The translations under genes were made by a program, and so were the position numbers. Below the pieces are notes generated by a model, which was not told where the DNA came from, searched no databases, and worked only from the letters and a program-made list of their open reading frames with translations. A stretch of 64,000 nucleotides of DNA from Motilibacter deserti (GTDB taxonomy: Bacteria; Actinomycetota; Actinomycetes; Motilibacterales; Motilibacteraceae), in assembly GCF_011250635.1 (NCBI RefSeq), contig NZ_JAANNP010000004.1, positions 124,001 to 188,000 of the forward strand, written 5' to 3'. Position 1 is the first letter of the stretch. The number at the start of each line of letters is the position of its first letter. This document shows positions 1-64,000 of the stretch, in pieces.

Positions 1-969
1 CTCGCGCTGCTCGCGCTGGACCTCGCGGTGGGCGCGCTCCGCCCGCACCACGTGGGCTTCGCCGAGGCGACCGCCTGGTCGGTGTTCTACATCGGCGTCG
101 CCGTCGCCTTCGGCGTGGTGCTCGGCGCGGTGGCCGGCTGGGACTACGGCACCGAGTACTTCGCCGGCTACCTGGTCGAGAAGAGCCTGTCGGTCGACAA
201 CCTGTTCGTCTTCGTCATCATCATGACGACGTTCGCGGTGCCCGACCGGCACCAGCAGAAGGTGCTGACGTTCGGCATCGTGCTGGCGCTCGTCATGCGC
301 GTCATCTTCATCCTGGCGGGAGCGGCTCTGCTCGAGCTGTTCTCGTTCATGTTCCTGCTCTTCGGCCTGCTGCTCGTGTGGACCGCCGTGCAGCTCTACC
401 GGCACCGCGACGAGGACCCGGAGATCGAGGAGAACGCCCTCGTGCGCGGCGTCAAACGCGTGCTGCCCACGACCACGGAGTACGACGAGGGCCGCCTGGT
501 CACCCGGATCGACGGCAAGCGCGCGGTCACGCCGCTGTTCGTCGTCCTCGTCGCGATCGGCAGCACCGACCTGCTGTTCGCCCTCGACTCGATCCCCGCG
601 GTGTTCGGCGTCACGCAGGAGACGTTCATCGTCTTCGCGGCGAACGCGTTCGCCCTCCTCGGGCTGCGCGCCCTCTTCTTCCTCGTGCAGGGGCTGCTCG
701 ACCGGCTGGTCTACCTGTCGACGGGGCTGGCGCTCGTGCTCGCCCTGATCGGCGTGAAGCTCATCCTGCACTGGGGCCACACGGTGAACGACGACGTACC
801 CGAGATCCCCACCGTGACGTCCCTCGGGATCATCGCGGTGATCCTGGCGGTGACGACGGTCGCGAGCCTGCTGAAGGTACGCCGCGACCCGACGGCGCGA
901 GCGCACGCCGGGTCCGTGCGGGGGCACTCGGAGCGGCCGGCGGACGAGGCCGGCGCCGGCAGGCCCTGA
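1..969 (+). CDS. TerC family integral membrane protein (5' end outside window)
   Basis: The reading frame is open from the first base, so the true start lies upstream and 322 residues are visible. TerC/Alx-family proteins are multi-pass inner-membrane proteins linked to tellurite resistance and to manganese or other metal-ion export. The visible part has about eight hydrophobic segments and the two family signatures: SVDNLFVF near residue 64, and STDLLFALDSIPAVFGVT near residue 189, with acidic residues inside membrane helices. The C-terminal 30 residues are hydrophilic and rich in Arg, Ala and Gly. A GTG at 28 could be read as a start, but it would remove the first membrane segment and the Leu-Ala run before it looks native. 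The family call is solid. The transported ion is not known from sequence. Confidence 0.88.
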   Translation, partial: LALLALDLAVGALRPHHVGFAEATAWSVFYIGVAVAFGVVLGAVAGWDYGTEYFAGYLVEKSLSVDNLFVFVIIMTTFAVPDRHQQKVLTFGIVLALVMRVIFILAGAALLELFSFMFLLFGLLLVWTAVQLYRHRDEDPEIEENALVRGVKRVLPTTTEYDEGRLVTRIDGKRAVTPLFVVLVAIGSTDLLFALDSIPAVFGVTQETFIVFAANAFALLGLRALFFLVQGLLDRLVYLSTGLALVLALIGVKLILHWGHTVNDDVPEIPTVTSLGIIAVILAVTTVASLLKVRRDPTARAHAGSVRGHSERPADEAGAGRP

Positions 970-989
970 CGCCGAGCGAGGCGAACCGG

Positions 990-1004
990 GGCACCTCGGG
1001 TGCC
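990..1004 (+). terminator. Short GC hairpin after the TerC gene
   Basis: Six-base arms GGCACC and GGTGCC with a three-base loop lie about 20 bases after the stop codon. No T-run follows, so it is at best a weak terminator. Confidence 0.3.
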
Positions 1005-1087
1005 GCCACCCGCGCTTCACCCGCGCCTCGCACTGCGTTCATCCGGCGTGCACCTCGCGCCGCCATCGCTGCGCTACGAATCCGCGC

Positions 1088-2653
1088 ATGACTTTCCCGC
1101 GTCGGGCCACGACGCTCTCCCTGCCGCTGACCGTGCTCGCGCTCGGCGCGGCCTGCCTCGCCGCCTTCCCGACCCACGCCGCGACCGCGGCCTCCGCACC
1201 TGCGGCGACGCTGCGCGCGCTCGGCACGTTCACCGGCAGCGGTGCCGAGATCGGCGCCTACGACCCAACCACCCGGCGCCTGTTCGTGACCGACCTCGCG
1301 GACCAGGAGGTCGACATCCTCGACATCTCCGACCCGGCCTCGCCGGAGCTGGTCCGCAGCGTGGACCTGTCGGAGTTCGGCGGCGACGTGACCAGCGTCG
1401 CCGTCGCCGGCGGCGTGGTGGCCGCGGCGGTCAAGAGCGACTCGCAGCAGCTGCCCGGGTCGGTCGTCTTCTTCACTCCGGACGGCCGCCGGCTCGGCGA
1501 CGTGCGGGTCGGCGCCGGCCCCGACAGCCTCGCGTTCACCAAGAACGGCAAGCGCCTGGTCGTCGCCAACGAGGGCGAGCCGGACGGTTACTGCGCCGGA
1601 GGGGTCGACCCCGAGGGGTCGATCAGCGTGATCGACCTGAAGAACGGCCCGGCCCGAGCGGTCGTGCGGACCGCGGGCTTCGGCGCGTTCGCACGCGGGG
1701 GCCTCGACCCCGCCGTACGCATCTCCGGCCCAGGGGCGACGGTCGCCCAGGACCTCGAGCCCGAGTACGTCTCCATCGCCCCGAACGGCCAGCAGGCCTT
1801 CGTGACGCTGCAGGAGAACAACGCGGTCGCCACGGTCGACATCGCTCAGGCGAAGGTGACGAGCATCGTCGCCCTGGGCTACGCCGACCACTCCACGGCG
1901 GGCAACGGGATCGACCCGAGCGACCGCGACGGCGGCATCTCGCTCCGGCAGGTGCCGGTCAAGGGTATGTACATGCCGGACGGCGTCGCGTCCTGGACCG
2001 TGCAGGGCAAGGACACCTATCTCGTGATGGCCAACGAGGGCGACGAGCGCGACTACGACTGCTACGGCGACGGCCAGCGGGTCAAGGACATCTCCGTGGC
2101 GAACCTGCCGGCGGGGCTGTCCGCGGACGTCCGGCAGGACGCGCAGCTCGGCCGGCTGACGGTCACGAGCGCCGCCCCGGCCACGGTGGCGGGCAGCACT
2201 CGGCGCACCGGGCTCTACGCGTACGGCTCGCGCAGCGTGTCGATCCGGAAGGCCGACGGCACGCTCGTGTGGGACAGCCGGGACGCTCTCGAGCGGCTGA
2301 CCGCTGCGGCCGACCCGGCCCTGTTCAACTCCGAGGAGCTCGACCCGCGCACCTTCGATACCCGCAGCGACAACAAGGGCCCGGAGCCCGAGGGCGTCGC
2401 GGTGCTCGCCAACCGCGGCCGGCAGTACGCGTTCGTCGGCCTCGAGCGCGCGTCGGGCGTCGCTGTCTACGACGTGACCACGCCGACCGCCCCCGTGCTG
2501 CAGCAGCTCGTCCGCACCCCGGGCGACGTCGCGCCCGAGGGGCTCGTCGCCATCGACCGCAAGGACAGCCCGACGGGGGAGCCGATGCTCGTCGTCACCA
2601 ACGAGGTCAGCGGCACGACGACGCTCTACGCCGTCGACGTGACGCGCGGATAG
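1088..2653 (+). CDS. Secreted choice-of-anchor I / LVIVD-type beta-propeller protein
   Basis: 521 residues. The N terminus has paired Arg, a hydrophobic core and an Ala-rich stretch ending near residue 34, which reads as a Sec signal peptide. The rest consists of repeated propeller blades with motifs such as TDLADQEVDILDISDP near residue 72 and PEYVSIAPNGQQAFVTLQEN near residue 220. This matches the choice-of-anchor I family, which are exported propellers often annotated as alkaline-phosphatase-like. No catalytic motif is visible, and unlike many relatives it ends without an obvious sorting signal or membrane anchor, so release from the cell is likely. The ATG at 1088 is the only start that gives a complete signal peptide. 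Enzymatic activity should not be assumed. Confidence 0.85.
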   Translation: MTFPRRATTLSLPLTVLALGAACLAAFPTHAATAASAPAATLRALGTFTGSGAEIGAYDPTTRRLFVTDLADQEVDILDISDPASPELVRSVDLSEFGGDVTSVAVAGGVVAAAVKSDSQQLPGSVVFFTPDGRRLGDVRVGAGPDSLAFTKNGKRLVVANEGEPDGYCAGGVDPEGSISVIDLKNGPARAVVRTAGFGAFARGGLDPAVRISGPGATVAQDLEPEYVSIAPNGQQAFVTLQENNAVATVDIAQAKVTSIVALGYADHSTAGNGIDPSDRDGGISLRQVPVKGMYMPDGVASWTVQGKDTYLVMANEGDERDYDCYGDGQRVKDISVANLPAGLSADVRQDAQLGRLTVTSAAPATVAGSTRRTGLYAYGSRSVSIRKADGTLVWDSRDALERLTAAADPALFNSEELDPRTFDTRSDNKGPEPEGVAVLANRGRQYAFVGLERASGVAVYDVTTPTAPVLQQLVRTPGDVAPEGLVAIDRKDSPTGEPMLVVTNEVSGTTTLYAVDVTRG

Positions 2654-2671
2654 CCCCCGCAGCGCAGGATG

Positions 2672-2707
2672 CGACAGGCCCGCGGGGATCGCCCTCGGGC
2701 CTTGTCG
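2672..2707 (+). terminator. Hairpin terminator between convergent genes
   Basis: Arms at 2672-2686 and 2692-2707 pair over about 14 bases with one bulge and one mismatch, 18 bases after the stop of the propeller gene. It probably ends that transcript. Confidence 0.6.
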
Positions 2708-2855
2708 TGCCTCGGAGGCGCTACCGGCTGATCACGCCCGCGGGTGCCGCACCCCTGGGTGTGACGGCTGGCGTGAGGCACCGACCGGGAGCGATCAGGA
2801 GCTGGAGGGAACGAGGGAAGGCCGCCTCGTGCCGCCCGGGATCACCCCGGGCCGC

Positions 2856-4232
2856 CTACAGCCCCGGGATCGCCCCGTTGCGGAAGGCGTCGACGAAGAG
2901 CGGATAGTCGGCCCGGGCGATCTCGCCGTACGCGCGGCCCACGTCGCGCATCTGGCCCGCGAACTCGTCCACGCCACCGGCGGCGTCGATCGCGGCGGCG
3001 ATGGCCTCCTCGGTGCAGAACGGGACGAGCGTCGTGTCCGCGGTGTCGTCCGCGACGCAGTGCGCCTTCGCCGTCGCCTGCCCCAGTGAGGTGAGGACGG
3101 GGAGCAGGTCGTCGTCGGACAGCTCGTCCCAGTCGAGGTCGGCCTCGTAGGGCGAGAGCTCGGCCACGACGTACCCGACCCCGCCGACCTCGGTGTGGCC
3201 GAGCCACGGGTCGGCGTGCGCCTGCAGCGCGCGCTGCGAGAGCACGGTCCGGTGGCCGTGGTGGGCAAAGTAGCCGGCGATCTCCGGGTCGGTCACCACC
3301 CGGCTCGGCGCGGCGACGTTGGCCTGCTTCATCGACAGGATGACGTCGTTCTCCAGCGCCTCGGTCGCGCCCTCGAGCAGGATGTTGTACGCCGGGAGGC
3401 CGGCCGAGCCGATGCCGAAGCCGGAGCGCCCGACGACGTCCTTGACCCGGTAGCTGTCGACCGGGCGGCGCTTCTCCTCCGGGATCGTCTGCAGGTAGGA
3501 GCGGAACGCCGCCTCGATCGCCGACCGCTCGCCGGCGTCGAGCCGCCGCACGCCTGACCCGTCGCGGAAGACGCGCTCGTAGCCGTCGATGACGGTGTTC
3601 GCCTCGAGCAGCGCGGTCCGGCTGCCCTGCCGCCCCGCCTGCAGCACGGCGTGGAGGGCGCCGCTCGTGGTGTCGAGGCGGAGGGCGAAGTCCTTGTCGT
3701 TCTCGTCGTTGACGAACCGGCAGACCTGCTCGGCGTACGACCGCGCGTACGTCGTGACCATCTCGTCGATGTCGTCGTCGGCCAGGGCCTTCTGCACCCC
3801 GAGCAGGTAGAGCGAGGCCGCCATGCGCGAGGTGTCCCACGTGAAGGCGCCGACGTAGGACTCGTCGAAGTCGTTGACGTCGAACACCAGGCGCCCGCGG
3901 TCGTTCATGTAGGTGCCGTAGTTCTGCGCGTGCAGGTCGCCCTGGATCCAGACCCGGCTGGTCTGCTCGTTCGAGAACGGGTCCTCGAGAGCGGCGACGT
4001 CGGCGTAGAACAGCCACGCGCTGCCGCGGTAGAACGCGAAGGGCTCGGCCGCCATCTTGCGGAACTTCTTGCGGAGCGCCGCCGGGTCCGCGGCGACGAG
4101 CCCGCCCAGGGCGTCGTGCAGGACGTCGACCAGGAAGCCCTGGCGCGCTCCCGTCTCGGGGTGCCCGGCCCGCAACTGCTCGGCTACCGCGCCCTCGCCA
4201 CGGCCCGCGTCCCTGCCCGCACTCTCGCCCAC
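2856..4232 (-). CDS. DUF2252 domain-containing protein
   Basis: 458 residues from the GTG at 4232, chosen because AGGAGG lies eight bases before it. The open frame extends much further upstream, but that part is antisense to the FprA gene and reads as shadow. The DUF2252 hallmarks are present: FRKMAAEPFAFYRGS near residue 55, GDLHAQNYG near 96 and FDVNDFDES near 110. The GDLHxxN and DFD pair resembles the catalytic loop and metal-binding motif of aminoglycoside-phosphotransferase-like kinases, and DUF2252 is thought to be distantly kinase-like. The family has no assigned substrate. It is divergent from the ferredoxin reductase gene across 90 bases that contain a palindrome. Confidence 0.88.
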   Translation of the reverse strand: MGESAGRDAGRGEGAVAEQLRAGHPETGARQGFLVDVLHDALGGLVAADPAALRKKFRKMAAEPFAFYRGSAWLFYADVAALEDPFSNEQTSRVWIQGDLHAQNYGTYMNDRGRLVFDVNDFDESYVGAFTWDTSRMAASLYLLGVQKALADDDIDEMVTTYARSYAEQVCRFVNDENDKDFALRLDTTSGALHAVLQAGRQGSRTALLEANTVIDGYERVFRDGSGVRRLDAGERSAIEAAFRSYLQTIPEEKRRPVDSYRVKDVVGRSGFGIGSAGLPAYNILLEGATEALENDVILSMKQANVAAPSRVVTDPEIAGYFAHHGHRTVLSQRALQAHADPWLGHTEVGGVGYVVAELSPYEADLDWDELSDDDLLPVLTSLGQATAKAHCVADDTADTTLVPFCTEEAIAAAIDAAGGVDEFAGQMRDVGRAYGEIARADYPLFVDAFRNGAIPGL

Positions 4233-4277
4233 GTCCGCCCCCTCCTGCGCCGCGGCTGCACCGTGCACGCCGCGCCC

Positions 4278-4301
4278 GCGCCGAACGTAGCGTTCGGGCG
4301 C
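4278..4301. promoter_or_regulatory. Palindrome in the divergent DUF2252 / fprA promoter region
   Basis: CGAACG, TAG, CGTTCG form a perfect 6-3-6 inverted repeat at 4282-4296. GCGC arms outside it extend the pairing, with one unpaired G. It lies 21 bases before the fprA ATG, so it may be an operator or a 5' leader hairpin. Confidence 0.4.
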
Positions 4302-4322
4302 GGGGGATGACAGAGTGGCCCG

Positions 4323-5666
4323 ATGCTGCGCGTAGCCGTGGTCGGCTCCGGGCCTGCGGGGGTCTACGCCGCGGGCGCGCTGGCCGAGCACCACGAGGCC
4401 GTGGACGTCTTCGACCGGCTGCCCTGTCCCTTCGGGCTGGTCCGCTACGGCGTCGCGCCCGACCACGAGAAGATCCGCTCGATCACCTCGACGCTGCATC
4501 GCGTGTTCGAGCAGCCCAACGTCCGCTTCCTCGGCAACGTCGAGGTCGGCCGCGACGTGACCGTCGAGGAGCTGCACGCGCACTACGACGCGGTGCTCGT
4601 CGCCTGTGGGTCCGCGCTGGGTCGGCGGCTGGGAGTGCCGGGGGAGGACCTGCCCGGCAGCTTCTCGGCCACCGACTTCGTCGCGTGGTATTGCGGGCAC
4701 CCCGACGCGATGGTCGACCGCTTCACGCTCGAGGCGCGCAGCGTCGTCGTCGTCGGGCTCGGCAACGTCGCCCTCGATGTCGCTCGGCTGCTCGCGAAGG
4801 ACATCGACGCCCTCCGGCAGACGGACATGCCCGACCACGTGCTGCGGGTGCTCGCCGACAGCAAGGTCGAGGAGGTGTCGATCGTCGGCCGGCGCGGGCC
4901 GGCACAGGCGCGCTTCAGCACCAAGGAGCTGCGCGAGCTCGGGGACATCGCGGGCGCGGACGTGATCGTCGACCCGGCCGACCTCGAGCTGGACGAGGGC
5001 AGCGCCGCGGCGGTCGGCGCCGACCCCACGCTCCGGCGCAACCTCGACGTGCTGCGGGGGTGGGCCGAGCGCCCGCCGGCCGGGCGCCCGCGGCGAGTGC
5101 ACCTCCGGTTCTTCCAGCGGCCGGACGCCGTGCTCGGTGAGGGCCAGGTGAGCGGCGTGCAGCTCGAGCGCAACGTCCTCGACGGCAGCGGCGGGGTGCG
5201 CGGCACGGGGCAGCTGTCCGTCGTCGACGCCCAGCTGGTGCTCTGCTCCGTCGGCTACCGCGGCCTCGCCATCCCCGGCCTGCCCTTCGACGAGCGGGAC
5301 GGGGTCATCCCGAACGCCGGCGGACGCGTGCTGCGCGACGGCGTCCCGGTGCCCGGCGAGTACGTCGCCGGCTGGATCAAGCGCGGGCCGACCGGCGTGA
5401 TCGGCACCAACAAGCACGACGCGCACGAGACGGTCGCGGCCCTGCTGGAGGACCTGCCGCACCTGCCGCGGGCGGCGTACCGGGAGCCCGAGGACGTCGA
5501 CCGGCTGCTCGCCGGCCGTGGCGTCCAGGTGGTCGGCTGGGCCGGGTGGTGCGCGATCGACGGTGCGGAGTTGGCGCTCGGCGTGGCCTCCGGCCGGCGC
5601 CGGGTGAAGATCAGCGAGCGCGAGGCGTTGCTCCGTGCGGCCGCCGCGGACAGCGCGTCACGCTAG
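4323..5666 (+). CDS. fprA: FprA-type NADPH-ferredoxin reductase (adrenodoxin reductase family)
   Basis: 447 residues, a typical FprA length. It is a cytoplasmic flavoenzyme that passes electrons from NADPH through FAD to ferredoxins, which can then serve cytochromes P450 and iron-sulfur enzymes. The FAD-binding motif VGSGPAGVYAA is at residues 7-17, the family signature CPFGLVRYGVAPDH at about 37-50, the NADP-binding motif VVVVGLGNVALDVAR at about 139-153, and the late signature GWIKRGPTGVIGTNK near 356. The ATG at 4323 places the Rossmann motif directly at the N terminus as expected. No ferredoxin gene is adjacent, so its partner is encoded elsewhere. The DUF2252 gene is divergent upstream. 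Confidence 0.93.
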   Translation: MLRVAVVGSGPAGVYAAGALAEHHEAVDVFDRLPCPFGLVRYGVAPDHEKIRSITSTLHRVFEQPNVRFLGNVEVGRDVTVEELHAHYDAVLVACGSALGRRLGVPGEDLPGSFSATDFVAWYCGHPDAMVDRFTLEARSVVVVGLGNVALDVARLLAKDIDALRQTDMPDHVLRVLADSKVEEVSIVGRRGPAQARFSTKELRELGDIAGADVIVDPADLELDEGSAAAVGADPTLRRNLDVLRGWAERPPAGRPRRVHLRFFQRPDAVLGEGQVSGVQLERNVLDGSGGVRGTGQLSVVDAQLVLCSVGYRGLAIPGLPFDERDGVIPNAGGRVLRDGVPVPGEYVAGWIKRGPTGVIGTNKHDAHETVAALLEDLPHLPRAAYREPEDVDRLLAGRGVQVVGWAGWCAIDGAELALGVASGRRRVKISEREALLRAAAADSASR

Positions 5667-5694
5667 CGCCGGGCGGGCGGATCAGTACGCCGGC

Positions 5695-6003
5695 CTAGCG
5701 CCGGGCGGGACGGTCCCCGAGCAGGTGCGACGCGACACCGACGGCCGCCGTCGCCACGGCCACGCTCGGCCACGCGCCGATCCGCCTGGCCAGCGGGTGC
5801 GACGCGCCGAAGGCACCGACGTACGTCGCGAGCAGCGCCGCCGTCCGGGCCGGTCCGACGGTCCGCTGCCAGCGCCGGCCGGCCGTCACGGCCCCGGCGA
5901 GCAGGACGACGCCCCCGGCGGGCCGGACGCCCGTGGCCCGGCCGGTGAGGTAGCCGCCCAGCAGCGAGCCGGCGGAGATGACGGACGTCGGGATCGCGCT
6001 CAT
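5695..6003 (-). CDS. Small membrane protein coupled to exonuclease III
   Basis: 102 residues, starting at the ATG whose last bases overlap the stop codon of the upstream xth gene (ATGA, four-base overlap at 6000-6003). That arrangement points to translational coupling. Several Ala/Gly/Val-rich hydrophobic stretches near residues 8-20, 28-42, 55-68 and 78-93 suggest three or four short membrane helices, with a basic C terminus. I do not recognise a named family. Its coupling to a DNA-repair nuclease is probably positional rather than functional. Confidence 0.7.
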   Translation of the reverse strand: MSAIPTSVISAGSLLGGYLTGRATGVRPAGGVVLLAGAVTAGRRWQRTVGPARTAALLATYVGAFGASHPLARRIGAWPSVAVATAAVGVASHLLGDRPARR

Positions 6004-6830
6004 GGGGCCACCGTAGGAGGCAGCCGCAGGTCCACCACGATCGGGGCGTGGTCCGAGGCGCCCTTGCCCTTGCGCGCCTCGCGGTCGACGTACGCGTCCG
6101 ACACCGCGCCCGCGAAAGCGGCGTTCGCGTAGACCAGGTCGATGCGCATGCCGAGGTTCTTGTGGAACATCCCGGCCCGATAGTCCCAATAGGTGAAGGG
6201 CACGTCGTACTTCAGCGCCCGCGGGACGACGTCGGACAGCCCCGCCGCGCGCAGCCGCGCGAGGGCCTCCCGCTCGGGCGGCGTCACGTGAGTGGCCGTG
6301 GCGAAGGCCGCCGGGTCCCAGACGTCGGCGTCCGTGGGTGCGACGTTGTAGTCGCCCAGCACCGCGAACGGCCGTTCGGCCCGAGCATCGCCGGCCACTG
6401 CGTCCCGCAGCGCGTCGAGCCAGCGCAGCTTGTACGCGTAGTGCTCGTGGCCGGGCTCGCGGCCGTTCGGCACGTACACCGACCACACCCGGACCGGCCC
6501 GCAGGTCGCTGCGACCGCGCGCGTCTCGAGGTCGTCGGGCCCGGGATAGCCCGGCCCGCCGGGCAGGCCGCGCACGACGTCGTCGAGCCCGATGCGCGAG
6601 AGCACGGCCACGCCGTTCCAGCGCCCGTCGCCGTGCGAGGCGGCCTCGTAGCCGAGCTCGGCCACCTGGGCGGTGGGGAAGGCGTCGTCGGTGCACTTGG
6701 TCTCCTGCAGGCAGACCACGTCGGGCCCGGTCGTGGCGAGCCAGTCAAGGAGCCGCGGCACCCGCGCCGTCACCGAGTTGACGTTCCACGTCGCCACGCG
6801 CACCACGCCGTCGTCCCGCGTCTCAGCCAT
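6000..6830 (-). CDS. xth: Exodeoxyribonuclease III
   Basis: 276 residues, the usual length for this family. The enzyme is an AP endonuclease and 3'-5' exonuclease in base-excision repair and belongs to the endonuclease/exonuclease/phosphatase fold. The motifs appear in order: NVNSV near residue 16, LQETK near 41 with the metal-binding Glu, GDYNVAPTDADVW near 160, and SDHAPIVVDL near 259 with the catalytic Asp-His. The ATG at 6830 is the first start in frame and begins a short hydrophilic leader before the first beta strand. Its stop overlaps the start of the downstream membrane-protein gene. A divergent membrane-protein gene begins 150 bases upstream. Confidence 0.94.
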   Translation of the reverse strand: MAETRDDGVVRVATWNVNSVTARVPRLLDWLATTGPDVVCLQETKCTDDAFPTAQVAELGYEAASHGDGRWNGVAVLSRIGLDDVVRGLPGGPGYPGPDDLETRAVAATCGPVRVWSVYVPNGREPGHEHYAYKLRWLDALRDAVAGDARAERPFAVLGDYNVAPTDADVWDPAAFATATHVTPPEREALARLRAAGLSDVVPRALKYDVPFTYWDYRAGMFHKNLGMRIDLVYANAAFAGAVSDAYVDREARKGKGASDHAPIVVDLRLPPTVAP

Positions 6831-6980
6831 GCGCGCACCCTACGAGGAGCCGGCGGACCAGCCTCCGCTGCGCTGGTCGAGGTGCGGCGGGCTGGGCCGG
6901 CATCGGGCCGCGGCCGAGCGCTGCGGCGGACGGGACGGACAAGGGAGCCCGTCGGCGCCCCCCAGGCCTACAGTGCCGGC

Positions 6981-7412
6981 ATGGCCTCGGCGGTGCAGAT
7001 CTCCTCGTCGGACGAAGGTGTGCCTGTCCGTCGGCGCGGGGCGATCGTTCCGATGGCGCTGGCGGTGCTGTCCGCCGGATGCTTCGGCGCGGGAATGGTG
7101 TGGCCCTATGTGCACCTGGGCCTGGCTGGGCTCACGCACGTCGAGATCCTCACCAGGCCGAGCACGCAGATCACGGGCGCCTGGGCGGCACTGACGGGGC
7201 TGGCCTTCCTGACCGCGCCCTGCGCCGCGCTTCTCGCCCTCGGCGCTGCCGCCTGGGCCGTGCGTGGCGACGGCGCCGTGCGAGCTACCTGGCGAAGACA
7301 GCGGGTGCGCGCGCTGGCGGTGTCCGGTGCGGCGCTGCTCGCCGTGGCTGTCCTCGCCATGATCGTGCTCACCCCGTACGCGGCCGCCACCGGCACCTGG
7401 CTGGTGGACTAG
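6981..7412 (+). CDS. Small multi-pass membrane protein, unknown function
   Basis: 143 residues from the ATG at 6981. The open frame continues upstream, but that part is antisense to xth. A charged N terminus is followed by a hydrophobic segment at about 20-45, an extracellular stretch, two more hydrophobic segments near 62-88 and a last one at about 105-130, giving three or four helices. No family motif is recognised. It is followed 100 bases later by the Calx-beta protein on the same strand, but no shared role is evident. Confidence 0.68.
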   Translation: MASAVQISSSDEGVPVRRRGAIVPMALAVLSAGCFGAGMVWPYVHLGLAGLTHVEILTRPSTQITGAWAALTGLAFLTAPCAALLALGAAAWAVRGDGAVRATWRRQRVRALAVSGAALLAVAVLAMIVLTPYAAATGTWLVD

Positions 7413-7513
7413 GACCACGTGAGGCACGGGGGTCCGGGGCGTGCTGCCGGCGAGGGACGATCTGAGCAGTCGGTGCTCAGGCGCGGTGCCGGCGGCGGGA
7501 CCACAGTGGGCCC

Positions 7514-9133
7514 ATGCGTACTCGCCTCGTTGTCCTTCCTGTCCTTTCCATCGTCACCGCGTCGCTCGCTGGTGCGATCGCTGCCGCGCCCACGGCGTCG
7601 GCATCTCCGCCCGGCGACGACTCCTCCGCGGCCATCGACATCTACGGCCGCTCCGGCTCGGTCACCGCCACCACGGTCGGAGCGACGGTGGAGCCAAAGG
7701 AGCCGCAGCACCTGCCGGGCGCGGCGCCCCGGCACTCCGTGTGGTTCCGGTGGCACAAGCGAGATTGGGGGCACGTGACGTTCCGGACCAAGGGCAGCTC
7801 GTTCGACACGGTCCTCGCGGTCTACTCCCGCAACGCCGATGGCCGGCTGCAGCAGCTCGACTCCGACGACGACGCGGAGTTCGGCGGGGTCTTCGGCTAC
7901 CAGAGCCAGGTGTCGGTGGACCTCACGGCGCATCGCGACTTCTGGATCGCCGTCGACGGGGCACCCGACCCGGGCAGCGACGCGGGCGAGGTCGTCCTGA
8001 GCTGGGACAGCAACGACGACTTCTCCTTCCCGGACCAGATCGCCGGCCCGAGTGGTGCCGTCTTCGGCACCACCTACGGTTCCTCCCCCGACCAGGGAGA
8101 GCTGCCCGTTGACGGCAACCCGGGCGGCAGGTCGGTCTGGTTCCAGTGGCAGGCCCCGGTGACGGGCCGGGTTGCCTTCGACACGTCGGGCTCGGGCGCG
8201 GCCTTCGACACGATGCTCGAGGTGTCGCGTGCCCGCCCCGGCGGCGCCGGCGACCAGGAGCGTGTCGTCGCTGTCGACGACGAGTGCTGCGACCACGCGG
8301 ACCTGGAGTTCGAGGCGACGGCAGGCACGGTCTACCGCGTCCGGCTGGACGGGCACCGGTACGCGAGCGGGGCCGTCGCCGAAGGCCAGTACCGGCTCGC
8401 CTGGCACTACCGGATCCCGCAGCAGGCCGCCCTGTCGGTTGCGGACAGGTATGCCTACGAGGAGTCCAGCGGCACCAAGACGGTCCTCGTGCCCGTGCGC
8501 GCGAGCCTCGCGAGCGGGCAGCCGGTGACGGTCCACTGGGCGACGAAGGACGGCACCGCGAAGGCCGGCAAGGACTACGTCGCCGCCGGCGGGACGGCGG
8601 TGCTCGCACCCTGGGAGCAGGAGACCGTGGTCCCGGTGCAGGTGCTGGGAGACACGACCACCGAGCCTCTCGAGTCCTTCACGGTCGAGCTGTCGCAGCC
8701 CTACCTCGCAGCACTCGACGACGCGTCCGCGCCGGTCACCATCACCGACAGCAACCCTCAGCACTACCAGGGGCGGCCGGTCGCCACGGTGGGGGACGCG
8801 ACGGTGCTCGAGGGGGACAACGGCCGCACCGTGGCGACGCTGCCGGTCCGGCTGTCACGCCCGGCCTCGGTCCCGGTCTCCTACGCCTACTGGGTCACCG
8901 GCGGCACCGCTCGGCTGCGCCACACGGGGGTCGACCAGGCGTACGCGGACGCCGAGCCGCACGCAGGGTTCGTGACCTTCGTGCCCGGCCAGACGATCGC
9001 AGCGGTGCAGATCGAGGTCGACCCCGACGACCGGCACGAGGGCGACGAGACGGTGCACCTGACCTTGACCGCCGACCAGGGCGGGGCGGACTGGGACGGC
9101 GCGGGGACACTGACGGTCCGCGACGACGACTGA
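7514..9133 (+). CDS. Secreted Calx-beta domain protein with duplicated N-terminal beta modules
   Basis: 539 residues. A Sec-type signal peptide ends at the Ala-rich stretch near residue 30. Two similar modules follow, with the shared pattern SVWFxW, G-V-F-T, FDTxL near residues 75-110 and 210-240, resembling pre-peptidase-type beta domains. The C-terminal half contains two Calx-beta domains at about 310-415 and 430-539, recognised by VHWATKDGTAKAGKDYVAAG and by the DDRHEGDETVHLTL pattern. Calx-beta domains bind calcium and occur in adhesins and other surface proteins. There is no membrane anchor or sorting motif. A 19-base tandem duplication spans the stop codon. It is probably an adhesive or matrix protein, and no enzyme motif was found. 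Confidence 0.82.
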   Translation: MRTRLVVLPVLSIVTASLAGAIAAAPTASASPPGDDSSAAIDIYGRSGSVTATTVGATVEPKEPQHLPGAAPRHSVWFRWHKRDWGHVTFRTKGSSFDTVLAVYSRNADGRLQQLDSDDDAEFGGVFGYQSQVSVDLTAHRDFWIAVDGAPDPGSDAGEVVLSWDSNDDFSFPDQIAGPSGAVFGTTYGSSPDQGELPVDGNPGGRSVWFQWQAPVTGRVAFDTSGSGAAFDTMLEVSRARPGGAGDQERVVAVDDECCDHADLEFEATAGTVYRVRLDGHRYASGAVAEGQYRLAWHYRIPQQAALSVADRYAYEESSGTKTVLVPVRASLASGQPVTVHWATKDGTAKAGKDYVAAGGTAVLAPWEQETVVPVQVLGDTTTEPLESFTVELSQPYLAALDDASAPVTITDSNPQHYQGRPVATVGDATVLEGDNGRTVATLPVRLSRPASVPVSYAYWVTGGTARLRHTGVDQAYADAEPHAGFVTFVPGQTIAAVQIEVDPDDRHEGDETVHLTLTADQGGADWDGAGTLTVRDDD

Positions 9134-9159
9134 GAGCCGGGACGACGACCGAGAGCCGG
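9122..9159. repeat. 19-base tandem direct repeat across the stop codon
   Basis: The two copies at 9122-9140 and 9141-9159 differ at a single base. That base makes TGA (the stop) in the first copy and CGA in the second. Confidence 0.85.
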
Positions 9160-9216
9160 GCCAGCGGCTGCGCGACGACCTGCGGCACCGCGCGTCCAGT
9201 CCTCCCGCACGCCGAC

Positions 9217-9233
9217 CGTGCCCCTCGGGCACG
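9217..9233 (+). terminator. Hairpin after the Calx-beta gene
   Basis: A perfect seven-base stem CGTGCCC / GGGCACG with a three-base loop lies 84 bases after the stop. No T-run follows, so termination activity is uncertain. Confidence 0.35.
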
Positions 9234-9277
9234 CCGTCGGGTGACGCCACCCCTTCCGGGGCGCGGGAAGGCGTGCC

Positions 9278-9991
9278 ATGGGTATGGCCCCCCGCGTGAG
9301 TGCTCCTCGCCGCCGTCGGTCCCGCGCCGCAGCCGTCGTTGCGCTGTCCCTCCTGCTGCTGCTGAGCGCGTGCAGCGTCAGCGTCGGCGACCCCGACGAG
9401 GTGCCCGAGCCCGAGCTCGTCGAGGACGGCAAGGTCACCCTGGACCTGCGGGCCCGGCCGACGCGCGAAGCGCTCGGCCTGGTGACCGGGGACAACGGCC
9501 ATTTCGAGGACCGGGCCACCGGCTCCGACGGCATCGAGGTCACCGTCCTGCTGCCGACCGGCAGCGTCCGCCTGCGCGCGTTCGGCTTCGGCTCGGAGTC
9601 ACTGGGCCACCCGCAGGAGCCCGTCGTGGACTCGTTCACGGCCCCGCCGAGCAGCAGCGTCGTCAACACCAACTACCCGTCCTTGCAGGCGGCCGCGGAG
9701 CAGCTGTACGCCTCCCGCGACGTCCTGGGGCTCGACGAGCAGGACCTGGCCACGCTCGCCGGCCCTGGCCCGGAGGGCGGCGGCAGCGGGGTCGGCGTCA
9801 TCGAGGGCCTGCGTGCCGGATGGCTCGAGGTCGACGTCGAGCTGCGCGGCGGCACGACCGGCGGGCCGAACGTCAACTACCTGTTCCGCTACTACGACTC
9901 GCGCTCGCGTGGGGCCGTGGTCAGCAGTCTGCCGGCACCGGACGCCGACGGTTCCCAGCACCGACCGGCCGACGACACCCGCTGTTCATGA
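9278..9991 (+). CDS. Lipoprotein of unknown function
   Basis: 237 residues. Arg-rich n-region, Leu-rich core and lipobox LLSAC place the lipidated Cys near residue 32, so the mature protein should be anchored on the outer face of the membrane. The mature part is acidic at first (DPDEVPEPELVEDG) and then mainly beta-like. It contains a stretch around residues 110-145 with SVVNTNYPSLQAAAEQL. No known domain is recognised. The ATG at 9278 gives the complete lipoprotein signal, and another ATG two codons later is equally possible. It lies between two other exported proteins on the same strand and is followed 22 bases later by the metallophosphoesterase, so co-transcription with that gene is plausible. 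Confidence 0.75.
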   Translation: MGMAPRVSAPRRRRSRAAAVVALSLLLLLSACSVSVGDPDEVPEPELVEDGKVTLDLRARPTREALGLVTGDNGHFEDRATGSDGIEVTVLLPTGSVRLRAFGFGSESLGHPQEPVVDSFTAPPSSSVVNTNYPSLQAAAEQLYASRDVLGLDEQDLATLAGPGPEGGGSGVGVIEGLRAGWLEVDVELRGGTTGGPNVNYLFRYYDSRSRGAVVSSLPAPDADGSQHRPADDTRCS

Positions 9992-10013
9992 CACGTCGGA
10001 AGCCTCCGGGTGC

Positions 10014-11789
10014 ATGACCACTCGACACGGCAGCCCCGCGCTGCGGGCACGCCGCGCCGCCCTGATCCCGCTCGCCCTAGCGAGCTCCGTCGCCGCGGTC
10101 ACCGGGCTTCCGGCTCCTGCGGCCGCCGCCGCCGCCGACGACCCGGCCGCCGTCTGCGCCGCGATGGACGACGGCGTCCACCTGCGCATGGACGGCCGGG
10201 GCGACAGCCTGCTGACCACCTCCCGTGAGGAGGCCGATGCTGCCGCCTCCGGGCGGGGCTACACCGACGACGACGGCGTAGCCTTCCTCGCCGCAGCCGC
10301 GGCCGGACCCGGCAGCGAGCCCGTGCACCGGCTGCAGCACCCCGGCAGCGGCCGCACCGCGTACGCCCTGCACCCGGCGCGGATCGCGGCGCTCCAGGCG
10401 GCGGGCTACGTCCTGCAGGCCACCCCCGCCTTCCACGCAGTGGCCGACGCCGAGCCGTGCCTGGACCCGGTCTACGAGCTGGTGCGCCCCGGCGACGGGC
10501 AGCAGCGCCTCGCGGTGACGAAGGGCCAGCGCAAGGAGCTCGAGGCCGACGGGTTCCGCTACGTCGGCGTCGCGTTCCACTCCGGCACCGACCGGCAGTT
10601 CTCCATCGCCGTCATCCCGGACACGCAGCACGAGGTCCACGTCACCAAGGCCAACAACGTCTTCACCCACCGGGCCCAGTGGCTGTCGGACAACGAGGAC
10701 GCGCTCGACCTGCGCTACATCACGCACACCGGCGACGTCGTCGACTGGGACACGCCGAACCATGAGCAGTACGAGAAGGCCAAGCCCGGCGTCGACATCC
10801 TCGACCGCACGGGCATCCCGTACTCCTTCGCCATCGGCAACCACGACACGATGGCCACCGACGTCGGGGGCAGCGCCCGCCCGGGCCAGGACACCCGCGC
10901 CAACCAGCGCATCACCGACACGTTCAACGCCTACTTCGGGGTCGACCACGTCGAGAACCTGCGCGGCGCCTATCAGCCGGGCAAGGTCGACAACATCTAC
11001 ACCACCTTCGCGGCCGGCGGCGTCGACTGGCTCGTGCTGCACCTGGAGCTGTGGCCGCGTACGGAGACGGTCCGCTGGGCGGACGCGGTGATCGCCGCTC
11101 ACCCCGAGCACAACGTCATCGTCAACACGCACTCCTTCCTCACCGGCGACGGCAGCGTCTACCAGACCAACGGCGGCTACGGGGCGAACAGCCCGCAGTT
11201 CCTCTGGGACCAGGCGCTCAAGAAGCATGCGAACGTGCGCTTCATCCTGTCGGGCCACACAGGGCAGTGGGCCTACCGGGCGATGACGGGGGACCACGGC
11301 AACCGGGTGGCCGCGATCAACACGACCCTGCACGACACGACGCAGAACCCGACCCGCATCGTGCAGTTCGACACCGCCTCGGACTCGATGGCGAGCTACG
11401 TCTACCGGCCGTGGTCCCAGACCTACCTGACGACCGCTGCGCTCGACCTGGACCGGCTCGACCTCGTCGTCCCGGCCGAGGAGCGTGTCGAGCGCCTCAC
11501 CGCGCGGGTCGTCGGGCTGCGCGACGGCGGCCGCCTCGCCCCGCACGTCGCCGCCTCGCTGCTCGAGCGGCTGGACCGCGCGACGCGCGTCCTCGCCGAC
11601 GGGAGCGAGCAGCGGGCGATCGCGGCGGTGGAGCAGTTCGCGGCGCGAGTGCGCAACCAGGTCCGCGGTGACGCGGACGACCTGGCCGTGCGAGCCGAGC
11701 TGGACGCGGCCGTCTCCCGGCTGAGCAGCCTGCTCGCCGCCGTGGACGCGGCCGAGGCCACGGCGGCGAGCACAGCCTCAGCTATTTGA
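10014..11789 (+). CDS. Secreted calcineurin-like metallophosphoesterase with C-terminal FIMAH domain
   Basis: 591 residues from the ATG at 10014, which begins a clear signal peptide ending in an Ala-rich stretch near residue 40. The central domain carries the metallophosphoesterase motifs VIPDTQ near 201, HTGDVVDW near 242, IGNHD near 278 and SGHTGQW near 419, which hold the two metal ions. The last 100 residues, from about 490, are helical with the pattern LEQFxxRVRNQVR and match the FIMAH domain, often found at the C terminus of exported enzymes. The substrate is unknown; phosphodiester or phosphomonoester hydrolysis outside the cell is expected. A second FIMAH domain in the window is on the degenerate multicopper oxidase near 60.3 kb. 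Confidence 0.88.
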   Translation: MTTRHGSPALRARRAALIPLALASSVAAVTGLPAPAAAAAADDPAAVCAAMDDGVHLRMDGRGDSLLTTSREEADAAASGRGYTDDDGVAFLAAAAAGPGSEPVHRLQHPGSGRTAYALHPARIAALQAAGYVLQATPAFHAVADAEPCLDPVYELVRPGDGQQRLAVTKGQRKELEADGFRYVGVAFHSGTDRQFSIAVIPDTQHEVHVTKANNVFTHRAQWLSDNEDALDLRYITHTGDVVDWDTPNHEQYEKAKPGVDILDRTGIPYSFAIGNHDTMATDVGGSARPGQDTRANQRITDTFNAYFGVDHVENLRGAYQPGKVDNIYTTFAAGGVDWLVLHLELWPRTETVRWADAVIAAHPEHNVIVNTHSFLTGDGSVYQTNGGYGANSPQFLWDQALKKHANVRFILSGHTGQWAYRAMTGDHGNRVAAINTTLHDTTQNPTRIVQFDTASDSMASYVYRPWSQTYLTTAALDLDRLDLVVPAEERVERLTARVVGLRDGGRLAPHVAASLLERLDRATRVLADGSEQRAIAAVEQFAARVRNQVRGDADDLAVRAELDAAVSRLSSLLAAVDAAEATAASTASAI

Positions 11790-11806
11790 CGGGCCCGCAA
11801 GCCGGC

Positions 11807-11850
11807 ACGAGCCGCAGCCCCCGGGAGAGCCCTCGGGGGCTGCGGCTCGT
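11807..11850 (+). terminator. Strong hairpin terminator
   Basis: A perfect 17-base stem at 11807-11823 and 11834-11850 with a ten-base loop lies 17 bases after the metallophosphoesterase stop. No long T-run follows, as is usual in actinomycetes. Confidence 0.75.
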
Positions 11851-11898
11851 CCGCTGTCTCATCTGCGCGCACAATGGGCACGACGCGGAGGGAGCGCC

Positions 11899-12348
11899 AT
11901 GGCCACCGGCAGCACCGGCCTCGACGAGTCGGCCCTGCTCGCGACGCCGGCCCGGCAGCTGGCGCAGATCTACACAGCCGCGGAGCACCGGCCGCTGCCG
12001 GACGGCCGCGCGGACGGCATCTTCCTCTGGGCTGCCGGCACCCGTGCCGCCCGTCCGGTCGCGCGGCTGGTGTCCCTCGCGTGGCGCGGGAAGGTCGTCG
12101 ACAACGCGCGATGCCGCGTCGTGAACCGCGTGACGCCGATGGGGCTGCTCGCGGTCCGCGCCGCGCTGGACAGCGGGCCGAGCCGCGCCGACGGCAGGAC
12201 GAGCGTCGTCCTCGACTACTCGAGGACGTCGCTCGTCGCCCGGCCGGTGCGCGACGAGCTGCGCCTCGTCGCGCCGGGCCTCTACCTCGGCGCGGCCTAC
12301 CTGTGGCGTCGGCGCGTCGCGTGGTTCACCCTGCGCTTCCCGAGCTGA
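11899..12348 (+). CDS. Conserved hypothetical protein
   Basis: 149 residues, ATG at 11899 with GGAGCG six bases upstream. There is no signal peptide or membrane segment. The body alternates short hydrophobic and basic strands, with WRGKVVDNARCRVVNRVTP near residue 60 and LDYSRTSLVARPVRDELR near 105. The pattern looks like a small beta-barrel of the kind found in actinobacterial and proteobacterial hypothetical proteins, but no function is assigned. It ends one base before the convergent subtilase gene's stop codon. Confidence 0.7.
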   Translation: MATGSTGLDESALLATPARQLAQIYTAAEHRPLPDGRADGIFLWAAGTRAARPVARLVSLAWRGKVVDNARCRVVNRVTPMGLLAVRAALDSGPSRADGRTSVVLDYSRTSLVARPVRDELRLVAPGLYLGAAYLWRRRVAWFTLRFPS

Positions 12349-12349
12349 G

Positions 12350-14440
12350 TCAGCGCGCGGTGTGCCGCCGGCTCGCCGTGACCGTCCCGCCGAGCCCACC
12401 GACGCTGGGCACCCGGACCCGGAGCACCGACACGCCCTTCGGCGGGGCCCACACGAGCGTCGCCCGGCCGTTCGCGCCGAGCCGGGCCGCCGCGCGCTCC
12501 ACCCACGTGGTCCCGAGGAGCTGCTCGAGCCGGACGCGGGTGCCACGGGCGGCCCCGGTCACGAGGGCGGGGAACCGGGTCCGTGTCCTCGCCTTGCCGG
12601 TGCTGCGGGCGGTCCACTCGGCGACGGGCACGACCGTGCAGTTGCCGACCTCCGCCGTGGCGGTCGCGCCGGTCGTCGAGGTCACCTCGACGGTCAGGGC
12701 GGCGCTGACGCGCAGCGGCGCGCGTAGCTCGAAGCGGCCCTCGTGCAGCGTCCCCGTCGCGATGACCCGGCCGCCCGTCAGCAGCCGCACGGTGCCCTGC
12801 ACCGAGCGGAGCATCAGGGTCGCCGTGCCGCGGACCGAGACCCACGCGCCGAACGGCAGCGGCCTGTCGCCCGTCCCGAGCTCAGCCGTCACGACGATGC
12901 CGCGCGGCACGACCGGAGCGACCGGGGCGGGCAGCGCCGCCGGGACCGGCACCGGGGCCTCGATGACCGGGGCCGGAGCGGGCGCCGGCGCGGCCGGCGC
13001 CGGGGCGGGCGCCGGGGCGGGCGCCGGCGCCGGCGCAGCGACGGGAGCGGGAGCCGGCACGAACGCGGGCACCGGCAGCGGCACGACCGGTGCCGCGACG
13101 GGGACCGGCAGGGCGGCCGGGACCGGCGCCCGCACGGCGGCGAGCGTGCTCGCAGGAGGATCCGTCACGTCCGCCGGCTGCGTGGTCAGCGCCGCTGAGG
13201 GGTCGACGAGCCCGTAGCCCGTCGCGTTGTCGAACCCCGGGATGGACAGGTCGTCGGCGGTGGCCTCCAGGTGGCGGCGGAGCTGGGCCGGTGTCAGCTC
13301 GGGCCAGGCGCCGAGGACGAGGGCGGCGGTCGCCGCAGCGTACGGCGTGGCCATGGACGTGCCGCTGAGCGAGGTGTAGCGCTTGCGGGGGTAGGTCGAG
13401 TAGATCGACGACCCGGGCGCGGCGAGGTCGATGTGCGCGCCGGTCGAGGAGGACGAGGTGCGCGCGTCGGAGGAGTCGGTCGACCCGACGGCGAGGACCG
13501 TGGGATAGGCCGCCGGGTAGGACACCGCGCTGGTGGTGGCGCCGTCGTTGCCCATGGCGGCGACGACGACCGCGCCCTGGTCCTCGGCGTAGCGGACCGC
13601 GCTCTCCAGCACGGGGTCCGACGTGGTGGAGCCGAGCGAGAGGTTGAGCACCCGGGCGCCGTGGTCGACCGCCCAGACGATGCCCTTCGCCACGTCCGAG
13701 CCCCAGGCGACGCCGTCGTAGCCGAAGACGCGCACCGGCATGAGCTGCGCGTCCGGCAGCAGCCCTGCGACGCCCGTGCCGTTGCCGACCTCGGCCGCGA
13801 GGATGCCCGCGACGTGGGTGCCGTGGCCATTGGAGTCGGTACGCCCGTCCCCGCCGTAGACCACGTCCGTGCCCGGGACGAGCACGCCGTCGAGGTCGGG
13901 GTGGCCGGCGTCGACGCCGGTGTCGAGCACGGCGACGACCGGGGGAGTGCCGTGCGGCAGGTCCCGCACGGCCTCGGCCTGCAGCCGGTCGAGCCCCCAC
14001 TGGCGCCAGCGGTAGCTGTCCTGCTTGAAGGCCGCGAGGGTGACGTCGCGGCGGTCGACCGTGGTGGCGATGACGGCCGGCTGGGCCGCGAGCACCTGCT
14101 GCGCGACCGCCGCGTCCGCGGCGGCGACGTCCAGCGTCGCGACCTGCAGCCCGTCGTCGGTCACGGCGGACACGGCCAGCCGCGTCTCGGGCTCGCCGGC
14201 GCTCGGGAGCGCGTCCGCAATGGCCTCGGTGGCCACGGGGGTCAGCCCGGCGACGACATCGTCGGGCAGGACGGCGGCGGCCGCGACCCGGGCGCGGCCG
14301 TCGGCGGAGGTGTCGGCCAGCGCCGGGGCGGCCGGCACGCCGAGGACGAGGGCCGCGGGGACCAGAGTGGCCAGCACGCGCGTACGTCGGCTGCCGCCGG
14401 TCGCGCCGGGGACGAGGGAGGTTCGAAATGGAGCTGCCAC
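12350..14440 (-). CDS. Secreted S8 (subtilisin-like) serine peptidase with Ala-Pro linker
   Basis: About 696 residues from the GTG at 14440, chosen because it keeps the Arg residues before the hydrophobic signal core; the Shine-Dalgarno site is weak. A pro-region covers about residues 40-135. The catalytic triad is visible as AVLDTGVD, NGHGTHVAGI and SGTSMATP. A low-complexity linker of alternating Ala and Pro (about residues 440-520) separates the protease from a C-terminal beta domain of roughly 150 residues that resembles carbohydrate-binding or fibronectin-like modules. It is an exported, self-processed protease whose substrate is unknown. The stop codon is one base from the convergent hypothetical gene, leaving no room for a separate terminator. 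Confidence 0.87.
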   Translation of the reverse strand: MAAPFRTSLVPGATGGSRRTRVLATLVPAALVLGVPAAPALADTSADGRARVAAAAVLPDDVVAGLTPVATEAIADALPSAGEPETRLAVSAVTDDGLQVATLDVAAADAAVAQQVLAAQPAVIATTVDRRDVTLAAFKQDSYRWRQWGLDRLQAEAVRDLPHGTPPVVAVLDTGVDAGHPDLDGVLVPGTDVVYGGDGRTDSNGHGTHVAGILAAEVGNGTGVAGLLPDAQLMPVRVFGYDGVAWGSDVAKGIVWAVDHGARVLNLSLGSTTSDPVLESAVRYAEDQGAVVVAAMGNDGATTSAVSYPAAYPTVLAVGSTDSSDARTSSSSTGAHIDLAAPGSSIYSTYPRKRYTSLSGTSMATPYAAATAALVLGAWPELTPAQLRRHLEATADDLSIPGFDNATGYGLVDPSAALTTQPADVTDPPASTLAAVRAPVPAALPVPVAAPVVPLPVPAFVPAPAPVAAPAPAPAPAPAPAPAAPAPAPAPVIEAPVPVPAALPAPVAPVVPRGIVVTAELGTGDRPLPFGAWVSVRGTATLMLRSVQGTVRLLTGGRVIATGTLHEGRFELRAPLRVSAALTVEVTSTTGATATAEVGNCTVVPVAEWTARSTGKARTRTRFPALVTGAARGTRVRLEQLLGTTWVERAAARLGANGRATLVWAPPKGVSVLRVRVPSVGGLGGTVTASRRHTAR
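12955..13130 (-). repeat. Ala-Pro low-complexity coding repeat
   Basis: GC-rich imperfect repeats based on GGCGCCGGG code for alternating Ala and Pro in the subtilase linker. They are prone to slippage and assembly error. Confidence 0.8.
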
Positions 14441-14502
14441 GTCCGGAGGGATCGGCCGGCCCGGGACGAAAGGCGCGCCGCCGAACGGGTGAAAACCTCG
14501 CC

Positions 14503-16989
14503 TCAGTCGGAGTGCGGCGCGCTCTCCGGGTGCCGTGCCGCCCACGACCGGCCTCCGCGGTCCGCCCTGTGCGGCCGCCGCGGCGGTGGCTCGTCGTGGA
14601 CCTGGCGCGGCAACGGCTCGCGCCCCGGCGGCTGGCGAGGCCGCGGCGGGGGCTGGAGCGCCGGGACGGGCCGGGTGACCGAGGAGCCCGGCGCCAGGGT
14701 CACAGGCTCCCCGTGGTGGAAGATCTCGAGCTTCTCCTCGTCGTGCCCCTCGGCCGGCGCCATGGAGTACGTCGCCTGTCGCCCGTCGGTCTCCACGCGG
14801 ACGCGGCACCCGTGGTGGCGGACGGTGAACGCGAGCCGGCGCAGCCCGTTCGGCAGCCGGGGGGAGAAGCGAAGCGTCGCCCCCTCGTCGCGCAGCCCCC
14901 CGAAGCCGTCGACGAGGGCCACCCACACGCCGGCGAGTGACGCCATGTGCAGGCCGTCTCCCGTATTCGACTTCAGGTCGTGCAGATCGGTGAAGGCAGC
15001 TTCGGCGGTGTAGGCGTAGGCGAGGTCGAGATGGCCGACCTCGGCCGCGACGACCGCCTGCGTGCAGGCCGACAACGAGGAGTCACGGACGGTCAGGCCC
15101 TCGTAGTAGGCGAAGTTGCGCGCCTTCTGCTCGGCTGTGAACGCGTCACCGCGGCGGTGCAGCGCCATCACCAGGTCGGCCTGCTTGACGACCTGCTTGC
15201 GGTAGATGTCGAAGTAGGGGTAATGCAGCATGAGGGGGTAGTGCTCGGGCTCGGTGCTCTCGAAGTCCCACACCGCGAGCCGCGTGAACCCGTCGGCCTG
15301 CGGGTGCACACCCAGCTTCTCGTCGTACGGGACGACGACCGCCCGCGCACACCGCTGCCAGGCCTCGGCCTCCTCGTCATCGACCAGCAGCCGGCGGGCA
15401 GCGCCCGGGTAGCGGGCCACGGCGTCGGCAGCCGCCTCGAGGTTCCGCTGGGCCATGAGATTGGTGTAGACGTTGTTGTCCGCGACGGCGCTGTATTCGT
15501 CGGGGCCGGTCACCCCGTCGATGCGGAACTCGTCGACCGCCTCGTCGTAGTGGCCGAGCGACCGCCAGAGCCGGGCCGTCTCGACGAGCAGCTCCACGCC
15601 GATGTCCTCCGCGAACTGCTCGTCCGCCGTGGCGTCGCAGTAGCGCACGACGGCGTCGGCGATGTCGGCGTTGACGTGGAAGGCAGCGGTGCCGGCGGGC
15701 CAGTAGGCCGAGCACTCGGCGCCGTCGATCGTGCGCCACGGGAAGGCTGCGCCCGCCAGCCCCAGCTGGCGGGCGCGGTCGCGGGCCTCGGGGAGCGTGT
15801 CGTAGCGCCAGCGCAGGAAGTCCGACGCTGCGCCGGGGGCCGTGCGGGTCAGCGGCGGCAGCACGAACGCCTCGGTGTCCCAGAAGCAGTGGCCGTCGTA
15901 GCCCGGCCCGGTCAGGCCCTTGGCCGGGATGGGCCGCCGCTCGGCGCGGGCGCCGGACTGCAGGACGTGGAAGAGCGCGAACCGGACGGCCTGCTGCAGG
16001 GCGGGGTCGCCGTCGAGCTCGATCTCCGCGCCGTCCCAGTAGTCGTCGAGGTAGGCCCGCTGGTCGCTGAGCAGGCACTCCCAGCCGGTCTGCTCCGCGC
16101 CCGTCAGCGCCGCCGCGACCTGGTCACGCAGCGCGGGCACCGACCGCTCGGCCGACCACCCGTAGCTCACGAGCTTGACCACCCGGAGCCGCTGACCGGG
16201 CTCGAGGGCAGCGGTGAACGTCACTCTCGACAGGTCCGGGAAGGACTCGCCGCGTACGTCCACGTCGACGCCGTCGGGTGCGTCGAGCAGGTGGGACATG
16301 GCGGTCGCCACGCGCAGCCCGCTCTGCTTCGTCTCGTGCAGCAGCGCGCCCGAGGTCCCCGCAGCAGAGTGCTCGACGCTGCGCAGCGGGTTCTCCAGCG
16401 CCGACGAGACCCGCGGGTCGTCGTGCACCGGCCCGGGCAGCACCTCGTTCGCGACGAGCTCGGACTGGACCACCACGCGGGCTGCCGCGTCCACCGGCTC
16501 CACGACGTACTCGATCGCGACGATGGAGCGGTGGGTGAACGACACGAGACGCGTGGTCGTCACCCGCACGGTCCGGTCGGCGGGCGAGCGCCACTCCGCG
16601 CGTCGGGTCAGGGTCCCGGCCCGGAAGTCCAGGACGCGCTCGTGGAAGATGAGGTCGCCGTAGCGGACGTCGAACGGCTCGTCGTCGACCAGGAGGCGCA
16701 TGATCTTGCCGTTGGTGACGTCGATGAGGCTCTGCCCCGACTCGGGATACCCGTATCCGGCTTCTGCATAGGGCAGCGGGCGCAGCTCGTAGACGGAGTT
16801 GAGGTAGGTCCCGGGCAGCCCGTGCGGCTCGCCCTCGTCGAGGTTCGCGCGCACCCCGATGTGGCCGTTGGACAGCGCCAGCAACGACTCCGAGCGCGAC
16901 AGCAGCGGCTCGTGCAGCGCCGTCTCGCGCAGGCACCAGGGCTCGACCGGGAAGACGTCGTCCTGCTCGGGCAGGTGCCGGCGGATCAC
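14503..16989 (-). CDS. Glycoside hydrolase family 65 disaccharide phosphorylase
   Basis: 828 residues. GH65 enzymes phosphorolyse alpha-linked disaccharides such as maltose, trehalose or kojibiose, releasing beta-glucose 1-phosphate. The N-terminal super-sandwich domain begins with [20 protein letters not shown]. The (alpha/alpha)6 barrel holds [10 protein letters not shown] and the general acid in TGPDEYS, with Glu near residue 498. [13 protein letters not shown] near 605 belongs to the phosphate-binding region, which favours a phosphorylase over a hydrolase. The last 55 residues are a Pro/Arg-rich tail unusual for the family. The GTG start overlaps the stop of the upstream phosphoglucomutase gene by four bases (GTGA), so the two form an operon like Rv3400-Rv3401 of mycobacteria. 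The donor sugar cannot be read from sequence. Confidence 0.92.
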
Positions 16990-17741
16990 GCCTCCTCCAG
17001 CAGCTCGGACAGGTCCTGCACGACGACGTCGGCGCCGTGCTCCTTGAGCGCGTCGGCCTGTCCCACCCGGTCGACCCCGACGACGTGCCCGAACCGGCCG
17101 GCGTGCCCGGCCGCGACGCCGGCGAGCGCGTCCTCGAAGACCGCGGCGTGCTCGGGCGCGACGTCGAGCGCGGCGGCCCCGGCCAGGAAGGTGTCGGGCG
17201 CGGGCTTGCCGGGCAGGTGCCGCTCCCGCGCTACGACCCCGTCGATCCGCGCCTCGAAGAGGTTCTCGATGCCGGTCACCCGGAGCACCTCAGCCGTGTT
17301 GGCGCTCGAGGAGACTACGGCCGTGCGCAGCCCCGCGGCACGCGCCGCCTCGACGAAGGCGATGCTGCTGGAGTAGACCTCGACCCCGTCCTCGCGGATG
17401 CGCCGCTGCACGACCTCGTTCTTGCGGTTGCTCAGCCCGTTCACCGTTTCGGCGTCCGGCGGGTCGCCCGGGCTGCCCGCCGGCAGCTCGATCCCGCGAG
17501 AGGCCAGGAACGAGGCGGTCCCGTCGGCCCGCGGCTTGCCGTCGACGTACTCGTCGTAGTCGTCGGCCGCGTCGAACGGCACGAACGCCTCGCCGGTGCG
17601 CTCGGCCCGGTCGCGCAGGTAGGCGTCGAACGTCTCCTTCCACGCCGCGGCGTGGACCTTCGCGGTCTGGGTGAGCACGCCGTCGAGGTCGAAGAGGCAG
17701 GCTCGGATGGCAGGGGGGAGGGTCGGCCGTCCGTTTCTCAT
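16986..17741 (-). CDS. Beta-phosphoglucomutase family HAD phosphatase
   Basis: 251 residues, a HAD-IA enzyme. [10 protein letters not shown] near residue 15 has the nucleophile and the acid/base Asp two residues later. SSSANT near 147 is motif [10 protein letters not shown] near 178 supplies the Lys, and [14 protein letters not shown] near 200 is motif IV. The cap has the long insertion with [12 protein letters not shown] near 60 that is typical of partners of GH65 phosphorylases. It should convert beta-glucose 1-phosphate to glucose 6-phosphate, completing the pathway started by the coupled downstream gene. It is the first gene of a two-gene operon. No sugar transporter is adjacent. Confidence 0.88.
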
Positions 17742-17805
17742 CGGGACACGCGTACCCAGGCTCCGGAACGGCTACCCGTCCGTGTGCCCCGATCGACGGC
17801 GCGGC

Positions 17806-18582
17806 TCATCCCGGCACCCGGGCTGCGTGGCCCAGCAGCGCCTGGGCCGCGGAGTCGAGAACGGCGAGCACCTCGGGGCTGGTGAGCGACTCGAACGAGC
17901 CGGCCGGCCCGTCGAGCGAGAGGCACCCGACCACACGCGGGACGGGGGAGGAGTCGTCGACCACCGGCGTCGCGACCACCACGGCGTACTTGTCGCGGAC
18001 GTCCACGAACTCGTCGTAGGTCAGCCCCTGGCGGACGGCCTCCGGGACGAGCGTCTCCCACTCCTCCCGCGTGCACGGGAGCAGCGCGCGGTAGACCGCG
18101 TCCAGGTCCTGGGCCACGACCTGCCGCATCGCGACGCACGACCCGACGACCCCGACCCCGGGCCGCCAGTCGATGCCCGACGCGCCGAGGCGGTGGCGGG
18201 GGCGCAGCCGGTGGACCCGCCGGAGGCGTTCGCGCCGCCCCGCTCCGACGAGCCGGAGGAGGCCGGGCCGTTCCAGCCGGTAGGCCGCCGCTCCGAGGTC
18301 GCGGTAGTCGAGCCCGGTGGCGTCGGCCACCGCCCAGGCGGCAGCGGTGAGCAGCTGCTCGGCCCGCTCCCGCCGGGCGCCGAGCCGGCGCGTACGCCAC
18401 TCCTGCACGGCTGCGGCGCTCGTCGACCCGGCGCTCAGCAGCGCCGAGGCCACGACCAGGACGACCAGCAGCGGCCGGGGCGGGGCCCAGGCCCCGACCG
18501 TGCGCAACGCCAGCGCGGCGACGACGACCGCGGCCACCACCGCGACCGACACCTTCAGCACGAGCAGCCAGAGTCTGTCCAC
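17806..18582 (-). CDS. Membrane-anchored GAF-like sensor protein
   Basis: 258 residues from the GTG at 18582, which has GGAGGTG seven bases before it. Two hydrophobic segments at about residues 4-26 and 34-55 anchor the protein. The soluble part from about residue 120 has the layout of a GAF domain: GVGVVGSCVAMRQ near 132, a long variable region, and PRVVGCLSLDGPAGSF near 215. It is encoded 82 bases after the SpoIIE-type phosphatase on the same strand, so a joint signalling role is plausible. The ligand and output are not visible, because there is no kinase or DNA-binding domain. Confidence 0.68.
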   Translation of the reverse strand: MDRLWLLVLKVSVAVVAAVVVAALALRTVGAWAPPRPLLVVLVVASALLSAGSTSAAAVQEWRTRRLGARRERAEQLLTAAAWAVADATGLDYRDLGAAAYRLERPGLLRLVGAGRRERLRRVHRLRPRHRLGASGIDWRPGVGVVGSCVAMRQVVAQDLDAVYRALLPCTREEWETLVPEAVRQGLTYDEFVDVRDKYAVVVATPVVDDSSPVPRVVGCLSLDGPAGSFESLTSPEVLAVLDSAAQALLGHAARVPG

Positions 18583-18664
18583 CCCGTCACCTCCATGGCG
18601 ACCGTACGGGCCACCGGTGACAGAGCCGGGCGCGCGACCGGCTGCCTGCGCTCCCCTCCCCGGG

Positions 18665-19948
18665 TCAGCCGCTGGTGTCCGCGCCGCTGCTCGTACTGCG
18701 GGCCGTCGTGCCGCCGTGCCACTCGAGCAGGAGGAGCGTCGCGTCGTCCTCGATGTCGTCTCCGACGACCTCGAGGAAGGCTTTCGACAGGTCCTGCGCG
18801 ACGTTGCGCGGATGGCGGTCGGCGCTGTCGCGGAGGAAGGCGGGCAGGTCGAAGGCGCTCGCGCTGCGCTCGCACATCCCGTCCGTGATGAGGAGCAGGC
18901 GGTCGCCCGGCCGCAGCTCGAGCTCCTGGATGGTGAAGCTGCCGGAGCCGAGGCCGAAGGGAGGGTCCGCGGCCTGCGCGACGCTGGTGACCTCTCCCTC
19001 GCGGAGCAGGAGCGCGGGCGGGTGGCCCGCGTTGACGACGGTCGCCCGGGCGGCCTCCTTGCCACCGTCGTCGGCCTGCCCTTCCGATCCCGCCGCTGTG
19101 GTCAGGTCCACCTCCAGCAGGATGCCGCTGACGAACTGCTCCTCGCTGGCGTGCTCGGCGAGCACACGGTGTGCTGTGGCGGCCTGCTCGCCCAGGCTCG
19201 CCCCGGCACGCCGCGCGTTGCGCAACGCGCCGACCGTGAGCGTGGCGAGCAGTGCGGCGTTCATGTCGTGGCCGACGGCGTCGGTGATGGAGACGGTCAG
19301 CCGGTCGGCCGAGGCGATGTAGTCGAACGTGTCGCCTCCGGCGCTGGCCGAGGGCTCCAGCCAGCCGGCGAGGCTGAAGGCGCCGCCCTCGCAGACGAAC
19401 GCGCCCGGCAGCAGCCGTCGCTGGATCTCCATCGCCAGCGTGAAGTCCGAGGAGCGCATCGCCGTCTCGTACGCGTCCGTGTGCCGCTGATTGGCGACCA
19501 GGACGTAGCCCAAGGCGTGTGCGACGGCGCGCAGCTGCTCGGCGAGCGACTTGTCCAGCCGCTGCGCCGATTCCGACGCCTCCTCGGCCCCGTCCGGTGG
19601 CAGCGGTCGGTCCCTCCCGTCGTCCTCCGGCAGGTCGACGGCCAGGACCCCCAGCGCGTCACCCCGCACGGTCACCGGCACGTACGCGCGCTCCTCGCGG
19701 GGGTCGACCAGGAGCTCCTGCTCGCGCCAGGCCCGGCCCGGCACCGTGCGGTTGAGGTCGAAGCGTTGGGCGTCGTCCACGTGGTCGAGCAGCGCGTTGC
19801 CGGCCGCGTCGGCGATCAGGAACGACACGTGCCCGGTGCCCAGGGCACGGGCCAGCTCCTCCGCGGCCGCGGCGACAGCAGCCGACGGCGACGCGTCCTC
19901 CGCTGCGGTGAGAAGGGCCGAGATGTCGACATCGTGCGTGCTCGTCAT
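18665..19948 (-). CDS. GAF-SpoIIE (PP2C-type) protein serine phosphatase
   Basis: About 427 residues from the ATG at 19948; a GTG 12 codons upstream is also possible and no start has a strong Shine-Dalgarno site. The N-terminal 165 residues look like a GAF sensor domain. The C-terminal domain carries the SpoIIE/PP2C metal-binding motifs AGGDTFDYI near 213, [14 protein letters not shown] near 235 and [10 protein letters not shown] near 405. In actinomycetes such phosphatases dephosphorylate anti-anti-sigma factors and so release alternative sigma factors. No anti-sigma or STAS gene is nearby, so the target is encoded elsewhere. The GAF-like membrane protein gene follows. Confidence 0.87.
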
Positions 19949-20064
19949 CAGCGGGTAAGCATGACACGTCCCAGCAACGACCACGCCCGGCTGTGGTCAG
20001 AAGGTCACGGGGTGTTGCTCCCGGCGTCGCCAGAGCCGTCCGGTCGGCTCCCGGGACGGACGGC

Positions 20065-21624
20065 TCAGCGGCCCGGAAGCACGCCCTCCCGCCTGTCCGA
20101 CTCGCCGGCACGGTCGGCCGCGGAGTCCCCGGAAGCGGGGGGCGCAACGGCCGGCTCGCGGCGCAAGGCCTTGACGAGGGACGCCAACGCGGCGAGCAGC
20201 ACGAACGCGAACGGGAACGCCGCCACGATCGATGCCGTCTGCAGCCCCTCGAGCCCGCCCCCGACGAGCAGGACAGCGGCGCTCGCGGAGATCACGAGGC
20301 CCCAGGCGATCGTGACGCTGCGGTGCGGGTCGCGCCCGCCCTCGGTCGTGAAAGCGCCCAGCACGAAGGTGGCCGAGTCGGCACTGGTGATGAAGAAGGT
20401 CACGATCAGGATGACTGCTCCGACCGCCGCGACGGCGCCGCCCGGCAGGCCCGCGAGCAGCGCGAAGAGCTGGGACTCGGTGCCGAGCCCGCTGAGGCTC
20501 CCGCCCGAGTCCCGCTCGGCGAGCACACCGGCGCCGCCGAACACCGCGAACCAGAGGCCGCTGACCAGGGTCGGGACGGCGAGCACGCCGACCACGAACT
20601 CGCGGATGGTCCGCCCCCGGGAGACACGGGCGATGAAGCTCGCGACGAACGGCGACCAGGAGATCCACCACGCCCAGTAGAAGATCGTCCACCCGTTGAT
20701 CCACGTGCTGCGGTCCGCGTCGAACGGGCCGGCCTGCAGGCTCATGGTGGGCAGGTCGGTGAGGTAGCCGCCGAGCGTCGTGGTGAACACGCCGATGAGT
20801 GCGTTGGTCGTCCCGCTGGCGAACAGCACGAAGCAGAGCAGGCCGAGCGCGAGGACGACGTTCGCGGTGGAGAGCTACTTGATGCCACGGTCCAGGCCGG
20901 ACAGCGCTGACAGCAGGAAGAGCACGGTGACGACGGCGATCACCCCGAGCTGGACGCCGCTCGTGACCGGGATGTCGCCGCGGAGGGCGGCCAGCCCTCC
21001 ATTGACCTGCGCGGCGCCGAGCCCGAGCGAGGTGGCCACCCCGAACACGGTGGCGACCACCGCCGCCACGTCGACGGCCCGGCCGAGCGCTCCCTCGGCA
21101 CGACGGCCGAGCACGGGCCGCAGTGCGGCACTGACCGTGGCCGGGGCGCCGGTGCGGTAGCGGGCGTAGGCGAGCGCGAGCGCGAGCACGGCGTAGATGG
21201 CCCAGGGGTGCAGGCCCCAGTGGAAGAACGAGTAGCGCAGCGCCTCTCGTGCCGCCTCGGTCGAGCGCGGGTCGGCCGCCGGTGGTGCGGTGAAGTGGGC
21301 GACGGGCTCGGCCACCCCCCAGAAGACCAGCCCGATGCCCATCCCCGCGCTGAAGAGCATCGCGAACCACGCGCGCGTGGAGTACTCCGGACGCTCGTGC
21401 TCGCCGCCGAGCCGGACTCTTCCGAAACGGGACGCGGCAAGGCCGACGACGCAGACGAGCAGTGTCGTCGCCGTCAGCAGGTAGAACCAACCGAAACGAT
21501 CGACGAGGAAGCTGCGCGCCGCCTCCGCGGCCTCGACCAGGAAGCCCGGGGAAACGGCTCCCCAGGCGACGAACGGCAGGACGATGGCCAAGGAGGCCCA
21601 GAAGGCAGGGGTCACTTTCCGCAC
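20065..21624 (-). pseudogene. BCCT family transporter interrupted by an in-frame amber codon
   Basis: The full frame is 520 codons. Translation from the GTG at 21624 (GAGGA nine bases upstream) gives 249 residues ending at TAG, 20877-20875. The same frame continues after it for another 270 codons with clear BCCT sequence, including NGWTIFYWAWWISWSPFVASFIAR in split form and RGRTIREFVVGVL. The interrupted stretch reads GLDRGIK, stop, LSTANVVLALGL. Most BCCT carriers have a Trp or similar residue at this point, so TGG to TAG is the simplest origin. BCCT proteins import betaine, choline or carnitine with Na+ or H+. Everything else in the frame is intact, which suggests a recent mutation, a sequencing error, or suppression. 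A restart at the ATG at 20829 would lack five or more helices. Confidence 0.85.
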
Positions 21625-21944
21625 GGGCAGGTTTCCTCGCGTCGTCGGCAGGTGCTAGACACCGTTGCTTGTAGCAACCGCGAGTTCAACGAGCAAAGCC
21701 GGGTCGCAGCTTCCGGCTGTGACACTTCACACGAAGCGGCCGCGCCCTCGGTGAGGCCCCTGCCGATCCACGTGCGGCGCCGCGAACCGAAGCCGGCACC
21801 CCTCGCCCGGTCAAGAACGCCGGGCCTCCTTCGATTCTCCGCTGTGCCTCGGGGTACGCCGCTGTCGACGGCAGCGACGCTGCGGCGGCACCGCCGCGAC
21901 CGCTGTCCGTCGGTCCTGCCACCCACCTGCGCACGAGGAGAGCC
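21625..21944. other. Intergenic region between divergent BCCT and copper-binding protein genes
   Basis: 320 bases without a credible gene. It has a 15-base palindrome at 21664-21678 and the Shine-Dalgarno site of the downstream gene at 21933-21938. No clear -10/-35 pair was found. Confidence 0.6.
21664..21678. promoter_or_regulatory. Candidate operator palindrome upstream of the BCCT gene
   Basis: GTTGCT, TGT, AGCAAC is a perfect 6-3-6 inverted repeat about 40 bases before the BCCT start. No regulator is adjacent. Confidence 0.35.
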
Positions 21945-22352
21945 GTGACTTCCACGACCCAGTCGATGATGGATGCCTACCCTGCCGACATCAACCTGGA
22001 CAGGGGGAAGCTCGCCGCCGCCATCGAGGCACTGATCGCCTGCAGCGAGGCGTGCACGGCGTGCGCCGACGCCTGCCTCAGCGAGAGCTCGGTGGCCGAG
22101 CTCACGAAGTGCATCCGCTCGGACCTCGACTGCGCGGACATCTGCGCGACGACCGCGCGAGTGCTGTCGCGGCACACTGCGTACGACGCCAACATCACCC
22201 GTAGCGTCCTCGAGGCCTGCGCGACCGCCTGCAAGAGCTGCGGTGACGAGTGCGAGCGCCACGCCACCATGCACGACCACTGCCGGATCTGCGCAGAGGC
22301 GTGCCGCAACTGCGAGCAGGCGTGCCGGGGCCTGCTGGCGACCATCAGCTGA
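21945..22352 (+). CDS. Cys-rich four-helix-bundle copper-binding protein (DUF326 / Csp-like)
   Basis: 135 residues, GTG at 21945 with GAGGAG six bases before it. There is no signal peptide, so it is cytosolic. It has about 18 Cys, mostly as CxxxC or CxxC pairs along predicted helices: CSEACTACADAC near residue 33, DCADIC near 64, CATACKSCGDEC near 90 and CRICAEACRNCEQAC near 110. This is the arrangement of Csp3-type proteins, which store many Cu(I) ions inside a four-helix bundle, and of the DUF326 family. The likely role is copper storage or buffering. No copper-responsive regulator or export pump is adjacent. The copper-enzyme operon in the window is 38 kb away. Confidence 0.87.
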   Translation: MTSTTQSMMDAYPADINLDRGKLAAAIEALIACSEACTACADACLSESSVAELTKCIRSDLDCADICATTARVLSRHTAYDANITRSVLEACATACKSCGDECERHATMHDHCRICAEACRNCEQACRGLLATIS

Positions 22353-22443
22353 GAGCCAGGCACGGGAGTCGCGCGAGCCCCGACGGGAGACTGCTCAGGA
22401 CGCTGATCCCAGTGCCGGCCAGGAGCACCTCGGCGGGGCCGCC

Positions 22444-22665
22444 TCAACGCTTCCGGGTCGATGGGTCGGCGGCGCGCGCCGCGCTCTTCGCGGTGGGCGT
22501 CCCGCGCTCGATCCCCGGCTGTCCCTCGGCGTCCCGCTCCTGGGGTGGGGCGCCGTCCGGACGGGGGCCGGAGATGTGGTGGCGATGCGCCCGCGGGCGC
22601 TCGTCCGCTCCGGCGTGCTGCTCGCCGGGCCCGCCCGCAGGTGCTCGGTCGTCATCGGTCGTCAT
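22444..22665 (-). CDS. Possible small hydrophilic protein
   Basis: 73 residues from the ATG at 22665, which has AGAGG five bases before it; an in-frame GTG lies two codons upstream. The product is hydrophilic with many Arg, Gly, Pro and Asp and no hydrophobic segment. It has no recognised family and could be disordered. The start signal is better than expected for a shadow frame and no other gene competes for the space. Composition alone cannot separate it from non-coding GC-rich DNA. Confidence 0.35.
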   Translation of the reverse strand: MTTDDDRAPAGGPGEQHAGADERPRAHRHHISGPRPDGAPPQERDAEGQPGIERGTPTAKSAARAADPSTRKR

Positions 22666-22818
22666 GGACACCTCTCCGATCGCACGGTGGCCCTGGCCTG
22701 CCCGGGCGGTGTCGGGCCAACCCTGCGGGCCTGCTCGGCCTCGTCACGCCCGGATCCCGACTCGGGCCGCTCGTTCTGGGTAGCCCTGCGCAGTCCGACC
22801 ATCGAGCGAGGAGAAGAC

Positions 22819-24027
22819 ATGAAGGCAGTCGTGTGGCACGGGCTCGGCGACATCAGGCTGGACGAGGTCCCGGACCCGACGATCCAGGAGTCGAACGACG
22901 CCATCGTCCGCATCACGACGTCCGCCATCTGCGGGACCGACCTGCACATGGTCCGCGGGACGATGAGCGGCATGAAGCCCGGGACGGTCCTCGGGCACGA
23001 AGCGGTCGGGGTCGTGGAGGAGACCGGCCCCGGTGTCCGCAACCTCCCCACGGGCACCCGCGTCGTGATCGGCTCGACCATCGCGTGCGGCTACTGCTCC
23101 TACTGCCGCTCCGGCACGTACTCCCAGTGCGACAACGCGAACCCGAACGGGCGGAACGCGGGCACCGCGTTCTTCGGCGGCCCGGAGCCGACCGGGCCGT
23201 TCGACGGCATGCAGGCGGAGTACGTCCGCGTGCCGTTCGCGAACGTCGGGGCCGTGCCCGTGCCGGAGAACGTGACCGACGACCAGGCGATCATGGTCTC
23301 CGACATCTTCCCGACCGCCTGGTTCGGCGGCCGGCTCGCCGAGATCGGCCAGGGCGACACCGTCGCGGTGTTCGGTGCCGGCCCGGTCGGCCAGTTCTCC
23401 GTCCTCTCGGCCTACCTGCAGGGTGCGGGCCGGGTCTTCGTCGTCGACGGCCACGCCAGCCGGCTCGAGGCGGCACGCCGGCTCGGCGCGGAGGCCATCG
23501 ACTTCAACGCCGAGGACCCGGTGGCCGTGCTCCAGGAGCTCACCGGCGGGGCGGGGCCGGACCGCGTGATCGACGCCGTGGGCGTCGACTCCGAGAGCGC
23601 GAAGTCCGGGCCGGCCGCACAGCAGGCCCAGGAGTCGGCGGACCAGTTCCGGCAGGAGGTCTCCCAGGTTGCGCCCGAGTCGGGGCAGCAGGGGGAGCAG
23701 TGGAAGCCGGGCGACGCGCCCTCGCAGGCCGCCCAGTGGGCCGTCGCGGGGATCGCGAAGGCCGGCACGATCGGGGTGGTCGGCGTCTATCCGGAGACCG
23801 TCACCAGCTACCCGTTCGGCCCCGCGTTCATGAAGAACCTCACCATCCGCACCGGCAACTGCCCCCACCGCCGCTACATCCCGGACCTGCTCCGGCTCGT
23901 GGCCAGCGGGGTCGTCGACCCCGCGCGCGTCATCACACAGCAGGAGCCGCTGACGTCCTCCCTGCAGGCGTTCGAGGCGTTCGACCGCCGGGACGAGGGC
24001 TGGGTCAAGACCGTCCTGAGCACCTGA
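22819..24027 (+). CDS. Zinc-dependent alcohol/formaldehyde dehydrogenase family protein
   Basis: 402 residues, ATG at 22819 with GAGGAG seven bases upstream. It is a medium-chain dehydrogenase. The catalytic zinc ligands are in AICGTDLH near residue 36 and GHEAVGVVEE near 59. The structural zinc loop CGYCSYCRSGTYSQC is near 91-105. The NAD-binding motif FGAGPVGQF is near 184. The family resembles glutathione-independent formaldehyde dehydrogenase-like enzymes, which also have a long insertion after DAVG. Here that insertion (about residues 257-310) is rich in Gln, Ser and Ala. The substrate is not predictable. It stands alone on its strand between the copper-binding protein and the RTX protein. 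Confidence 0.88.
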   Translation: MKAVVWHGLGDIRLDEVPDPTIQESNDAIVRITTSAICGTDLHMVRGTMSGMKPGTVLGHEAVGVVEETGPGVRNLPTGTRVVIGSTIACGYCSYCRSGTYSQCDNANPNGRNAGTAFFGGPEPTGPFDGMQAEYVRVPFANVGAVPVPENVTDDQAIMVSDIFPTAWFGGRLAEIGQGDTVAVFGAGPVGQFSVLSAYLQGAGRVFVVDGHASRLEAARRLGAEAIDFNAEDPVAVLQELTGGAGPDRVIDAVGVDSESAKSGPAAQQAQESADQFRQEVSQVAPESGQQGEQWKPGDAPSQAAQWAVAGIAKAGTIGVVGVYPETVTSYPFGPAFMKNLTIRTGNCPHRRYIPDLLRLVASGVVDPARVITQQEPLTSSLQAFEAFDRRDEGWVKTVLST

Positions 24028-24042
24028 CGGCCCTTGCCGGCC

Positions 24043-24054
24043 GCTTGCGCAAGC
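24043..24054 (+). terminator. Short palindrome after the dehydrogenase gene
   Basis: GCTTGCGCAAGC is a 12-base perfect palindrome 16 bases after the stop. It may be part of a terminator, but the stem is short and has no T-run. Confidence 0.25.
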
Positions 24055-24147
24055 GCACGACAAGCCGGGCACAGGCGAGCGACAGGGGACTCCGGACACG
24101 GTGGGTCCCGGCCGGCGGCACGCGCCGGCCGGGATCGAGGAGCCCGC

Positions 24148-26034
24148 ATGTCCCGCACCACCCGACCGGCCGCCCTGGTGGCCGCCCTCCTGCCTGCGTT
24201 CGCGCTCGCGGCGCTGCCGTCGTACGCGGCGGCGGAGCCCGCGCCCACCTGCTACGGCCAGCCCGCGACGATCGTCGGTAGCGACCGTGCCGACCGGCTG
24301 CGGGGAACAACCGGACGGGACGTCATCGTCGCCGGCGGCGGCGACGACGTCGTGCTCGCCGGCGACGGGGTCGACCTGGTGTGCGCCGGGGCGGGGAACG
24401 ACACCGTCGACGGCGGCCCCGGCCAGGACACGCTCTGGGGCGGCGCCGGGAACGACACGCTCAGCTCGGGCGCCGGTGGCCGCGGCGGTGCCCTTCACGG
24501 CGAGGACGGGCGCGACACGCTGCTGGCGCAGGCGGCCGCCGTGTCGCTGGCCGGCGGGCCCGGCAACGACGTCCTGCGCACCTACGCCGAGGCGGCCACG
24601 ATGCACGGCGAGGCCGGCGACGACCGCATCGTCGGCGGCCCGTACACGGACACCATCGACGGCGGCGAGGGCGCGGACAGGATCGACGCCGCGGGGGGCG
24701 ACGACAAGGACGTGCACGGCGGCCCGGGCGACGACCGGATCGAGGGCGGAGCGGGACGGGACACGCTGCGCGGCGGTGACGGGAACGACGTCCTCCGCCT
24801 CGGGCCGGGGCAGGGCTTCCTCCTGGGCGACGCCGGCAACGACCGGCTCGTCGCCGGCGACCAGCGCGCTGGCCTCTACGGAGGAGTCGGCGACGACGTC
24901 CTGACGGCGGGCCGGGCAGGAGGCCTGGCCCAGGGCGACGCCGGCAACGACACCATCCACGGCGGCGCGGGGGTCGACGACATCGACGGCGGCAACGGCG
25001 ACGACGTGATCCGGCCGGGAGCCGGGGAGGACGTGCACGTGTCCGGTGGCGACGGCGCGGACCGGATCTACGGCGGGCCGGGTGCGGACGTGCTGCACGG
25101 CGGCGCGGGCGACGACGTCATCACGACCGGCCCGGGCAAGCTCGGCGCCCTCCACGGCGACGCGGGACGCGACACGCTCACGGCGACCGGGCTCGGCACG
25201 GACGTCTTCGGTGGCCCCGACGGCGACACGCTGCGCTCGAGCGCCCAGGGAGTGCTGCTCGACGGCCAGGCCGGTGACGACGTCATCGTCGGCGGCAAAC
25301 ACCCCGACTACATCAAGGGCGGGACCGGCAACGACCGCATCGACGCCGGCGGCGGTGACGACGTGTCCGTAGACGCCGGCCTGGGTGACGACACGGTCCG
25401 CGGCGGTGCCGGCGACGACCACCTGCGCGGCAGCGCCGACACCGACACCTGCGACGGCGGCCCGGGCAGGGACGTCTGCGACGGCGGCTCGCCGGGCGAC
25501 CCGCGCAAGAACACCCCGCGCGACCCGGACCGCTGCACCGCGGAGACGACGAAGAGCTGCCGGGGCGGTACCGCTGGCGCGCTCAACGGCAGCGCGTCCG
25601 GGACGCTCACGTCCAACGGCGTGACCGAGTCCTGGTCCGCGTCGTTCACGGTCCGCGAGGGCGCAAGCGCGACGGGAGGCCTCGGCGGGGATGCCACCAT
25701 CACCTGGTCGATCAGCGGGACCACCCCGGACGGGTGCAGCTACGACGGCGCGGCGACGCTGGCGGGCAAGGCGGGCATCACGCTGTGGGAGCCGCTGGGG
25801 CAGTACTCCATGCAGGTGTGGCCGGTGAAGACCCGCGAGATCGAGGTGACCGAGACGTGCCCGCTGACCGGGACGCGCACGACCGGCATGTGGCCGCTGA
25901 ACACCGACGCCGCCAGCACCGGGATGGTGGCGCTGCCGAAGGACCCGTCCGCCCTGTCGGGTGAACGCACCTATCACCCCATGGGTGACGCCTCCGGGAC
26001 CGTGACCTGGAAGTGGTCCGTCCAGGCAGCCTGA
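24148..26034 (+). CDS. Secreted RTX-like calcium-binding repeat protein
   Basis: 628 residues from the ATG at 24148, which has GAGGAG six bases upstream. A Sec signal peptide ends near residue 31. From about 45 to 450 there are about thirty glycine-rich nonapeptides of the GGxGxDxLx type, which fold into a calcium-binding parallel beta-roll. The last 165 residues form a separate beta-rich domain with Cys residues and WSASFTV-type strands that I do not recognise. RTX proteins of Gram-negative bacteria leave by type I secretion. Here a Sec signal and no adjacent ABC exporter suggest ordinary export. Adhesive or matrix function is possible, and no catalytic domain is seen. Confidence 0.86.
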   Translation: MSRTTRPAALVAALLPAFALAALPSYAAAEPAPTCYGQPATIVGSDRADRLRGTTGRDVIVAGGGDDVVLAGDGVDLVCAGAGNDTVDGGPGQDTLWGGAGNDTLSSGAGGRGGALHGEDGRDTLLAQAAAVSLAGGPGNDVLRTYAEAATMHGEAGDDRIVGGPYTDTIDGGEGADRIDAAGGDDKDVHGGPGDDRIEGGAGRDTLRGGDGNDVLRLGPGQGFLLGDAGNDRLVAGDQRAGLYGGVGDDVLTAGRAGGLAQGDAGNDTIHGGAGVDDIDGGNGDDVIRPGAGEDVHVSGGDGADRIYGGPGADVLHGGAGDDVITTGPGKLGALHGDAGRDTLTATGLGTDVFGGPDGDTLRSSAQGVLLDGQAGDDVIVGGKHPDYIKGGTGNDRIDAGGGDDVSVDAGLGDDTVRGGAGDDHLRGSADTDTCDGGPGRDVCDGGSPGDPRKNTPRDPDRCTAETTKSCRGGTAGALNGSASGTLTSNGVTESWSASFTVREGASATGGLGGDATITWSISGTTPDGCSYDGAATLAGKAGITLWEPLGQYSMQVWPVKTREIEVTETCPLTGTRTTGMWPLNTDAASTGMVALPKDPSALSGERTYHPMGDASGTVTWKWSVQAA

Positions 26035-26356
26035 CCCCCGCACGCCCGCCGTCGGCTCGCCCGCCCATCCCGCGACCGACGGCGGGCCAGGGTCGCCCGC
26101 GGAGGTGGACCGGGTGGCCCAGCGCGCACGCCAGATCCTCGGCCGCAGAGCCGAGGAGCGGGTCGGCGAGCCGGCGCAGCGCACGGGCCACCGCGACCTC
26201 GCGTACGACGTAGGGCGACGGACGGCGGCCGCGACGCTGTCCTGCAGGACACGTACGCGTCCACGCTCCCGGTGTTCGGGCTTGCCGTTTAGGACGGACG
26301 AGGACCCTCCGCGGCCGGTCGAGGGGAGGCACGGCGGCCCTGGTACTGCTGGTGCC
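26035..26356. other. Intergenic region after the RTX gene
   Basis: 322 bases with a strong hairpin at 26044-26087 and no convincing gene. Open frames here are shadows. Confidence 0.6.
26044..26087 (+). terminator. Hairpin terminator of the RTX gene
   Basis: A perfect 12-base stem GCCCGCCGTCGG / CCGACGGCGGGC at 26044-26055 and 26076-26087 with a 20-base loop begins ten bases after the stop. Confidence 0.65.
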
Positions 26357-27097
26357 GTGACGACAGAGCTCGACCCCGCGCCGGTACCGGCGGTCTGGTC
26401 CATGCCCCTCGTGCTGCGCGCGTTGAAGAGCGACCCTCCACTGCACACCGACGCGCTCGAGGCGGCGGCGACCGCGTGCATGCGCGTCTGGCACGACCCC
26501 CGCGCGGAGGAGGAGTGGGCGCCGGCCTTCGACGCCTGGCTGACCCGGCAGATCCGCAAGGTGGCCCGGCGCGCGACGCAGGCATCGAAGTGGACCGCCG
26601 CCGAGCAGGTGCCCGGAGTGAGCGTCACGTGCGGCACCGCGACGGTGCGGGCGTACCCGCCCTTTCAGTGGCAGCCGGAGAGCCTGCTGCCGAAGGTGAT
26701 CGCCGATCTGCAGGTCGCCGGGACCGACTATCCCGACGCGGACGAGCTCCCGCCACCGGCGGAGCACCAGGCGCAGCTCTGGCTCAACCCGCACCTGACG
26801 ACGCTCGCGGACCAGCCGATGACGACGGGCAAGGCGATGGCCCAGGCCGGGCACGCCGCGATGCTGCTCTGGTGGGGCCTCACCCCGCAGGCGCAGCAGG
26901 CGTGGCACGAGGCGGGCTACCCGCTGGCGGTCCGGCCTGCCGCGGCGGAGCAGTGGGAATCGCTGCTCGGTCACCCACGCCGGCTGCCCGCCGTCCGCGA
27001 CGCCGGGTTCACCGAGATCCCGGCCGGGTCCTGCACGTTCGTCGCGCTGCCACCCGGCGGCCGCCTCGACCTGCTCGCCGCCGTTCCCGCCCGCTGA
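26357..27097 (+). CDS. PTH2-like peptidyl-tRNA hydrolase family protein
   Basis: 246 residues from the GTG at 26357. The frame is open further upstream, but that stretch has no coding character. The C-terminal half has TTGKAMAQAGHAAML near residue 155, the counterpart of the PTH2 signature with Lys and His. A two-part layout with an N-terminal LVLRALKSDPP strand near residue 17 is seen in actinobacterial members. Archaeal and eukaryotic Pth2 cleave peptidyl-tRNA, and the bacterial homologues are less studied. The start has a weak Shine-Dalgarno site. It is convergent with the downstream lipoprotein gene. Confidence 0.75.
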   Translation: MTTELDPAPVPAVWSMPLVLRALKSDPPLHTDALEAAATACMRVWHDPRAEEEWAPAFDAWLTRQIRKVARRATQASKWTAAEQVPGVSVTCGTATVRAYPPFQWQPESLLPKVIADLQVAGTDYPDADELPPPAEHQAQLWLNPHLTTLADQPMTTGKAMAQAGHAAMLLWWGLTPQAQQAWHEAGYPLAVRPAAAEQWESLLGHPRRLPAVRDAGFTEIPAGSCTFVALPPGGRLDLLAAVPAR

Positions 27098-27197
27098 CCG
27101 GCGCGGCTCAGGTCGGGGCGGGTGCAGGGGCAGCGGTCACGGGAGCGGGGGAAGGTGCCGCGGGACAGCGCGACCGCCGACCGGACGGCGACGGCGG

Positions 27198-28274
27198 TCA
27201 GTCGCGGGGGAACCTGCTGCGCGGGACCGGCACCCGGTCGAGGCCCTGCCCGGGGGCGAGAGCCGTGGTCACGCCGATCTTCCACGACGAGGACACCACC
27301 GAGGTCGAGGTGTAGGTCGTCGTGAACTTCATCGTCTTGTCGAACTTCCAGAAGTCGCAGTCGCGGCTGAATGCCTTGCGCGCCGGGTCGTAGTCCGCGC
27401 CGACCGCGCCGAAGACCTGGTAGGTGCCGTCCGGGATGCCGCGCACCGTGACCGTGCGCCCGTCGCGGACGAAGAACCGCACGACGCTCGACGTCGACCC
27501 GCGGCGCACCAGGCTGACCACCGCGTCCGCGCCGTCGTTGTCCATCGTCAGCTGGCCCCGCCCGCCGGGAGCGGCCTTGAACACGGTCCCGTTCGCCGGC
27601 CGCCGGCCTTTGTCCTTCGTCGGGGACGGCAGGAACGAGCCGAACTCGTACGCGTGGGCGGGGTCGGCCTCGGACAGCGCCCTGACCGCCCTCCTCGCCT
27701 CCAGCACCGTGTCGTCCCGGCTCATCCGAGCCCGTGCGGCCAGGCCCAGGCAGAGCTCCTGCGACCGTGCGGCGTCGGCGGTGTCCTCGAGGGCCGCGCT
27801 CAGCGCGCTGAGCGCGTCGACCACTCGGAGAGCCGCGGGAGCGACCGCTACCGGCGCATCGGCCTGCAGCAGCGCGAGGTGCTGCTCGTCCAGCTCGGAC
27901 TGCAATTGCGTGACCGCCCGGGTCACGGCCTCGGGCGTCCCCGCGGCGCGGAGCCGTTCCACCCGTCGCGCCAGCGCCCGGTCGGCCCGGTCGAGCAGGG
28001 CCTGGAACTGCCGTGGTGCCATGCCCGTGGGGGTCGGTGCGGGCACCGTTGTGTCGGCAGCCGCGGGGACGGGAGCGCTCGGGGGAGCGGCCTGCGACCC
28101 AGGGCGGACGGCGTGGTCCGTACGAGCCGCGCCGCGGTCGCCGGAGCACCCGGCCTGGGCCATAGCGGCGAGGACGAGCACAGAAGCCGCTGCTCGGCCG
28201 GCCCGTCGCCGTGTCCGGTCGCCACCTCCCGGCGCGACGTGTGCCTCGGCGACGGTCGTGCGCCTGCGGTCCAC
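27198..28274 (-). CDS. Lipoprotein with coiled helical and beta domains, unknown function
   Basis: 358 residues from the GTG at 28274, preferred because GAGG lies eight bases before it; a GTG three codons upstream is also in frame. The signal has many Arg residues, an Ala/Val core and the lipobox-like MAQAGC near residue 43. A Pro/Ala-rich linker follows. Residues 85-200 are helical (RALARRVERLRAAG, QSELDEQHLALLQ). The C-terminal 150 residues are beta-rich with VRGIPDGTYQVFGAVG, a pattern seen in carboxypeptidase-regulatory-like or surface domains. No enzyme motif is visible. It is divergent from the PRISE-like reductase gene. Confidence 0.7.
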   Translation of the reverse strand: MDRRRTTVAEAHVAPGGGDRTRRRAGRAAASVLVLAAMAQAGCSGDRGAARTDHAVRPGSQAAPPSAPVPAAADTTVPAPTPTGMAPRQFQALLDRADRALARRVERLRAAGTPEAVTRAVTQLQSELDEQHLALLQADAPVAVAPAALRVVDALSALSAALEDTADAARSQELCLGLAARARMSRDDTVLEARRAVRALSEADPAHAYEFGSFLPSPTKDKGRRPANGTVFKAAPGGRGQLTMDNDGADAVVSLVRRGSTSSVVRFFVRDGRTVTVRGIPDGTYQVFGAVGADYDPARKAFSRDCDFWKFDKTMKFTTTYTSTSVVSSSWKIGVTTALAPGQGLDRVPVPRSRFPRD

Positions 28275-28460
28275 CCTGGCCACCTCGTTCCGAGCGCGGA
28301 TTCCTCTGCTGTCCCGACGGATCGGAAGAGCCCGCGTGATACGTCAACCGCGCTTCACAAGAGCCGATTCACGAGTCGGCGTTCAGTCGTCGGGGCGCCC
28401 GACTGCAGTTGGCGGTGGTGCGCGCGAGCGACTGTCGAGGGCTGTGCCAGAGTCGTTCCC

Positions 28461-29543
28461 ATGGCATCGGAGCAGCCGACCGGAAGTGTCCTCGTCACCG
28501 GGGCCGGGGGCGTCATCGGCTCCCACGTCGTCGAGGCGTACGCCGCCCGCCCGGGCTGGACGGTCCGAGCGGTGAGCAGGCGCCGCCCCGCGTACCTCGA
28601 CGGCCTCGGCACCGCCGAGCACCTGCCCGTCGACCTGTCGGACGCCGACGCCGCTCGCGTCGGCCTCGCCGCCGCCGCGGACACCACCCACCTGGTCTTC
28701 GCGGCGTACGCCGAGCAGCCCGACCTCGCGGCCCAGGTGGCGCCGAACGTCGCGCTGCTGCGCAACACCCTGGACGGCCTCGCCGCCGCGGGCGCGCCGC
28801 TGCGCCACGTGACGCTCTACCAGGGAGGCAAGGCCTACGGCGCGCACCTCGGGCACATGAAGACGCCGGCCCGCGAGGACGACCCCCGGCTGATGCCGCC
28901 GAACTTCTACTACGACCAGGAAGACCTGCTCCGGGCCGTCGCCGCCGAGCGCGGGTTCGAGGTGACGATGCTGCGGCCCGAGGCGGTCATCGGCTACGCG
29001 GTCGGCAACCCGATGAACCTGCTCATGGTGATCGCGGTGTACGCCGCGGTCAGCCGCGAGCTGGGCCTGCCGCTGCGGTTCCCCGGCACCTTCGCGGCGT
29101 ACGACGCGATGTACCAGGTGACGGACGCCGAGCTCCTGGCGCGGGCCACGGTCTGGGCGGGGGAGGAGCCGCGAGCCGCGGGGCACGTCTTCAACGTCAC
29201 CAACGGGGACCAGCTGCGCTGGCGGCACCTGTTCCCCGTGTTCGCACGGCACTTCGGCATGGACTACGCCGAGCCGCAGCCCATCAGCCTCGTCCAGCAC
29301 ATGGCCGACAAGGAGCCGCTGTGGCGGCGGATGGCCGAGCGCCACGGGCTGGTCGACACGCCGTGGGAGCACCTCGTCGGCTGGGCCTTCGGCGACTTCC
29401 TCTTCGCCTCCGGCTTCGACAACGTCTCCTCGACGATCAAGGTGCGCAAGGCCGGCTTCGCCGATTGCTACGACACCCAGGACCGGTTCCTGGAGCGGTT
29501 CGACGACCTCGTGGCGCGCCGGGTGGTCCCACCCTTCCGGTAG
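28461..29543 (+). CDS. SDR family NAD(P)-dependent oxidoreductase, PRISE-like
   Basis: 360 residues, ATG at 28461. The Rossmann motif VTGAGGVIGSHVVE starts at residue 11. HVTLYQGGKAYGAH near 112 holds the catalytic Lys. NFYYDQEDLL near 148 and MLRPEAVIGYAVGNPMN near 171 match the progesterone 5-beta-reductase / iridoid synthase (PRISE) group, which reduces activated C=C bonds using NADPH. The C-terminal part, with VFNVTNGDQLRWRHLFPVFA, is typical of that group too. The natural substrate in bacteria is generally unknown. The 177-base upstream gap separates it from the divergent lipoprotein gene. Confidence 0.87.
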   Translation: MASEQPTGSVLVTGAGGVIGSHVVEAYAARPGWTVRAVSRRRPAYLDGLGTAEHLPVDLSDADAARVGLAAAADTTHLVFAAYAEQPDLAAQVAPNVALLRNTLDGLAAAGAPLRHVTLYQGGKAYGAHLGHMKTPAREDDPRLMPPNFYYDQEDLLRAVAAERGFEVTMLRPEAVIGYAVGNPMNLLMVIAVYAAVSRELGLPLRFPGTFAAYDAMYQVTDAELLARATVWAGEEPRAAGHVFNVTNGDQLRWRHLFPVFARHFGMDYAEPQPISLVQHMADKEPLWRRMAERHGLVDTPWEHLVGWAFGDFLFASGFDNVSSTIKVRKAGFADCYDTQDRFLERFDDLVARRVVPPFR

Positions 29544-29594
29544 CCGGCGAGGGAGGCAGCTGCAGGCAGGGCGCGGCCCGCTCGCCTACGAGAA

Positions 29595-29626
29595 AGACCC
29601 TGCACGACCGGAGTCATGCAGGGTCT
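29595..29626 (-). terminator. Terminator of the tRNA-Leu gene
   Basis: A perfect ten-base stem AGACCCTGCA / TGCAGGGTCT with a 12-base loop starts five bases after the tRNA 3' end on the minus strand and continues into TTTCT. Confidence 0.8.
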
Positions 29627-29630
29627 GATG

Positions 29631-29715
29631 TGTCCGAGGGGGGACTTGAACCCCCACGCCCGATAAAGGGCACTAGCACCTCAAGCTAGCGCGTCTGCCA
29701 TTCCGCCACCCGGAC
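29631..29715 (-). tRNA. tRNA-Leu (anticodon GAG)
   Basis: 85 bases with a seven-pair acceptor stem (one G-T pair), a D-arm, an anticodon stem CTAGC/GCTAG around the loop TTGAGGT, a long variable arm, and a T-arm with GTTCAAGTC. Anticodon GAG reads CUC/CUU Leu codons. The 3' CCA is not encoded. Confidence 0.95.
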
Positions 29716-30055
29716 CTGGGTCATCACCGTCCGGAAGCGACTGACTGCAACTCGGTGCATCAGGAGCCCCCTGCGGCGACTCCAGAACAATACCAGGACG
29801 GGCGGCTGGTGCCGTACGCCCTGCCCTCGGAGGGACCGGGGGGCGTACGAGACGAGGACCGATCCCGTGACCTACAGCAGGCTCCTGCGGCGCAGCGCCA
29901 CGGCGGCGGCGTGCGTCGGGCTGGTGGCCCTGACCGCCAGCTCGCCCGTCGACGCGAGCCGCACGCTGCCCTCGGTCATGGTGCCGATGCCGCGTCAGCG
30001 GCGCAGTGGGCGGGTCGGGCCGCTCGAGCGGGCACCGGGCGGGCAGGATGACGCC
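29716..30055. other. Region between tRNA-Leu and the M20 peptidase gene
   Basis: 340 bases. From 29867 it is open and in frame with the peptidase and would encode a signal-peptide-like leader. No separate gene with its own stop was found. Confidence 0.5.
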
Positions 30056-31375
30056 GTGACCGACACGCCTGCCGCCAGCTCCGCCGAAGACGAGGTCGTG
30101 AGCCTCTGCAGCGAGCTCATCTCGATCGACACCTCGAACTACGGCGACGGGTCGGGCCCGGGGGAGCGCGTCGCCGCCGAGCGGGTCGCCGAGCTGCTCG
30201 CGGAGGTCGGGCTCGAGCCGCAGGTCTTCGAGAGCGACAAGGGCCGCGCGAGCGTCGTCGCCCGCGTGGAGGGAAGCGACCCCTCGCGCACCGATGCGCT
30301 GCTCGTCCACGGCCACCTCGACGTCGTGCCGGCGCGCCCGGAGGACTGGACGGTCCATCCGTTCGCCGGAGAGGTCCGCGACGGCTGCGTGTGGGGCCGC
30401 GGCGCCGTCGACATGAAGGACATGGACGCGATGGTGCTTGCCACCGTGCGCGCCCGGCTCCGCGAGGGACGGCGCCCGGCCCGCCCGCTCGTCCTTGCGT
30501 TCCTCGCTGACGAGGAGGCCGGCGGGGCCAAGGGTGCGCACTTCCTCGCCGACAACCACCGGGACCTGTTCGAGGGCTGCACCGAGGCGATCAGCGAGGT
30601 CGGCGGGTTCTCGACCACCGTGCGGGACCGGCGGTTCTACCTGCTGGAGACGGCCGAGAAGGGCCTGGCGTGGATGCGGCTCAAGGCCACGGGGACGGCC
30701 GGCCACGGGTCGATGGTCCACCCCGACAACGCCGTGACCGAGCTCTGCGCGGCGGTGGCCCGGCTGGGCGAGCACCAGTGGCCGGTGCGGATGACCGACA
30801 CGGTGCGGACGTTCCTCGAGGCCGTCAGCGAGGAGACGGGGATCGAGCTCGACCCGCAGGACCCGTCCGCGCTCCTGCAGGAGCTCGGGGCGATCGCCCG
30901 GATCGTCGGCGCGACGCTGCGCAACACGACCAACCCCTCAGTGCTGCGCGCGGGCTACAAGGCCAACGTCGTCCCGCAGGAGGCCACGGCCGAGGTGGAC
31001 GGCCGCTTCCTGCCGGGCTACGAGGACGAGTTCTTCGCCACCGTCGACGAGCTGCTCGGCCCGAAGATCAGCCGAGAGATGATCACCCACGACATCGCGG
31101 TCGAGACGCCGCACGGCGGGCCGCTCTGGGAGCGGATGGAGGCCGCGCTGCTGGCCGAGGACCCGGGCGCCCGGGTCGTGCCCTATGCCCTGTCCGGCGG
31201 CACCGACAGCAAGTCCTTCACCCCGCTGGGCATCACCGGCTACGGCTTCGCGCCCCTGCGGCTGCCCGCGGGCCTGGACTTCTCGGGGATGTTCCACGGC
31301 ATCGACGAGCGCGTCCCCGTCGACGCGCTGCAGTTCGGCGTCCGGGTGCTCGACCGCTTCTTCGACAGCCTCTGA
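30056..31375 (+). CDS. M20/M25/M40 family metallo-hydrolase
   Basis: 439 residues from the GTG at 30056, which gives the usual family length; an AGGA site lies about ten bases before it. Metal-binding motifs are HGHLDVVP near residue 82, GRGAVDMKD near 114, DEEAGG near 150 and MFHGIDER near 411. The dimerisation domain contains GTAGHGSM near 217. It is a cytoplasmic di-zinc peptidase or amidohydrolase related to succinyl-diaminopimelate desuccinylase and carboxypeptidase G2. Its substrate is unknown. An in-frame GTG at 29867 would add 63 residues resembling a signal peptide. The DUF5703 gene lies convergently just downstream. Confidence 0.9.
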   Translation: MTDTPAASSAEDEVVSLCSELISIDTSNYGDGSGPGERVAAERVAELLAEVGLEPQVFESDKGRASVVARVEGSDPSRTDALLVHGHLDVVPARPEDWTVHPFAGEVRDGCVWGRGAVDMKDMDAMVLATVRARLREGRRPARPLVLAFLADEEAGGAKGAHFLADNHRDLFEGCTEAISEVGGFSTTVRDRRFYLLETAEKGLAWMRLKATGTAGHGSMVHPDNAVTELCAAVARLGEHQWPVRMTDTVRTFLEAVSEETGIELDPQDPSALLQELGAIARIVGATLRNTTNPSVLRAGYKANVVPQEATAEVDGRFLPGYEDEFFATVDELLGPKISREMITHDIAVETPHGGPLWERMEAALLAEDPGARVVPYALSGGTDSKSFTPLGITGYGFAPLRLPAGLDFSGMFHGIDERVPVDALQFGVRVLDRFFDSL

Positions 31376-31382
31376 CGCGCTC

Positions 31383-31568
31383 TCACGCCGTGCGCGCCAC
31401 CCGGATCACGCGCCGGCGCAGCCAGGCCCGACGGCTGCCGTCGGCATAGAGCCGCAGCCGCCAGAGCTCCCAGTGGCCGTACTCGGCCTGCTCGGTGAGC
31501 AGACGGCGCGCGTCGCCGCGGGTCGTCCCCCGTGGCATGAACAGAACCTGTGTCTCCCACTCGCGCAC
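31383..31568 (-). CDS. DUF5703 family protein
   Basis: 61 residues from the GTG at 31568. VREWETQVLFMPRGTTR, EYGHWELWRLRLY and WLRRRVIR match the short basic proteins of DUF5703, which in actinomycetes are often found beside an M20 peptidase gene, as here. Function is unknown. It is divergent from the acidic-protein gene with 35 bases between starts, so the two share a promoter region. Confidence 0.8.
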   Translation of the reverse strand: MREWETQVLFMPRGTTRGDARRLLTEQAEYGHWELWRLRLYADGSRRAWLRRRVIRVARTA

Positions 31569-31603
31569 GCTCCCCACGATAGGGCGATGCCGGTACCGTT
31601 CGG

Positions 31604-31960
31604 ATGGTGTCCGACCCCACGAGCGCCCCGAGCGGTGCCGACGTCCGTTCCGCCGCGCACGCGCTGACCGTCGCGCTGGAGCGCCACCTGCAGGCCGTCG
31701 AGACGAGGACCGGCGAGGCGGACCCGCGCGTCTCCGCTGCGTTCGGAGAGCTGCGCGACGCGTTCCTCGACTACGAGGACGTCCTCTACGACGTCTACGA
31801 CGAGGTCGTGCCGTTCGAGATCGTCGAGGACGACGAGCTCGACGACGACGAGGACGACGAGGACGACGAGGCGGACGAGCTGGAGGACGACGAGGACGAG
31901 GAGGACTACGTCGACATCGACGAGGTCGAGGACTCGCCCGGCCGGCTCGACCGGAAGTGA
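31604..31960 (+). CDS. Highly acidic protein of unknown function
   Basis: 118 residues, ATG at 31604 followed at once by GTG. The N-terminal 55 residues are predicted helical (AAHALTVALERHLQAVETR). The C-terminal half is dominated by Asp and Glu, with runs such as DELDDDEDDEDDEADE. There is no signal peptide or membrane segment. Similar acidic-tail proteins occur in actinomycetes without assigned function, and some are labelled primosomal, which I cannot support. An acidic tail could mimic nucleic acid or bind basic partners. Only the composition is certain. Confidence 0.7.
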   Translation: MVSDPTSAPSGADVRSAAHALTVALERHLQAVETRTGEADPRVSAAFGELRDAFLDYEDVLYDVYDEVVPFEIVEDDELDDDEDDEDDEADELEDDEDEEDYVDIDEVEDSPGRLDRK

Positions 31961-31998
31961 GCACCGCGACGGGCCGCTGACTGCGGCCCGGCGCGGGC

Positions 31999-33132
31999 TC
32001 AGGGACCGGCGAGCAGCTCGGCGAGCCGCGAGCGACGCGGCCGGTACGCCACCCGGGCGACGGCGCGCGGAAGGGCCGGACCGGCCGAGGTCACGATCGA
32101 CACGTGGCGCCCGGCGGCCGCCAGGGCGGTGAGGACGAGCTCGCGGGAGAGCGCGCCGGCCGACGAGCCGGGAAGCACGAGGACGACCGCCCCCCACCGC
32201 TTGCCCGCCGCCTCCGCTACGGGAAGCGCCTCGCGGCCGAGGGCCGACGACAACGCCCGCGCGCCGGCGGGCCCCCGGGCCGACGGCGTCAGCACGCCCA
32301 CCTGCTCGGCCGGCAGACCGAAGGCACGCGGGATGGACGTGCCGACCAATTGCGCGGCGCGGACGACGGCCTGCTCGTCTGAGCCGGCCGGCACGACGAC
32401 GACCTCCCGGCCCGGGGTCGCCAGCTCGGCGGGCGCGGGGAGCTCGCCGCGGCGTACGGCGGCCTGGAGCCGGGCCAGCGGCTCGGGTACGCCGGGGTCG
32501 GCGCCCGCCTCGACCTCCTCGACCTCGACCAGCCCCGAGCGCACCAGGTCGCGCAGCACCTGCCCGGTGGCGCCGGGCAGCAGCGCGGGGTCGCCGGCCA
32601 GCACCAGCTCCTCGCCGTCCTCGACCTCTGCGGCCAGGTCGCGCAGGGCGGCCGCGTCGAGCCGCTCGGCGTCGTCGGCGCGGGCCGCTGCGGCTCCCCG
32701 ACCGGCTGCGGCGGCACGCGCCGCCCCGGCCGGGCCGACCACGCAGCGCACACCCCCGCCGGTGACGAGCAGGCGCTCAACCTCCTCGGCGGCCTCCTCC
32801 TCGACGAGCGCCAGGCCGGTCAGCGCCAGCGCCCCCTCGGCGGGTGCGACCACGCCGCCGAGGTCGGCCGCTGCCGCCACCGCCGCGGCCGGGTCCGGCA
32901 CCTCGAGCGCGGCCAGCGCCGACCTGAGCACGAGCTCGGGGGACCAGGTGTGCCCGTCCCGGGCGGCCCGGACGAGCAGCCACTCGACCAGGGCCACGCC
33001 GCGGCGCGGGTCGTCCGGCCGTACGCCGGACTCCGCCGCGGCCGCGTCCGCCCGGCGCGGGCTGCCGCCGGGCGCGGCCAGGGCTTCGGCCCACGGCCCG
33101 TCGACGGCGTAGGCGTGCTCGAAGGGCGACAG
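31999..33132 (-). CDS. RecD/UvrD-C-like helicase-domain protein with degenerate P-loop
   Basis: The part from the GTG at 32997 is 332 residues. Coding character continues upstream in the same frame (PFEHAYAVDGPWAEAL) to the stop of the aldo/keto reductase, with no ATG, GTG or TTG. A CTG at 33132 with GAGG seven bases before it would give 377 residues and is my preferred start. A segment RCVVGPAGAARAA sits where a Walker A loop would be but lacks GKT/S. LVLAGDPALLP resembles the following helicase motif. The C terminus (PAEQVGVLTPSARGPAG, HVSIVTSAGPALPRAV) matches the last domain of RecD-like helicases. It is probably a non-catalytic helicase relative. It pairs with the reductase gene as in other actinomycetes. 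Confidence 0.62.
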   Translation of the reverse strand: MSPFEHAYAVDGPWAEALAAPGGSPRRADAAAAESGVRPDDPRRGVALVEWLLVRAARDGHTWSPELVLRSALAALEVPDPAAAVAAAADLGGVVAPAEGALALTGLALVEEEAAEEVERLLVTGGGVRCVVGPAGAARAAAAGRGAAAARADDAERLDAAALRDLAAEVEDGEELVLAGDPALLPGATGQVLRDLVRSGLVEVEEVEAGADPGVPEPLARLQAAVRRGELPAPAELATPGREVVVVPAGSDEQAVVRAAQLVGTSIPRAFGLPAEQVGVLTPSARGPAGARALSSALGREALPVAEAAGKRWGAVVLVLPGSSAGALSRELVLTALAAAGRHVSIVTSAGPALPRAVARVAYRPRRSRLAELLAGP

Positions 33133-33144
33133 CGGGGGGCCTCG

Positions 33145-34119
33145 TCAGTCCTCGGCCGTGCCGCCGGGGGCGGACACGTCGTCGAGCGCCTCGCGGATGG
33201 CGTCGGGCAGCACGACGTCCTCGGCGGACAGCGACCCGCGCAGCTGGGCGGCCGTACGCGCCCCGACGACCGCTGACGCCACGCCGGGGCGGTCCCTGGC
33301 CCAGGACAGCGCCACCTCGACCGGCGAGACCCCGAGCCCGTCGGCGGCCGTGACCACGGCATCCACGACCGAGCGCGAGCGGCGGCCGAAATAGGCCTCG
33401 ACGAACGGGGCGAAGTGCGCAGACGCCCCGCGCGAGTCGCCCGGGACCCCCGAGCGGTACTTCCCGGTGAGCACGCCGCGGCCGAGGGGGGACCAGCACA
33501 GGACCCCGACGCCGAGGGCGCGCGCCGCCGGCACGGCCTCGGCCTCGACGGCACGGGCGAGCAGGGAGTACTCCACCTGGTTGGACACGATCGGCGCGCG
33601 GCGGGCGGCCTCCTGCAGGGTCACCGCGCGCGCGAGCTGCCAGCCCGAGTAGTTCGAGACCCCGACGTAGCGGGCGCGGCCCGTCGAGACCGCGTGCTCG
33701 AGCGTGCCGAGCACCTCCTCGATGGGCACGTCGTCGCTCCAGACGTGCACCTGCCAGAGGTCGACGTGGCCCACCCCGAGCCGCTGCAGCGAGGTGTCCA
33801 GCTGGGCGAGCAGGCCGCGGCGCGACGTGTCGACGTAGCCCCGGCCGCCCCGGCGCCCGATCCCGCCCTTGGTCGCGAGCACGAGCCGGTCGCGGTTCCC
33901 GGACTGGCCGAGCAAGCCCTCGAGGACCTGCCCGAGGATCTGCTCCGCGGCGCCTTCGGCGTAGGACGGGGCGGTGTCCACGAGCGTGCCGCCCGCGTCC
34001 ACGAAGGCGCGCAGCTGGTCGGACGCCTCGTGCTCGTCGGTGTCCCGGCCCCAGGTCATGGTCCCGAGGCCGAGCCGCGACACCCGCAGCCCGCTCCGCC
34101 CGACGTACCGCTCTTCCAC
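33145..34119 (-). CDS. Aldo/keto reductase
   Basis: 324 residues from the GTG at 34119. The (beta/alpha)8 fold motifs are present: LGLGTMTWG near residue 16, DTAPSYAEGAAE near 48 with the catalytic Tyr, ATKGG near 81 with the Lys, and DLWQVHVW near 119 with the His. NADPH-binding residues lie near SWARDRPGVASAVVGAR at about 272. It is a cytoplasmic NADPH-dependent carbonyl reductase of unknown substrate, similar to the AKR11/12 voltage-channel-beta-like branch. Its TGA stop is followed in the same frame by the RecD-like gene. It is divergent from uppP. Confidence 0.9.
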   Translation of the reverse strand: MEERYVGRSGLRVSRLGLGTMTWGRDTDEHEASDQLRAFVDAGGTLVDTAPSYAEGAAEQILGQVLEGLLGQSGNRDRLVLATKGGIGRRGGRGYVDTSRRGLLAQLDTSLQRLGVGHVDLWQVHVWSDDVPIEEVLGTLEHAVSTGRARYVGVSNYSGWQLARAVTLQEAARRAPIVSNQVEYSLLARAVEAEAVPAARALGVGVLCWSPLGRGVLTGKYRSGVPGDSRGASAHFAPFVEAYFGRRSRSVVDAVVTAADGLGVSPVEVALSWARDRPGVASAVVGARTAAQLRGSLSAEDVVLPDAIREALDDVSAPGGTAED

Positions 34120-34277
34120 GGGCGGCGAGCCTAGCCGCCCGCCGCGCGGCGAGGCACGCGCACACGATCTCGGCGGTTAGGGTCCCTGGGACCGACGAGG
34201 AGGCGACGCGCGGCCGGCGCGTGCCGGGCGTCGGGGAGCCGCGCCGACGGAGCCGGCGCGAGAGAGGGAGAGCGGGC

Positions 34278-35114
34278 TTGAGCCTGATCGGCTGGGGCGA
34301 GGCGGCAGTCCTCGGTGTCGTGCAAGGTCTGACCGAGTTCCTCCCGATCTCGAGCAGTGCCCACCTGCGCATCTCGGCGGAGCTGTTCGGCTGGGAGGAC
34401 CCGGGCGCCGCGTTCACAGCCGTGACGCAGCTCGGGACCGAGACCGCGGTGCTGGTCTACTTCGCCAAGGACATCGCCCGGATCCTCAAGGCCTGGTTCC
34501 GCTCCCTGCGCGACAAGCAGATGCGCGCCGACCCCGACGCCCGCCTCGGCTGGCTCGTCCTCGTCGGGACGCTGCCGATCGGCGTGCTCGGCCTGCTCCT
34601 GCAGCACCCGATCGAGTCGGCGTTCCGCTCGCTCTGGCTCATCGGCGCGACGTTGATCGGCTTCGGCCTCGTCCTCGGCTACGCGGACAAGGTCGCCCGC
34701 AACGCCAAGCCGTTGGAGAAGCTCACGCTGCGTGACGGCATCCTCTGCGGGTTCGCGCAGGCGCTCGCCCTCGTCCCCGGCGTCTCGCGGTCCGGGGGCA
34801 CGATCAGCGCGGCGCTGCTGCTGGGCTACAAGCGCGAGGCCGCCGCCCGCTTCTCGTTCCTGCTGGCCATCCCGGCGGTGCTCGCGTCCGGGCTCTTCGA
34901 GCTCAAGGACATCGCCTCGGGCGAGGCGCCGGTCGAGTGGGGGCCGACCATCCTCGCGACGGTCATCGCCGGGCTCGTCGGCTTCGCCGTCATCGCCTGG
35001 TTCCTGCGCTACATCTCCAAGGGGTCCTTCCGCCCGTTCGTCGTCTACCGGATCCTGCTCGGGCTCGGCGTCTTCGCGCTGCTCGCCGCGGGGGTCATCG
35101 AGGCCAAGCCCTGA
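34278..35114 (+). CDS. uppP: Undecaprenyl-diphosphate phosphatase
   Basis: 278 residues from the TTG at 34278, which has GGGAGAG a few bases upstream and gives the normal family length. It is a multi-pass membrane enzyme (BacA/UppP) that dephosphorylates undecaprenyl diphosphate to recycle the lipid carrier for peptidoglycan synthesis; extra copies give bacitracin resistance. The two catalytic signatures are TEFLPISSSAHL near residue 17 and PGVSRSGGTI near 166. About eight hydrophobic helices are visible. It begins a same-strand block with histidine phosphatase, DUF3090, SCO1664-like and mshC genes. Confidence 0.94.
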   Translation: MSLIGWGEAAVLGVVQGLTEFLPISSSAHLRISAELFGWEDPGAAFTAVTQLGTETAVLVYFAKDIARILKAWFRSLRDKQMRADPDARLGWLVLVGTLPIGVLGLLLQHPIESAFRSLWLIGATLIGFGLVLGYADKVARNAKPLEKLTLRDGILCGFAQALALVPGVSRSGGTISAALLLGYKREAAARFSFLLAIPAVLASGLFELKDIASGEAPVEWGPTILATVIAGLVGFAVIAWFLRYISKGSFRPFVVYRILLGLGVFALLAAGVIEAKP

Positions 35115-35132
35115 CCTCGGCCTGCACGTAGG

Positions 35133-35900
35133 GTGACGACCGTGACCACGGTCCTGCTTGTACGCCACGGCCGCACGACGGCCAACACCTCCGGCGTCCT
35201 CGCCGGCTGGTCGGAGGGCATCGCCCTGGACGGCACGGGGCAGGCCCAGGCGGCGGCGCTGCACGATCGGCTGGCCGGTGTGCCGCTGGCCGCGGCGGTC
35301 ACGAGCCCGCTGCAGCGGTGCCTCGAGACCGCTTCCGCCGTGCTCGCGGGGCGTGGCCTCGAGCCCCGCGTCGACGACCGGCTGGGCGAGTGCCGCTACG
35401 GCGACTGGACGGGCAAGGAGATCAAGACGCTCGCCAAGGACCCGCTTTGGAAGGTCGTGCAGAGCCACCCGAGCGCCGTCACCTTCCCCGGAGGTGAGTC
35501 GCTGCGCGCCGTGCAGGCCCGCGCCGTCGACGCGGTCCGCGACACGTCCGCGCAGCTCGGCCCGGACGCCGTCTGGGCCGCGTTCTCCCACGGTGACGTC
35601 ATCAAGGCGGTCCTCGCCGACGCGCTCGGCATGCACCTCGACGCGTTCCAGCGGATCGTCGTGGACCCGTGCTCGGTGTCGGTGGTCAGCTACACCGAGC
35701 AGCGGCCGTTCGTGCTGCGGATGAACGACACCGGGGGCGACCTGTCCTGGCTCGCTCCGCCGAAGAAGCGCGGGCGGCGGCGCAAGGCCTCCAGCGACGC
35801 CGTCGTGGGTGGGGGCGCCGGGCTGACCGGGCCCGTCGATGCGCCCACCCAGGCCGCCGAAGATCGCGGGGACGGCCAGCCCCCGGCGCCGAGCGCATAG
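35133..35900 (+). CDS. Histidine phosphatase family protein (MSMEG_4193-type)
   Basis: 255 residues from the GTG at 35133; a GTG three codons later is also possible. LLVRHGRTTANT near residue 8 holds the phosphohistidine, LGECRYGDWTGKE near 88 is typical of phosphoglycerate-mutase-like phosphatases, and SHGDVIKAVL near 151 is the second His motif. The C-terminal 45 residues are basic, then Pro/Ala-rich, and probably disordered. The actinobacterial subfamily is named after MSMEG_4193 and is nearly always followed by DUF3090 and SCO1664-like genes, as here. The substrate is unknown. Confidence 0.9.
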   Translation: MTTVTTVLLVRHGRTTANTSGVLAGWSEGIALDGTGQAQAAALHDRLAGVPLAAAVTSPLQRCLETASAVLAGRGLEPRVDDRLGECRYGDWTGKEIKTLAKDPLWKVVQSHPSAVTFPGGESLRAVQARAVDAVRDTSAQLGPDAVWAAFSHGDVIKAVLADALGMHLDAFQRIVVDPCSVSVVSYTEQRPFVLRMNDTGGDLSWLAPPKKRGRRRKASSDAVVGGGAGLTGPVDAPTQAAEDRGDGQPPAPSA

Positions 35901-35911
35901 GCTTGCCCGCC

Positions 35912-36472
35912 GTGCCACGTCAGCTCTTCGACTACGACCCGCCCGACCGCTTCGTCGCGGGCACGATCGGCGTGCCCGGCTCCCGGTCGTTCTACCTGCA
36001 GGCGCGCGCGGGCGACAGGGTCACGACCGTCGCGCTGGAGAAGCAGCAGGTCGCTGCGCTCGCCGAGCGGGTCGAGGAGCTGCTCGACGAGGTCGTACGC
36101 CGCACCGGCGGCGCGACCGCCGTCCCCGCCGTGGCCCCGGCCGAGCTCGAGGACAACGCCCCGCTCGACCTGCCGGTCGTCGAGGAGTTCCGCGTCGGCA
36201 CGATGGCTCTCAAGTGGGACGCCGACACCGAGGAGCTCGTCGTCGAGGCCCAGGAGGCGGCCGAGGACGAGAGCGAGCTCGAGGACGTCGACGACGACGA
36301 CGAGGAAGGCCCGGACCTGCTCCGGGTGCACTTGTCCGGCGCGGCCGGGCGGGCCTTCGCCAAGCGCGCGCTCGCCCTCGTCTCGGCCGGCCGTCCGCCG
36401 TGCCCGTTCTGCGGGCTGCCGCTCGACCCGGAGGGCCACGTCTGCCCGCGCGCCAACGGCTACCGACGCTGA
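35912..36472 (+). CDS. DUF3090 family protein
   Basis: 186 residues from the GTG at 35912, 11 bases after the phosphatase gene. The N terminus RQLFDYDPPDRFVAGTIG and the strand GSRSFYLQARAG near residue 29 are hallmarks of DUF3090. An acidic segment (about 113-132) precedes the C-terminal metal-binding-like motif CPFCGLPLDPEGHVCPRANG, with three Cys and one His that could bind zinc. The family is restricted to actinobacteria and has no assigned role. Its fixed place between the phosphatase and kinase-like genes suggests the three act together. Confidence 0.9.
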   Translation: MPRQLFDYDPPDRFVAGTIGVPGSRSFYLQARAGDRVTTVALEKQQVAALAERVEELLDEVVRRTGGATAVPAVAPAELEDNAPLDLPVVEEFRVGTMALKWDADTEELVVEAQEAAEDESELEDVDDDDEEGPDLLRVHLSGAAGRAFAKRALALVSAGRPPCPFCGLPLDPEGHVCPRANGYRR

Positions 36473-36523
36473 GCAGCAGCTCGTTGCCGCGCGCCACCGC
36501 TGCGAGCCGGTAAGACTGGAGGC

Positions 36524-37330
36524 ATGACGACGTCCGCGGTCGCCGACGCGCTGCACCTGCTGCGCGCGGGCAGCATCGAGGTCGAGGGCCGGCTGGTCGA
36601 CGCCTCGAACGCCACGCTCTACGCCCGCATCAGCCTCGACGGGGTCGACGCGTCCTGCGTCTACAAGCCCGTGGCGGGGGAGCGGCCGCTCTGGGACTTC
36701 CCCGACGGGACGCTCGCCGGCCGGGAGGTGTCGGCGTACCTCGTGTCGGCGTACGCCGGGTGGGACGTGGTGCCGCCGACCGTGCTGCGCGACGGGCCGT
36801 TCGGCCCCGGCATGGTCCAGCTCTGGGTCGACGCCGACGACACCGTGGAGCTGGTGGACATCGTGGCGCGGCCCGCGCTGCCGCCGGGATGGCACGCGGT
36901 GCTCGACGCGCGGGGCGAGGGCGGCGAAGCGGTGGTCCTGGCGCACGCCCCGGACCCGCGGCTGCGGCGCATGGCCGTCTTCGACGCCGTGATCAACAAC
37001 GCCGACCGCAAGGGCGGGCACATCCTGCCGTGTGGGCCGGAGGCGGGCGCCGCCGTGCACGGCGTCGACCACGGCGTCTCCTTCAACGTCGAGGAGAAGC
37101 TGCGGACCGTGCTCTGGGGCTGGGCCGGCCGGCGGATCGACCCGGAGGACCTCGAGACGCTCGCCCGCGTGCGCGACGGCCTGGAGGGCGAGCTGGGCGG
37201 GCAGCTCGCCGCCCACCTCACCCCGTCGGAGGTGGCGGCGACCAAGCGGCGCGTGCGCCGGCTGCTCCGGGAGGCGCGCATGCCGCTGCCGGTGCCGGGC
37301 TGGCCGGCGATCCCGTGGCCCGCCTTCTGA
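36524..37330 (+). CDS. SCO1664 family protein, PI3/4-kinase-like fold
   Basis: 268 residues, ATG at 36524. The sequence has features of a minimal phosphatidylinositol-kinase-like fold: CVYKPVAGERPLWDFPDG near residue 46 with a Lys suited to ATP binding, FDAVINNADRKGGHIL near 149 with the catalytic-loop Asp and Asn, and HGVDHGVSFN near 180 as the metal-binding Asp. All three motifs are intact, so a kinase or related phosphotransfer or AMP-transfer activity is plausible. Published roles are not known to me. It lies between DUF3090 and mshC. Confidence 0.88.
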   Translation: MTTSAVADALHLLRAGSIEVEGRLVDASNATLYARISLDGVDASCVYKPVAGERPLWDFPDGTLAGREVSAYLVSAYAGWDVVPPTVLRDGPFGPGMVQLWVDADDTVELVDIVARPALPPGWHAVLDARGEGGEAVVLAHAPDPRLRRMAVFDAVINNADRKGGHILPCGPEAGAAVHGVDHGVSFNVEEKLRTVLWGWAGRRIDPEDLETLARVRDGLEGELGGQLAAHLTPSEVAATKRRVRRLLREARMPLPVPGWPAIPWPAF

Positions 37331-37353
37331 GCGGCGGTCGTTAGGCTTCCGGG

Positions 37354-38574
37354 GTGCATGCCTGGCCCGCTCCCTCTGTTCCTACTCTTCCGGGAGCGGG
37401 CTCCGAGCTCCTTCTGCACGACACCGCGACCGGCGCGCTGCAGCCTGTCGGTGGCCCCGAGGAAGGGCGCATCTACGTCTGCGGCATCACGCCCTACGAC
37501 GCCACCCACCTCGGCCACGCGGCGACGTACGTCTCCTTCGACCTCGTCCTGCGCGCCTGGCGTGACGCCGGGCTGCGCACCACGTACGTCCAGAACGTCA
37601 CCGACGTCGACGACCCGCTGCTCGAGCGGGCCGCCGCGACCGGGGTCGACTGGCGTGACCTCGCCGAGCGGGAGACGGCGCTGTTCCGCGAGGACATGGC
37701 GGCGCTCGGGGTGATCCCCCCGGACTCCTACGTCGGCGTGACCGAGGCGGTCCCGGCGATCGGCGACGCGGTCGGACGGATGCTCGACGAGGGCTCGGCC
37801 TACCGCGTCGAGGACGACGTCTACTTCGACGTCTCCTCCGACGCGGCCTACGGGCAGGTGTCGGGCCTTTCCGCAGACGTGCAGCGCGAGCTGTCGGCCG
37901 AGCGCGGGGGGGACCCCGACCGGAGCGGCAAGCGCAACGCCGTCGACCCGCTCCTGTGGCGCGGGAAGCGCCCGGACGAGCCCGCGTGGACGTCGCCGGT
38001 CGGCCCCGGCCGGCCCGGCTGGCACATCGAGTGCACCGTGATCGCGCTCGACGCGCTCGGTGGCGGTTTCGACGTCCAGGGTGGCGGCAGCGACCTCGTC
38101 TTTCCGCACCACGAGATGAGCGCCTCGCACGCGCACGCGCTCGCCTCGCAGTTCGCGAAGGTCTACGCCCACGTCGGGATGGTGGGCTACGAGGGCGAGA
38201 AGATGTCCAAGTCGCGCGGCAACCTCGTGCTGGTGTCGAAGCTGCGCGCCGCCGGCGTCGACCCGGCGGCGGTCCGGCTGGTGCTGCTCGCCCACCACTA
38301 CCGCAGCGACTGGGAGTACACCGACGCCGAGCTCGAGGCGGCGCAGTCGCGGCTGGACGCGTGGCGCGCCGCGCTGGCCCGCAACGAGGGACCGGACCCG
38401 CTGCCGGTGCTCGATGGCGTACGCCGTGCGCTGGCCGCCGACCTCGACGCGCCGTCGGCGCTCCGGGTGGTCGACGAGTGGGCCGCCGCCGCCGACCGGG
38501 GCGAGGGGGACGTCGCGGGCGCCGCGGGCCTCGTCGCGCGCACCGTCGACGCCCTGCTCGGGGTCCGGCTCTAG
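37354..38574 (+). CDS. mshC: L-cysteine:GlcN-Ins ligase (mycothiol biosynthesis)
   Basis: 406 residues from the GTG at 37354. MshC joins cysteine to glucosaminyl-inositol using ATP, the third step toward mycothiol, the main low-molecular thiol of actinobacteria. It is related to cysteinyl-tRNA synthetase but lacks the anticodon-binding domain, as the length shows. [19 protein letters not shown] near residue 41 contains the zinc-binding Cys and the HIGH-like motif, WHIECT near 224 and FPHHEMS near 250 give further zinc ligands, and [10 protein letters not shown] near 283 is the KMSKS loop. It ends the conserved block. About 14 kb of accessory genes follow before the PAC2 and metH genes. Confidence 0.96.
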
Positions 38575-38689
38575 GACCGCGGACAGGCGCGTTCGGCCAG
38601 AGGGCGTACGGGCCGCCGCCCGGCCGTCCGGTCCCGCGGGACCGCACGTCACGGCGTTCCTCGTCGAGGTGTTCAGCCCGGGCCAGCGG

Positions 38690-40003
38690 TCATCCGCGGC
38701 CGCGGCGCGGTCCGGCGTCGGCTCGGCGCGCCCGGACGACGGCCCGCAGCAGCAGGCCGCACGCAAGAACGCCGATTCCCGAAACGACGCTTGTGAACGG
38801 CAGTGCGGCCGCGAGGACCACGCATCCGACGAGACCGAGGGCGGCAACCGGGCGGCGGACCGCGCTGCGGGTGCGCAGCGTCCACGCGCTGGCGTTGGCC
38901 ACGGCGTAGTAGACGAGGACGCCGAGGCTGGAGAAGCCGATGGCGCCGCGGACGTCGCTCACGCTGACGATGACGACGACCACCGCGCCGAGGGTGAGCT
39001 CCGCACGGTGCGGGACGCCGAAGCGCGGGTGCACCGCCGCCAGGGCGACCGGCAGCTCGCGGTCCCGGGCCATCGCCAGCGTCGTGCGCCCGACGCCGGC
39101 CATCGCGCTCAGGAGCACGCCGAGGCTGGCGGTCACGGCGCCGACCCGGACCAGCACGGCCCAGTCCTCGTGGCCGGTGGCGGCGACGGCGTCGCGCAAG
39201 GGTGCTGTCGAGGCCGCGAGCCCGGCAGGGGACAGGACGAGCAGCAGGCCGACGGCGACGAGCGCGTAGACCGCGACGACGATCCCGAGCGCGAGCGGCA
39301 CGGCGCGGGGGATCGTCCGCTCGGGGTCGCGCACCTCCTCGCCCAGCGTGGCGAGGCGGGCGTACCCGGCGAAGGCGAAGAACAGCAGCCCGGCCGCCTG
39401 GAGCACGCCGTACGCGTCGAGGCTCGTCGCGTCCGTCAGGCTCGACACGGCGCCGCGGTCGCCGGCCAGGCACGTGACGACGACGAAGCCGAGCACGGCG
39501 AGAGTGACCGCGACGAGCAGCCGGTTCAGCGCGGCGGTGCGCGTCACGCCGAGGTAGTTGACGGCGGTCAGCGCCGCTGCGGCGACCACCGCCACAGGAC
39601 GAGGATGGTCGGGCCAGGCGTACGCGCCGGCGGTCAGGGCCATCGCCGCGCAGCTGGCCGTCTTGCCGATGACGAAGCCCCACCCGGCGAGGAACCCCCA
39701 CAGCGGCCCGAGCTGGCGTCGCCCGTAGAGATAGCTGCCGCCGGCCTGCGGGTGCGCTGCGGCGAGGGCGGCGCTCGAGGTCGCGTTGCAGTAGGCCACC
39801 ACGGCCGCGGCCGCGAGGGCCAGCAGCAGGCCGGCCCCAGCCGCGCGGGCAGCCGGGGCGAACGCGGCGAACACCCCCGCGCCCAGCATCGCGCCCAGCC
39901 CGACGAGCACCGCGTCGCGGAGGTTGAGCTCGCGACGCAGCACTCCGTCGGGCGCAGGGCTCGGCTGCGACTGCTGGGCGGGCACGGACTGATCGTCGTG
40001 CAT
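38690..40003 (-). CDS. APC superfamily amino acid permease
   Basis: 437 residues, ATG at 40003. About 12 hydrophobic helices. The first carries VGLGAMLGAGVFAAFAPA near residue 34, the unwound substrate-binding helix of APC carriers. GGSYLYGRRQLGPLWGFLAGW near 86 and FFAFAGYARLATLGEEVRDP near 207 are also typical, the last being the helix 6 signature. It probably imports an amino acid or amine with protons, but the specificity is not predictable. The ends are hydrophilic and the C terminus is Arg-rich. It stands alone on the minus strand, 51 bases after the secreted propeller gene in transcription order, so they may be co-transcribed. Confidence 0.88.
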   Translation of the reverse strand: MHDDQSVPAQQSQPSPAPDGVLRRELNLRDAVLVGLGAMLGAGVFAAFAPAARAAGAGLLLALAAAAVVAYCNATSSAALAAAHPQAGGSYLYGRRQLGPLWGFLAGWGFVIGKTASCAAMALTAGAYAWPDHPRPVAVVAAAALTAVNYLGVTRTAALNRLLVAVTLAVLGFVVVTCLAGDRGAVSSLTDATSLDAYGVLQAAGLLFFAFAGYARLATLGEEVRDPERTIPRAVPLALGIVVAVYALVAVGLLLVLSPAGLAASTAPLRDAVAATGHEDWAVLVRVGAVTASLGVLLSAMAGVGRTTLAMARDRELPVALAAVHPRFGVPHRAELTLGAVVVVIVSVSDVRGAIGFSSLGVLVYYAVANASAWTLRTRSAVRRPVAALGLVGCVVLAAALPFTSVVSGIGVLACGLLLRAVVRARRADAGPRRGRG

Positions 40004-40054
40004 GCGGGCGAGGCGAGCGCCGGCGGTCCCCGCCCGTGGAGGCGTGCCGCGGAG

Positions 40055-41992
40055 TCAGACGAACCAGGGGACCCAGGAGATGCCGTCCAGGTGCAGCGCG
40101 TCCCGGGCGCTGCGCGGGTCGGGGACGTTGACGAGCCGGAGCGTGTGCGTCGACGTCCGCCGGTCCAGGGTTCCCGAGGACCAGAGCAGCTGCCGCGGAG
40201 CGCGGGTGCGGGCGTAGCTGCTGATGGTGGCGCGCAGGACGCCGTCGACGTAGACCCGGGTGTGCCCGCCGCGCGGGTGGCGTTCGCCCACGACGCGGAA
40301 GGAGCTCACGTCGGCCGTCACGGTGACCGCTGCGGCCGATCGCGTCGTGGTCAGCGTGCCGAGCCAGCTGCCGCTCGCGGACGTGCGCGTCCATCCCCCG
40401 GAGTAGCGGGTGAGAGCGCGGTCGTCGAGTGGGACGGCGACCCGGCTCGGCGCCCCGAAGGCGCGGTTGCCGAACTCGTCGAGGGCGACGGCGCGCAGCA
40501 GGTAGTTGCGCGACTGGCGGACGCTCGTCGGGCGCTCCGCGGCGCCGAAGGCCGCCCGCCCCGCGCCGGCGGTGGCCCGCCACGTCGCCCAGGCCCCGGT
40601 GCTCCCTGTGTTGCCGGTGACGTACTGCTCGCGCCACTGCACCTCGACCCGGCGTGCGCCGGGGCCGACCGGGGACCACGAGACGGGGAACGGCAGCGCG
40701 GTGCTCGCGAGGGCGGACGTCGGGGGGGCCGTGAGGCGGGGCGGGGCGGTCGTCCGGAACCTGCCCGTGGTGACCGGCGAGCTGTTGCCCGAGGGGTCGA
40801 CGACCCACAGCGCATAGGAGTGCACCGCCCCCGTGGCCAGGCCGGGGACGACGGCTCGGCGGGCCGCGCCGAGCACCGTCGTGCGGAACCGGCCGGCCGC
40901 GAACGTGGCCGGGGGCGTCGTGCCGGGGGAGACGGCGAGCTGCACGGCGACGGCGTCCGCCTCCCGGGGACCGGCCCACGTGGCCGTGACGCGCTCCGCC
41001 GCGAGCGTGAGCGTCGGGGCGAGCGGGGAGGGGGCGGCCCGGTCGGGCGGCGGCAGCGGGCCGGCGTACGCCGTTGCGTCCGGAGGCAGCTCCGCTGCCG
41101 TGGACAGCCGCGCCCGCGTCGTCCCGGCGGCGTCGGCGGACTCGAGGTAGGCGTCCCCACGGGCGGGACGCACCGCGTAGTAGAGGGTTCTGCCGTCCGA
41201 GCGCCACGCAGGGCGGCCGATCTGCGCGCCGGCGTGGAACGTCGACTCGAGCACCCTACGGCTGCCACCCCGGGCGTTGACCGTGACGACGACGGACGAG
41301 GCGAGGCTCCCGTCGGACGCGGCGACGTCGGCGACGTACGCGATCCGCGCGCCGTCCGGCGACCATGCGGGGTCGTGCCCCACGAGCCCGAGCGACGCGC
41401 GGCCGGACCCGTCCGTCGCCAGCACGCCGATCACCGGCCGGGCCGTGCCGTCAGGGCGGGGACGCAGCTCGGTGAACGCGATGTGCCGCCCACCCGGGGC
41501 CCAGCTCGGCTGCAGCGCGCCGATGCTGTTCGGGACCCGCCGTCTGACACCGCCGGTCGCGGGGCGGGTGTACAGGGCACGCGCGCCCTCGGCGAACCGC
41601 ACCGGCTCGCTCGTCAGAAGCCGGGCCCCGTCCGGTGACCACTCCGGCTCAAGCTCCTGGTCTGCCCCGGCCGCGCCGCCGGGCAGGGCGCGGGTGGTCC
41701 CCGCGACGCGGTCGTGGACGTAGATGCTGCAGTCGAACGCGCCGCTCTCCTGGCAGAAGGCGATCTTCGTGCGGTCCGGCGACAGCGAAGGGTGGCTCAC
41801 GTCGATCCCGTTCGCCGTCAGAGCCGTGTCCACGCCGGTCGCGAGGTCGAGGACCCGAAGCTCGGCGTCGGTCGCGTAGACCAGCTCGTCCGCGGGCGCC
41901 GCCGCGGCGCTCTGCTGCCCCTGGCCCACCACCGCGCCGAATGCGGCAACGGCGATCCCAGTGACAGCTGCGACGGATCGCGGTGCCCGCAT
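40055..41992 (-). CDS. Secreted PD40/TolB-like beta-propeller with fibronectin-like and C-terminal beta domains
   Basis: 645 residues from the ATG at 41992, which has GGAGGGGG upstream and begins a signal peptide ending near residue 32. PD40 blades with HPSLSPDRTKIAF near 66, EPEWSPDGARLL near 115 and DPAWSPDGARIAY near 208 form a TolB-like propeller. Fibronectin-like segments follow (about 315-410 and 430-520). The last 120 residues have YSGGWTRTSASGSWLG and VYVDGVLRATI, a beta domain common at the end of actinobacterial surface proteins. No anchor is seen. It is probably an extracellular binding protein, and no enzyme motif was found. Confidence 0.83.
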   Translation of the reverse strand: MRAPRSVAAVTGIAVAAFGAVVGQGQQSAAAAPADELVYATDAELRVLDLATGVDTALTANGIDVSHPSLSPDRTKIAFCQESGAFDCSIYVHDRVAGTTRALPGGAAGADQELEPEWSPDGARLLTSEPVRFAEGARALYTRPATGGVRRRVPNSIGALQPSWAPGGRHIAFTELRPRPDGTARPVIGVLATDGSGRASLGLVGHDPAWSPDGARIAYVADVAASDGSLASSVVVTVNARGGSRRVLESTFHAGAQIGRPAWRSDGRTLYYAVRPARGDAYLESADAAGTTRARLSTAAELPPDATAYAGPLPPPDRAAPSPLAPTLTLAAERVTATWAGPREADAVAVQLAVSPGTTPPATFAAGRFRTTVLGAARRAVVPGLATGAVHSYALWVVDPSGNSSPVTTGRFRTTAPPRLTAPPTSALASTALPFPVSWSPVGPGARRVEVQWREQYVTGNTGSTGAWATWRATAGAGRAAFGAAERPTSVRQSRNYLLRAVALDEFGNRAFGAPSRVAVPLDDRALTRYSGGWTRTSASGSWLGTLTTTRSAAAVTVTADVSSFRVVGERHPRGGHTRVYVDGVLRATISSYARTRAPRQLLWSSGTLDRRTSTHTLRLVNVPDPRSARDALHLDGISWVPWFV

Positions 41993-42112
41993 GGCGTACC
42001 CCCTCCGCGCCTTTCCCGACGTCTCGACCATGGCCGCGCCGGGTGCCGGAATCAAGAGCGCAGCACGACCAGGGGGCGATGAGTTCTGGTGGGTCTCGCC
42101 GTCCTCCTCGGC

Positions 42113-42754
42113 ATGAGCAAGCTTCGAGCGCACATCAGCATCTCGCTCGACGGCTACGTGGCGGGGCCGCGGCAGAGCCGGGAAGAGCCGCTCGGCGAAG
42201 GGGGCGAGGCCCTGCACGCGTGGGCGTTCGAGCTCGCCGCGTTCCGCGCGCCGCACGGGATGGAGGGCGGCACGGTCAACGCGAGCTCTGCGGTCCTCGA
42301 GGAGGAGCTCGCGGGCGTGGGAGCCGAGATCATGGGACGCGGCAAGTTCGGCCCTCCCGGCGGCGGCCCCTGGGGCGAGGACCCGTGGCGGGGCTGGTGG
42401 GGGGAGGAGCCGCCGTTCCACAAGCCCGTGTTCGTCCTGACCCATCACGAGCGCGAGCCGTTGCGCCTGTCGGACACGACCTTCACCTTCGTCACCGGGG
42501 GCATCGAGGCCGCGCTGGAGCAGGCGCGGCAGGCGGCCGGCGGGAAGGACGTGGTCCTCGGCGGCGGCGCCGACCTCATCAACCAGTACCTCGCCGCCGG
42601 GCTGGTCGACGAGCTGGAGCTGCACGTGGCCCCCGTCGTCCTCGGCGGTGGCTGCCGCCTCTTCGAGGGCGTGGGCCCGGGGCTGCGGCTCGAGCAGCTG
42701 CGCGTCGTCCAGGGACCGGGGGCAACGCACCTGAAGTACCGCGTCGTGAGGTGA
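42113..42754 (+). CDS. Dihydrofolate reductase-like (RibD C-terminal) family protein
   Basis: 213 residues from the ATG at 42113, which starts at the first beta strand (KLRAHISISLDGYVAGP); a GTG at 42089 would add eight residues. IMGRGKFGPPGGG near 73 and KDVVLGGGADLINQYLAAG near 144 match the RibD C-terminal / YwjB-like branch, with GGG at the NADPH-binding loop. Members reduce unknown substrates with NADPH and are not essential folate enzymes. Neither start has a good Shine-Dalgarno site. It is a single gene convergent with the TetR regulator. Confidence 0.85.
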   Translation: MSKLRAHISISLDGYVAGPRQSREEPLGEGGEALHAWAFELAAFRAPHGMEGGTVNASSAVLEEELAGVGAEIMGRGKFGPPGGGPWGEDPWRGWWGEEPPFHKPVFVLTHHEREPLRLSDTTFTFVTGGIEAALEQARQAAGGKDVVLGGGADLINQYLAAGLVDELELHVAPVVLGGGCRLFEGVGPGLRLEQLRVVQGPGATHLKYRVVR

Positions 42755-42830
42755 CGCCTGCCGCGTTGGTGCGCGCGCCAGCCCCCCGCGCAGCTCATGC
42801 GGGAAGCGTGCGGCCGGGCCCCGGGCCCCG

Positions 42831-43421
42831 CTATCCCGCCCGCCGGCCCGAGGTTGCGTCGACATTGTCGTGCTGGTGGTCCCCCAGGGTGCCGAGGAAG
42901 ATGTCGAAGGCGCGGTCCGCGCGGGCGCGGTCGCCGGTGGAGTCGAGGTCCATCAGGAGGCCACGGATCACGGCGAGGACGAGTGTCGCGAGCTCAGGAC
43001 GGCCGATGCTGCCCAGCCCGTCCTCCAGCGGCCCCAGCCAGTCCGTCGTCGCGGTGCGGCGGAAGCCCGGCCACAGCTGCTGCTCCGCGCTCTCGCGCAG
43101 CGCGCCGAACATCCGCAGGTACGGCTGCCCGTCCGTTCCCGTGAACGACGCCCACGCCCGCTGCAGCGTGACGGTGTAGGCCTCGTCGGGCCGCGGACGC
43201 AGGAGGTCGCCGAACGCATCCAGCTGGCGCTGCCGAGCTCGTTGCAGGACCGCGCGCAGCAGCGCGTCGCGGGTGCCGAAGTGGTAGACGAGCATGCGGG
43301 CCGACGTGCCGGTCGCGGTGGACAGCTGCTCCAGCCGGTCCGGCAGGCCGTGTGCCAGGGCGTGGTCGGTGCACGCGTCCAGCAGCCGGTCCCTGATCTC
43401 GGGCTGCGGTCGTCTCCCCAC
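42831..43421 (-). CDS. TetR/AcrR family transcriptional regulator
   Basis: 196 residues from the GTG at 43421, with a weak Shine-Dalgarno site. The helix-turn-helix occupies residues 8-55: IRDRLLDACTDHALAHG, then LSTATGTSARMLVYHFGTRD with the family's YHFG motif. The rest is a helical ligand-binding domain. The gene is divergent from the alpha/beta hydrolase gene with 75 bases between starts, the usual arrangement for a local repressor, so that hydrolase is its most likely target. No clean operator palindrome could be fixed in the gap. Confidence 0.87.
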   Translation of the reverse strand: MGRRPQPEIRDRLLDACTDHALAHGLPDRLEQLSTATGTSARMLVYHFGTRDALLRAVLQRARQRQLDAFGDLLRPRPDEAYTVTLQRAWASFTGTDGQPYLRMFGALRESAEQQLWPGFRRTATTDWLGPLEDGLGSIGRPELATLVLAVIRGLLMDLDSTGDRARADRAFDIFLGTLGDHQHDNVDATSGRRAG

Positions 43422-43496
43422 GGCTTCATCTTTTCGCGTAACGGCGGCTACGTCTACCGTGGATCGCGGCAGTAGGAGCCGAGCGTGGAGGTAGGC

Positions 43497-44189
43497 ATGA
43501 GGGTCGTGTTCGTGCACGGGGCGTGTGTCAGGGACGGCGCGTGGTGGTGGCACCGCACCGCCGAGATGCTGCAGGAGCGGGGAGTGGCGAGCGTGGCGCC
43601 GGGCCTGCCCAGCTGCGGAGAGGCGGGCGAGCCGGCCGGCGTCGGCGGGCCCGGTCTGCGCGAGGACGTGCAGGCGGTGCGACGCGCGCTGCTGGCCGCC
43701 GACGAGCCGGCCGTCGTGGTCGCCCACAGCTACGGCGGCATCGTCGCCGCGGAGGCGGCCGCGGGCGTGGCGTCCGTTCGCCACCTGCTGCTGGTGTCGA
43801 GCTACTTGCCGGAGGCCGGGCAGAGCCTGTCCGACTTCGCGGACGGCCCCGCGCCGTTCCTCGATGTCGACCCCGGCGCCGGCACCTTCGGCGTACGCCA
43901 GGAGCTGCTCATCGAGACGTTCCTCCACGACTGCGACCGCGAGGCCCAGGAGCAGTCGCGGCACCACCTCGCCCGGCAGAGCGCGCAGGTCACGAGCCAG
44001 CCCGTCGGCGCCGCCGCGTGGCAGCAGGTGCAGTCGACCTACGTCGTCTGCGCACAGGACCGGGGCACGCCGGCGACGTCGCAGCGCGAGTTCGCCCGGC
44101 GGGCCGGCAGCGTCGTCGAGCTGGACACCGGGCACCATCCGTTCCTGTCGCAGCCGGCGGCCATGGCAGGCCTCGTCCTGGGCGTCTGA
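43497..44189 (+). CDS. Alpha/beta hydrolase
   Basis: 230 residues from the ATG at 43497, which has GGAGG five bases upstream; the GTG at 43485 also has a possible site (TAGGAG). The fold begins MRVVFVHGAC, with the oxyanion-hole HG. The nucleophile elbow is VVAHSYGGIV near residue 76 (Ser), and the catalytic His is in LDTGHHPFL near 212. The compact size resembles the small esterase / hydroxynitrile-lyase branch. Its substrate is unknown. A TetR regulator gene lies divergently upstream and probably controls it. Confidence 0.86.
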   Translation: MRVVFVHGACVRDGAWWWHRTAEMLQERGVASVAPGLPSCGEAGEPAGVGGPGLREDVQAVRRALLAADEPAVVVAHSYGGIVAAEAAAGVASVRHLLLVSSYLPEAGQSLSDFADGPAPFLDVDPGAGTFGVRQELLIETFLHDCDREAQEQSRHHLARQSAQVTSQPVGAAAWQQVQSTYVVCAQDRGTPATSQREFARRAGSVVELDTGHHPFLSQPAAMAGLVLGV

Positions 44190-44391
44190 GCCGGGCGTCG
44201 GGACGAGCGAGCCGGCGGGCGTGTCGGCGGCGACCTGCCCGACGCCTGGGGGATGTGCTCGAGCCGCCCACCGGGGTGCCTCCGCAGGAGTGCTGCGTGG
44301 TGCGGCGTCCGGCGCCGGCCAGCGGGAAGGAGCCCTCTGCGCTGGACGTCGCCCGAGCCCGGGTCGCGACAGCCCGACGGCGGGAGCTTCC

Positions 44392-45321
44392 ATGGCAGCA
44401 GACGAACTCGGCCCGGTGCCCGCATCGGGCCGGCAGATCGAGCTCCGTTCCGGCGACGCGGTCGCGACGGTCGTCGAGGTCGGTGGCGGGCTGCGGACGT
44501 ACTCCGTGGGCGGGCGCCAGGTCGTCGACGGCTACGGCGCGGACGAGATGGCCCCGTCGGCGCGCGGGTCGCACCTGATCCCGTGGCCGAACCGGATCCG
44601 GCAGGGGCTGTACGCGTGGGAGGGCAAGCGCCTGCAGCTGCCCATCACCGAGCACGCGCTGGGCAATGCGAGCCACGGCCTGACCCGCTGGCACAACTGG
44701 CGTGCCGTCGAGCCGAGCGCCGCCGCCGTCACGATGGCGCTGCGGCTGCACCCGTCGTCCGGCTACCCCTTCACCCTCGACCTCGCACTGCGCTACGAGC
44801 TGTCCGGACAAGGGCTGGCCGTGACCGTACGCGCCCGCAACGTCGGCGCCCGGCCCGCCCCGTTCGCGTACGGCGCCCACCCGTACGTCATGGCGACGCC
44901 CGGCGCGACGATCGATGCCGACACGCTCCACGTGCCGGCGGCGTCGCGGGTGCCGGTGGACGCGACGTCGACGCCCACCGGCCGGGCTCCGGTGGAGGGA
45001 ACTCCCTACGACTTCCGGAAGCCGTCGGCCATCGGGGACCGCGTCCTGGACACGGCGTACACCGACCTGCGGCGCACGCCCGACGGCCGCTCGACCGTCA
45101 CGTTGCGCGGCGAGCACGGCGCGGTGGTGGTGTGGCAGGACGAGAGCTTCGGCTACACCCAGGTGTTCACCGGCGACACCGTCGCGCCCGAGCGGCGCCG
45201 GCGCAGCGTCGCCGTCGAGCCGATGACGTCGCCGGCCAACGCCTTCTCGAGCGGTGAGGACGTGGTCCGGCTGGAGCCGGGGCAGGTGTTCGAGGGGGCG
45301 TGGGGGATCACGCCTTCCTGA
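44392..45321 (+). CDS. Aldose 1-epimerase family protein
   Basis: 309 residues from the ATG at 44392, which has GGGAG six bases before it. It is a galactose-mutarotase-like beta-sandwich. SHLIPWPNRIRQGLYAWEG near residue 59 and HGLTRWHNWRAVE near 94 give the substrate Arg and first His. YGAHPYVM near 162 supplies the catalytic His, and the acidic residue lies in the C-terminal VAVEPMTSPANAF. Such enzymes interconvert alpha and beta anomers of sugars in the cytoplasm. It is not next to other sugar genes. It is convergent with the siderophore ABC operon, with 35 bases between stop codons. Confidence 0.88.
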   Translation: MAADELGPVPASGRQIELRSGDAVATVVEVGGGLRTYSVGGRQVVDGYGADEMAPSARGSHLIPWPNRIRQGLYAWEGKRLQLPITEHALGNASHGLTRWHNWRAVEPSAAAVTMALRLHPSSGYPFTLDLALRYELSGQGLAVTVRARNVGARPAPFAYGAHPYVMATPGATIDADTLHVPAASRVPVDATSTPTGRAPVEGTPYDFRKPSAIGDRVLDTAYTDLRRTPDGRSTVTLRGEHGAVVVWQDESFGYTQVFTGDTVAPERRRRSVAVEPMTSPANAFSSGEDVVRLEPGQVFEGAWGITPS

Positions 45322-45356
45322 ACCCCGCTTCACCTTCTCGGCAGGCCTGCCGTCGG

Positions 45357-46181
45357 TCAGCCCTCGGCGACCGCTGCCTCGGACATGACGTGGTGGCGAC
45401 CGATCGGGATCATGAGCGGCCGGCCGGAGACCGGGTCCGCGATGACCGTGCTGTCGAGCCCGAAGACCGACCGGACCGTGTCCTCGGTGAGCACCTCTTC
45501 GGGGGTGCCCACCGCGTGCACCCGGCCGGCCACCATCGCGACGAGGTGGTCGGCGTAGCGGGCCGCGAGGTTCAGGTCGTGCAGCACCATCACGACCGTG
45601 GTGCCGCGGGCCCGGTTGAGGTCGGTCAGCAGGTCGAGGACCTCGACCTGGTGCGAGACGTCCAGGAACGTCGTGGGCTCGTCGAGCAGCAGCACGTCCG
45701 TCTGCTGAGCGAGGGCCATCGCGATCCACACCCGCTGGCGTTGGCCGCCGGACAGCTCGTCGACGGGCCGGTCGGCCAGCTCGGCCGTGTCGGTCGCCTC
45801 CAGCGCGGCGGCCACGGCGGCGTCGTCCTCCTTGCTCCACCGCGTGAGCACGCCCTGGTGCGGGTGGCGCCCACGCCCGACCAGGTCGGAGACCGCGATG
45901 CCCTCGGGCGCGATCGGCGACTGGGGGAGCAGCCCGAGCGTGCGGGCGAGGGCCTTCGCCGGGGTGCGGTGGACCTCCTTGCCGTCGAGGAGCACATGGC
46001 CGGCGCGTGGTGCGAGCAGCCGCGACATCGAGCGCAGCAGCGTCGTCTTGCCGCACGCGTTGGCGCCGACGATCGCGGTGACCTTGCCCGGCGGGACCGC
46101 CAGGTCGAGCCCGGAGACGACGACGCGGTCGCGGTAGCCGAGGGTCAGCTTCTCGGCCGTCAGGGTGTGCGCTGCGGTCAC
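45357..46181 (-). CDS. Iron-siderophore ABC transporter ATP-binding protein
   Basis: 274 residues from the GTG at 46181, which overlaps the upstream permease stop by four bases (GTGA). FepC/FecE-type ATPase: Walker A GANACGKTT near residue 40, signature LSGGQRQRVWIA near 142, Walker B VLLLDEPTTFLD near 162 and the switch His in VLHDLNLA near 195. It powers uptake of ferric siderophores through the two FecCD permeases encoded just upstream. It is the last gene of a four-gene operon whose promoter region holds an IdeR-type iron box. Confidence 0.94.
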   Translation of the reverse strand: MTAAHTLTAEKLTLGYRDRVVVSGLDLAVPPGKVTAIVGANACGKTTLLRSMSRLLAPRAGHVLLDGKEVHRTPAKALARTLGLLPQSPIAPEGIAVSDLVGRGRHPHQGVLTRWSKEDDAAVAAALEATDTAELADRPVDELSGGQRQRVWIAMALAQQTDVLLLDEPTTFLDVSHQVEVLDLLTDLNRARGTTVVMVLHDLNLAARYADHLVAMVAGRVHAVGTPEEVLTEDTVRSVFGLDSTVIADPVSGRPLMIPIGRHHVMSEAAVAEG

Positions 46182-47245
46182 AGCGAGCCTCCCACCCGGT
46201 TGGAGCGGACGATGAGGTAGACGAGGTACGGCGCGCCGAGCACCCCGGTGACGACGCCGACCGGCAGCCGGGTGTCGAAGGCGTACTGCCCGAAGTAGTC
46301 CGCGACGAGCACCAGCAGCGCCCCGACGAGCGCGGCCGGGACCAGCAGCGAGCCTCCGGGGCCGACGAGCCGCGCGGCGATGGGGCCGGCGAGGAAGGCG
46401 ACGAAGGCGATGGGCCCCGTGGCTGCGGTCGCGAACGCGATCAGCCCGACGGCGGCCAGGATCACGGTCAGCCGGGTGCGCTCGACGCTGACTCCCAGCG
46501 CGGACGCCGCGTCGTCCCCGAGCTGGAGCAGGTTGAGGTTGCGCGCCTGCGTCAGCAGGACCGGGGCGAGGACGACCAGCGCGCCCAGCGTGGGCAGCGC
46601 CTCCGTCCACGACACGCCGTTGAGGCTGCCGGAGAGCCAGCGCAGCGTCTCCTGCATGTCCCACTGGCTGGCGCGGCTGAGGACGTAGTCGGTGATGCTC
46701 ACGCACATCGCGGCGATGCCGATGCCGATGAGGACCAGGCGGGTGCCGTGCACGCCGTCCTTGAACGACAGCACGTAGATGAGCAGCGCGACGGCCAGGC
46801 TGGCGACGATGGCCACGAGCGAGACGCTCGTGCCGCTGAGCCCCACCGTGACGATGGCGAACGCGGCGGCGGCGCTCGCACCGGCCGTGATGCCGATGAG
46901 GTCCGGGCTGGCGAGCGGGTTGCGCAGCATGGTCTGGAAGGTGACCCCGCCGAAGCCGAAGCAGGCTCCGGCGAGGACGGCCAGCACCGCACGGGGCAGG
47001 CGCAGCCGGCCGACGGCGAAGGACGCGCCGGGCACGTCCTGCCCGAGCGCCACGCGGACGACGTCGGGAAGCGGGTAGTAGGTGCGGCCGAGCATGACGT
47101 TGGCGAGGAACGCCGCCACGATGAGCAGCGCGAGGGCGGCCATGACGGCCAGCCGACGGCGGCCGCGCCGTGCACGCCCGGCCGCGACGGCCTCTGCCGT
47201 GACCCGGGTGCCGGGCGAGGAGACGGGGGAGAGCAGGGCCGTCAC
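46178..47245 (-). CDS. FecCD-family siderophore ABC permease (second)
   Basis: 355 residues from the GTG at 47245, overlapping the first permease's stop by four bases. About ten helices. VTFQTMLRNPLASPDLIGIT near residue 101 is the FecCD signature, and GPIAFVAFLAGPIAARLVG near 275 lies near the ATPase-contact region. It pairs with the first permease to form the heterodimeric channel for ferric siderophore entry. Translational coupling through GTGA on both sides implies fixed stoichiometry. Confidence 0.93.
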   Translation of the reverse strand: MTALLSPVSSPGTRVTAEAVAAGRARRGRRRLAVMAALALLIVAAFLANVMLGRTYYPLPDVVRVALGQDVPGASFAVGRLRLPRAVLAVLAGACFGFGGVTFQTMLRNPLASPDLIGITAGASAAAAFAIVTVGLSGTSVSLVAIVASLAVALLIYVLSFKDGVHGTRLVLIGIGIAAMCVSITDYVLSRASQWDMQETLRWLSGSLNGVSWTEALPTLGALVVLAPVLLTQARNLNLLQLGDDAASALGVSVERTRLTVILAAVGLIAFATAATGPIAFVAFLAGPIAARLVGPGGSLLVPAALVGALLVLVADYFGQYAFDTRLPVGVVTGVLGAPYLVYLIVRSNRVGGSL

Positions 47246-48279
47246 AGGGCACGCACCTTCTGCCGCCGCACGATGTAGATGAAGACCGGTGCGCCGACGA
47301 AGGCGGTGACGATGCCGACGTCGAGCTCGCCCGGGCGCGCGACGATGCGCCCGAGGACGTCCGCGGCGGCGAGCAGGCAGGCGCCCACCACGGTCGAGAA
47401 CGGCAGCACCCACCGGTGGTCGACCCCGACGAGGAGCCGGCAGACGTGCGGCACGGCGAGCCCGACGAACCAGATCGGGCCGGCGACCGCGACCGACGCG
47501 CCGCAGAGCAGGACCGCGCCGAACGCCGCGGTGCCGCGCGCGAGGGCGACCCGCTCGCCGAGCCCGGCCGCGAGGTCGTCGCCGAGGGCGAGCGAGTTCA
47601 GCCCGCGGGCGGACAGCAGGCAGACGGCGAAGCCGACGAGCAGGAACGGCACGACGAGCCGGATGGTGTCGTAGGACGCCCCGCCGACTCCGCCGACGCG
47701 CCAGGACTGGATGTTCGCGGAGATGTCCCCGCGGGGCAGGGCGATCGCGGTGATGAACGACACGAAGGCGGCCGACGTCGCGGTCCCCGCCAGGGCCAGC
47801 TTGAGCGGCGTCGCGCCGCCGCGCCCCAGCGAGCCGACGGCGTACACGAAGACTGCGCTGAGGCCGGCTCCGACGATCGCCACCCAGACGTAGTCGCTGG
47901 CCACGGACAGGCCGAACCACGCGATGCCGATGACGACGGCGAGCGCGGCGCCCATGCTCACGCCGAGGATGCCCGGGTCGGCCAGCGGGTTGCGGGTGAC
48001 GCCCTGCATGACCGCGCCCGAGAGCCCGAGGGCCGCGCCGACGAGCACGGCGAGCAGGGTCCGCGGCATGCGCTTGGCCACGGCCGCCTCGCCGATCGTC
48101 TCGTCGGCGCCCGTCAGCCCGTGCAGGATCTCCGACCAGGAGACGCCGCGGGCACCCACCGTGACCGACAGGGCTACGAGGGCGAGGAGCAGGGCGAGGG
48201 CGAGGAGCACCCACAGCGCCCGCCGCGAGCGCCGCACGGTGGCGGCGCTCGCAGCGGGCGCGGGAGCGAGAGCGGTCAC
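47242..48279 (-). CDS. FecCD-family siderophore ABC permease (first)
   Basis: 345 residues from the GTG at 48279, overlapping the stop of the binding-protein gene by four bases. The signature SGAVMQGVTRNPLADPGILG near residue 86 and the ATPase-contact region GPIWFVGLAVPHVCRLLVG near 266 are typical of FepD/FecC proteins. About ten membrane helices. It forms the translocation pore with the second permease. Confidence 0.93.
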   Translation of the reverse strand: MTALAPAPAASAATVRRSRRALWVLLALALLLALVALSVTVGARGVSWSEILHGLTGADETIGEAAVAKRMPRTLLAVLVGAALGLSGAVMQGVTRNPLADPGILGVSMGAALAVVIGIAWFGLSVASDYVWVAIVGAGLSAVFVYAVGSLGRGGATPLKLALAGTATSAAFVSFITAIALPRGDISANIQSWRVGGVGGASYDTIRLVVPFLLVGFAVCLLSARGLNSLALGDDLAAGLGERVALARGTAAFGAVLLCGASVAVAGPIWFVGLAVPHVCRLLVGVDHRWVLPFSTVVGACLLAAADVLGRIVARPGELDVGIVTAFVGAPVFIYIVRRQKVRAL

Positions 48280-49328
48280 GCCGACTTGTCAGCGGCCTCG
48301 GCGAGCATCTTCACGTAGTCCTGCAGGACGTAGGAGATGGCGAGCGGCGTGGGGTTCGCGGCCGTGCCGAGCGGCGTCGAGGGCAGCAGCACGATGGCGT
48401 CGTTGGCGACGGCGGGCATCTTCGACAGCAGCGGGTCGGCCTGCAGCGTCTTGACGAGCTTCTCGTCGCCGTAGGTCACGATGATGTCGACGTCGTCGAA
48501 CTGGTCGACCTTCTCCGCGCTGATCGTCCCGGAGAACTGGTCGTTGGACGACGACGCCTCCTCGATGCTCTTCGGCGTGCCCAGCCCGAGGTCGGTGAAG
48601 AACTTCGCCCGGGTGTCGTGGGTGGTGTAGAAGCTGACCTCGCTGAGGTCCGTCGGGTCGACGTGGGTGAGGAACATCGTCTTCTTGCCGGCGATCTGCG
48701 GCATCGTCGCAGCCGTGTCGGTGATCTCCTGCTCGAGGGTGGAGATCAGCTGCTCGCCCTCGGCGGGCTTGCCCATGCCCTGGCTGTTGAGCCGGATCAT
48801 GTCCTTCCAGTCGGTGCCCCAGGCGACCTCGGGGTAGGCGACCGTCGGCGCGATCTCGCTGAGCGTGTCGTAGTCCTCCTGCGTGAGGCCGGAGTACGCC
48901 GCCAGGATCACGTCCGGCTGCGTGTCGGCGACCGCCTCGAAGTCGATGCCGTCGGTCTCGTCGAACAGCACCGGTGTCTGGCCGCCGAGTTCGTCGAGCT
49001 TCTCCTTCACCCACGGCAGCAGGCCGTCGTTGTCGTCGTCGCCGAAGTTGGCCGCCGCCATGCCGACGGGGACGACCCCGAGCGCGAGCGGGACCTCCTG
49101 GTTGGCCCAGTTCACCGTTGCGACCCGCTCCGGCTGCGACTCGATCGTCGTCGTGCCCAGGGCGTGCTCGATCGTGATCGGGAACTGCTGGGCCGGGGCG
49201 GACGCCGACGCCTCGGGCGTCGACGGGCTCGCCGCCGTCGCCTCGTCGTCGGAGCCCCCGCAGCCGGCGAGCAGCAGGGCGGCGACAGCGGTCAGCGCGC
49301 CGACCACCGACCGAGAAGAGCGGAGCAA
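48276..49328 (-). CDS. Iron-siderophore substrate-binding lipoprotein
   Basis: 350 residues from the TTG at 49328, chosen because AAAGGG lies six bases before it; a GTG at 49352 is also in frame. The lipobox LLLAGC puts the lipidated Cys near residue 21. A Ser/Ala/Thr-rich linker precedes a FepB/FhuD-like class III binding protein: RVATVNWANQEVPLALG near 69, DVILAAYSGLTQEDYDTL near 138 and DIIVTYGDEKL near 285. It captures ferric siderophore outside the membrane and delivers it to the FecCD permeases. It is the first gene of the operon. No siderophore synthesis genes are nearby, so it may scavenge foreign siderophores. Confidence 0.9.
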   Translation of the reverse strand: MLRSSRSVVGALTAVAALLLAGCGGSDDEATAASPSTPEASASAPAQQFPITIEHALGTTTIESQPERVATVNWANQEVPLALGVVPVGMAAANFGDDDNDGLLPWVKEKLDELGGQTPVLFDETDGIDFEAVADTQPDVILAAYSGLTQEDYDTLSEIAPTVAYPEVAWGTDWKDMIRLNSQGMGKPAEGEQLISTLEQEITDTAATMPQIAGKKTMFLTHVDPTDLSEVSFYTTHDTRAKFFTDLGLGTPKSIEEASSSNDQFSGTISAEKVDQFDDVDIIVTYGDEKLVKTLQADPLLSKMPAVANDAIVLLPSTPLGTAANPTPLAISYVLQDYVKMLAEAADKSA

Positions 49329-49466
49329 GAGGAACCCTTTCGTCAGGCGCACCCGGGACGGTGCGGATGGTGCGGATGGAGCCCGCTGCGTACGCCGGCG
49401 AGCCGGCGGGCGCGTCAGGGCAGCACCGCGCACGGAACGGGCGCGGCTTCCCCCAGCGACCAAGGT

Positions 49467-49485
49467 TAAGGTAAGCCTCACCTAT
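49467..49485. promoter_or_regulatory. IdeR/DtxR iron box between siderophore uptake operon and SIP gene
   Basis: The 17 bases at 49468-49484 match 13 of 17 positions of the core of the IdeR consensus TTAGGTTAGGCTAACCTAA, including the GGT and ACC half-site centres. The box lies 13 bases before the SIP start and about 140 bases before the binding-protein start, so iron-loaded IdeR could repress both directions. Confidence 0.75.
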
Positions 49486-49497
49486 CCGGGAGGGCAC

Positions 49498-50289
49498 ATG
49501 CACGGACGCGTCGTCGAGAAGCACTGGTTGACCCCGGCGATGGTCCGCGTCGTCCTGGGCGGGGACGGTCTGGACGGTTTCGTGATGGTGGACGCGACGG
49601 ACGCCTACGTGAACCTCGCGTTCGCCCCGGCCGGAGCCGCCTACTCCCGCGTGTTCGACCCGGCGGAGCTGCGCGCGAGCCTTCCTCGCTCGCAGTGGCC
49701 CGCGTTCCGCCGCTTCACCGTCCGCCGTTGGGACGCCGCGGCCCGGCAGCTCACGATCGACTTCGTCGTGCACGGCGACGTCGGCGTGGCCGGGCGCTGG
49801 GCCGCCTCGGCCGAGCCCGGAGACGTGCTGGTCCTCGAAGGCCCGGCCGGCGGCTACCGCCCGGACCCGGACGCGGACTGGCATCTCCTGGTCGGCGACG
49901 AGTCGGCGCTGCCGGCGATCGCCGCGTCGCTCGAGGCGCTGCCCGCAGGGGTGCCGGCCGTCGTCCGACTGCTCTGCGACGGCCCGGGCCACCAGGCCGA
50001 GCTGCGCAGCGCGGCCGAGCTCGACGTCGAATGGCTGCACCGCGGCCCGGACGACGACCAGCTGCTCGCCTCCCTGCGCGAGCTCACCTTCCCGGAGGGG
50101 CGCGTGCACGTCTTCGTGCACGGGGAGGCGGAGGAGATCCGCGGCGTACGCCGGCACCTGCTGCTCGACCGGGGGCTCCCGCGCGCCGACATGTCCTGCT
50201 CCCCCTACTGGCGGCGCACCATGTCCGACGAGGCGTGGCGAGAGGTCAAGCAGGGCTTCGTCGCGGCGATGGAGGCCGAGGTCGCCTGA
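49498..50289 (+). CDS. Siderophore-interacting protein (flavin-dependent ferric-siderophore reductase)
   Basis: 263 residues, ATG at 49498 with GGAGGG five bases upstream. FAD-binding domain: FRRFTVRRWD near residue 70 and GDVGVAGRWAASAEPGD near 92. C-terminal NAD(P)H and siderophore-interaction domain: LVGDESALPAIAASLEALP near 131 and SPYWRRTMSDEAWREVK near 235 (ViuB/SIP signature). It releases iron in the cytoplasm by reducing Fe(III)-siderophore, complementing the divergent uptake operon. It shares the iron box with that operon. Its last 44 bases overlap the end of the convergent MMPL gene. Confidence 0.93.
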   Translation: MHGRVVEKHWLTPAMVRVVLGGDGLDGFVMVDATDAYVNLAFAPAGAAYSRVFDPAELRASLPRSQWPAFRRFTVRRWDAAARQLTIDFVVHGDVGVAGRWAASAEPGDVLVLEGPAGGYRPDPDADWHLLVGDESALPAIAASLEALPAGVPAVVRLLCDGPGHQAELRSAAELDVEWLHRGPDDDQLLASLRELTFPEGRVHVFVHGEAEEIRGVRRHLLLDRGLPRADMSCSPYWRRTMSDEAWREVKQGFVAAMEAEVA

Positions 50290-52363
50290 CGCGCTCGGGA
50301 CGGGACGGCCACCAGAACCGCTCGCCGAGCACGAGCACCAGGGCGGGGACGACGACGGTCCGTACGAGCAGCGTGTCCAGCAGGACGCCGATGCCCACCA
50401 CGACCCCGATCTGGGTCAGCGTGATGAGCGGCAGCACGCCGAGCACCGCGAACACCGAGGCGAGCAGGATGCCGGCGCTGGTGATGACGCCACCGGTGGC
50501 GGCCAGCGCGCGCAGGACCGCTTCCCGCGTCGCCCGCCCGGCGAGCACCTCCTCGCGGGTGCGGGCGACGAGGAAGATGTTGTAGTCGACGCCGAGCGCG
50601 ACGAGGAACAGGAACGACAGCAGCGGCACCGGCGTGTCGAGGGCGGGGAAGCCGTAGCCGAGGTCGAACGCCCACCAGCTGGCCCCCAGGCTGGCGAAGT
50701 ACGACGCGACGACCGTCGCGACGAGCAGGACGGGCGCGACGGCCGACCGCAGCAGCGCCGTCAGGACGAGGAGCACGAGCAGCAGCACCAGCGGGACGAC
50801 GAGCCGGGTGTCGCGCTCGGTCGCCCGCGCGGTGTCGTACTCCTCGGCGGTCGTGCCGCCGACGAGCGCGTCCGCACCGGCCACCTCGGCCAGCGCGTCG
50901 CGCAGTCCCTCTATGGCCCGGTCCGAGCCCTCCGTTCCCGGGGCGTCCTCGAGCACGACCTGGGCTACGGCGAACTCTCCTTCGGTCGTCAGCGACCGTG
51001 CCCTGGCGACGCCCTGGACGCCTTGCGCCGTCTCGACGACCGCCTCTGCCGCTCCAGCCGACGACACCACGGTCAACGGCTGCGTCGTGCCGGCGGGGAA
51101 GGCACGCTGCAGCGACTGCTGCCCGAGCACGGCTTCCGGCGGGTTCCGGAATCTCTCTTCGGCCGACAGCTCGGTCTGCACGGCGAGGGCCCCGACCGCC
51201 AGCACCGCGAGGACGGCGACGCCGAGCGCGGCCACGAGCCCGGGGCGGCGGGCGACCCGGCGGCCCACCGCGCTCCACAGCCCGGCCTCGTCGTCGTCGG
51301 GGGAGTCGACGACGCGCGGCACCAGCGGCCAGAAGAGCCAGCGGCCCGGCAGCACCAGCGCCGCCGGCAGCACGACCAGCCCGAACGCCATCGCGATCAC
51401 GATCCCTACGGCGCAGGCGAAGCCCAGGCCGCGGTTGGAGGTGAGGTCCGCGAGCAGCAGCGTGAGCAGGCTGAGCAGCACGGTCCCGCCACTGGCCAGG
51501 ACGGCCGGCGCGGTCGAGCGCAGCGCCCGTCGCATCGCGGCGAAGCGGTCGCTCTCGTGGCGCAAGGTGTCGCGGTAGCGCGAGACGAGCAGCAGCGCGT
51601 AGTTCGTGCCCGCCCCGAACACCAGCACGGAGAGGATCCCGGCGGCCGAGCCGTCGACGTCGACGCCGGCCCGCGGCGCGAGGGCACCGACGACGACGGT
51701 CGCGAGCCGGTCCGCGACGCCGACGACGAGCAGCGGGACCAGCCACAGCACCGGGCTCCGGTACGTCACCAGCAGCAGCAGCGCCACGACCGCGGCGGTG
51801 GTGCTGAGGAGCTTGGTGTTGGCGCCGTCGAAGACCGCGGACAGGTCGACGGCGTACGCCGGGCCGCCGGTGACCTCGACGCCCACCCCGTCGGGCAGGC
51901 CGGCCCGGGCCGCCGTGCGGACGGCCCCGACGTCGTCCTCGACCGTGTCCTCGTCGGTGCTGACCGGGAGGGTCACCGTGGCCACGGTCCCGTCCTCGGA
52001 CACCTCCGGCTCGGCAGGGCGCCCGCCACCCGCGGCCAGCCCAGCCAGGCGCTGCGCCGCGGCCTCGACGGCGGCGAGGCCGTCCTGGCCGAGGGCGCCG
52101 CCGTCGTCGCGCGCATAGACCGCGATCACGGGCGCGACCCCGCTGCCGGGCAGCCGCTCCTGCAGCTGCGCGACCCGGGTGGACTGCGCGCCGTCCGCCA
52201 GCCCGCTGGCCGCGTCGGACACGGTCGTCGCCTCGCCCGGGCCCAGCGCGAAGACCGCGCCGGAGGCGAGCAGCGCGAGGAGCAGCACCCACCACGAGCG
52301 GGCGCGGCCGACCGGCGACAGCGCACGCGCTGTGGTACGACGGTCCGCGTGGGGGCCTGCCAC
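50246..52363 (-). CDS. MMPL/RND-family membrane transporter
   Basis: 705 residues from the GTG at 52363, which has GGAGG seven bases before it. Two repeats, each with a first helix, a periplasmic-type loop of about 120 residues and five to six helices, give 11-12 membrane helices as in MmpL proteins. Typical sequences are FGAGTNYALLLVSRYRD near residue 255 and ALGVDYNIFLVARTREEV near 580, each with an acidic residue in helix 4 or 10 for proton coupling. The substrate may be a lipid, drug or antibiotic. The MarR gene is divergent with a perfect palindrome between them, so expression is probably repressed by it. Confidence 0.9.
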   Translation of the reverse strand: MAGPHADRRTTARALSPVGRARSWWVLLLALLASGAVFALGPGEATTVSDAASGLADGAQSTRVAQLQERLPGSGVAPVIAVYARDDGGALGQDGLAAVEAAAQRLAGLAAGGGRPAEPEVSEDGTVATVTLPVSTDEDTVEDDVGAVRTAARAGLPDGVGVEVTGGPAYAVDLSAVFDGANTKLLSTTAAVVALLLLVTYRSPVLWLVPLLVVGVADRLATVVVGALAPRAGVDVDGSAAGILSVLVFGAGTNYALLLVSRYRDTLRHESDRFAAMRRALRSTAPAVLASGGTVLLSLLTLLLADLTSNRGLGFACAVGIVIAMAFGLVVLPAALVLPGRWLFWPLVPRVVDSPDDDEAGLWSAVGRRVARRPGLVAALGVAVLAVLAVGALAVQTELSAEERFRNPPEAVLGQQSLQRAFPAGTTQPLTVVSSAGAAEAVVETAQGVQGVARARSLTTEGEFAVAQVVLEDAPGTEGSDRAIEGLRDALAEVAGADALVGGTTAEEYDTARATERDTRLVVPLVLLLVLLVLTALLRSAVAPVLLVATVVASYFASLGASWWAFDLGYGFPALDTPVPLLSFLFLVALGVDYNIFLVARTREEVLAGRATREAVLRALAATGGVITSAGILLASVFAVLGVLPLITLTQIGVVVGIGVLLDTLLVRTVVVPALVLVLGERFWWPSRPERVRRPRPPSPRRSPA

Positions 52364-52378
52364 GGGCAACCTCCAAGT

Positions 52379-52395
52379 CGCTAAGCGGCTTAGCG
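52379..52395. promoter_or_regulatory. Perfect 17-base palindrome: probable MarR operator
   Basis: CGCTAAGC, G, GCTTAGCG is a perfect 8-1-8 inverted repeat, AT-rich for this DNA. It lies 16 bases before the MMPL start and 18 bases before the MarR start, so a bound repressor would block both genes. Confidence 0.8.
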
Positions 52396-52413
52396 TTCTC
52401 GGAAGGACCGTAC

Positions 52414-52968
52414 ATGTCGCAGCAGCCGGCGCAACCCGGGCGGCCGGCCCCCGGGCCGGTAGACCGCGCACTGCGCGACGTCCTGACGTTCTCAGCCCTC
52501 GCCCGGGTGGAGATGGCCGAGCGTCTCGGCCTCGCGCTGCGCGACGTGGAGGCCGTCGAGCACGTGATGACCGAGCCGGCGGGCCGCCCGCTCGGCCCGG
52601 CCGAGCTCGCGCGCCGGCTCGGTGTGTCCACCGCGGCGGCGACGCAGGGGCTGCACCGGCTCGAGGGCAAGGGGCACGTGACGCGGCGCCCGCATCCGGT
52701 GGACGGCCGGCGCCAGGTCGTCGAGGTGACGGCAGGCGGGGCCGCGCACGTGCTCAGCGAGCTCGGGCCGCTGCTGACCAGCCTGCACGAGGTGGGCGCC
52801 GCGCTGCCGCCGGAGGAGCAGCGTGCGGTCGCGGGCTACCTGCGCCGGGTGGGCGAGGTGCTGCGGGACTACGTCGGGGAGCGGTCCTCGACGGCCGGGG
52901 AGGATCAGTGGCCGGCGGCGGGGCCCGGCCCGGACGCCGGCCCCCCGTCCCCGCGGCGGCGCAGGTAG
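52414..52968 (+). CDS. MarR family transcriptional regulator
   Basis: 184 residues, ATG at 52414 with GGAAGG eight bases before it. Winged helix: GPAELARRLGVSTAAATQGLHRLE at about residues 61-84, given here in two parts (PAELARRLGVSTAAA, TQGLHRLE), then RRPHPVDGRRQVVEVT for the wing with the conserved Asp-x-Arg. The C-terminal helices form the dimer and a Pro-rich tail follows. It most likely represses itself and the divergent MMPL exporter through the palindrome between them, with release on binding a small ligand. The last 64 bases overlap the convergent PAC2 gene. Confidence 0.9.
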   Translation: MSQQPAQPGRPAPGPVDRALRDVLTFSALARVEMAERLGLALRDVEAVEHVMTEPAGRPLGPAELARRLGVSTAAATQGLHRLEGKGHVTRRPHPVDGRRQVVEVTAGGAAHVLSELGPLLTSLHEVGAALPPEEQRAVAGYLRRVGEVLRDYVGERSSTAGEDQWPAAGPGPDAGPPSPRRRR

Positions 52969-53798
52969 CGCTCGAACTCGCGGGCGATCGCCTCGCCGCT
53001 CGCCTCGGGCAGCTCGGCGGTGTCCTTGGCCTCCTCGAGGCCGCGGACGTACTCCGCGACCTCGGAGTCCTCGGCCGCGAGCTCGTCGACGCCGCGCTCC
53101 CAGGCGCGCGCGTCCTCCGGCAGCTCCCCGAGCGGGATCGAGAGGTCGAGCAGGTCCTCGACCGCGCGCAGCAGCGCGAGCGTCGCCTTGGGGGAGGGCG
53201 GCTGTGCGACGTAGTGCGGGACCGCCGCCCACAGCGAGACCGCCGGGACGTCGAGCTGGCCCGCGCGGTCCTGCAGCACGCCCACGATGCCCGTCGGGCC
53301 CTCGTAGCGCGAGATCTCGATGCCCAGCCGGCTCGCCAGCCCGGGCTCGGTCGCCGAGCTCGTCACCGGGATGGGGCGGGTGTGCGGCGCGTCGGCCAGC
53401 AGCGCGCCCAGCGTCACGACCATCTCGACGCCGAGCTCGGCGGCCAGCTCGAGGATCTCGTCGGTGAACGTGCGCCAGCGCATGTTCGGCTCGATGCCGC
53501 GCAGCAGCACGACGTCGCGCGTCCTGCCCTGGGCCGGGACCTGCACCCGCGCCCAGGAGAACCGGCTCGTCGGCCAGGTGATGGAGCGGGCGCCCTCGGC
53601 GTCCACCCCGACCGTCGGCCGGTTGACCTGGAAGTCGTAGTAGTCGTCGGGGTCGAGGGCCCCGATCGGCGACGCCTTCCACTCCCGCTCCAGATGCTCG
53701 ATCGCACCCGTCGCGGCCTCACCGGCGTCGTTCCAACCTTCGAACGCGGCGATGAGGACGGGGTCGACCAGCTCGGGGACGCCCTCGAGCTCGATCAC
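52905..53798 (-). CDS. PAC2 family protein
   Basis: 297 residues from the GTG at 53798, which has GGAGG eight bases upstream. LVDPVLIAAFEGWNDAGEAA near residue 9 is the PAC2 signature, followed by VVLLRGIEPNMRWRTF near 82 and VGVLQDRAGQLDVPAVSLWA near 169. PAC2 proteins resemble proteasome assembly chaperone 2, and actinomycetes can have proteasomes, but the role of the bacterial family is not established. The C-terminal 60 residues are acidic and helical. It is divergent from metH across 229 bases with strong hairpins. Confidence 0.88.
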   Translation of the reverse strand: MIELEGVPELVDPVLIAAFEGWNDAGEAATGAIEHLEREWKASPIGALDPDDYYDFQVNRPTVGVDAEGARSITWPTSRFSWARVQVPAQGRTRDVVLLRGIEPNMRWRTFTDEILELAAELGVEMVVTLGALLADAPHTRPIPVTSSATEPGLASRLGIEISRYEGPTGIVGVLQDRAGQLDVPAVSLWAAVPHYVAQPPSPKATLALLRAVEDLLDLSIPLGELPEDARAWERGVDELAAEDSEVAEYVRGLEEAKDTAELPEASGEAIAREFERYLRRRGDGGPASGPGPAAGH

Positions 53799-53950
53799 TC
53801 GCCGCACCTCCAAGACCGCACACTCCCAACGAGCACCGGCGCTCGCCGGGCCTTCCCAACCGATCCAGCCTACGCGGAGTCGGCATCCTTCCCCTCCGGC
53901 CACCGTGAAACGCCGGGAGCGGGAGGCCCGCCGCGTAGGCTGAGGCCCAC

Positions 53951-53999
53951 GGAGGGCTGCCCTCCCGCGTCACCGCCTGCCCGGGAGGCCGGGCAGGCG
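53951..53999 (+). promoter_or_regulatory. Two hairpins in the metH leader
   Basis: GGAGGG/CCCTCC with a three-base loop lies at 53951-53965. A perfect 11-base stem with loop GAGG follows at 53974-53999, ending 28 bases before the metH ATG. A B12- or methionine-related leader or attenuator is possible. No Rfam riboswitch core could be assigned by eye. Confidence 0.45.
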
Positions 54000-54027
54000 C
54001 TGCGCTGTCGCACTTCCCGGAGGATCG

Positions 54028-57501
<3,474 letters not shown>

Positions 57502-57528
57502 CCCTCGTTGCACGAATTGGAGATCGCT

Positions 57529-58248
57529 CTGACCAGCACCCGGGAAGGCCTTCCCGCCGACCATCGCCCGCACGACGGCCACGCCGGCCTCGCCGCCGTC
57601 CTGTTCGACATGGACGGCACCCTCGTGCACAGCGAGGAGACCTGGCTCGAGGCCGAGATCGCGGTCACCGCGGAGCTGGGCGGTGTCTGGACACCGGAGG
57701 ACCAGGCGAGGAACGTCGGCGGCCCGATCGACAAGGTCGCCCGGGTGATGCTGGAGAAGGCCGGGCGCACCGACGTCCCGGCCACCGAGGTCGCGCGGCG
57801 GTTGAACGCCGAGGTCGAGCAGCGGCTGCGCACCGGGCCGGTGCACTGGATGCCCGGGGCGAAGGCCCTGCTCGACGAGGTCAACGGGCGGGGCGTCCCC
57901 TGCGCGCTCGTGTCCGCGTCCTACCGCCGGCTCGTCGACGCGGTGCTCTCGGCCGTCGGCGCGGAGCACTTCGCCTTCAGCATCGCCGGTGACGAGGTGC
58001 CCAACCTCAAGCCGGCGCCGGACGCCTACCTCGAGGCCGCGCAGCGCATTGGCGTCCCCATCGAGCGCTGTGCCGTGCTCGAGGACTCGCCGACGGGCGT
58101 ACGTGCCGGCGAGGCCTCCGGAGCCGTCGTCGTCGCGATCCCGAGCGTCGTGGCGATCGAGCCGGCCCCGACCCGGACCGTGGTCACCACGCTGGAGGAC
58201 GTGGACGTGGCGTACCTCGACCGGCTGGTGCGCGAGCGCCAGGGCTGA
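57529..58248 (+). CDS. HAD-IA family phosphatase
   Basis: 239 residues if started at the CTG at 57529, which has TTGGAG with an ideal six-base spacer; the TTG codons at 57508 and 57517 are in frame but have no such site. Motifs: VLFDMDGTLVHSEETW near residue 25 (nucleophile Asp), SASY near 126 (motif II), LKPAPDAYLEAA near 155 (Lys), and VLEDSPTGVRAGEASG near 177 (motif IV). The helical cap is the beta-phosphoglucomutase / phosphoglycolate type, and the substrate is unknown. The gene follows metH directly and is probably co-transcribed. The stop is 12 bases from that of the convergent membrane-protein gene. Confidence 0.85.
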   Translation: MTSTREGLPADHRPHDGHAGLAAVLFDMDGTLVHSEETWLEAEIAVTAELGGVWTPEDQARNVGGPIDKVARVMLEKAGRTDVPATEVARRLNAEVEQRLRTGPVHWMPGAKALLDEVNGRGVPCALVSASYRRLVDAVLSAVGAEHFAFSIAGDEVPNLKPAPDAYLEAAQRIGVPIERCAVLEDSPTGVRAGEASGAVVVAIPSVVAIEPAPTRTVVTTLEDVDVAYLDRLVRERQG

Positions 58249-58260
58249 CGAGCGCCGCCG

Positions 58261-58809
58261 TCAAGGCGCCGGTGGGGGAGCGCCCCGGTGCCCGACGGCA
58301 CGCTCGCGCGCGCGGCCCAGCAGCAGCCGGGCTGTGGAGTTCCAGAAGTGGGCCGCGGTGAGGTAGGCCCCGAGGACGGCGATGACGCCCAGCGCGACGT
58401 CGACGCTGACCCGTCCCTCGCGCGTCCAGTAGACGTCGCTGAGGTTGAGCAGCAGGGCGTACTCGTCCACGACGAGCGCACAGCCGATGCCGTACGCCGC
58501 GCCGAGCCAGGGGTTGTACCTCGGGGTGTCGACGATGAGCGAGACCAGCCCGACGCCCATGAGCACCGCGATGCCCCACACGTAGTGGTGCAGGTGGGCG
58601 CCGCCGACGCTGACGTCGCGGAACGGCCCGAAGTCCTCGTGGATCGCGTACGTGAGGGCGCGCAGCAGGCCGAAGGTGGCGGCGAAGGCCAGCCAGGCCA
58701 TGAGCAGTGACCGGTGCGTCCGGTCGACCTCCTCCGCGTAGGCGGTGGAGATCTGGCGAGCCAGGCCCGTCCGGTCGTCCTGGGGCGGCGCGGGCTCGCG
58801 GTGGGACAC
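58261..58809 (-). CDS. Multi-pass membrane protein of unknown function
   Basis: 182 residues from the GTG at 58809; a GTG at 58902 would add 31 residues of low coding character. A hydrophilic N terminus with QISTAYAEEVDRTHRSLL is followed by four hydrophobic segments at about 36-55, 74-95, 103-123 and 135-160. HLHHYVWG near 73 has three His and DEYALLLNL near 116 has acidic residues in or near a helix. Both are suited to metal or proton binding, but no named family is recognised. It is convergent with the HAD phosphatase and upstream on the same strand lies the terminator of the oxidase operon. Confidence 0.72.
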   Translation of the reverse strand: MSHREPAPPQDDRTGLARQISTAYAEEVDRTHRSLLMAWLAFAATFGLLRALTYAIHEDFGPFRDVSVGGAHLHHYVWGIAVLMGVGLVSLIVDTPRYNPWLGAAYGIGCALVVDEYALLLNLSDVYWTREGRVSVDVALGVIAVLGAYLTAAHFWNSTARLLLGRARERAVGHRGAPPPAP

Positions 58810-58917
58810 GGGCCCGACGGTAGACGACGAGTCCGAGCGGCCCCGCCGGGGCGTGCCGGCAGTCGGCTTCCCGGCCTCCCGCGACCGCGTCTGCGGAACC
58901 ACCCGTGGGTCGCGCGA

Positions 58918-58969
58918 AAGCCTCGACCGCCGGGACCGGTTCGTGCTCCGGTCCCGGCGGCCGAGGCTT
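58918..58969 (-). terminator. Strong terminator of the multicopper oxidase operon
   Basis: A 22-base stem with one mismatch at 58918-58939 and 58948-58969, with an eight-base loop. On the minus strand it follows the oxidase stop by 37 bases and ends in CTTTC. Confidence 0.8.
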
Positions 58970-59005
58970 CTGCAGCGCGCGGGCTGCCGTGCTCGACGTC
59001 GAAGG

Positions 59006-60205
59006 TCAGCCGCCGTGGCCCTCGTGGCCCGCGTGTGCGTCCTCGTCGCCTCCGCCGGGGACGTCGCTCTGGCTGATCGTCGGCGACCCCGCGACCTGGG
59101 CCTTCGCGGGCTCGCTGCCTCCGTGCGCGGCGTGCCCGCCGGCGGACATCATCATGGCGGCCATCTCGCGGTGGTTCGCCATGTGCTCGGTGTGCCCGGG
59201 CGGAGGCGTCCCGTCGGCGTTGTTGACGGTGAAGATGCCGATCATGCCGCCGTCGGAGTGGAACTGGACGTGGCAGTGGTACATCCACGTGCCCGGCCCG
59301 ACGTGCTCGCCGGCGATGATCTGGAAGCCGAACGACTCGCCGGGGCCGGTGGTGCGGTTGTCGATGACCGAGGTGCGGTCGTCGTCGCCGGAGAGCAGGC
59401 CCGTGCGGTTGTCGGCCCACCGATGAGCGTGGGTGTGGAACGTGTGGAACGACGCGACACCGTGGGTGATCATGATCCACTCGACCCGCTGGCCGAGATT
59501 GGCCGAGTAGTTGATCGAGTCCGGCACCGCCGAGTTGTTGATGGTCAGCTCGTTGAAGACCGTGACGAACTGCTTCTCCGGCAGCGGGTCGCCCGGACGG
59601 CGCACGACCAGCGCGCCATAGAGCCCGCGGGTGATGCCGTCGGTGCCGTGCGCCGTCCCGACCGCGTGGTCGTGGTAGTGCCAATACCCTGCCGACCCCG
59701 GCTCCCACGTGCCGTCCGCGCGCTTGGTGGGAGCGTGCGTGCGCCACACGTAGGTGTGCCGTGCGCCCGCTGCCACCACGGACCCGTTGGCCGGCGTCCC
59801 GTCGTCGGCCGCCGGCACGTCCACGCCGTGAGCGTGCAGCGACACCGTCAGCGACGTCGTGTTGACCAGCGTCACGCGGATCTCGTCGCCCTCGATCGCC
59901 TCGATCGTGGGGCCGGGGATGCTCGCGTTCTCGGGAGTGGTGCCGTAGGCGAGCCGGTTGCCCGGCCCCGCCACGGCGTACAGCGTCACCTCGCGGACGG
60001 TGCCTCCGGCACCCGCCCGCGGCACGGTCCCGAGCGGCCTCGGGTCCTCCTGGTCGTCACCGATCGCCAGGCCCGGACGGAGCACGACGGCCGCGGCCGC
60101 CGTACCCGCGAGCCCGCCGAGCAGGGCGCGCCGCCCGACGCGCTCACCGCCGGTGCGGTCCGCGCCGCCGCCGTCCACGGCGTTCTCCAGGTCCGTCGCC
60201 GACAT
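59006..60205 (-). CDS. Two-domain multicopper oxidase (laccase-like), Tat-exported
   Basis: 399 residues, ATG at 60205, which overlaps the upstream gene's stop by one base (TGATG). The signal has twin Arg in RVGRRALLGG, suggesting Tat export with copper bound. All copper ligand motifs are present: LHAHGVD and WHYHDHA in domain 1, FHTFHTHAHRW and YHCHVQFHSDGGMIG in domain 2 with the type-1 Cys and His. Two-domain laccases work as homotrimers, with the trinuclear copper site between subunits. The C-terminal 55 residues are rich in Met, His and Gly and could carry extra copper. Phenols or metal ions are usual substrates. It is co-translated with the degenerate paralogue. Confidence 0.93.
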   Translation of the reverse strand: MSATDLENAVDGGGADRTGGERVGRRALLGGLAGTAAAAVVLRPGLAIGDDQEDPRPLGTVPRAGAGGTVREVTLYAVAGPGNRLAYGTTPENASIPGPTIEAIEGDEIRVTLVNTTSLTVSLHAHGVDVPAADDGTPANGSVVAAGARHTYVWRTHAPTKRADGTWEPGSAGYWHYHDHAVGTAHGTDGITRGLYGALVVRRPGDPLPEKQFVTVFNELTINNSAVPDSINYSANLGQRVEWIMITHGVASFHTFHTHAHRWADNRTGLLSGDDDRTSVIDNRTTGPGESFGFQIIAGEHVGPGTWMYHCHVQFHSDGGMIGIFTVNNADGTPPPGHTEHMANHREMAAMMMSAGGHAAHGGSEPAKAQVAGSPTISQSDVPGGGDEDAHAGHEGHGG

Positions 60206-61671
60206 CAGCGGCCGCCCTCGGCGGCGTCGAGGGCACCGAGCTCGGCGATGAGGGCCTGGGCGTCCCGCAGGAGCACGGAACGGACCTCCGCGTTGCTGCG
60301 CACCTGGTTCTCGACCCGGCTGATGAACTGCTCGAGCAGGCTGATCGCGCCGGACTCGCTGCCGGACGTGGCCTTGCCGGCCGCCCGCGTCACGCGGTCC
60401 AGCAGCCCCGCTCGCGTCGTCTCGCTCATGGGCAGGCTGGTGACCAGGGCCTGCAGGTCCGCGAACGACGTCTTCGTCGTGAAGCGCACGGTCGTGGTCG
60501 TGTCGCCGCCGGTGCCCTTGCCCACCACGACCAGCTCGTGCTGCCCCAGCGGCAGCGTCCACAGCCGGAGCGCCGCGCCGTTCTCCAGCGGCTGGCCGTC
60601 GAGCGTGGCCGAGCTCGCCCCCGTCGCGGCCCCACCGGTCACGGTCCAGCTGACGGTCTTCGTGAGGGAGTCGCCGTACGTCTCACCGTCCGCGATGCCG
60701 GTGACGGTCACCACCGGGGCGGGGCTCTCCAGCACGTCGAACCAGCCGTAGACGCCGCGGTCCCAGAACAGCGCGACGTGCGTGTGGTACTCGAAGCGGC
60801 CGGGGCCGACGCGCTCTCCGGCGATCACCTGGAAGCCGAAGGAGTCGGCCGGGCCGACCGTGCGGGTGTCCACGATCTGGGCGCCGTCGTCCGGGCCCGA
60901 GATCAGGCCGGTGCGGTTGTTGGCCCAGCGGTGGCCCTTGAGCGAGAACGTGTGGAAGGAGTTGCCGTGGGCGATGACGACCCACTCCACGCGCTGGCCC
61001 TGCCGGGCGGTGAAGGTGGGGGTGTTCGGCGCGACCTTGTTGTTGATGTTCGCGTCGTTGATGACCACGATGTTCTGCACGTCGGGCAGCGGGTCGCCCG
61101 CGCGCCGGACGATCAGCGCTCCGTACAGGCCGCGCCGGATGCCCTCGGTGCCGTGGGCGCTGCCGTTGAGCGCGTGGTCGTGGTAGTGCCAGTAGCCGGC
61201 GCTGCCCGGCGTGTAGACCCCGTCCGCACCCATGCCGCCCTCGTGGCTGCGCCAGATGTAGGTGCGCTCCTCGCCAGCCGGGATCGCGGTGTTGGTCTGC
61301 AGGCTGCCGTCGCTCTGGATGTCGTAGTCGACCCCGTGCGGGTGCGCCGACATGACCCGTCCGGTCTGGTTGATGACGCGCAGCCGAAGGGTGTCGCCCT
61401 CGACCATCTCGAGCGTCGGACCGGGGATGCTCGCGGTCTCGGGGGTGTAGCCGTAGGCGAAGTTGCCGTCCGGCAGGGCCACGGCGTAGATCGTCACGTC
61501 GAGGGTCCGGCCTCCGACGGCCGCTTGGCCCTTCTTGACCGAGACGTCCTGCGCGGCCGCGGTCACCTTGGGGACCGCCACAGCAGCCGCCGCGGTGCCG
61601 ACGATGCCCGCGAGCAGGGCCCGGCGGGCGAAGCGGTCAGTGCGCACCGGGGGAACGGCGGTGTCTTCCAT
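60205..61671 (-). CDS. Degenerate multicopper oxidase paralogue fused to a FIMAH domain
   Basis: 488 residues from the ATG at 61671, with GAGGAG nine bases upstream; an RR-containing Tat-like signal is present. Domain 1 keeps AHPHGVD and WHYHDHA. Domain 2 aligns with the downstream oxidase (VEWVVIAHG, GHRWANNRTGLISG, FGFQVIAGERVGPG). Where that enzyme has FHTFHTHAH this one has FHTFSLKGH, and where it has YHCHVQFH this one has YHTHVALF. The type-1 Cys and His and two trinuclear-site His are gone, so laccase activity on its own is unlikely. A beta domain follows (about 345-410), then a FIMAH domain (about 415-480, LLEQFISRVENQVR). It is first in the operon, coupled by TGATG to the intact oxidase. 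Confidence 0.88.
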   Translation of the reverse strand: MEDTAVPPVRTDRFARRALLAGIVGTAAAAVAVPKVTAAAQDVSVKKGQAAVGGRTLDVTIYAVALPDGNFAYGYTPETASIPGPTLEMVEGDTLRLRVINQTGRVMSAHPHGVDYDIQSDGSLQTNTAIPAGEERTYIWRSHEGGMGADGVYTPGSAGYWHYHDHALNGSAHGTEGIRRGLYGALIVRRAGDPLPDVQNIVVINDANINNKVAPNTPTFTARQGQRVEWVVIAHGNSFHTFSLKGHRWANNRTGLISGPDDGAQIVDTRTVGPADSFGFQVIAGERVGPGRFEYHTHVALFWDRGVYGWFDVLESPAPVVTVTGIADGETYGDSLTKTVSWTVTGGAATGASSATLDGQPLENGAALRLWTLPLGQHELVVVGKGTGGDTTTTVRFTTKTSFADLQALVTSLPMSETTRAGLLDRVTRAAGKATSGSESGAISLLEQFISRVENQVRSNAEVRSVLLRDAQALIAELGALDAAEGGR

Positions 61672-61803
61672 GAGCGGGGGCTCCTCGTCATTGAGAGCGG
61701 TTCTGCAAGCGGGAAGTGATCGCCGACGCAACGGGGTCAGCGGCCGAGGGCTTGATCGGATCGGCGGGCGGGATCGGCGCCGGGACAAGGGAGTCTAAGC
61801 GCC

Positions 61804-61821
61804 CGCGACGAGATCGTCGCG
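61804..61821. promoter_or_regulatory. Perfect 8-2-8 palindrome upstream of the oxidase operon
   Basis: CGCGACGA, GA, TCGTCGCG lies 133 bases before the oxidase start. It is a candidate regulator site. Confidence 0.45.
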
Positions 61822-62104
61822 CACGCCGCCGAAACCGCGAAGAATGTTAGAGCGAAGCCTACTTCCTGATTCCGAGGTCCGTGATGCGGTGGGCCGCACC
61901 CGGGGGCATGCCGGCTCCCGGCACGGCCCGGGTGGCCGACCGTCCGAAACGATGCGGCCCGTCGTCCCGATCGTCAAGCCCCGACCACCCCCCGCGGACG
62001 TGACGACGGGCACTCGGCCCCCGGGGCGGACGGCATGTCGCGCCGCCCGGCCAGAGCCTCCGGTCACGATCGGATAACGCCAGCGTCTGCGTGAAACCGG
62101 CCTG

Positions 62105-62134
62105 TTTACACGACTCTCAGGTTCTCGTTATGTT
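62105..62134 (+). promoter_or_regulatory. Candidate promoter of the ThuA-family gene
   Basis: TTTACA (62105-62110) and TATGTT (62129-62134) are separated by 18 bases, in an unusually AT-rich stretch on the coding strand. Confidence 0.5.
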
Positions 62135-62139
62135 CCGCA

Positions 62140-62164
62140 TGACGTACGACAACGTCGTCAGTCA
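62140..62164. promoter_or_regulatory. Operator-like imperfect palindrome next to the -10 box
   Basis: Two 11-base arms around AAC pair at nine positions; the inner ACGAC/GTCGT is perfect. It lies five bases after the putative -10, near the expected transcription start. Confidence 0.45.
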
Positions 62165-62175
62165 CGTCGCACGGT

Positions 62176-62196
62176 CCTGGGCCCGTCAGGCCCAGG
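62176..62196 (+). promoter_or_regulatory. Leader hairpin before the ThuA-family gene
   Basis: A perfect eight-base stem CCTGGGCC / GGCCCAGG with a five-base loop in the expected 5' leader. Confidence 0.4.
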
Positions 62197-62242
62197 CCTT
62201 GTGCTGCGTGCACGCCGCTCGCGACCTCAACGAGGAGAGTCA

Positions 62243-64000
62243 ATGCACGTGCGTGTACGGCGCTGGGTGACCCTGGGCATGGGGTCACTCCTGGCGCTAT
62301 CCGTGGCAGGCCCGCCAAGTGCAGAGGCCGCCACCGCTCAGGCAACCGTCAAGGCGGCGGCTGCCGCCGCCGTCGTCCCCAACGTCCTCGTCTTCCACGG
62401 TGCCGCGGCCCAGCAGGACGACCCGGTGGCCCAGGCGGTCACCACCCTGCAGGGCCTGGGCACCGCGAACGGCTTCGCCGTCGAGGCATCGTCCGACCCG
62501 TCGGTCTTCACCGCCGCCAACCTGGCGAAGTACCGCAGCGTCGTCATGCTCTCCGCGGAGGGCGTGACACTGTCGGAGGCGCAGGAGGCCGCCCTCCAGG
62601 CCTACATCCGGGCCGGCAACGGCTTCGTCGGCATCCGCGACGCCGCAAAGGTCCAGAAGGACTCGGCGTGGTTCACCGGTCTGATCGGCGCTCGTCCGGC
62701 CGGCATCGCCCGGACGCCGGAGGCCGCCGAGTCGGTGACCGCGAGCACGCCGAGCCCGGCGAACGAGACCGCGGTCAACCTCATCGACAACAACACCTCC
62801 ACCAAGTGGCTGGTGTTCGCGCGGACCGGCGTCATCACGGTGAAGCTGAAGGCGCCCACCGTCGCGTCCGGCTACGCGATCGGCTCGGCCAACGACTCGG
62901 AGGACCGCGACCCGCAGAACTGGACGATCCAGGGCTCGACCGACGGCAACACCTGGGTCGACATCGACAGCAAGACGGGCCAGGACTTCCCGCAGCGCTT
63001 CCAGATGCGGTCGTTCGCCCTCGCGGGCAACACCCAGTCCTTCCAGTGGTACCGGATGAACATCACCGCCAACAGCGGTGCCGCCGAGACCCAGCAGTCC
63101 GAGTTCCAGATCTTCGGCCCCGAGCCGACGGGCCCGCCGCCCACGGTCCCCGCCCAGCAGGCAGTCGTCGAGCTCGTGGACCGGCAGCACCCGGCGAACG
63201 CGGGCCTGCCGCTGACGTGGACCAGGACCGACAAGTGGACCAACTGGGCCGACAACCCGGTGGGCACGGTCCACACGGTGGCGCAGGTCCGCGAGGCCAG
63301 CTACACCCCGGGTGACGGCGCCAACGGTGCCTTCCACCCGATCTCCTGGTGCCGTGACTACGACGGCGGCCGCTCCTTCTACACCGGCATGGGCGGCACC
63401 GCGGCGAGCTACTCCGAGGAGGGCTTCCGCAGCCACCTCAAGGGCGCGCTGCTCTGGGCGACCGGCATGGTGCGCGGCGACTGCAAGGCCACGATCGGCT
63501 CCAACTACACGATCGAGCGCCTGACCGCGACCAACCAGCCCAACCAGCTCGACCAGATCGGTGAGCCGCACGGCCTCACGATCGCGCCGAACGGCAAGGT
63601 CTTCTACGTCGGCAAGGCGGCCTGCCGCACCGCGCCGATCAACGACTGGAACAACCCCAACCACGGCCTCGGCTGCGGCACCATCCACGAGTACGACCCG
63701 ACGACCAAGTCGGTCAAGCTCCTGACGACGCTCGCCGTCATGGGCCACCGCGGCGGCGGCACCGAGCTCCAGAAGAACGAGGAGGGCCTGCTCGGCATCG
63801 TGCCGGACCCCAAGTTCATGGAGAACAACTGGCTCTACGTCTACTGGATGCCGCACGAGACGGTCGACCGCGTGCGCCACGTCGGCAAGCGCACCGTCTC
63901 GCGCTTCACCTACGACCCGGCCAACCGGACGATCGACCAGTCGACCCGCAAGGACATCCTGCAGTGGGAGACCCAGGTCCACAGCTGCTGCCACGCGGGT
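62243..64000 (+). CDS. Secreted ThuA domain with inserted F5/8C module, followed by glucose/sorbosone dehydrogenase-like domain (3' end outside window)
   Basis: 586 residues are visible from the ATG at 62243, which has GAGGAG six bases upstream; the frame is open to the last base. A Sec signal ends near residue 33. A ThuA half (about 47-163, VPNVLVFHGA to RAGNGFVGIRDAAK) is interrupted by an F5/8-type C (discoidin-like) module (about 164-291, with NLIDNNTSTKW). ThuA then resumes (about 300-405, with GRSFYTGMGG and GALLWATGM). From 413 a soluble glucose/sorbosone dehydrogenase beta-propeller begins (EPHGLTIAPNGKVFYVG, EEGLLGIVPDP, HSCCHAG). Such proteins act on extracellular carbohydrate, with PQQ as a possible cofactor. 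The remainder lies beyond the window. Confidence 0.88.
   Translation, partial: MHVRVRRWVTLGMGSLLALSVAGPPSAEAATAQATVKAAAAAAVVPNVLVFHGAAAQQDDPVAQAVTTLQGLGTANGFAVEASSDPSVFTAANLAKYRSVVMLSAEGVTLSEAQEAALQAYIRAGNGFVGIRDAAKVQKDSAWFTGLIGARPAGIARTPEAAESVTASTPSPANETAVNLIDNNTSTKWLVFARTGVITVKLKAPTVASGYAIGSANDSEDRDPQNWTIQGSTDGNTWVDIDSKTGQDFPQRFQMRSFALAGNTQSFQWYRMNITANSGAAETQQSEFQIFGPEPTGPPPTVPAQQAVVELVDRQHPANAGLPLTWTRTDKWTNWADNPVGTVHTVAQVREASYTPGDGANGAFHPISWCRDYDGGRSFYTGMGGTAASYSEEGFRSHLKGALLWATGMVRGDCKATIGSNYTIERLTATNQPNQLDQIGEPHGLTIAPNGKVFYVGKAACRTAPINDWNNPNHGLGCGTIHEYDPTTKSVKLLTTLAVMGHRGGGTELQKNEEGLLGIVPDPKFMENNWLYVYWMPHETVDRVRHVGKRTVSRFTYDPANRTIDQSTRKDILQWETQVHSCCHAG

Follow-up and report, generated by a model that had tools for sequence, protein, structure and literature searches.

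Small laccases are well studied and are treated as homotrimers, and their natural role is unclear. The trinuclear copper sites of these two-domain enzymes are at subunit contacts, where domain 2 of one subunit meets domain 1 of its neighbour, and the T1 copper sits in domain 2 (PMC6650940). Mutagenesis of SLAC showed that losing the Cys, or any one of the ten ligand His, strongly reduces activity (PMC3918160). A tyrosine near the T2 copper is conserved across the two-domain laccases, where it can serve as an additional donor of electrons (PMC10539750, PMC10419308, PMC3918160). SLAC of Streptomyces coelicolor and the S. carpinensis enzyme (PDB 3cg8, 8aip, 9ix9) share the two-cupredoxin fold of the proteins described here, and the ligand layout of one of these proteins, A, is the same as theirs.

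We analysed a DNA stretch of 64,000 nucleotides (the window) from an actinomycete that encodes two such proteins, A and B, in adjacent open reading frames. Pfam matched both laccase cupredoxin domains in each product (PF07732 and PF07731 in A). The features are as follows, with the ligand positions of B taken from the ligand alignment.

59006-60205, minus strand: gene A, 399 aa; two-domain laccase, copper ligands complete, tail rich in His/Met
60203-60207, minus strand: TGATG overlap; the stop of B overlaps the start of A by one base
60205-61671, minus strand: gene B, 488 aa; two-domain laccase relative with an Ig-like and FIMAH tail
Residues 16-17 of B: RR of a probable Tat leader
60943-60945, minus strand: codon TCG, Ser243 of B for the T2 His of domain 2
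60937-60939, minus strand: codon AAG, Lys245 of B for a T3 His of domain 2
60781-60783, minus strand: codon ACG, Thr297 of B for the T1 Cys (TGC in A)
60766-60768, minus strand: codon TTC, Phe302 of B for a T1 His
60751-60753, minus strand: codon GTC, Val307 of B for the axial Met
60208-60723, minus strand: Ig-like and FIMAH tail of B, residues 317-488
62201-64000, plus strand: divergent neighbour of B; start of a 1346-aa protein that extends beyond the window end

Copper ligands and selection in genes A and B

The alignment showed all 12 ligands in A (ten His, the T1 Cys and the axial Met). At the position of SLAC Tyr108, where the family has its tyrosine beside the T2 copper, A has Val130 in both genus members, and valine was found there in no other sequence compared. 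This tyrosine is conserved but is not a copper ligand, and we did not take it as defining a two-domain laccase.

Aligned to A, B retained seven of the 11 His/Cys ligands: H110, H112, H162 and H164 in domain 1, H240 of the T1 site, and H296 and H298. The trinuclear ligands of domain 1 are complete, and B also keeps Tyr116 (the T2 tyrosine) and Asp121, both of which are domain-1 contributions. The T1 site (two His, Cys and Met) is reduced to H240, and the trinuclear set of domain 2 is incomplete, with S243 and K245 in place of two of its four histidines. The first-pass annotation had listed the Thr, Phe, Ser and Lys substitutions and the retention of both HxH pairs of domain 1 (H110/H112 and H162/H164), all of which we saw in the alignment; the change of the axial Met to Val (V307) is a fifth ligand change that was absent from its list. 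B has the fold and sequence features of the two-domain laccase family, and judged from its sequence it is a relative of laccases, not itself a laccase. Because any single loss of a ligand His or Cys in SLAC cuts activity, B is very unlikely to work as a laccase by itself.

The A-B pair, its one-base TGATG overlap and all five substitutions in B recurred in the other genus member examined. The Cys to Thr change had been argued not to be a read error, and this held, because the same residues were present in an independent congener whose B is 90% identical, and dN/dS was 0.14. Between the two genus members, dN/dS for B was 0.14 overall (dS 0.42), with 0.10 for domain 1 and 0.08 for domain 2; thus, B is under purifying selection. 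The values for A were about 0.10 per domain and 0.22 overall, the latter being higher because of variable ends. Absence or frameshift of B in close relatives had been proposed as a sign against joint assembly. B was intact in the one other genus member examined and absent from the three other genomes of the family (the rest of the order examined), one of which had two intact, unlinked laccases and two of which had no such laccase. An exact-peptide scan for B in 84,980 genomes found only tail relatives, in Nonomuraea. No damaged B-type copy turned up among the plasmids searched, where the best matches were single Streptomyces laccases.

We compared B with 67 other two-domain laccases, calling a position conserved if it was the same in at least 92% of them. 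Private losses of B numbered 0 among the 47 conserved positions of domain 1 and 11 among the 53 of domain 2, and five of the 11 affect ligands; three further losses in domain 1 were all common to A. The asymmetry between domains was significant (Fisher p = 0.0007; p = 0.026 without the ligands), in tests that were post hoc and treated related sequences as independent, and it rests on one long branch, with B known from two sequences. Given the published site geometry, losses in domain 2 mean that B would keep its entire contribution to the neighbouring subunit's site while having lost its own domain-2 site. The pattern is complementary, in that A alone has lost the tyrosine on the T2 side.

AlphaFold2 modelled the cupredoxin domains of B with pLDDT mostly from 91 to 99, and 78-86 at the former T1 loop and shortly beyond it, from an alignment made largely of intact laccases. 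Foldseek matched the model to known two-domain laccases at an rmsd of 1.3-1.6 A; the model thus predicts that B keeps its fold although these ligands are gone. The tail of B was modelled with low confidence, because B was folded without relatives of the tail (tail fragments were misplaced in the mixed alignment).

Tandem laccase pairs in a second family

We searched 394 genomes of the class and afterwards one family together with its genus and order, and found tandem pairs of two-domain laccases in eight of the 15 species of another genus (g19, family f17), in the same gene order as B and A. In all eight pairs the upstream copy had a folded tail in place of the short one rich in His/Met, and its downstream partner had all ligands. 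A T1 His was changed to Tyr in six of the eight upstream copies; in one of these six the axial Met and a T3 His were missing too. In the comparison of 79 sequences, a folded tail was found only in these eight upstream copies and in the two B genes. All eight kinds of ligand change in tailed upstream copies fell in domain 2. None of the five ligand changes in unpaired laccases did so; all five were at one domain-1 His. In these unpaired laccases the His that opens the WHYHDH motif, a T3 ligand, is replaced by Gln, Asn, Thr or Trp, with the other ligands complete.

L066:3110-4384, L076:3102-4328, L134:1093-2349, L135:943-2226 and L136:1132-2457: unpaired WHYHDH variants

The two remaining tailed upstream copies, in genomes G517 and G529, had an intact T1 site. 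Within each of these genomes (loci L109 and L110) the tandem copies were 99-100% identical in domain 1, and the intact site was probably acquired by gene conversion from the partner. In g19, dN/dS was 0.14 to 0.38 for the damaged upstream copies and 0.18 to 0.34 for the downstream copies. The best tree separated B from the damaged g19 copies (log-likelihood 25.8 better), with a single clade left unrejected by the AU test (p = 0.23). Because both the tails and the substitutions differ between the two lineages, we argue that the tail fusions of B and of the g19 copies were independent.

The g19 pairs resemble A-B in having a tailed upstream copy, with a damaged T1 site in most cases, ahead of an intact, His/Met-tailed downstream copy. 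They differ in their milder damage, in a tail domain that has no Pfam match, and in the lack of gene overlap. The TGATG coupling had been offered as support for joint assembly; it is kept within the genus, but because the g19 pairs do without it, it is no general requirement. We found no report of the g19 pairs in the literature searched.

Neighbouring genes and tail domains

The 1346-residue neighbour of B carries ThuA, F5/8C, glucose/sorbosone dehydrogenase, PKD, 3-keto-disaccharide hydrolase and FIMAH domains, as read by Pfam on the sister-genome ortholog, which is 92% identical (L172:702-5862). Next comes a gene whose product, a blue copper protein, has a plastocyanin-like domain. The assemblies of both genus members end inside this blue copper gene (at the end of L172 and the start of L026), perhaps at Ig-like repeats. 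At 41 laccase loci with enough flanking sequence, from four actinomycete families and tallied by hand, the ThuA/dehydrogenase gene adjoins the laccase in 30, and either it or a blue copper gene is present in 36. A named example is plasmid p1 of Streptomyces fungicidicus, where an annotated ThuA gene adjoins the multicopper oxidase, and another Streptomyces plasmid has a laccase without a ThuA neighbour. The presumed ligands of the blue copper domain (His, Cys, His and Met) were kept in all 21 aligned sequences. This neighbourhood suggests that small laccases may be the oxygen-reducing last step of a chain that oxidises sugars outside the cell. We found no paper describing the cluster of ThuA/dehydrogenase, blue copper protein and laccase in the literature searched. 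The conserved neighbourhood offers a concrete, testable proposal for the role of small laccases, and the wider cluster may be a more useful result than the subunit pair.

The C-terminal helical tail of B, which lies behind an Ig-like stretch that separates it from the cupredoxins, matches FIMAH (PF22888). The match scored 23.5 bits on the whole protein, just below the cut-off of 24.8, and exceeded it when the tail was scored by itself (26.1 bits) and in the genome scan (27.5 bits). The whole genome has 54 FIMAH matches, and the copies examined elsewhere in it were on larger, probably secreted proteins. Other large, probably secreted proteins end, as B does, in an Ig-like and FIMAH tail. Another FIMAH in the window forms the end of a probable metallophosphoesterase (9813-11789, plus strand). 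Among the laccases compared, only the two B genes carry FIMAH. The g19 tail, about 99 residues long and without a Pfam match, was confidently predicted to be an all-beta domain; it occurs in 3 to 14 copies per g19 genome checked, mostly in frames of at least 800 residues. Besides the upstream laccase, it is found on the blue copper protein and on several large proteins (L059, L060, L109, L110, L139, L178, L179). The tail of the damaged g19 laccase was 74-78% identical to the C-terminal domain of the neighbouring blue copper protein. Because the damaged laccase of each lineage carries a tail that is widely used in its own genus, a docking site shared by the tailed proteins is the simplest reading. 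The tethering of B outside the cell by its FIMAH, as proposed in the first-pass annotation, is plausible.

A proposed two-subunit laccase and its alternatives

We see just under an even chance that A and B assemble together into a secreted trimer of the small-laccase type, in which the working sites are formed from domain 1 of B and domain 2 of A and the complex is anchored by B. In such a trimer B would give every domain-1 contribution (the four His, Tyr116 and Asp121); its own domain 2 would be unable to bind the T1 copper or to do its part in the trinuclear site, and A would bring an intact domain 2. The site between domain 1 of B and domain 2 of A would be complete in A2B or AB2 trimers. 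From the geometry, only sites built with domain 1 of B would have the tyrosine. Counted around a mixed ring, complete sites would number two in A2B, one in AB2 and none in B3. The tail of B, which is common on secreted proteins of the genus, would keep the oxidase at the extracellular location of its cluster partners.

Mixed assembly, chimeric sites and anchoring are what we infer from these data. The idea of mixed trimers was raised in the first-pass annotation and has come through each test applied here; the damage confined to domain 2, the loss of the tyrosine in A, purifying selection and the second set of pairs all add to it. Because of the complementary losses and the second set of pairs, the proposed mixed trimer is better supported now than when it was first suggested. 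Domain 1 of B may instead be conserved for folding or trimer packing and not for copper, laccases without the tyrosine may still work, and two of the eight tailed upstream copies in g19 have an intact T1 site. A stricter version, which we regard as distinctly unlikely, is an obligately mixed laccase whose only active site lies between domain 1 of B and domain 2 of A, held by the tail of B in an extracellular assembly in which electrons pass from a secreted sugar dehydrogenase and a secreted blue copper protein, the products of the neighbouring genes, through the laccase to oxygen.

The domain-2 site of B cannot be completed within a B3 trimer, domain 2 is tightly constrained all the same (dN/dS 0.08), and B has its own tail and leader. 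These observations would suit a separate, non-catalytic anchor or ligand-binding protein that forms its own trimers without working copper, a surface cupredoxin beside an A that works alone. We judge this unlikely but deserving of weight, since it leaves unexplained why the four His, the tyrosine and the aspartate of domain 1 were kept against 11 losses in domain 2, why the tyrosine was lost in A alone, and why tailed upstream copies always lie beside an intact copy. The seven ligands that remain in B, together with the blue copper protein encoded in the cluster, could also point to a chaperone or store for copper or another metal, in which these His would hold metal and pass it on to A, with no oxidase chemistry involved. 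That role appears improbable: B lacks the His-rich or Met-rich tail found in nearly every intact member, and its residual ligands make up half-sites, which would have to be closed by domain 2 of a neighbour.

Any mixture of A and B would have fewer working sites than A3, given the ligands and the geometry (PMC6650940), and B might therefore enter mixed trimers solely as a dominant brake, or dosage control, on the number of active sites per trimer. A pure brake, however, needs neither conserved domain-1 ligands and tyrosine nor an extra tail, and we think it quite improbable that B is one. The loss of several ligands would also be expected of a decaying duplicate kept by chance, and two of the eight g19 pairs are near-identical, which implies that duplication and conversion are frequent. 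This origin for B is disfavoured by its dN/dS of 0.14 at a dS of 0.42 with no frameshift; five substitutions are identical in both species, the tail module is conserved and the layout recurs in another family, so that we see hardly any chance of it.

If the mixed A/B trimer is real, with one subunit retaining only its own half of a copper site that both share, the pair would be a case of subunit complementation in nature. We found no paper on such an arrangement when looking for a laccase with FIMAH, with ThuA and plastocyanin, or as a heterotrimer or pseudoenzyme. The core of B is about 49-53% identical to SLAC-type two-domain (type B) laccases. SLAC-type enzymes are homotrimers of one gene product, whereas here there is a second gene, with most of the copper set of domain 2 missing and an Ig-like and FIMAH tail added.
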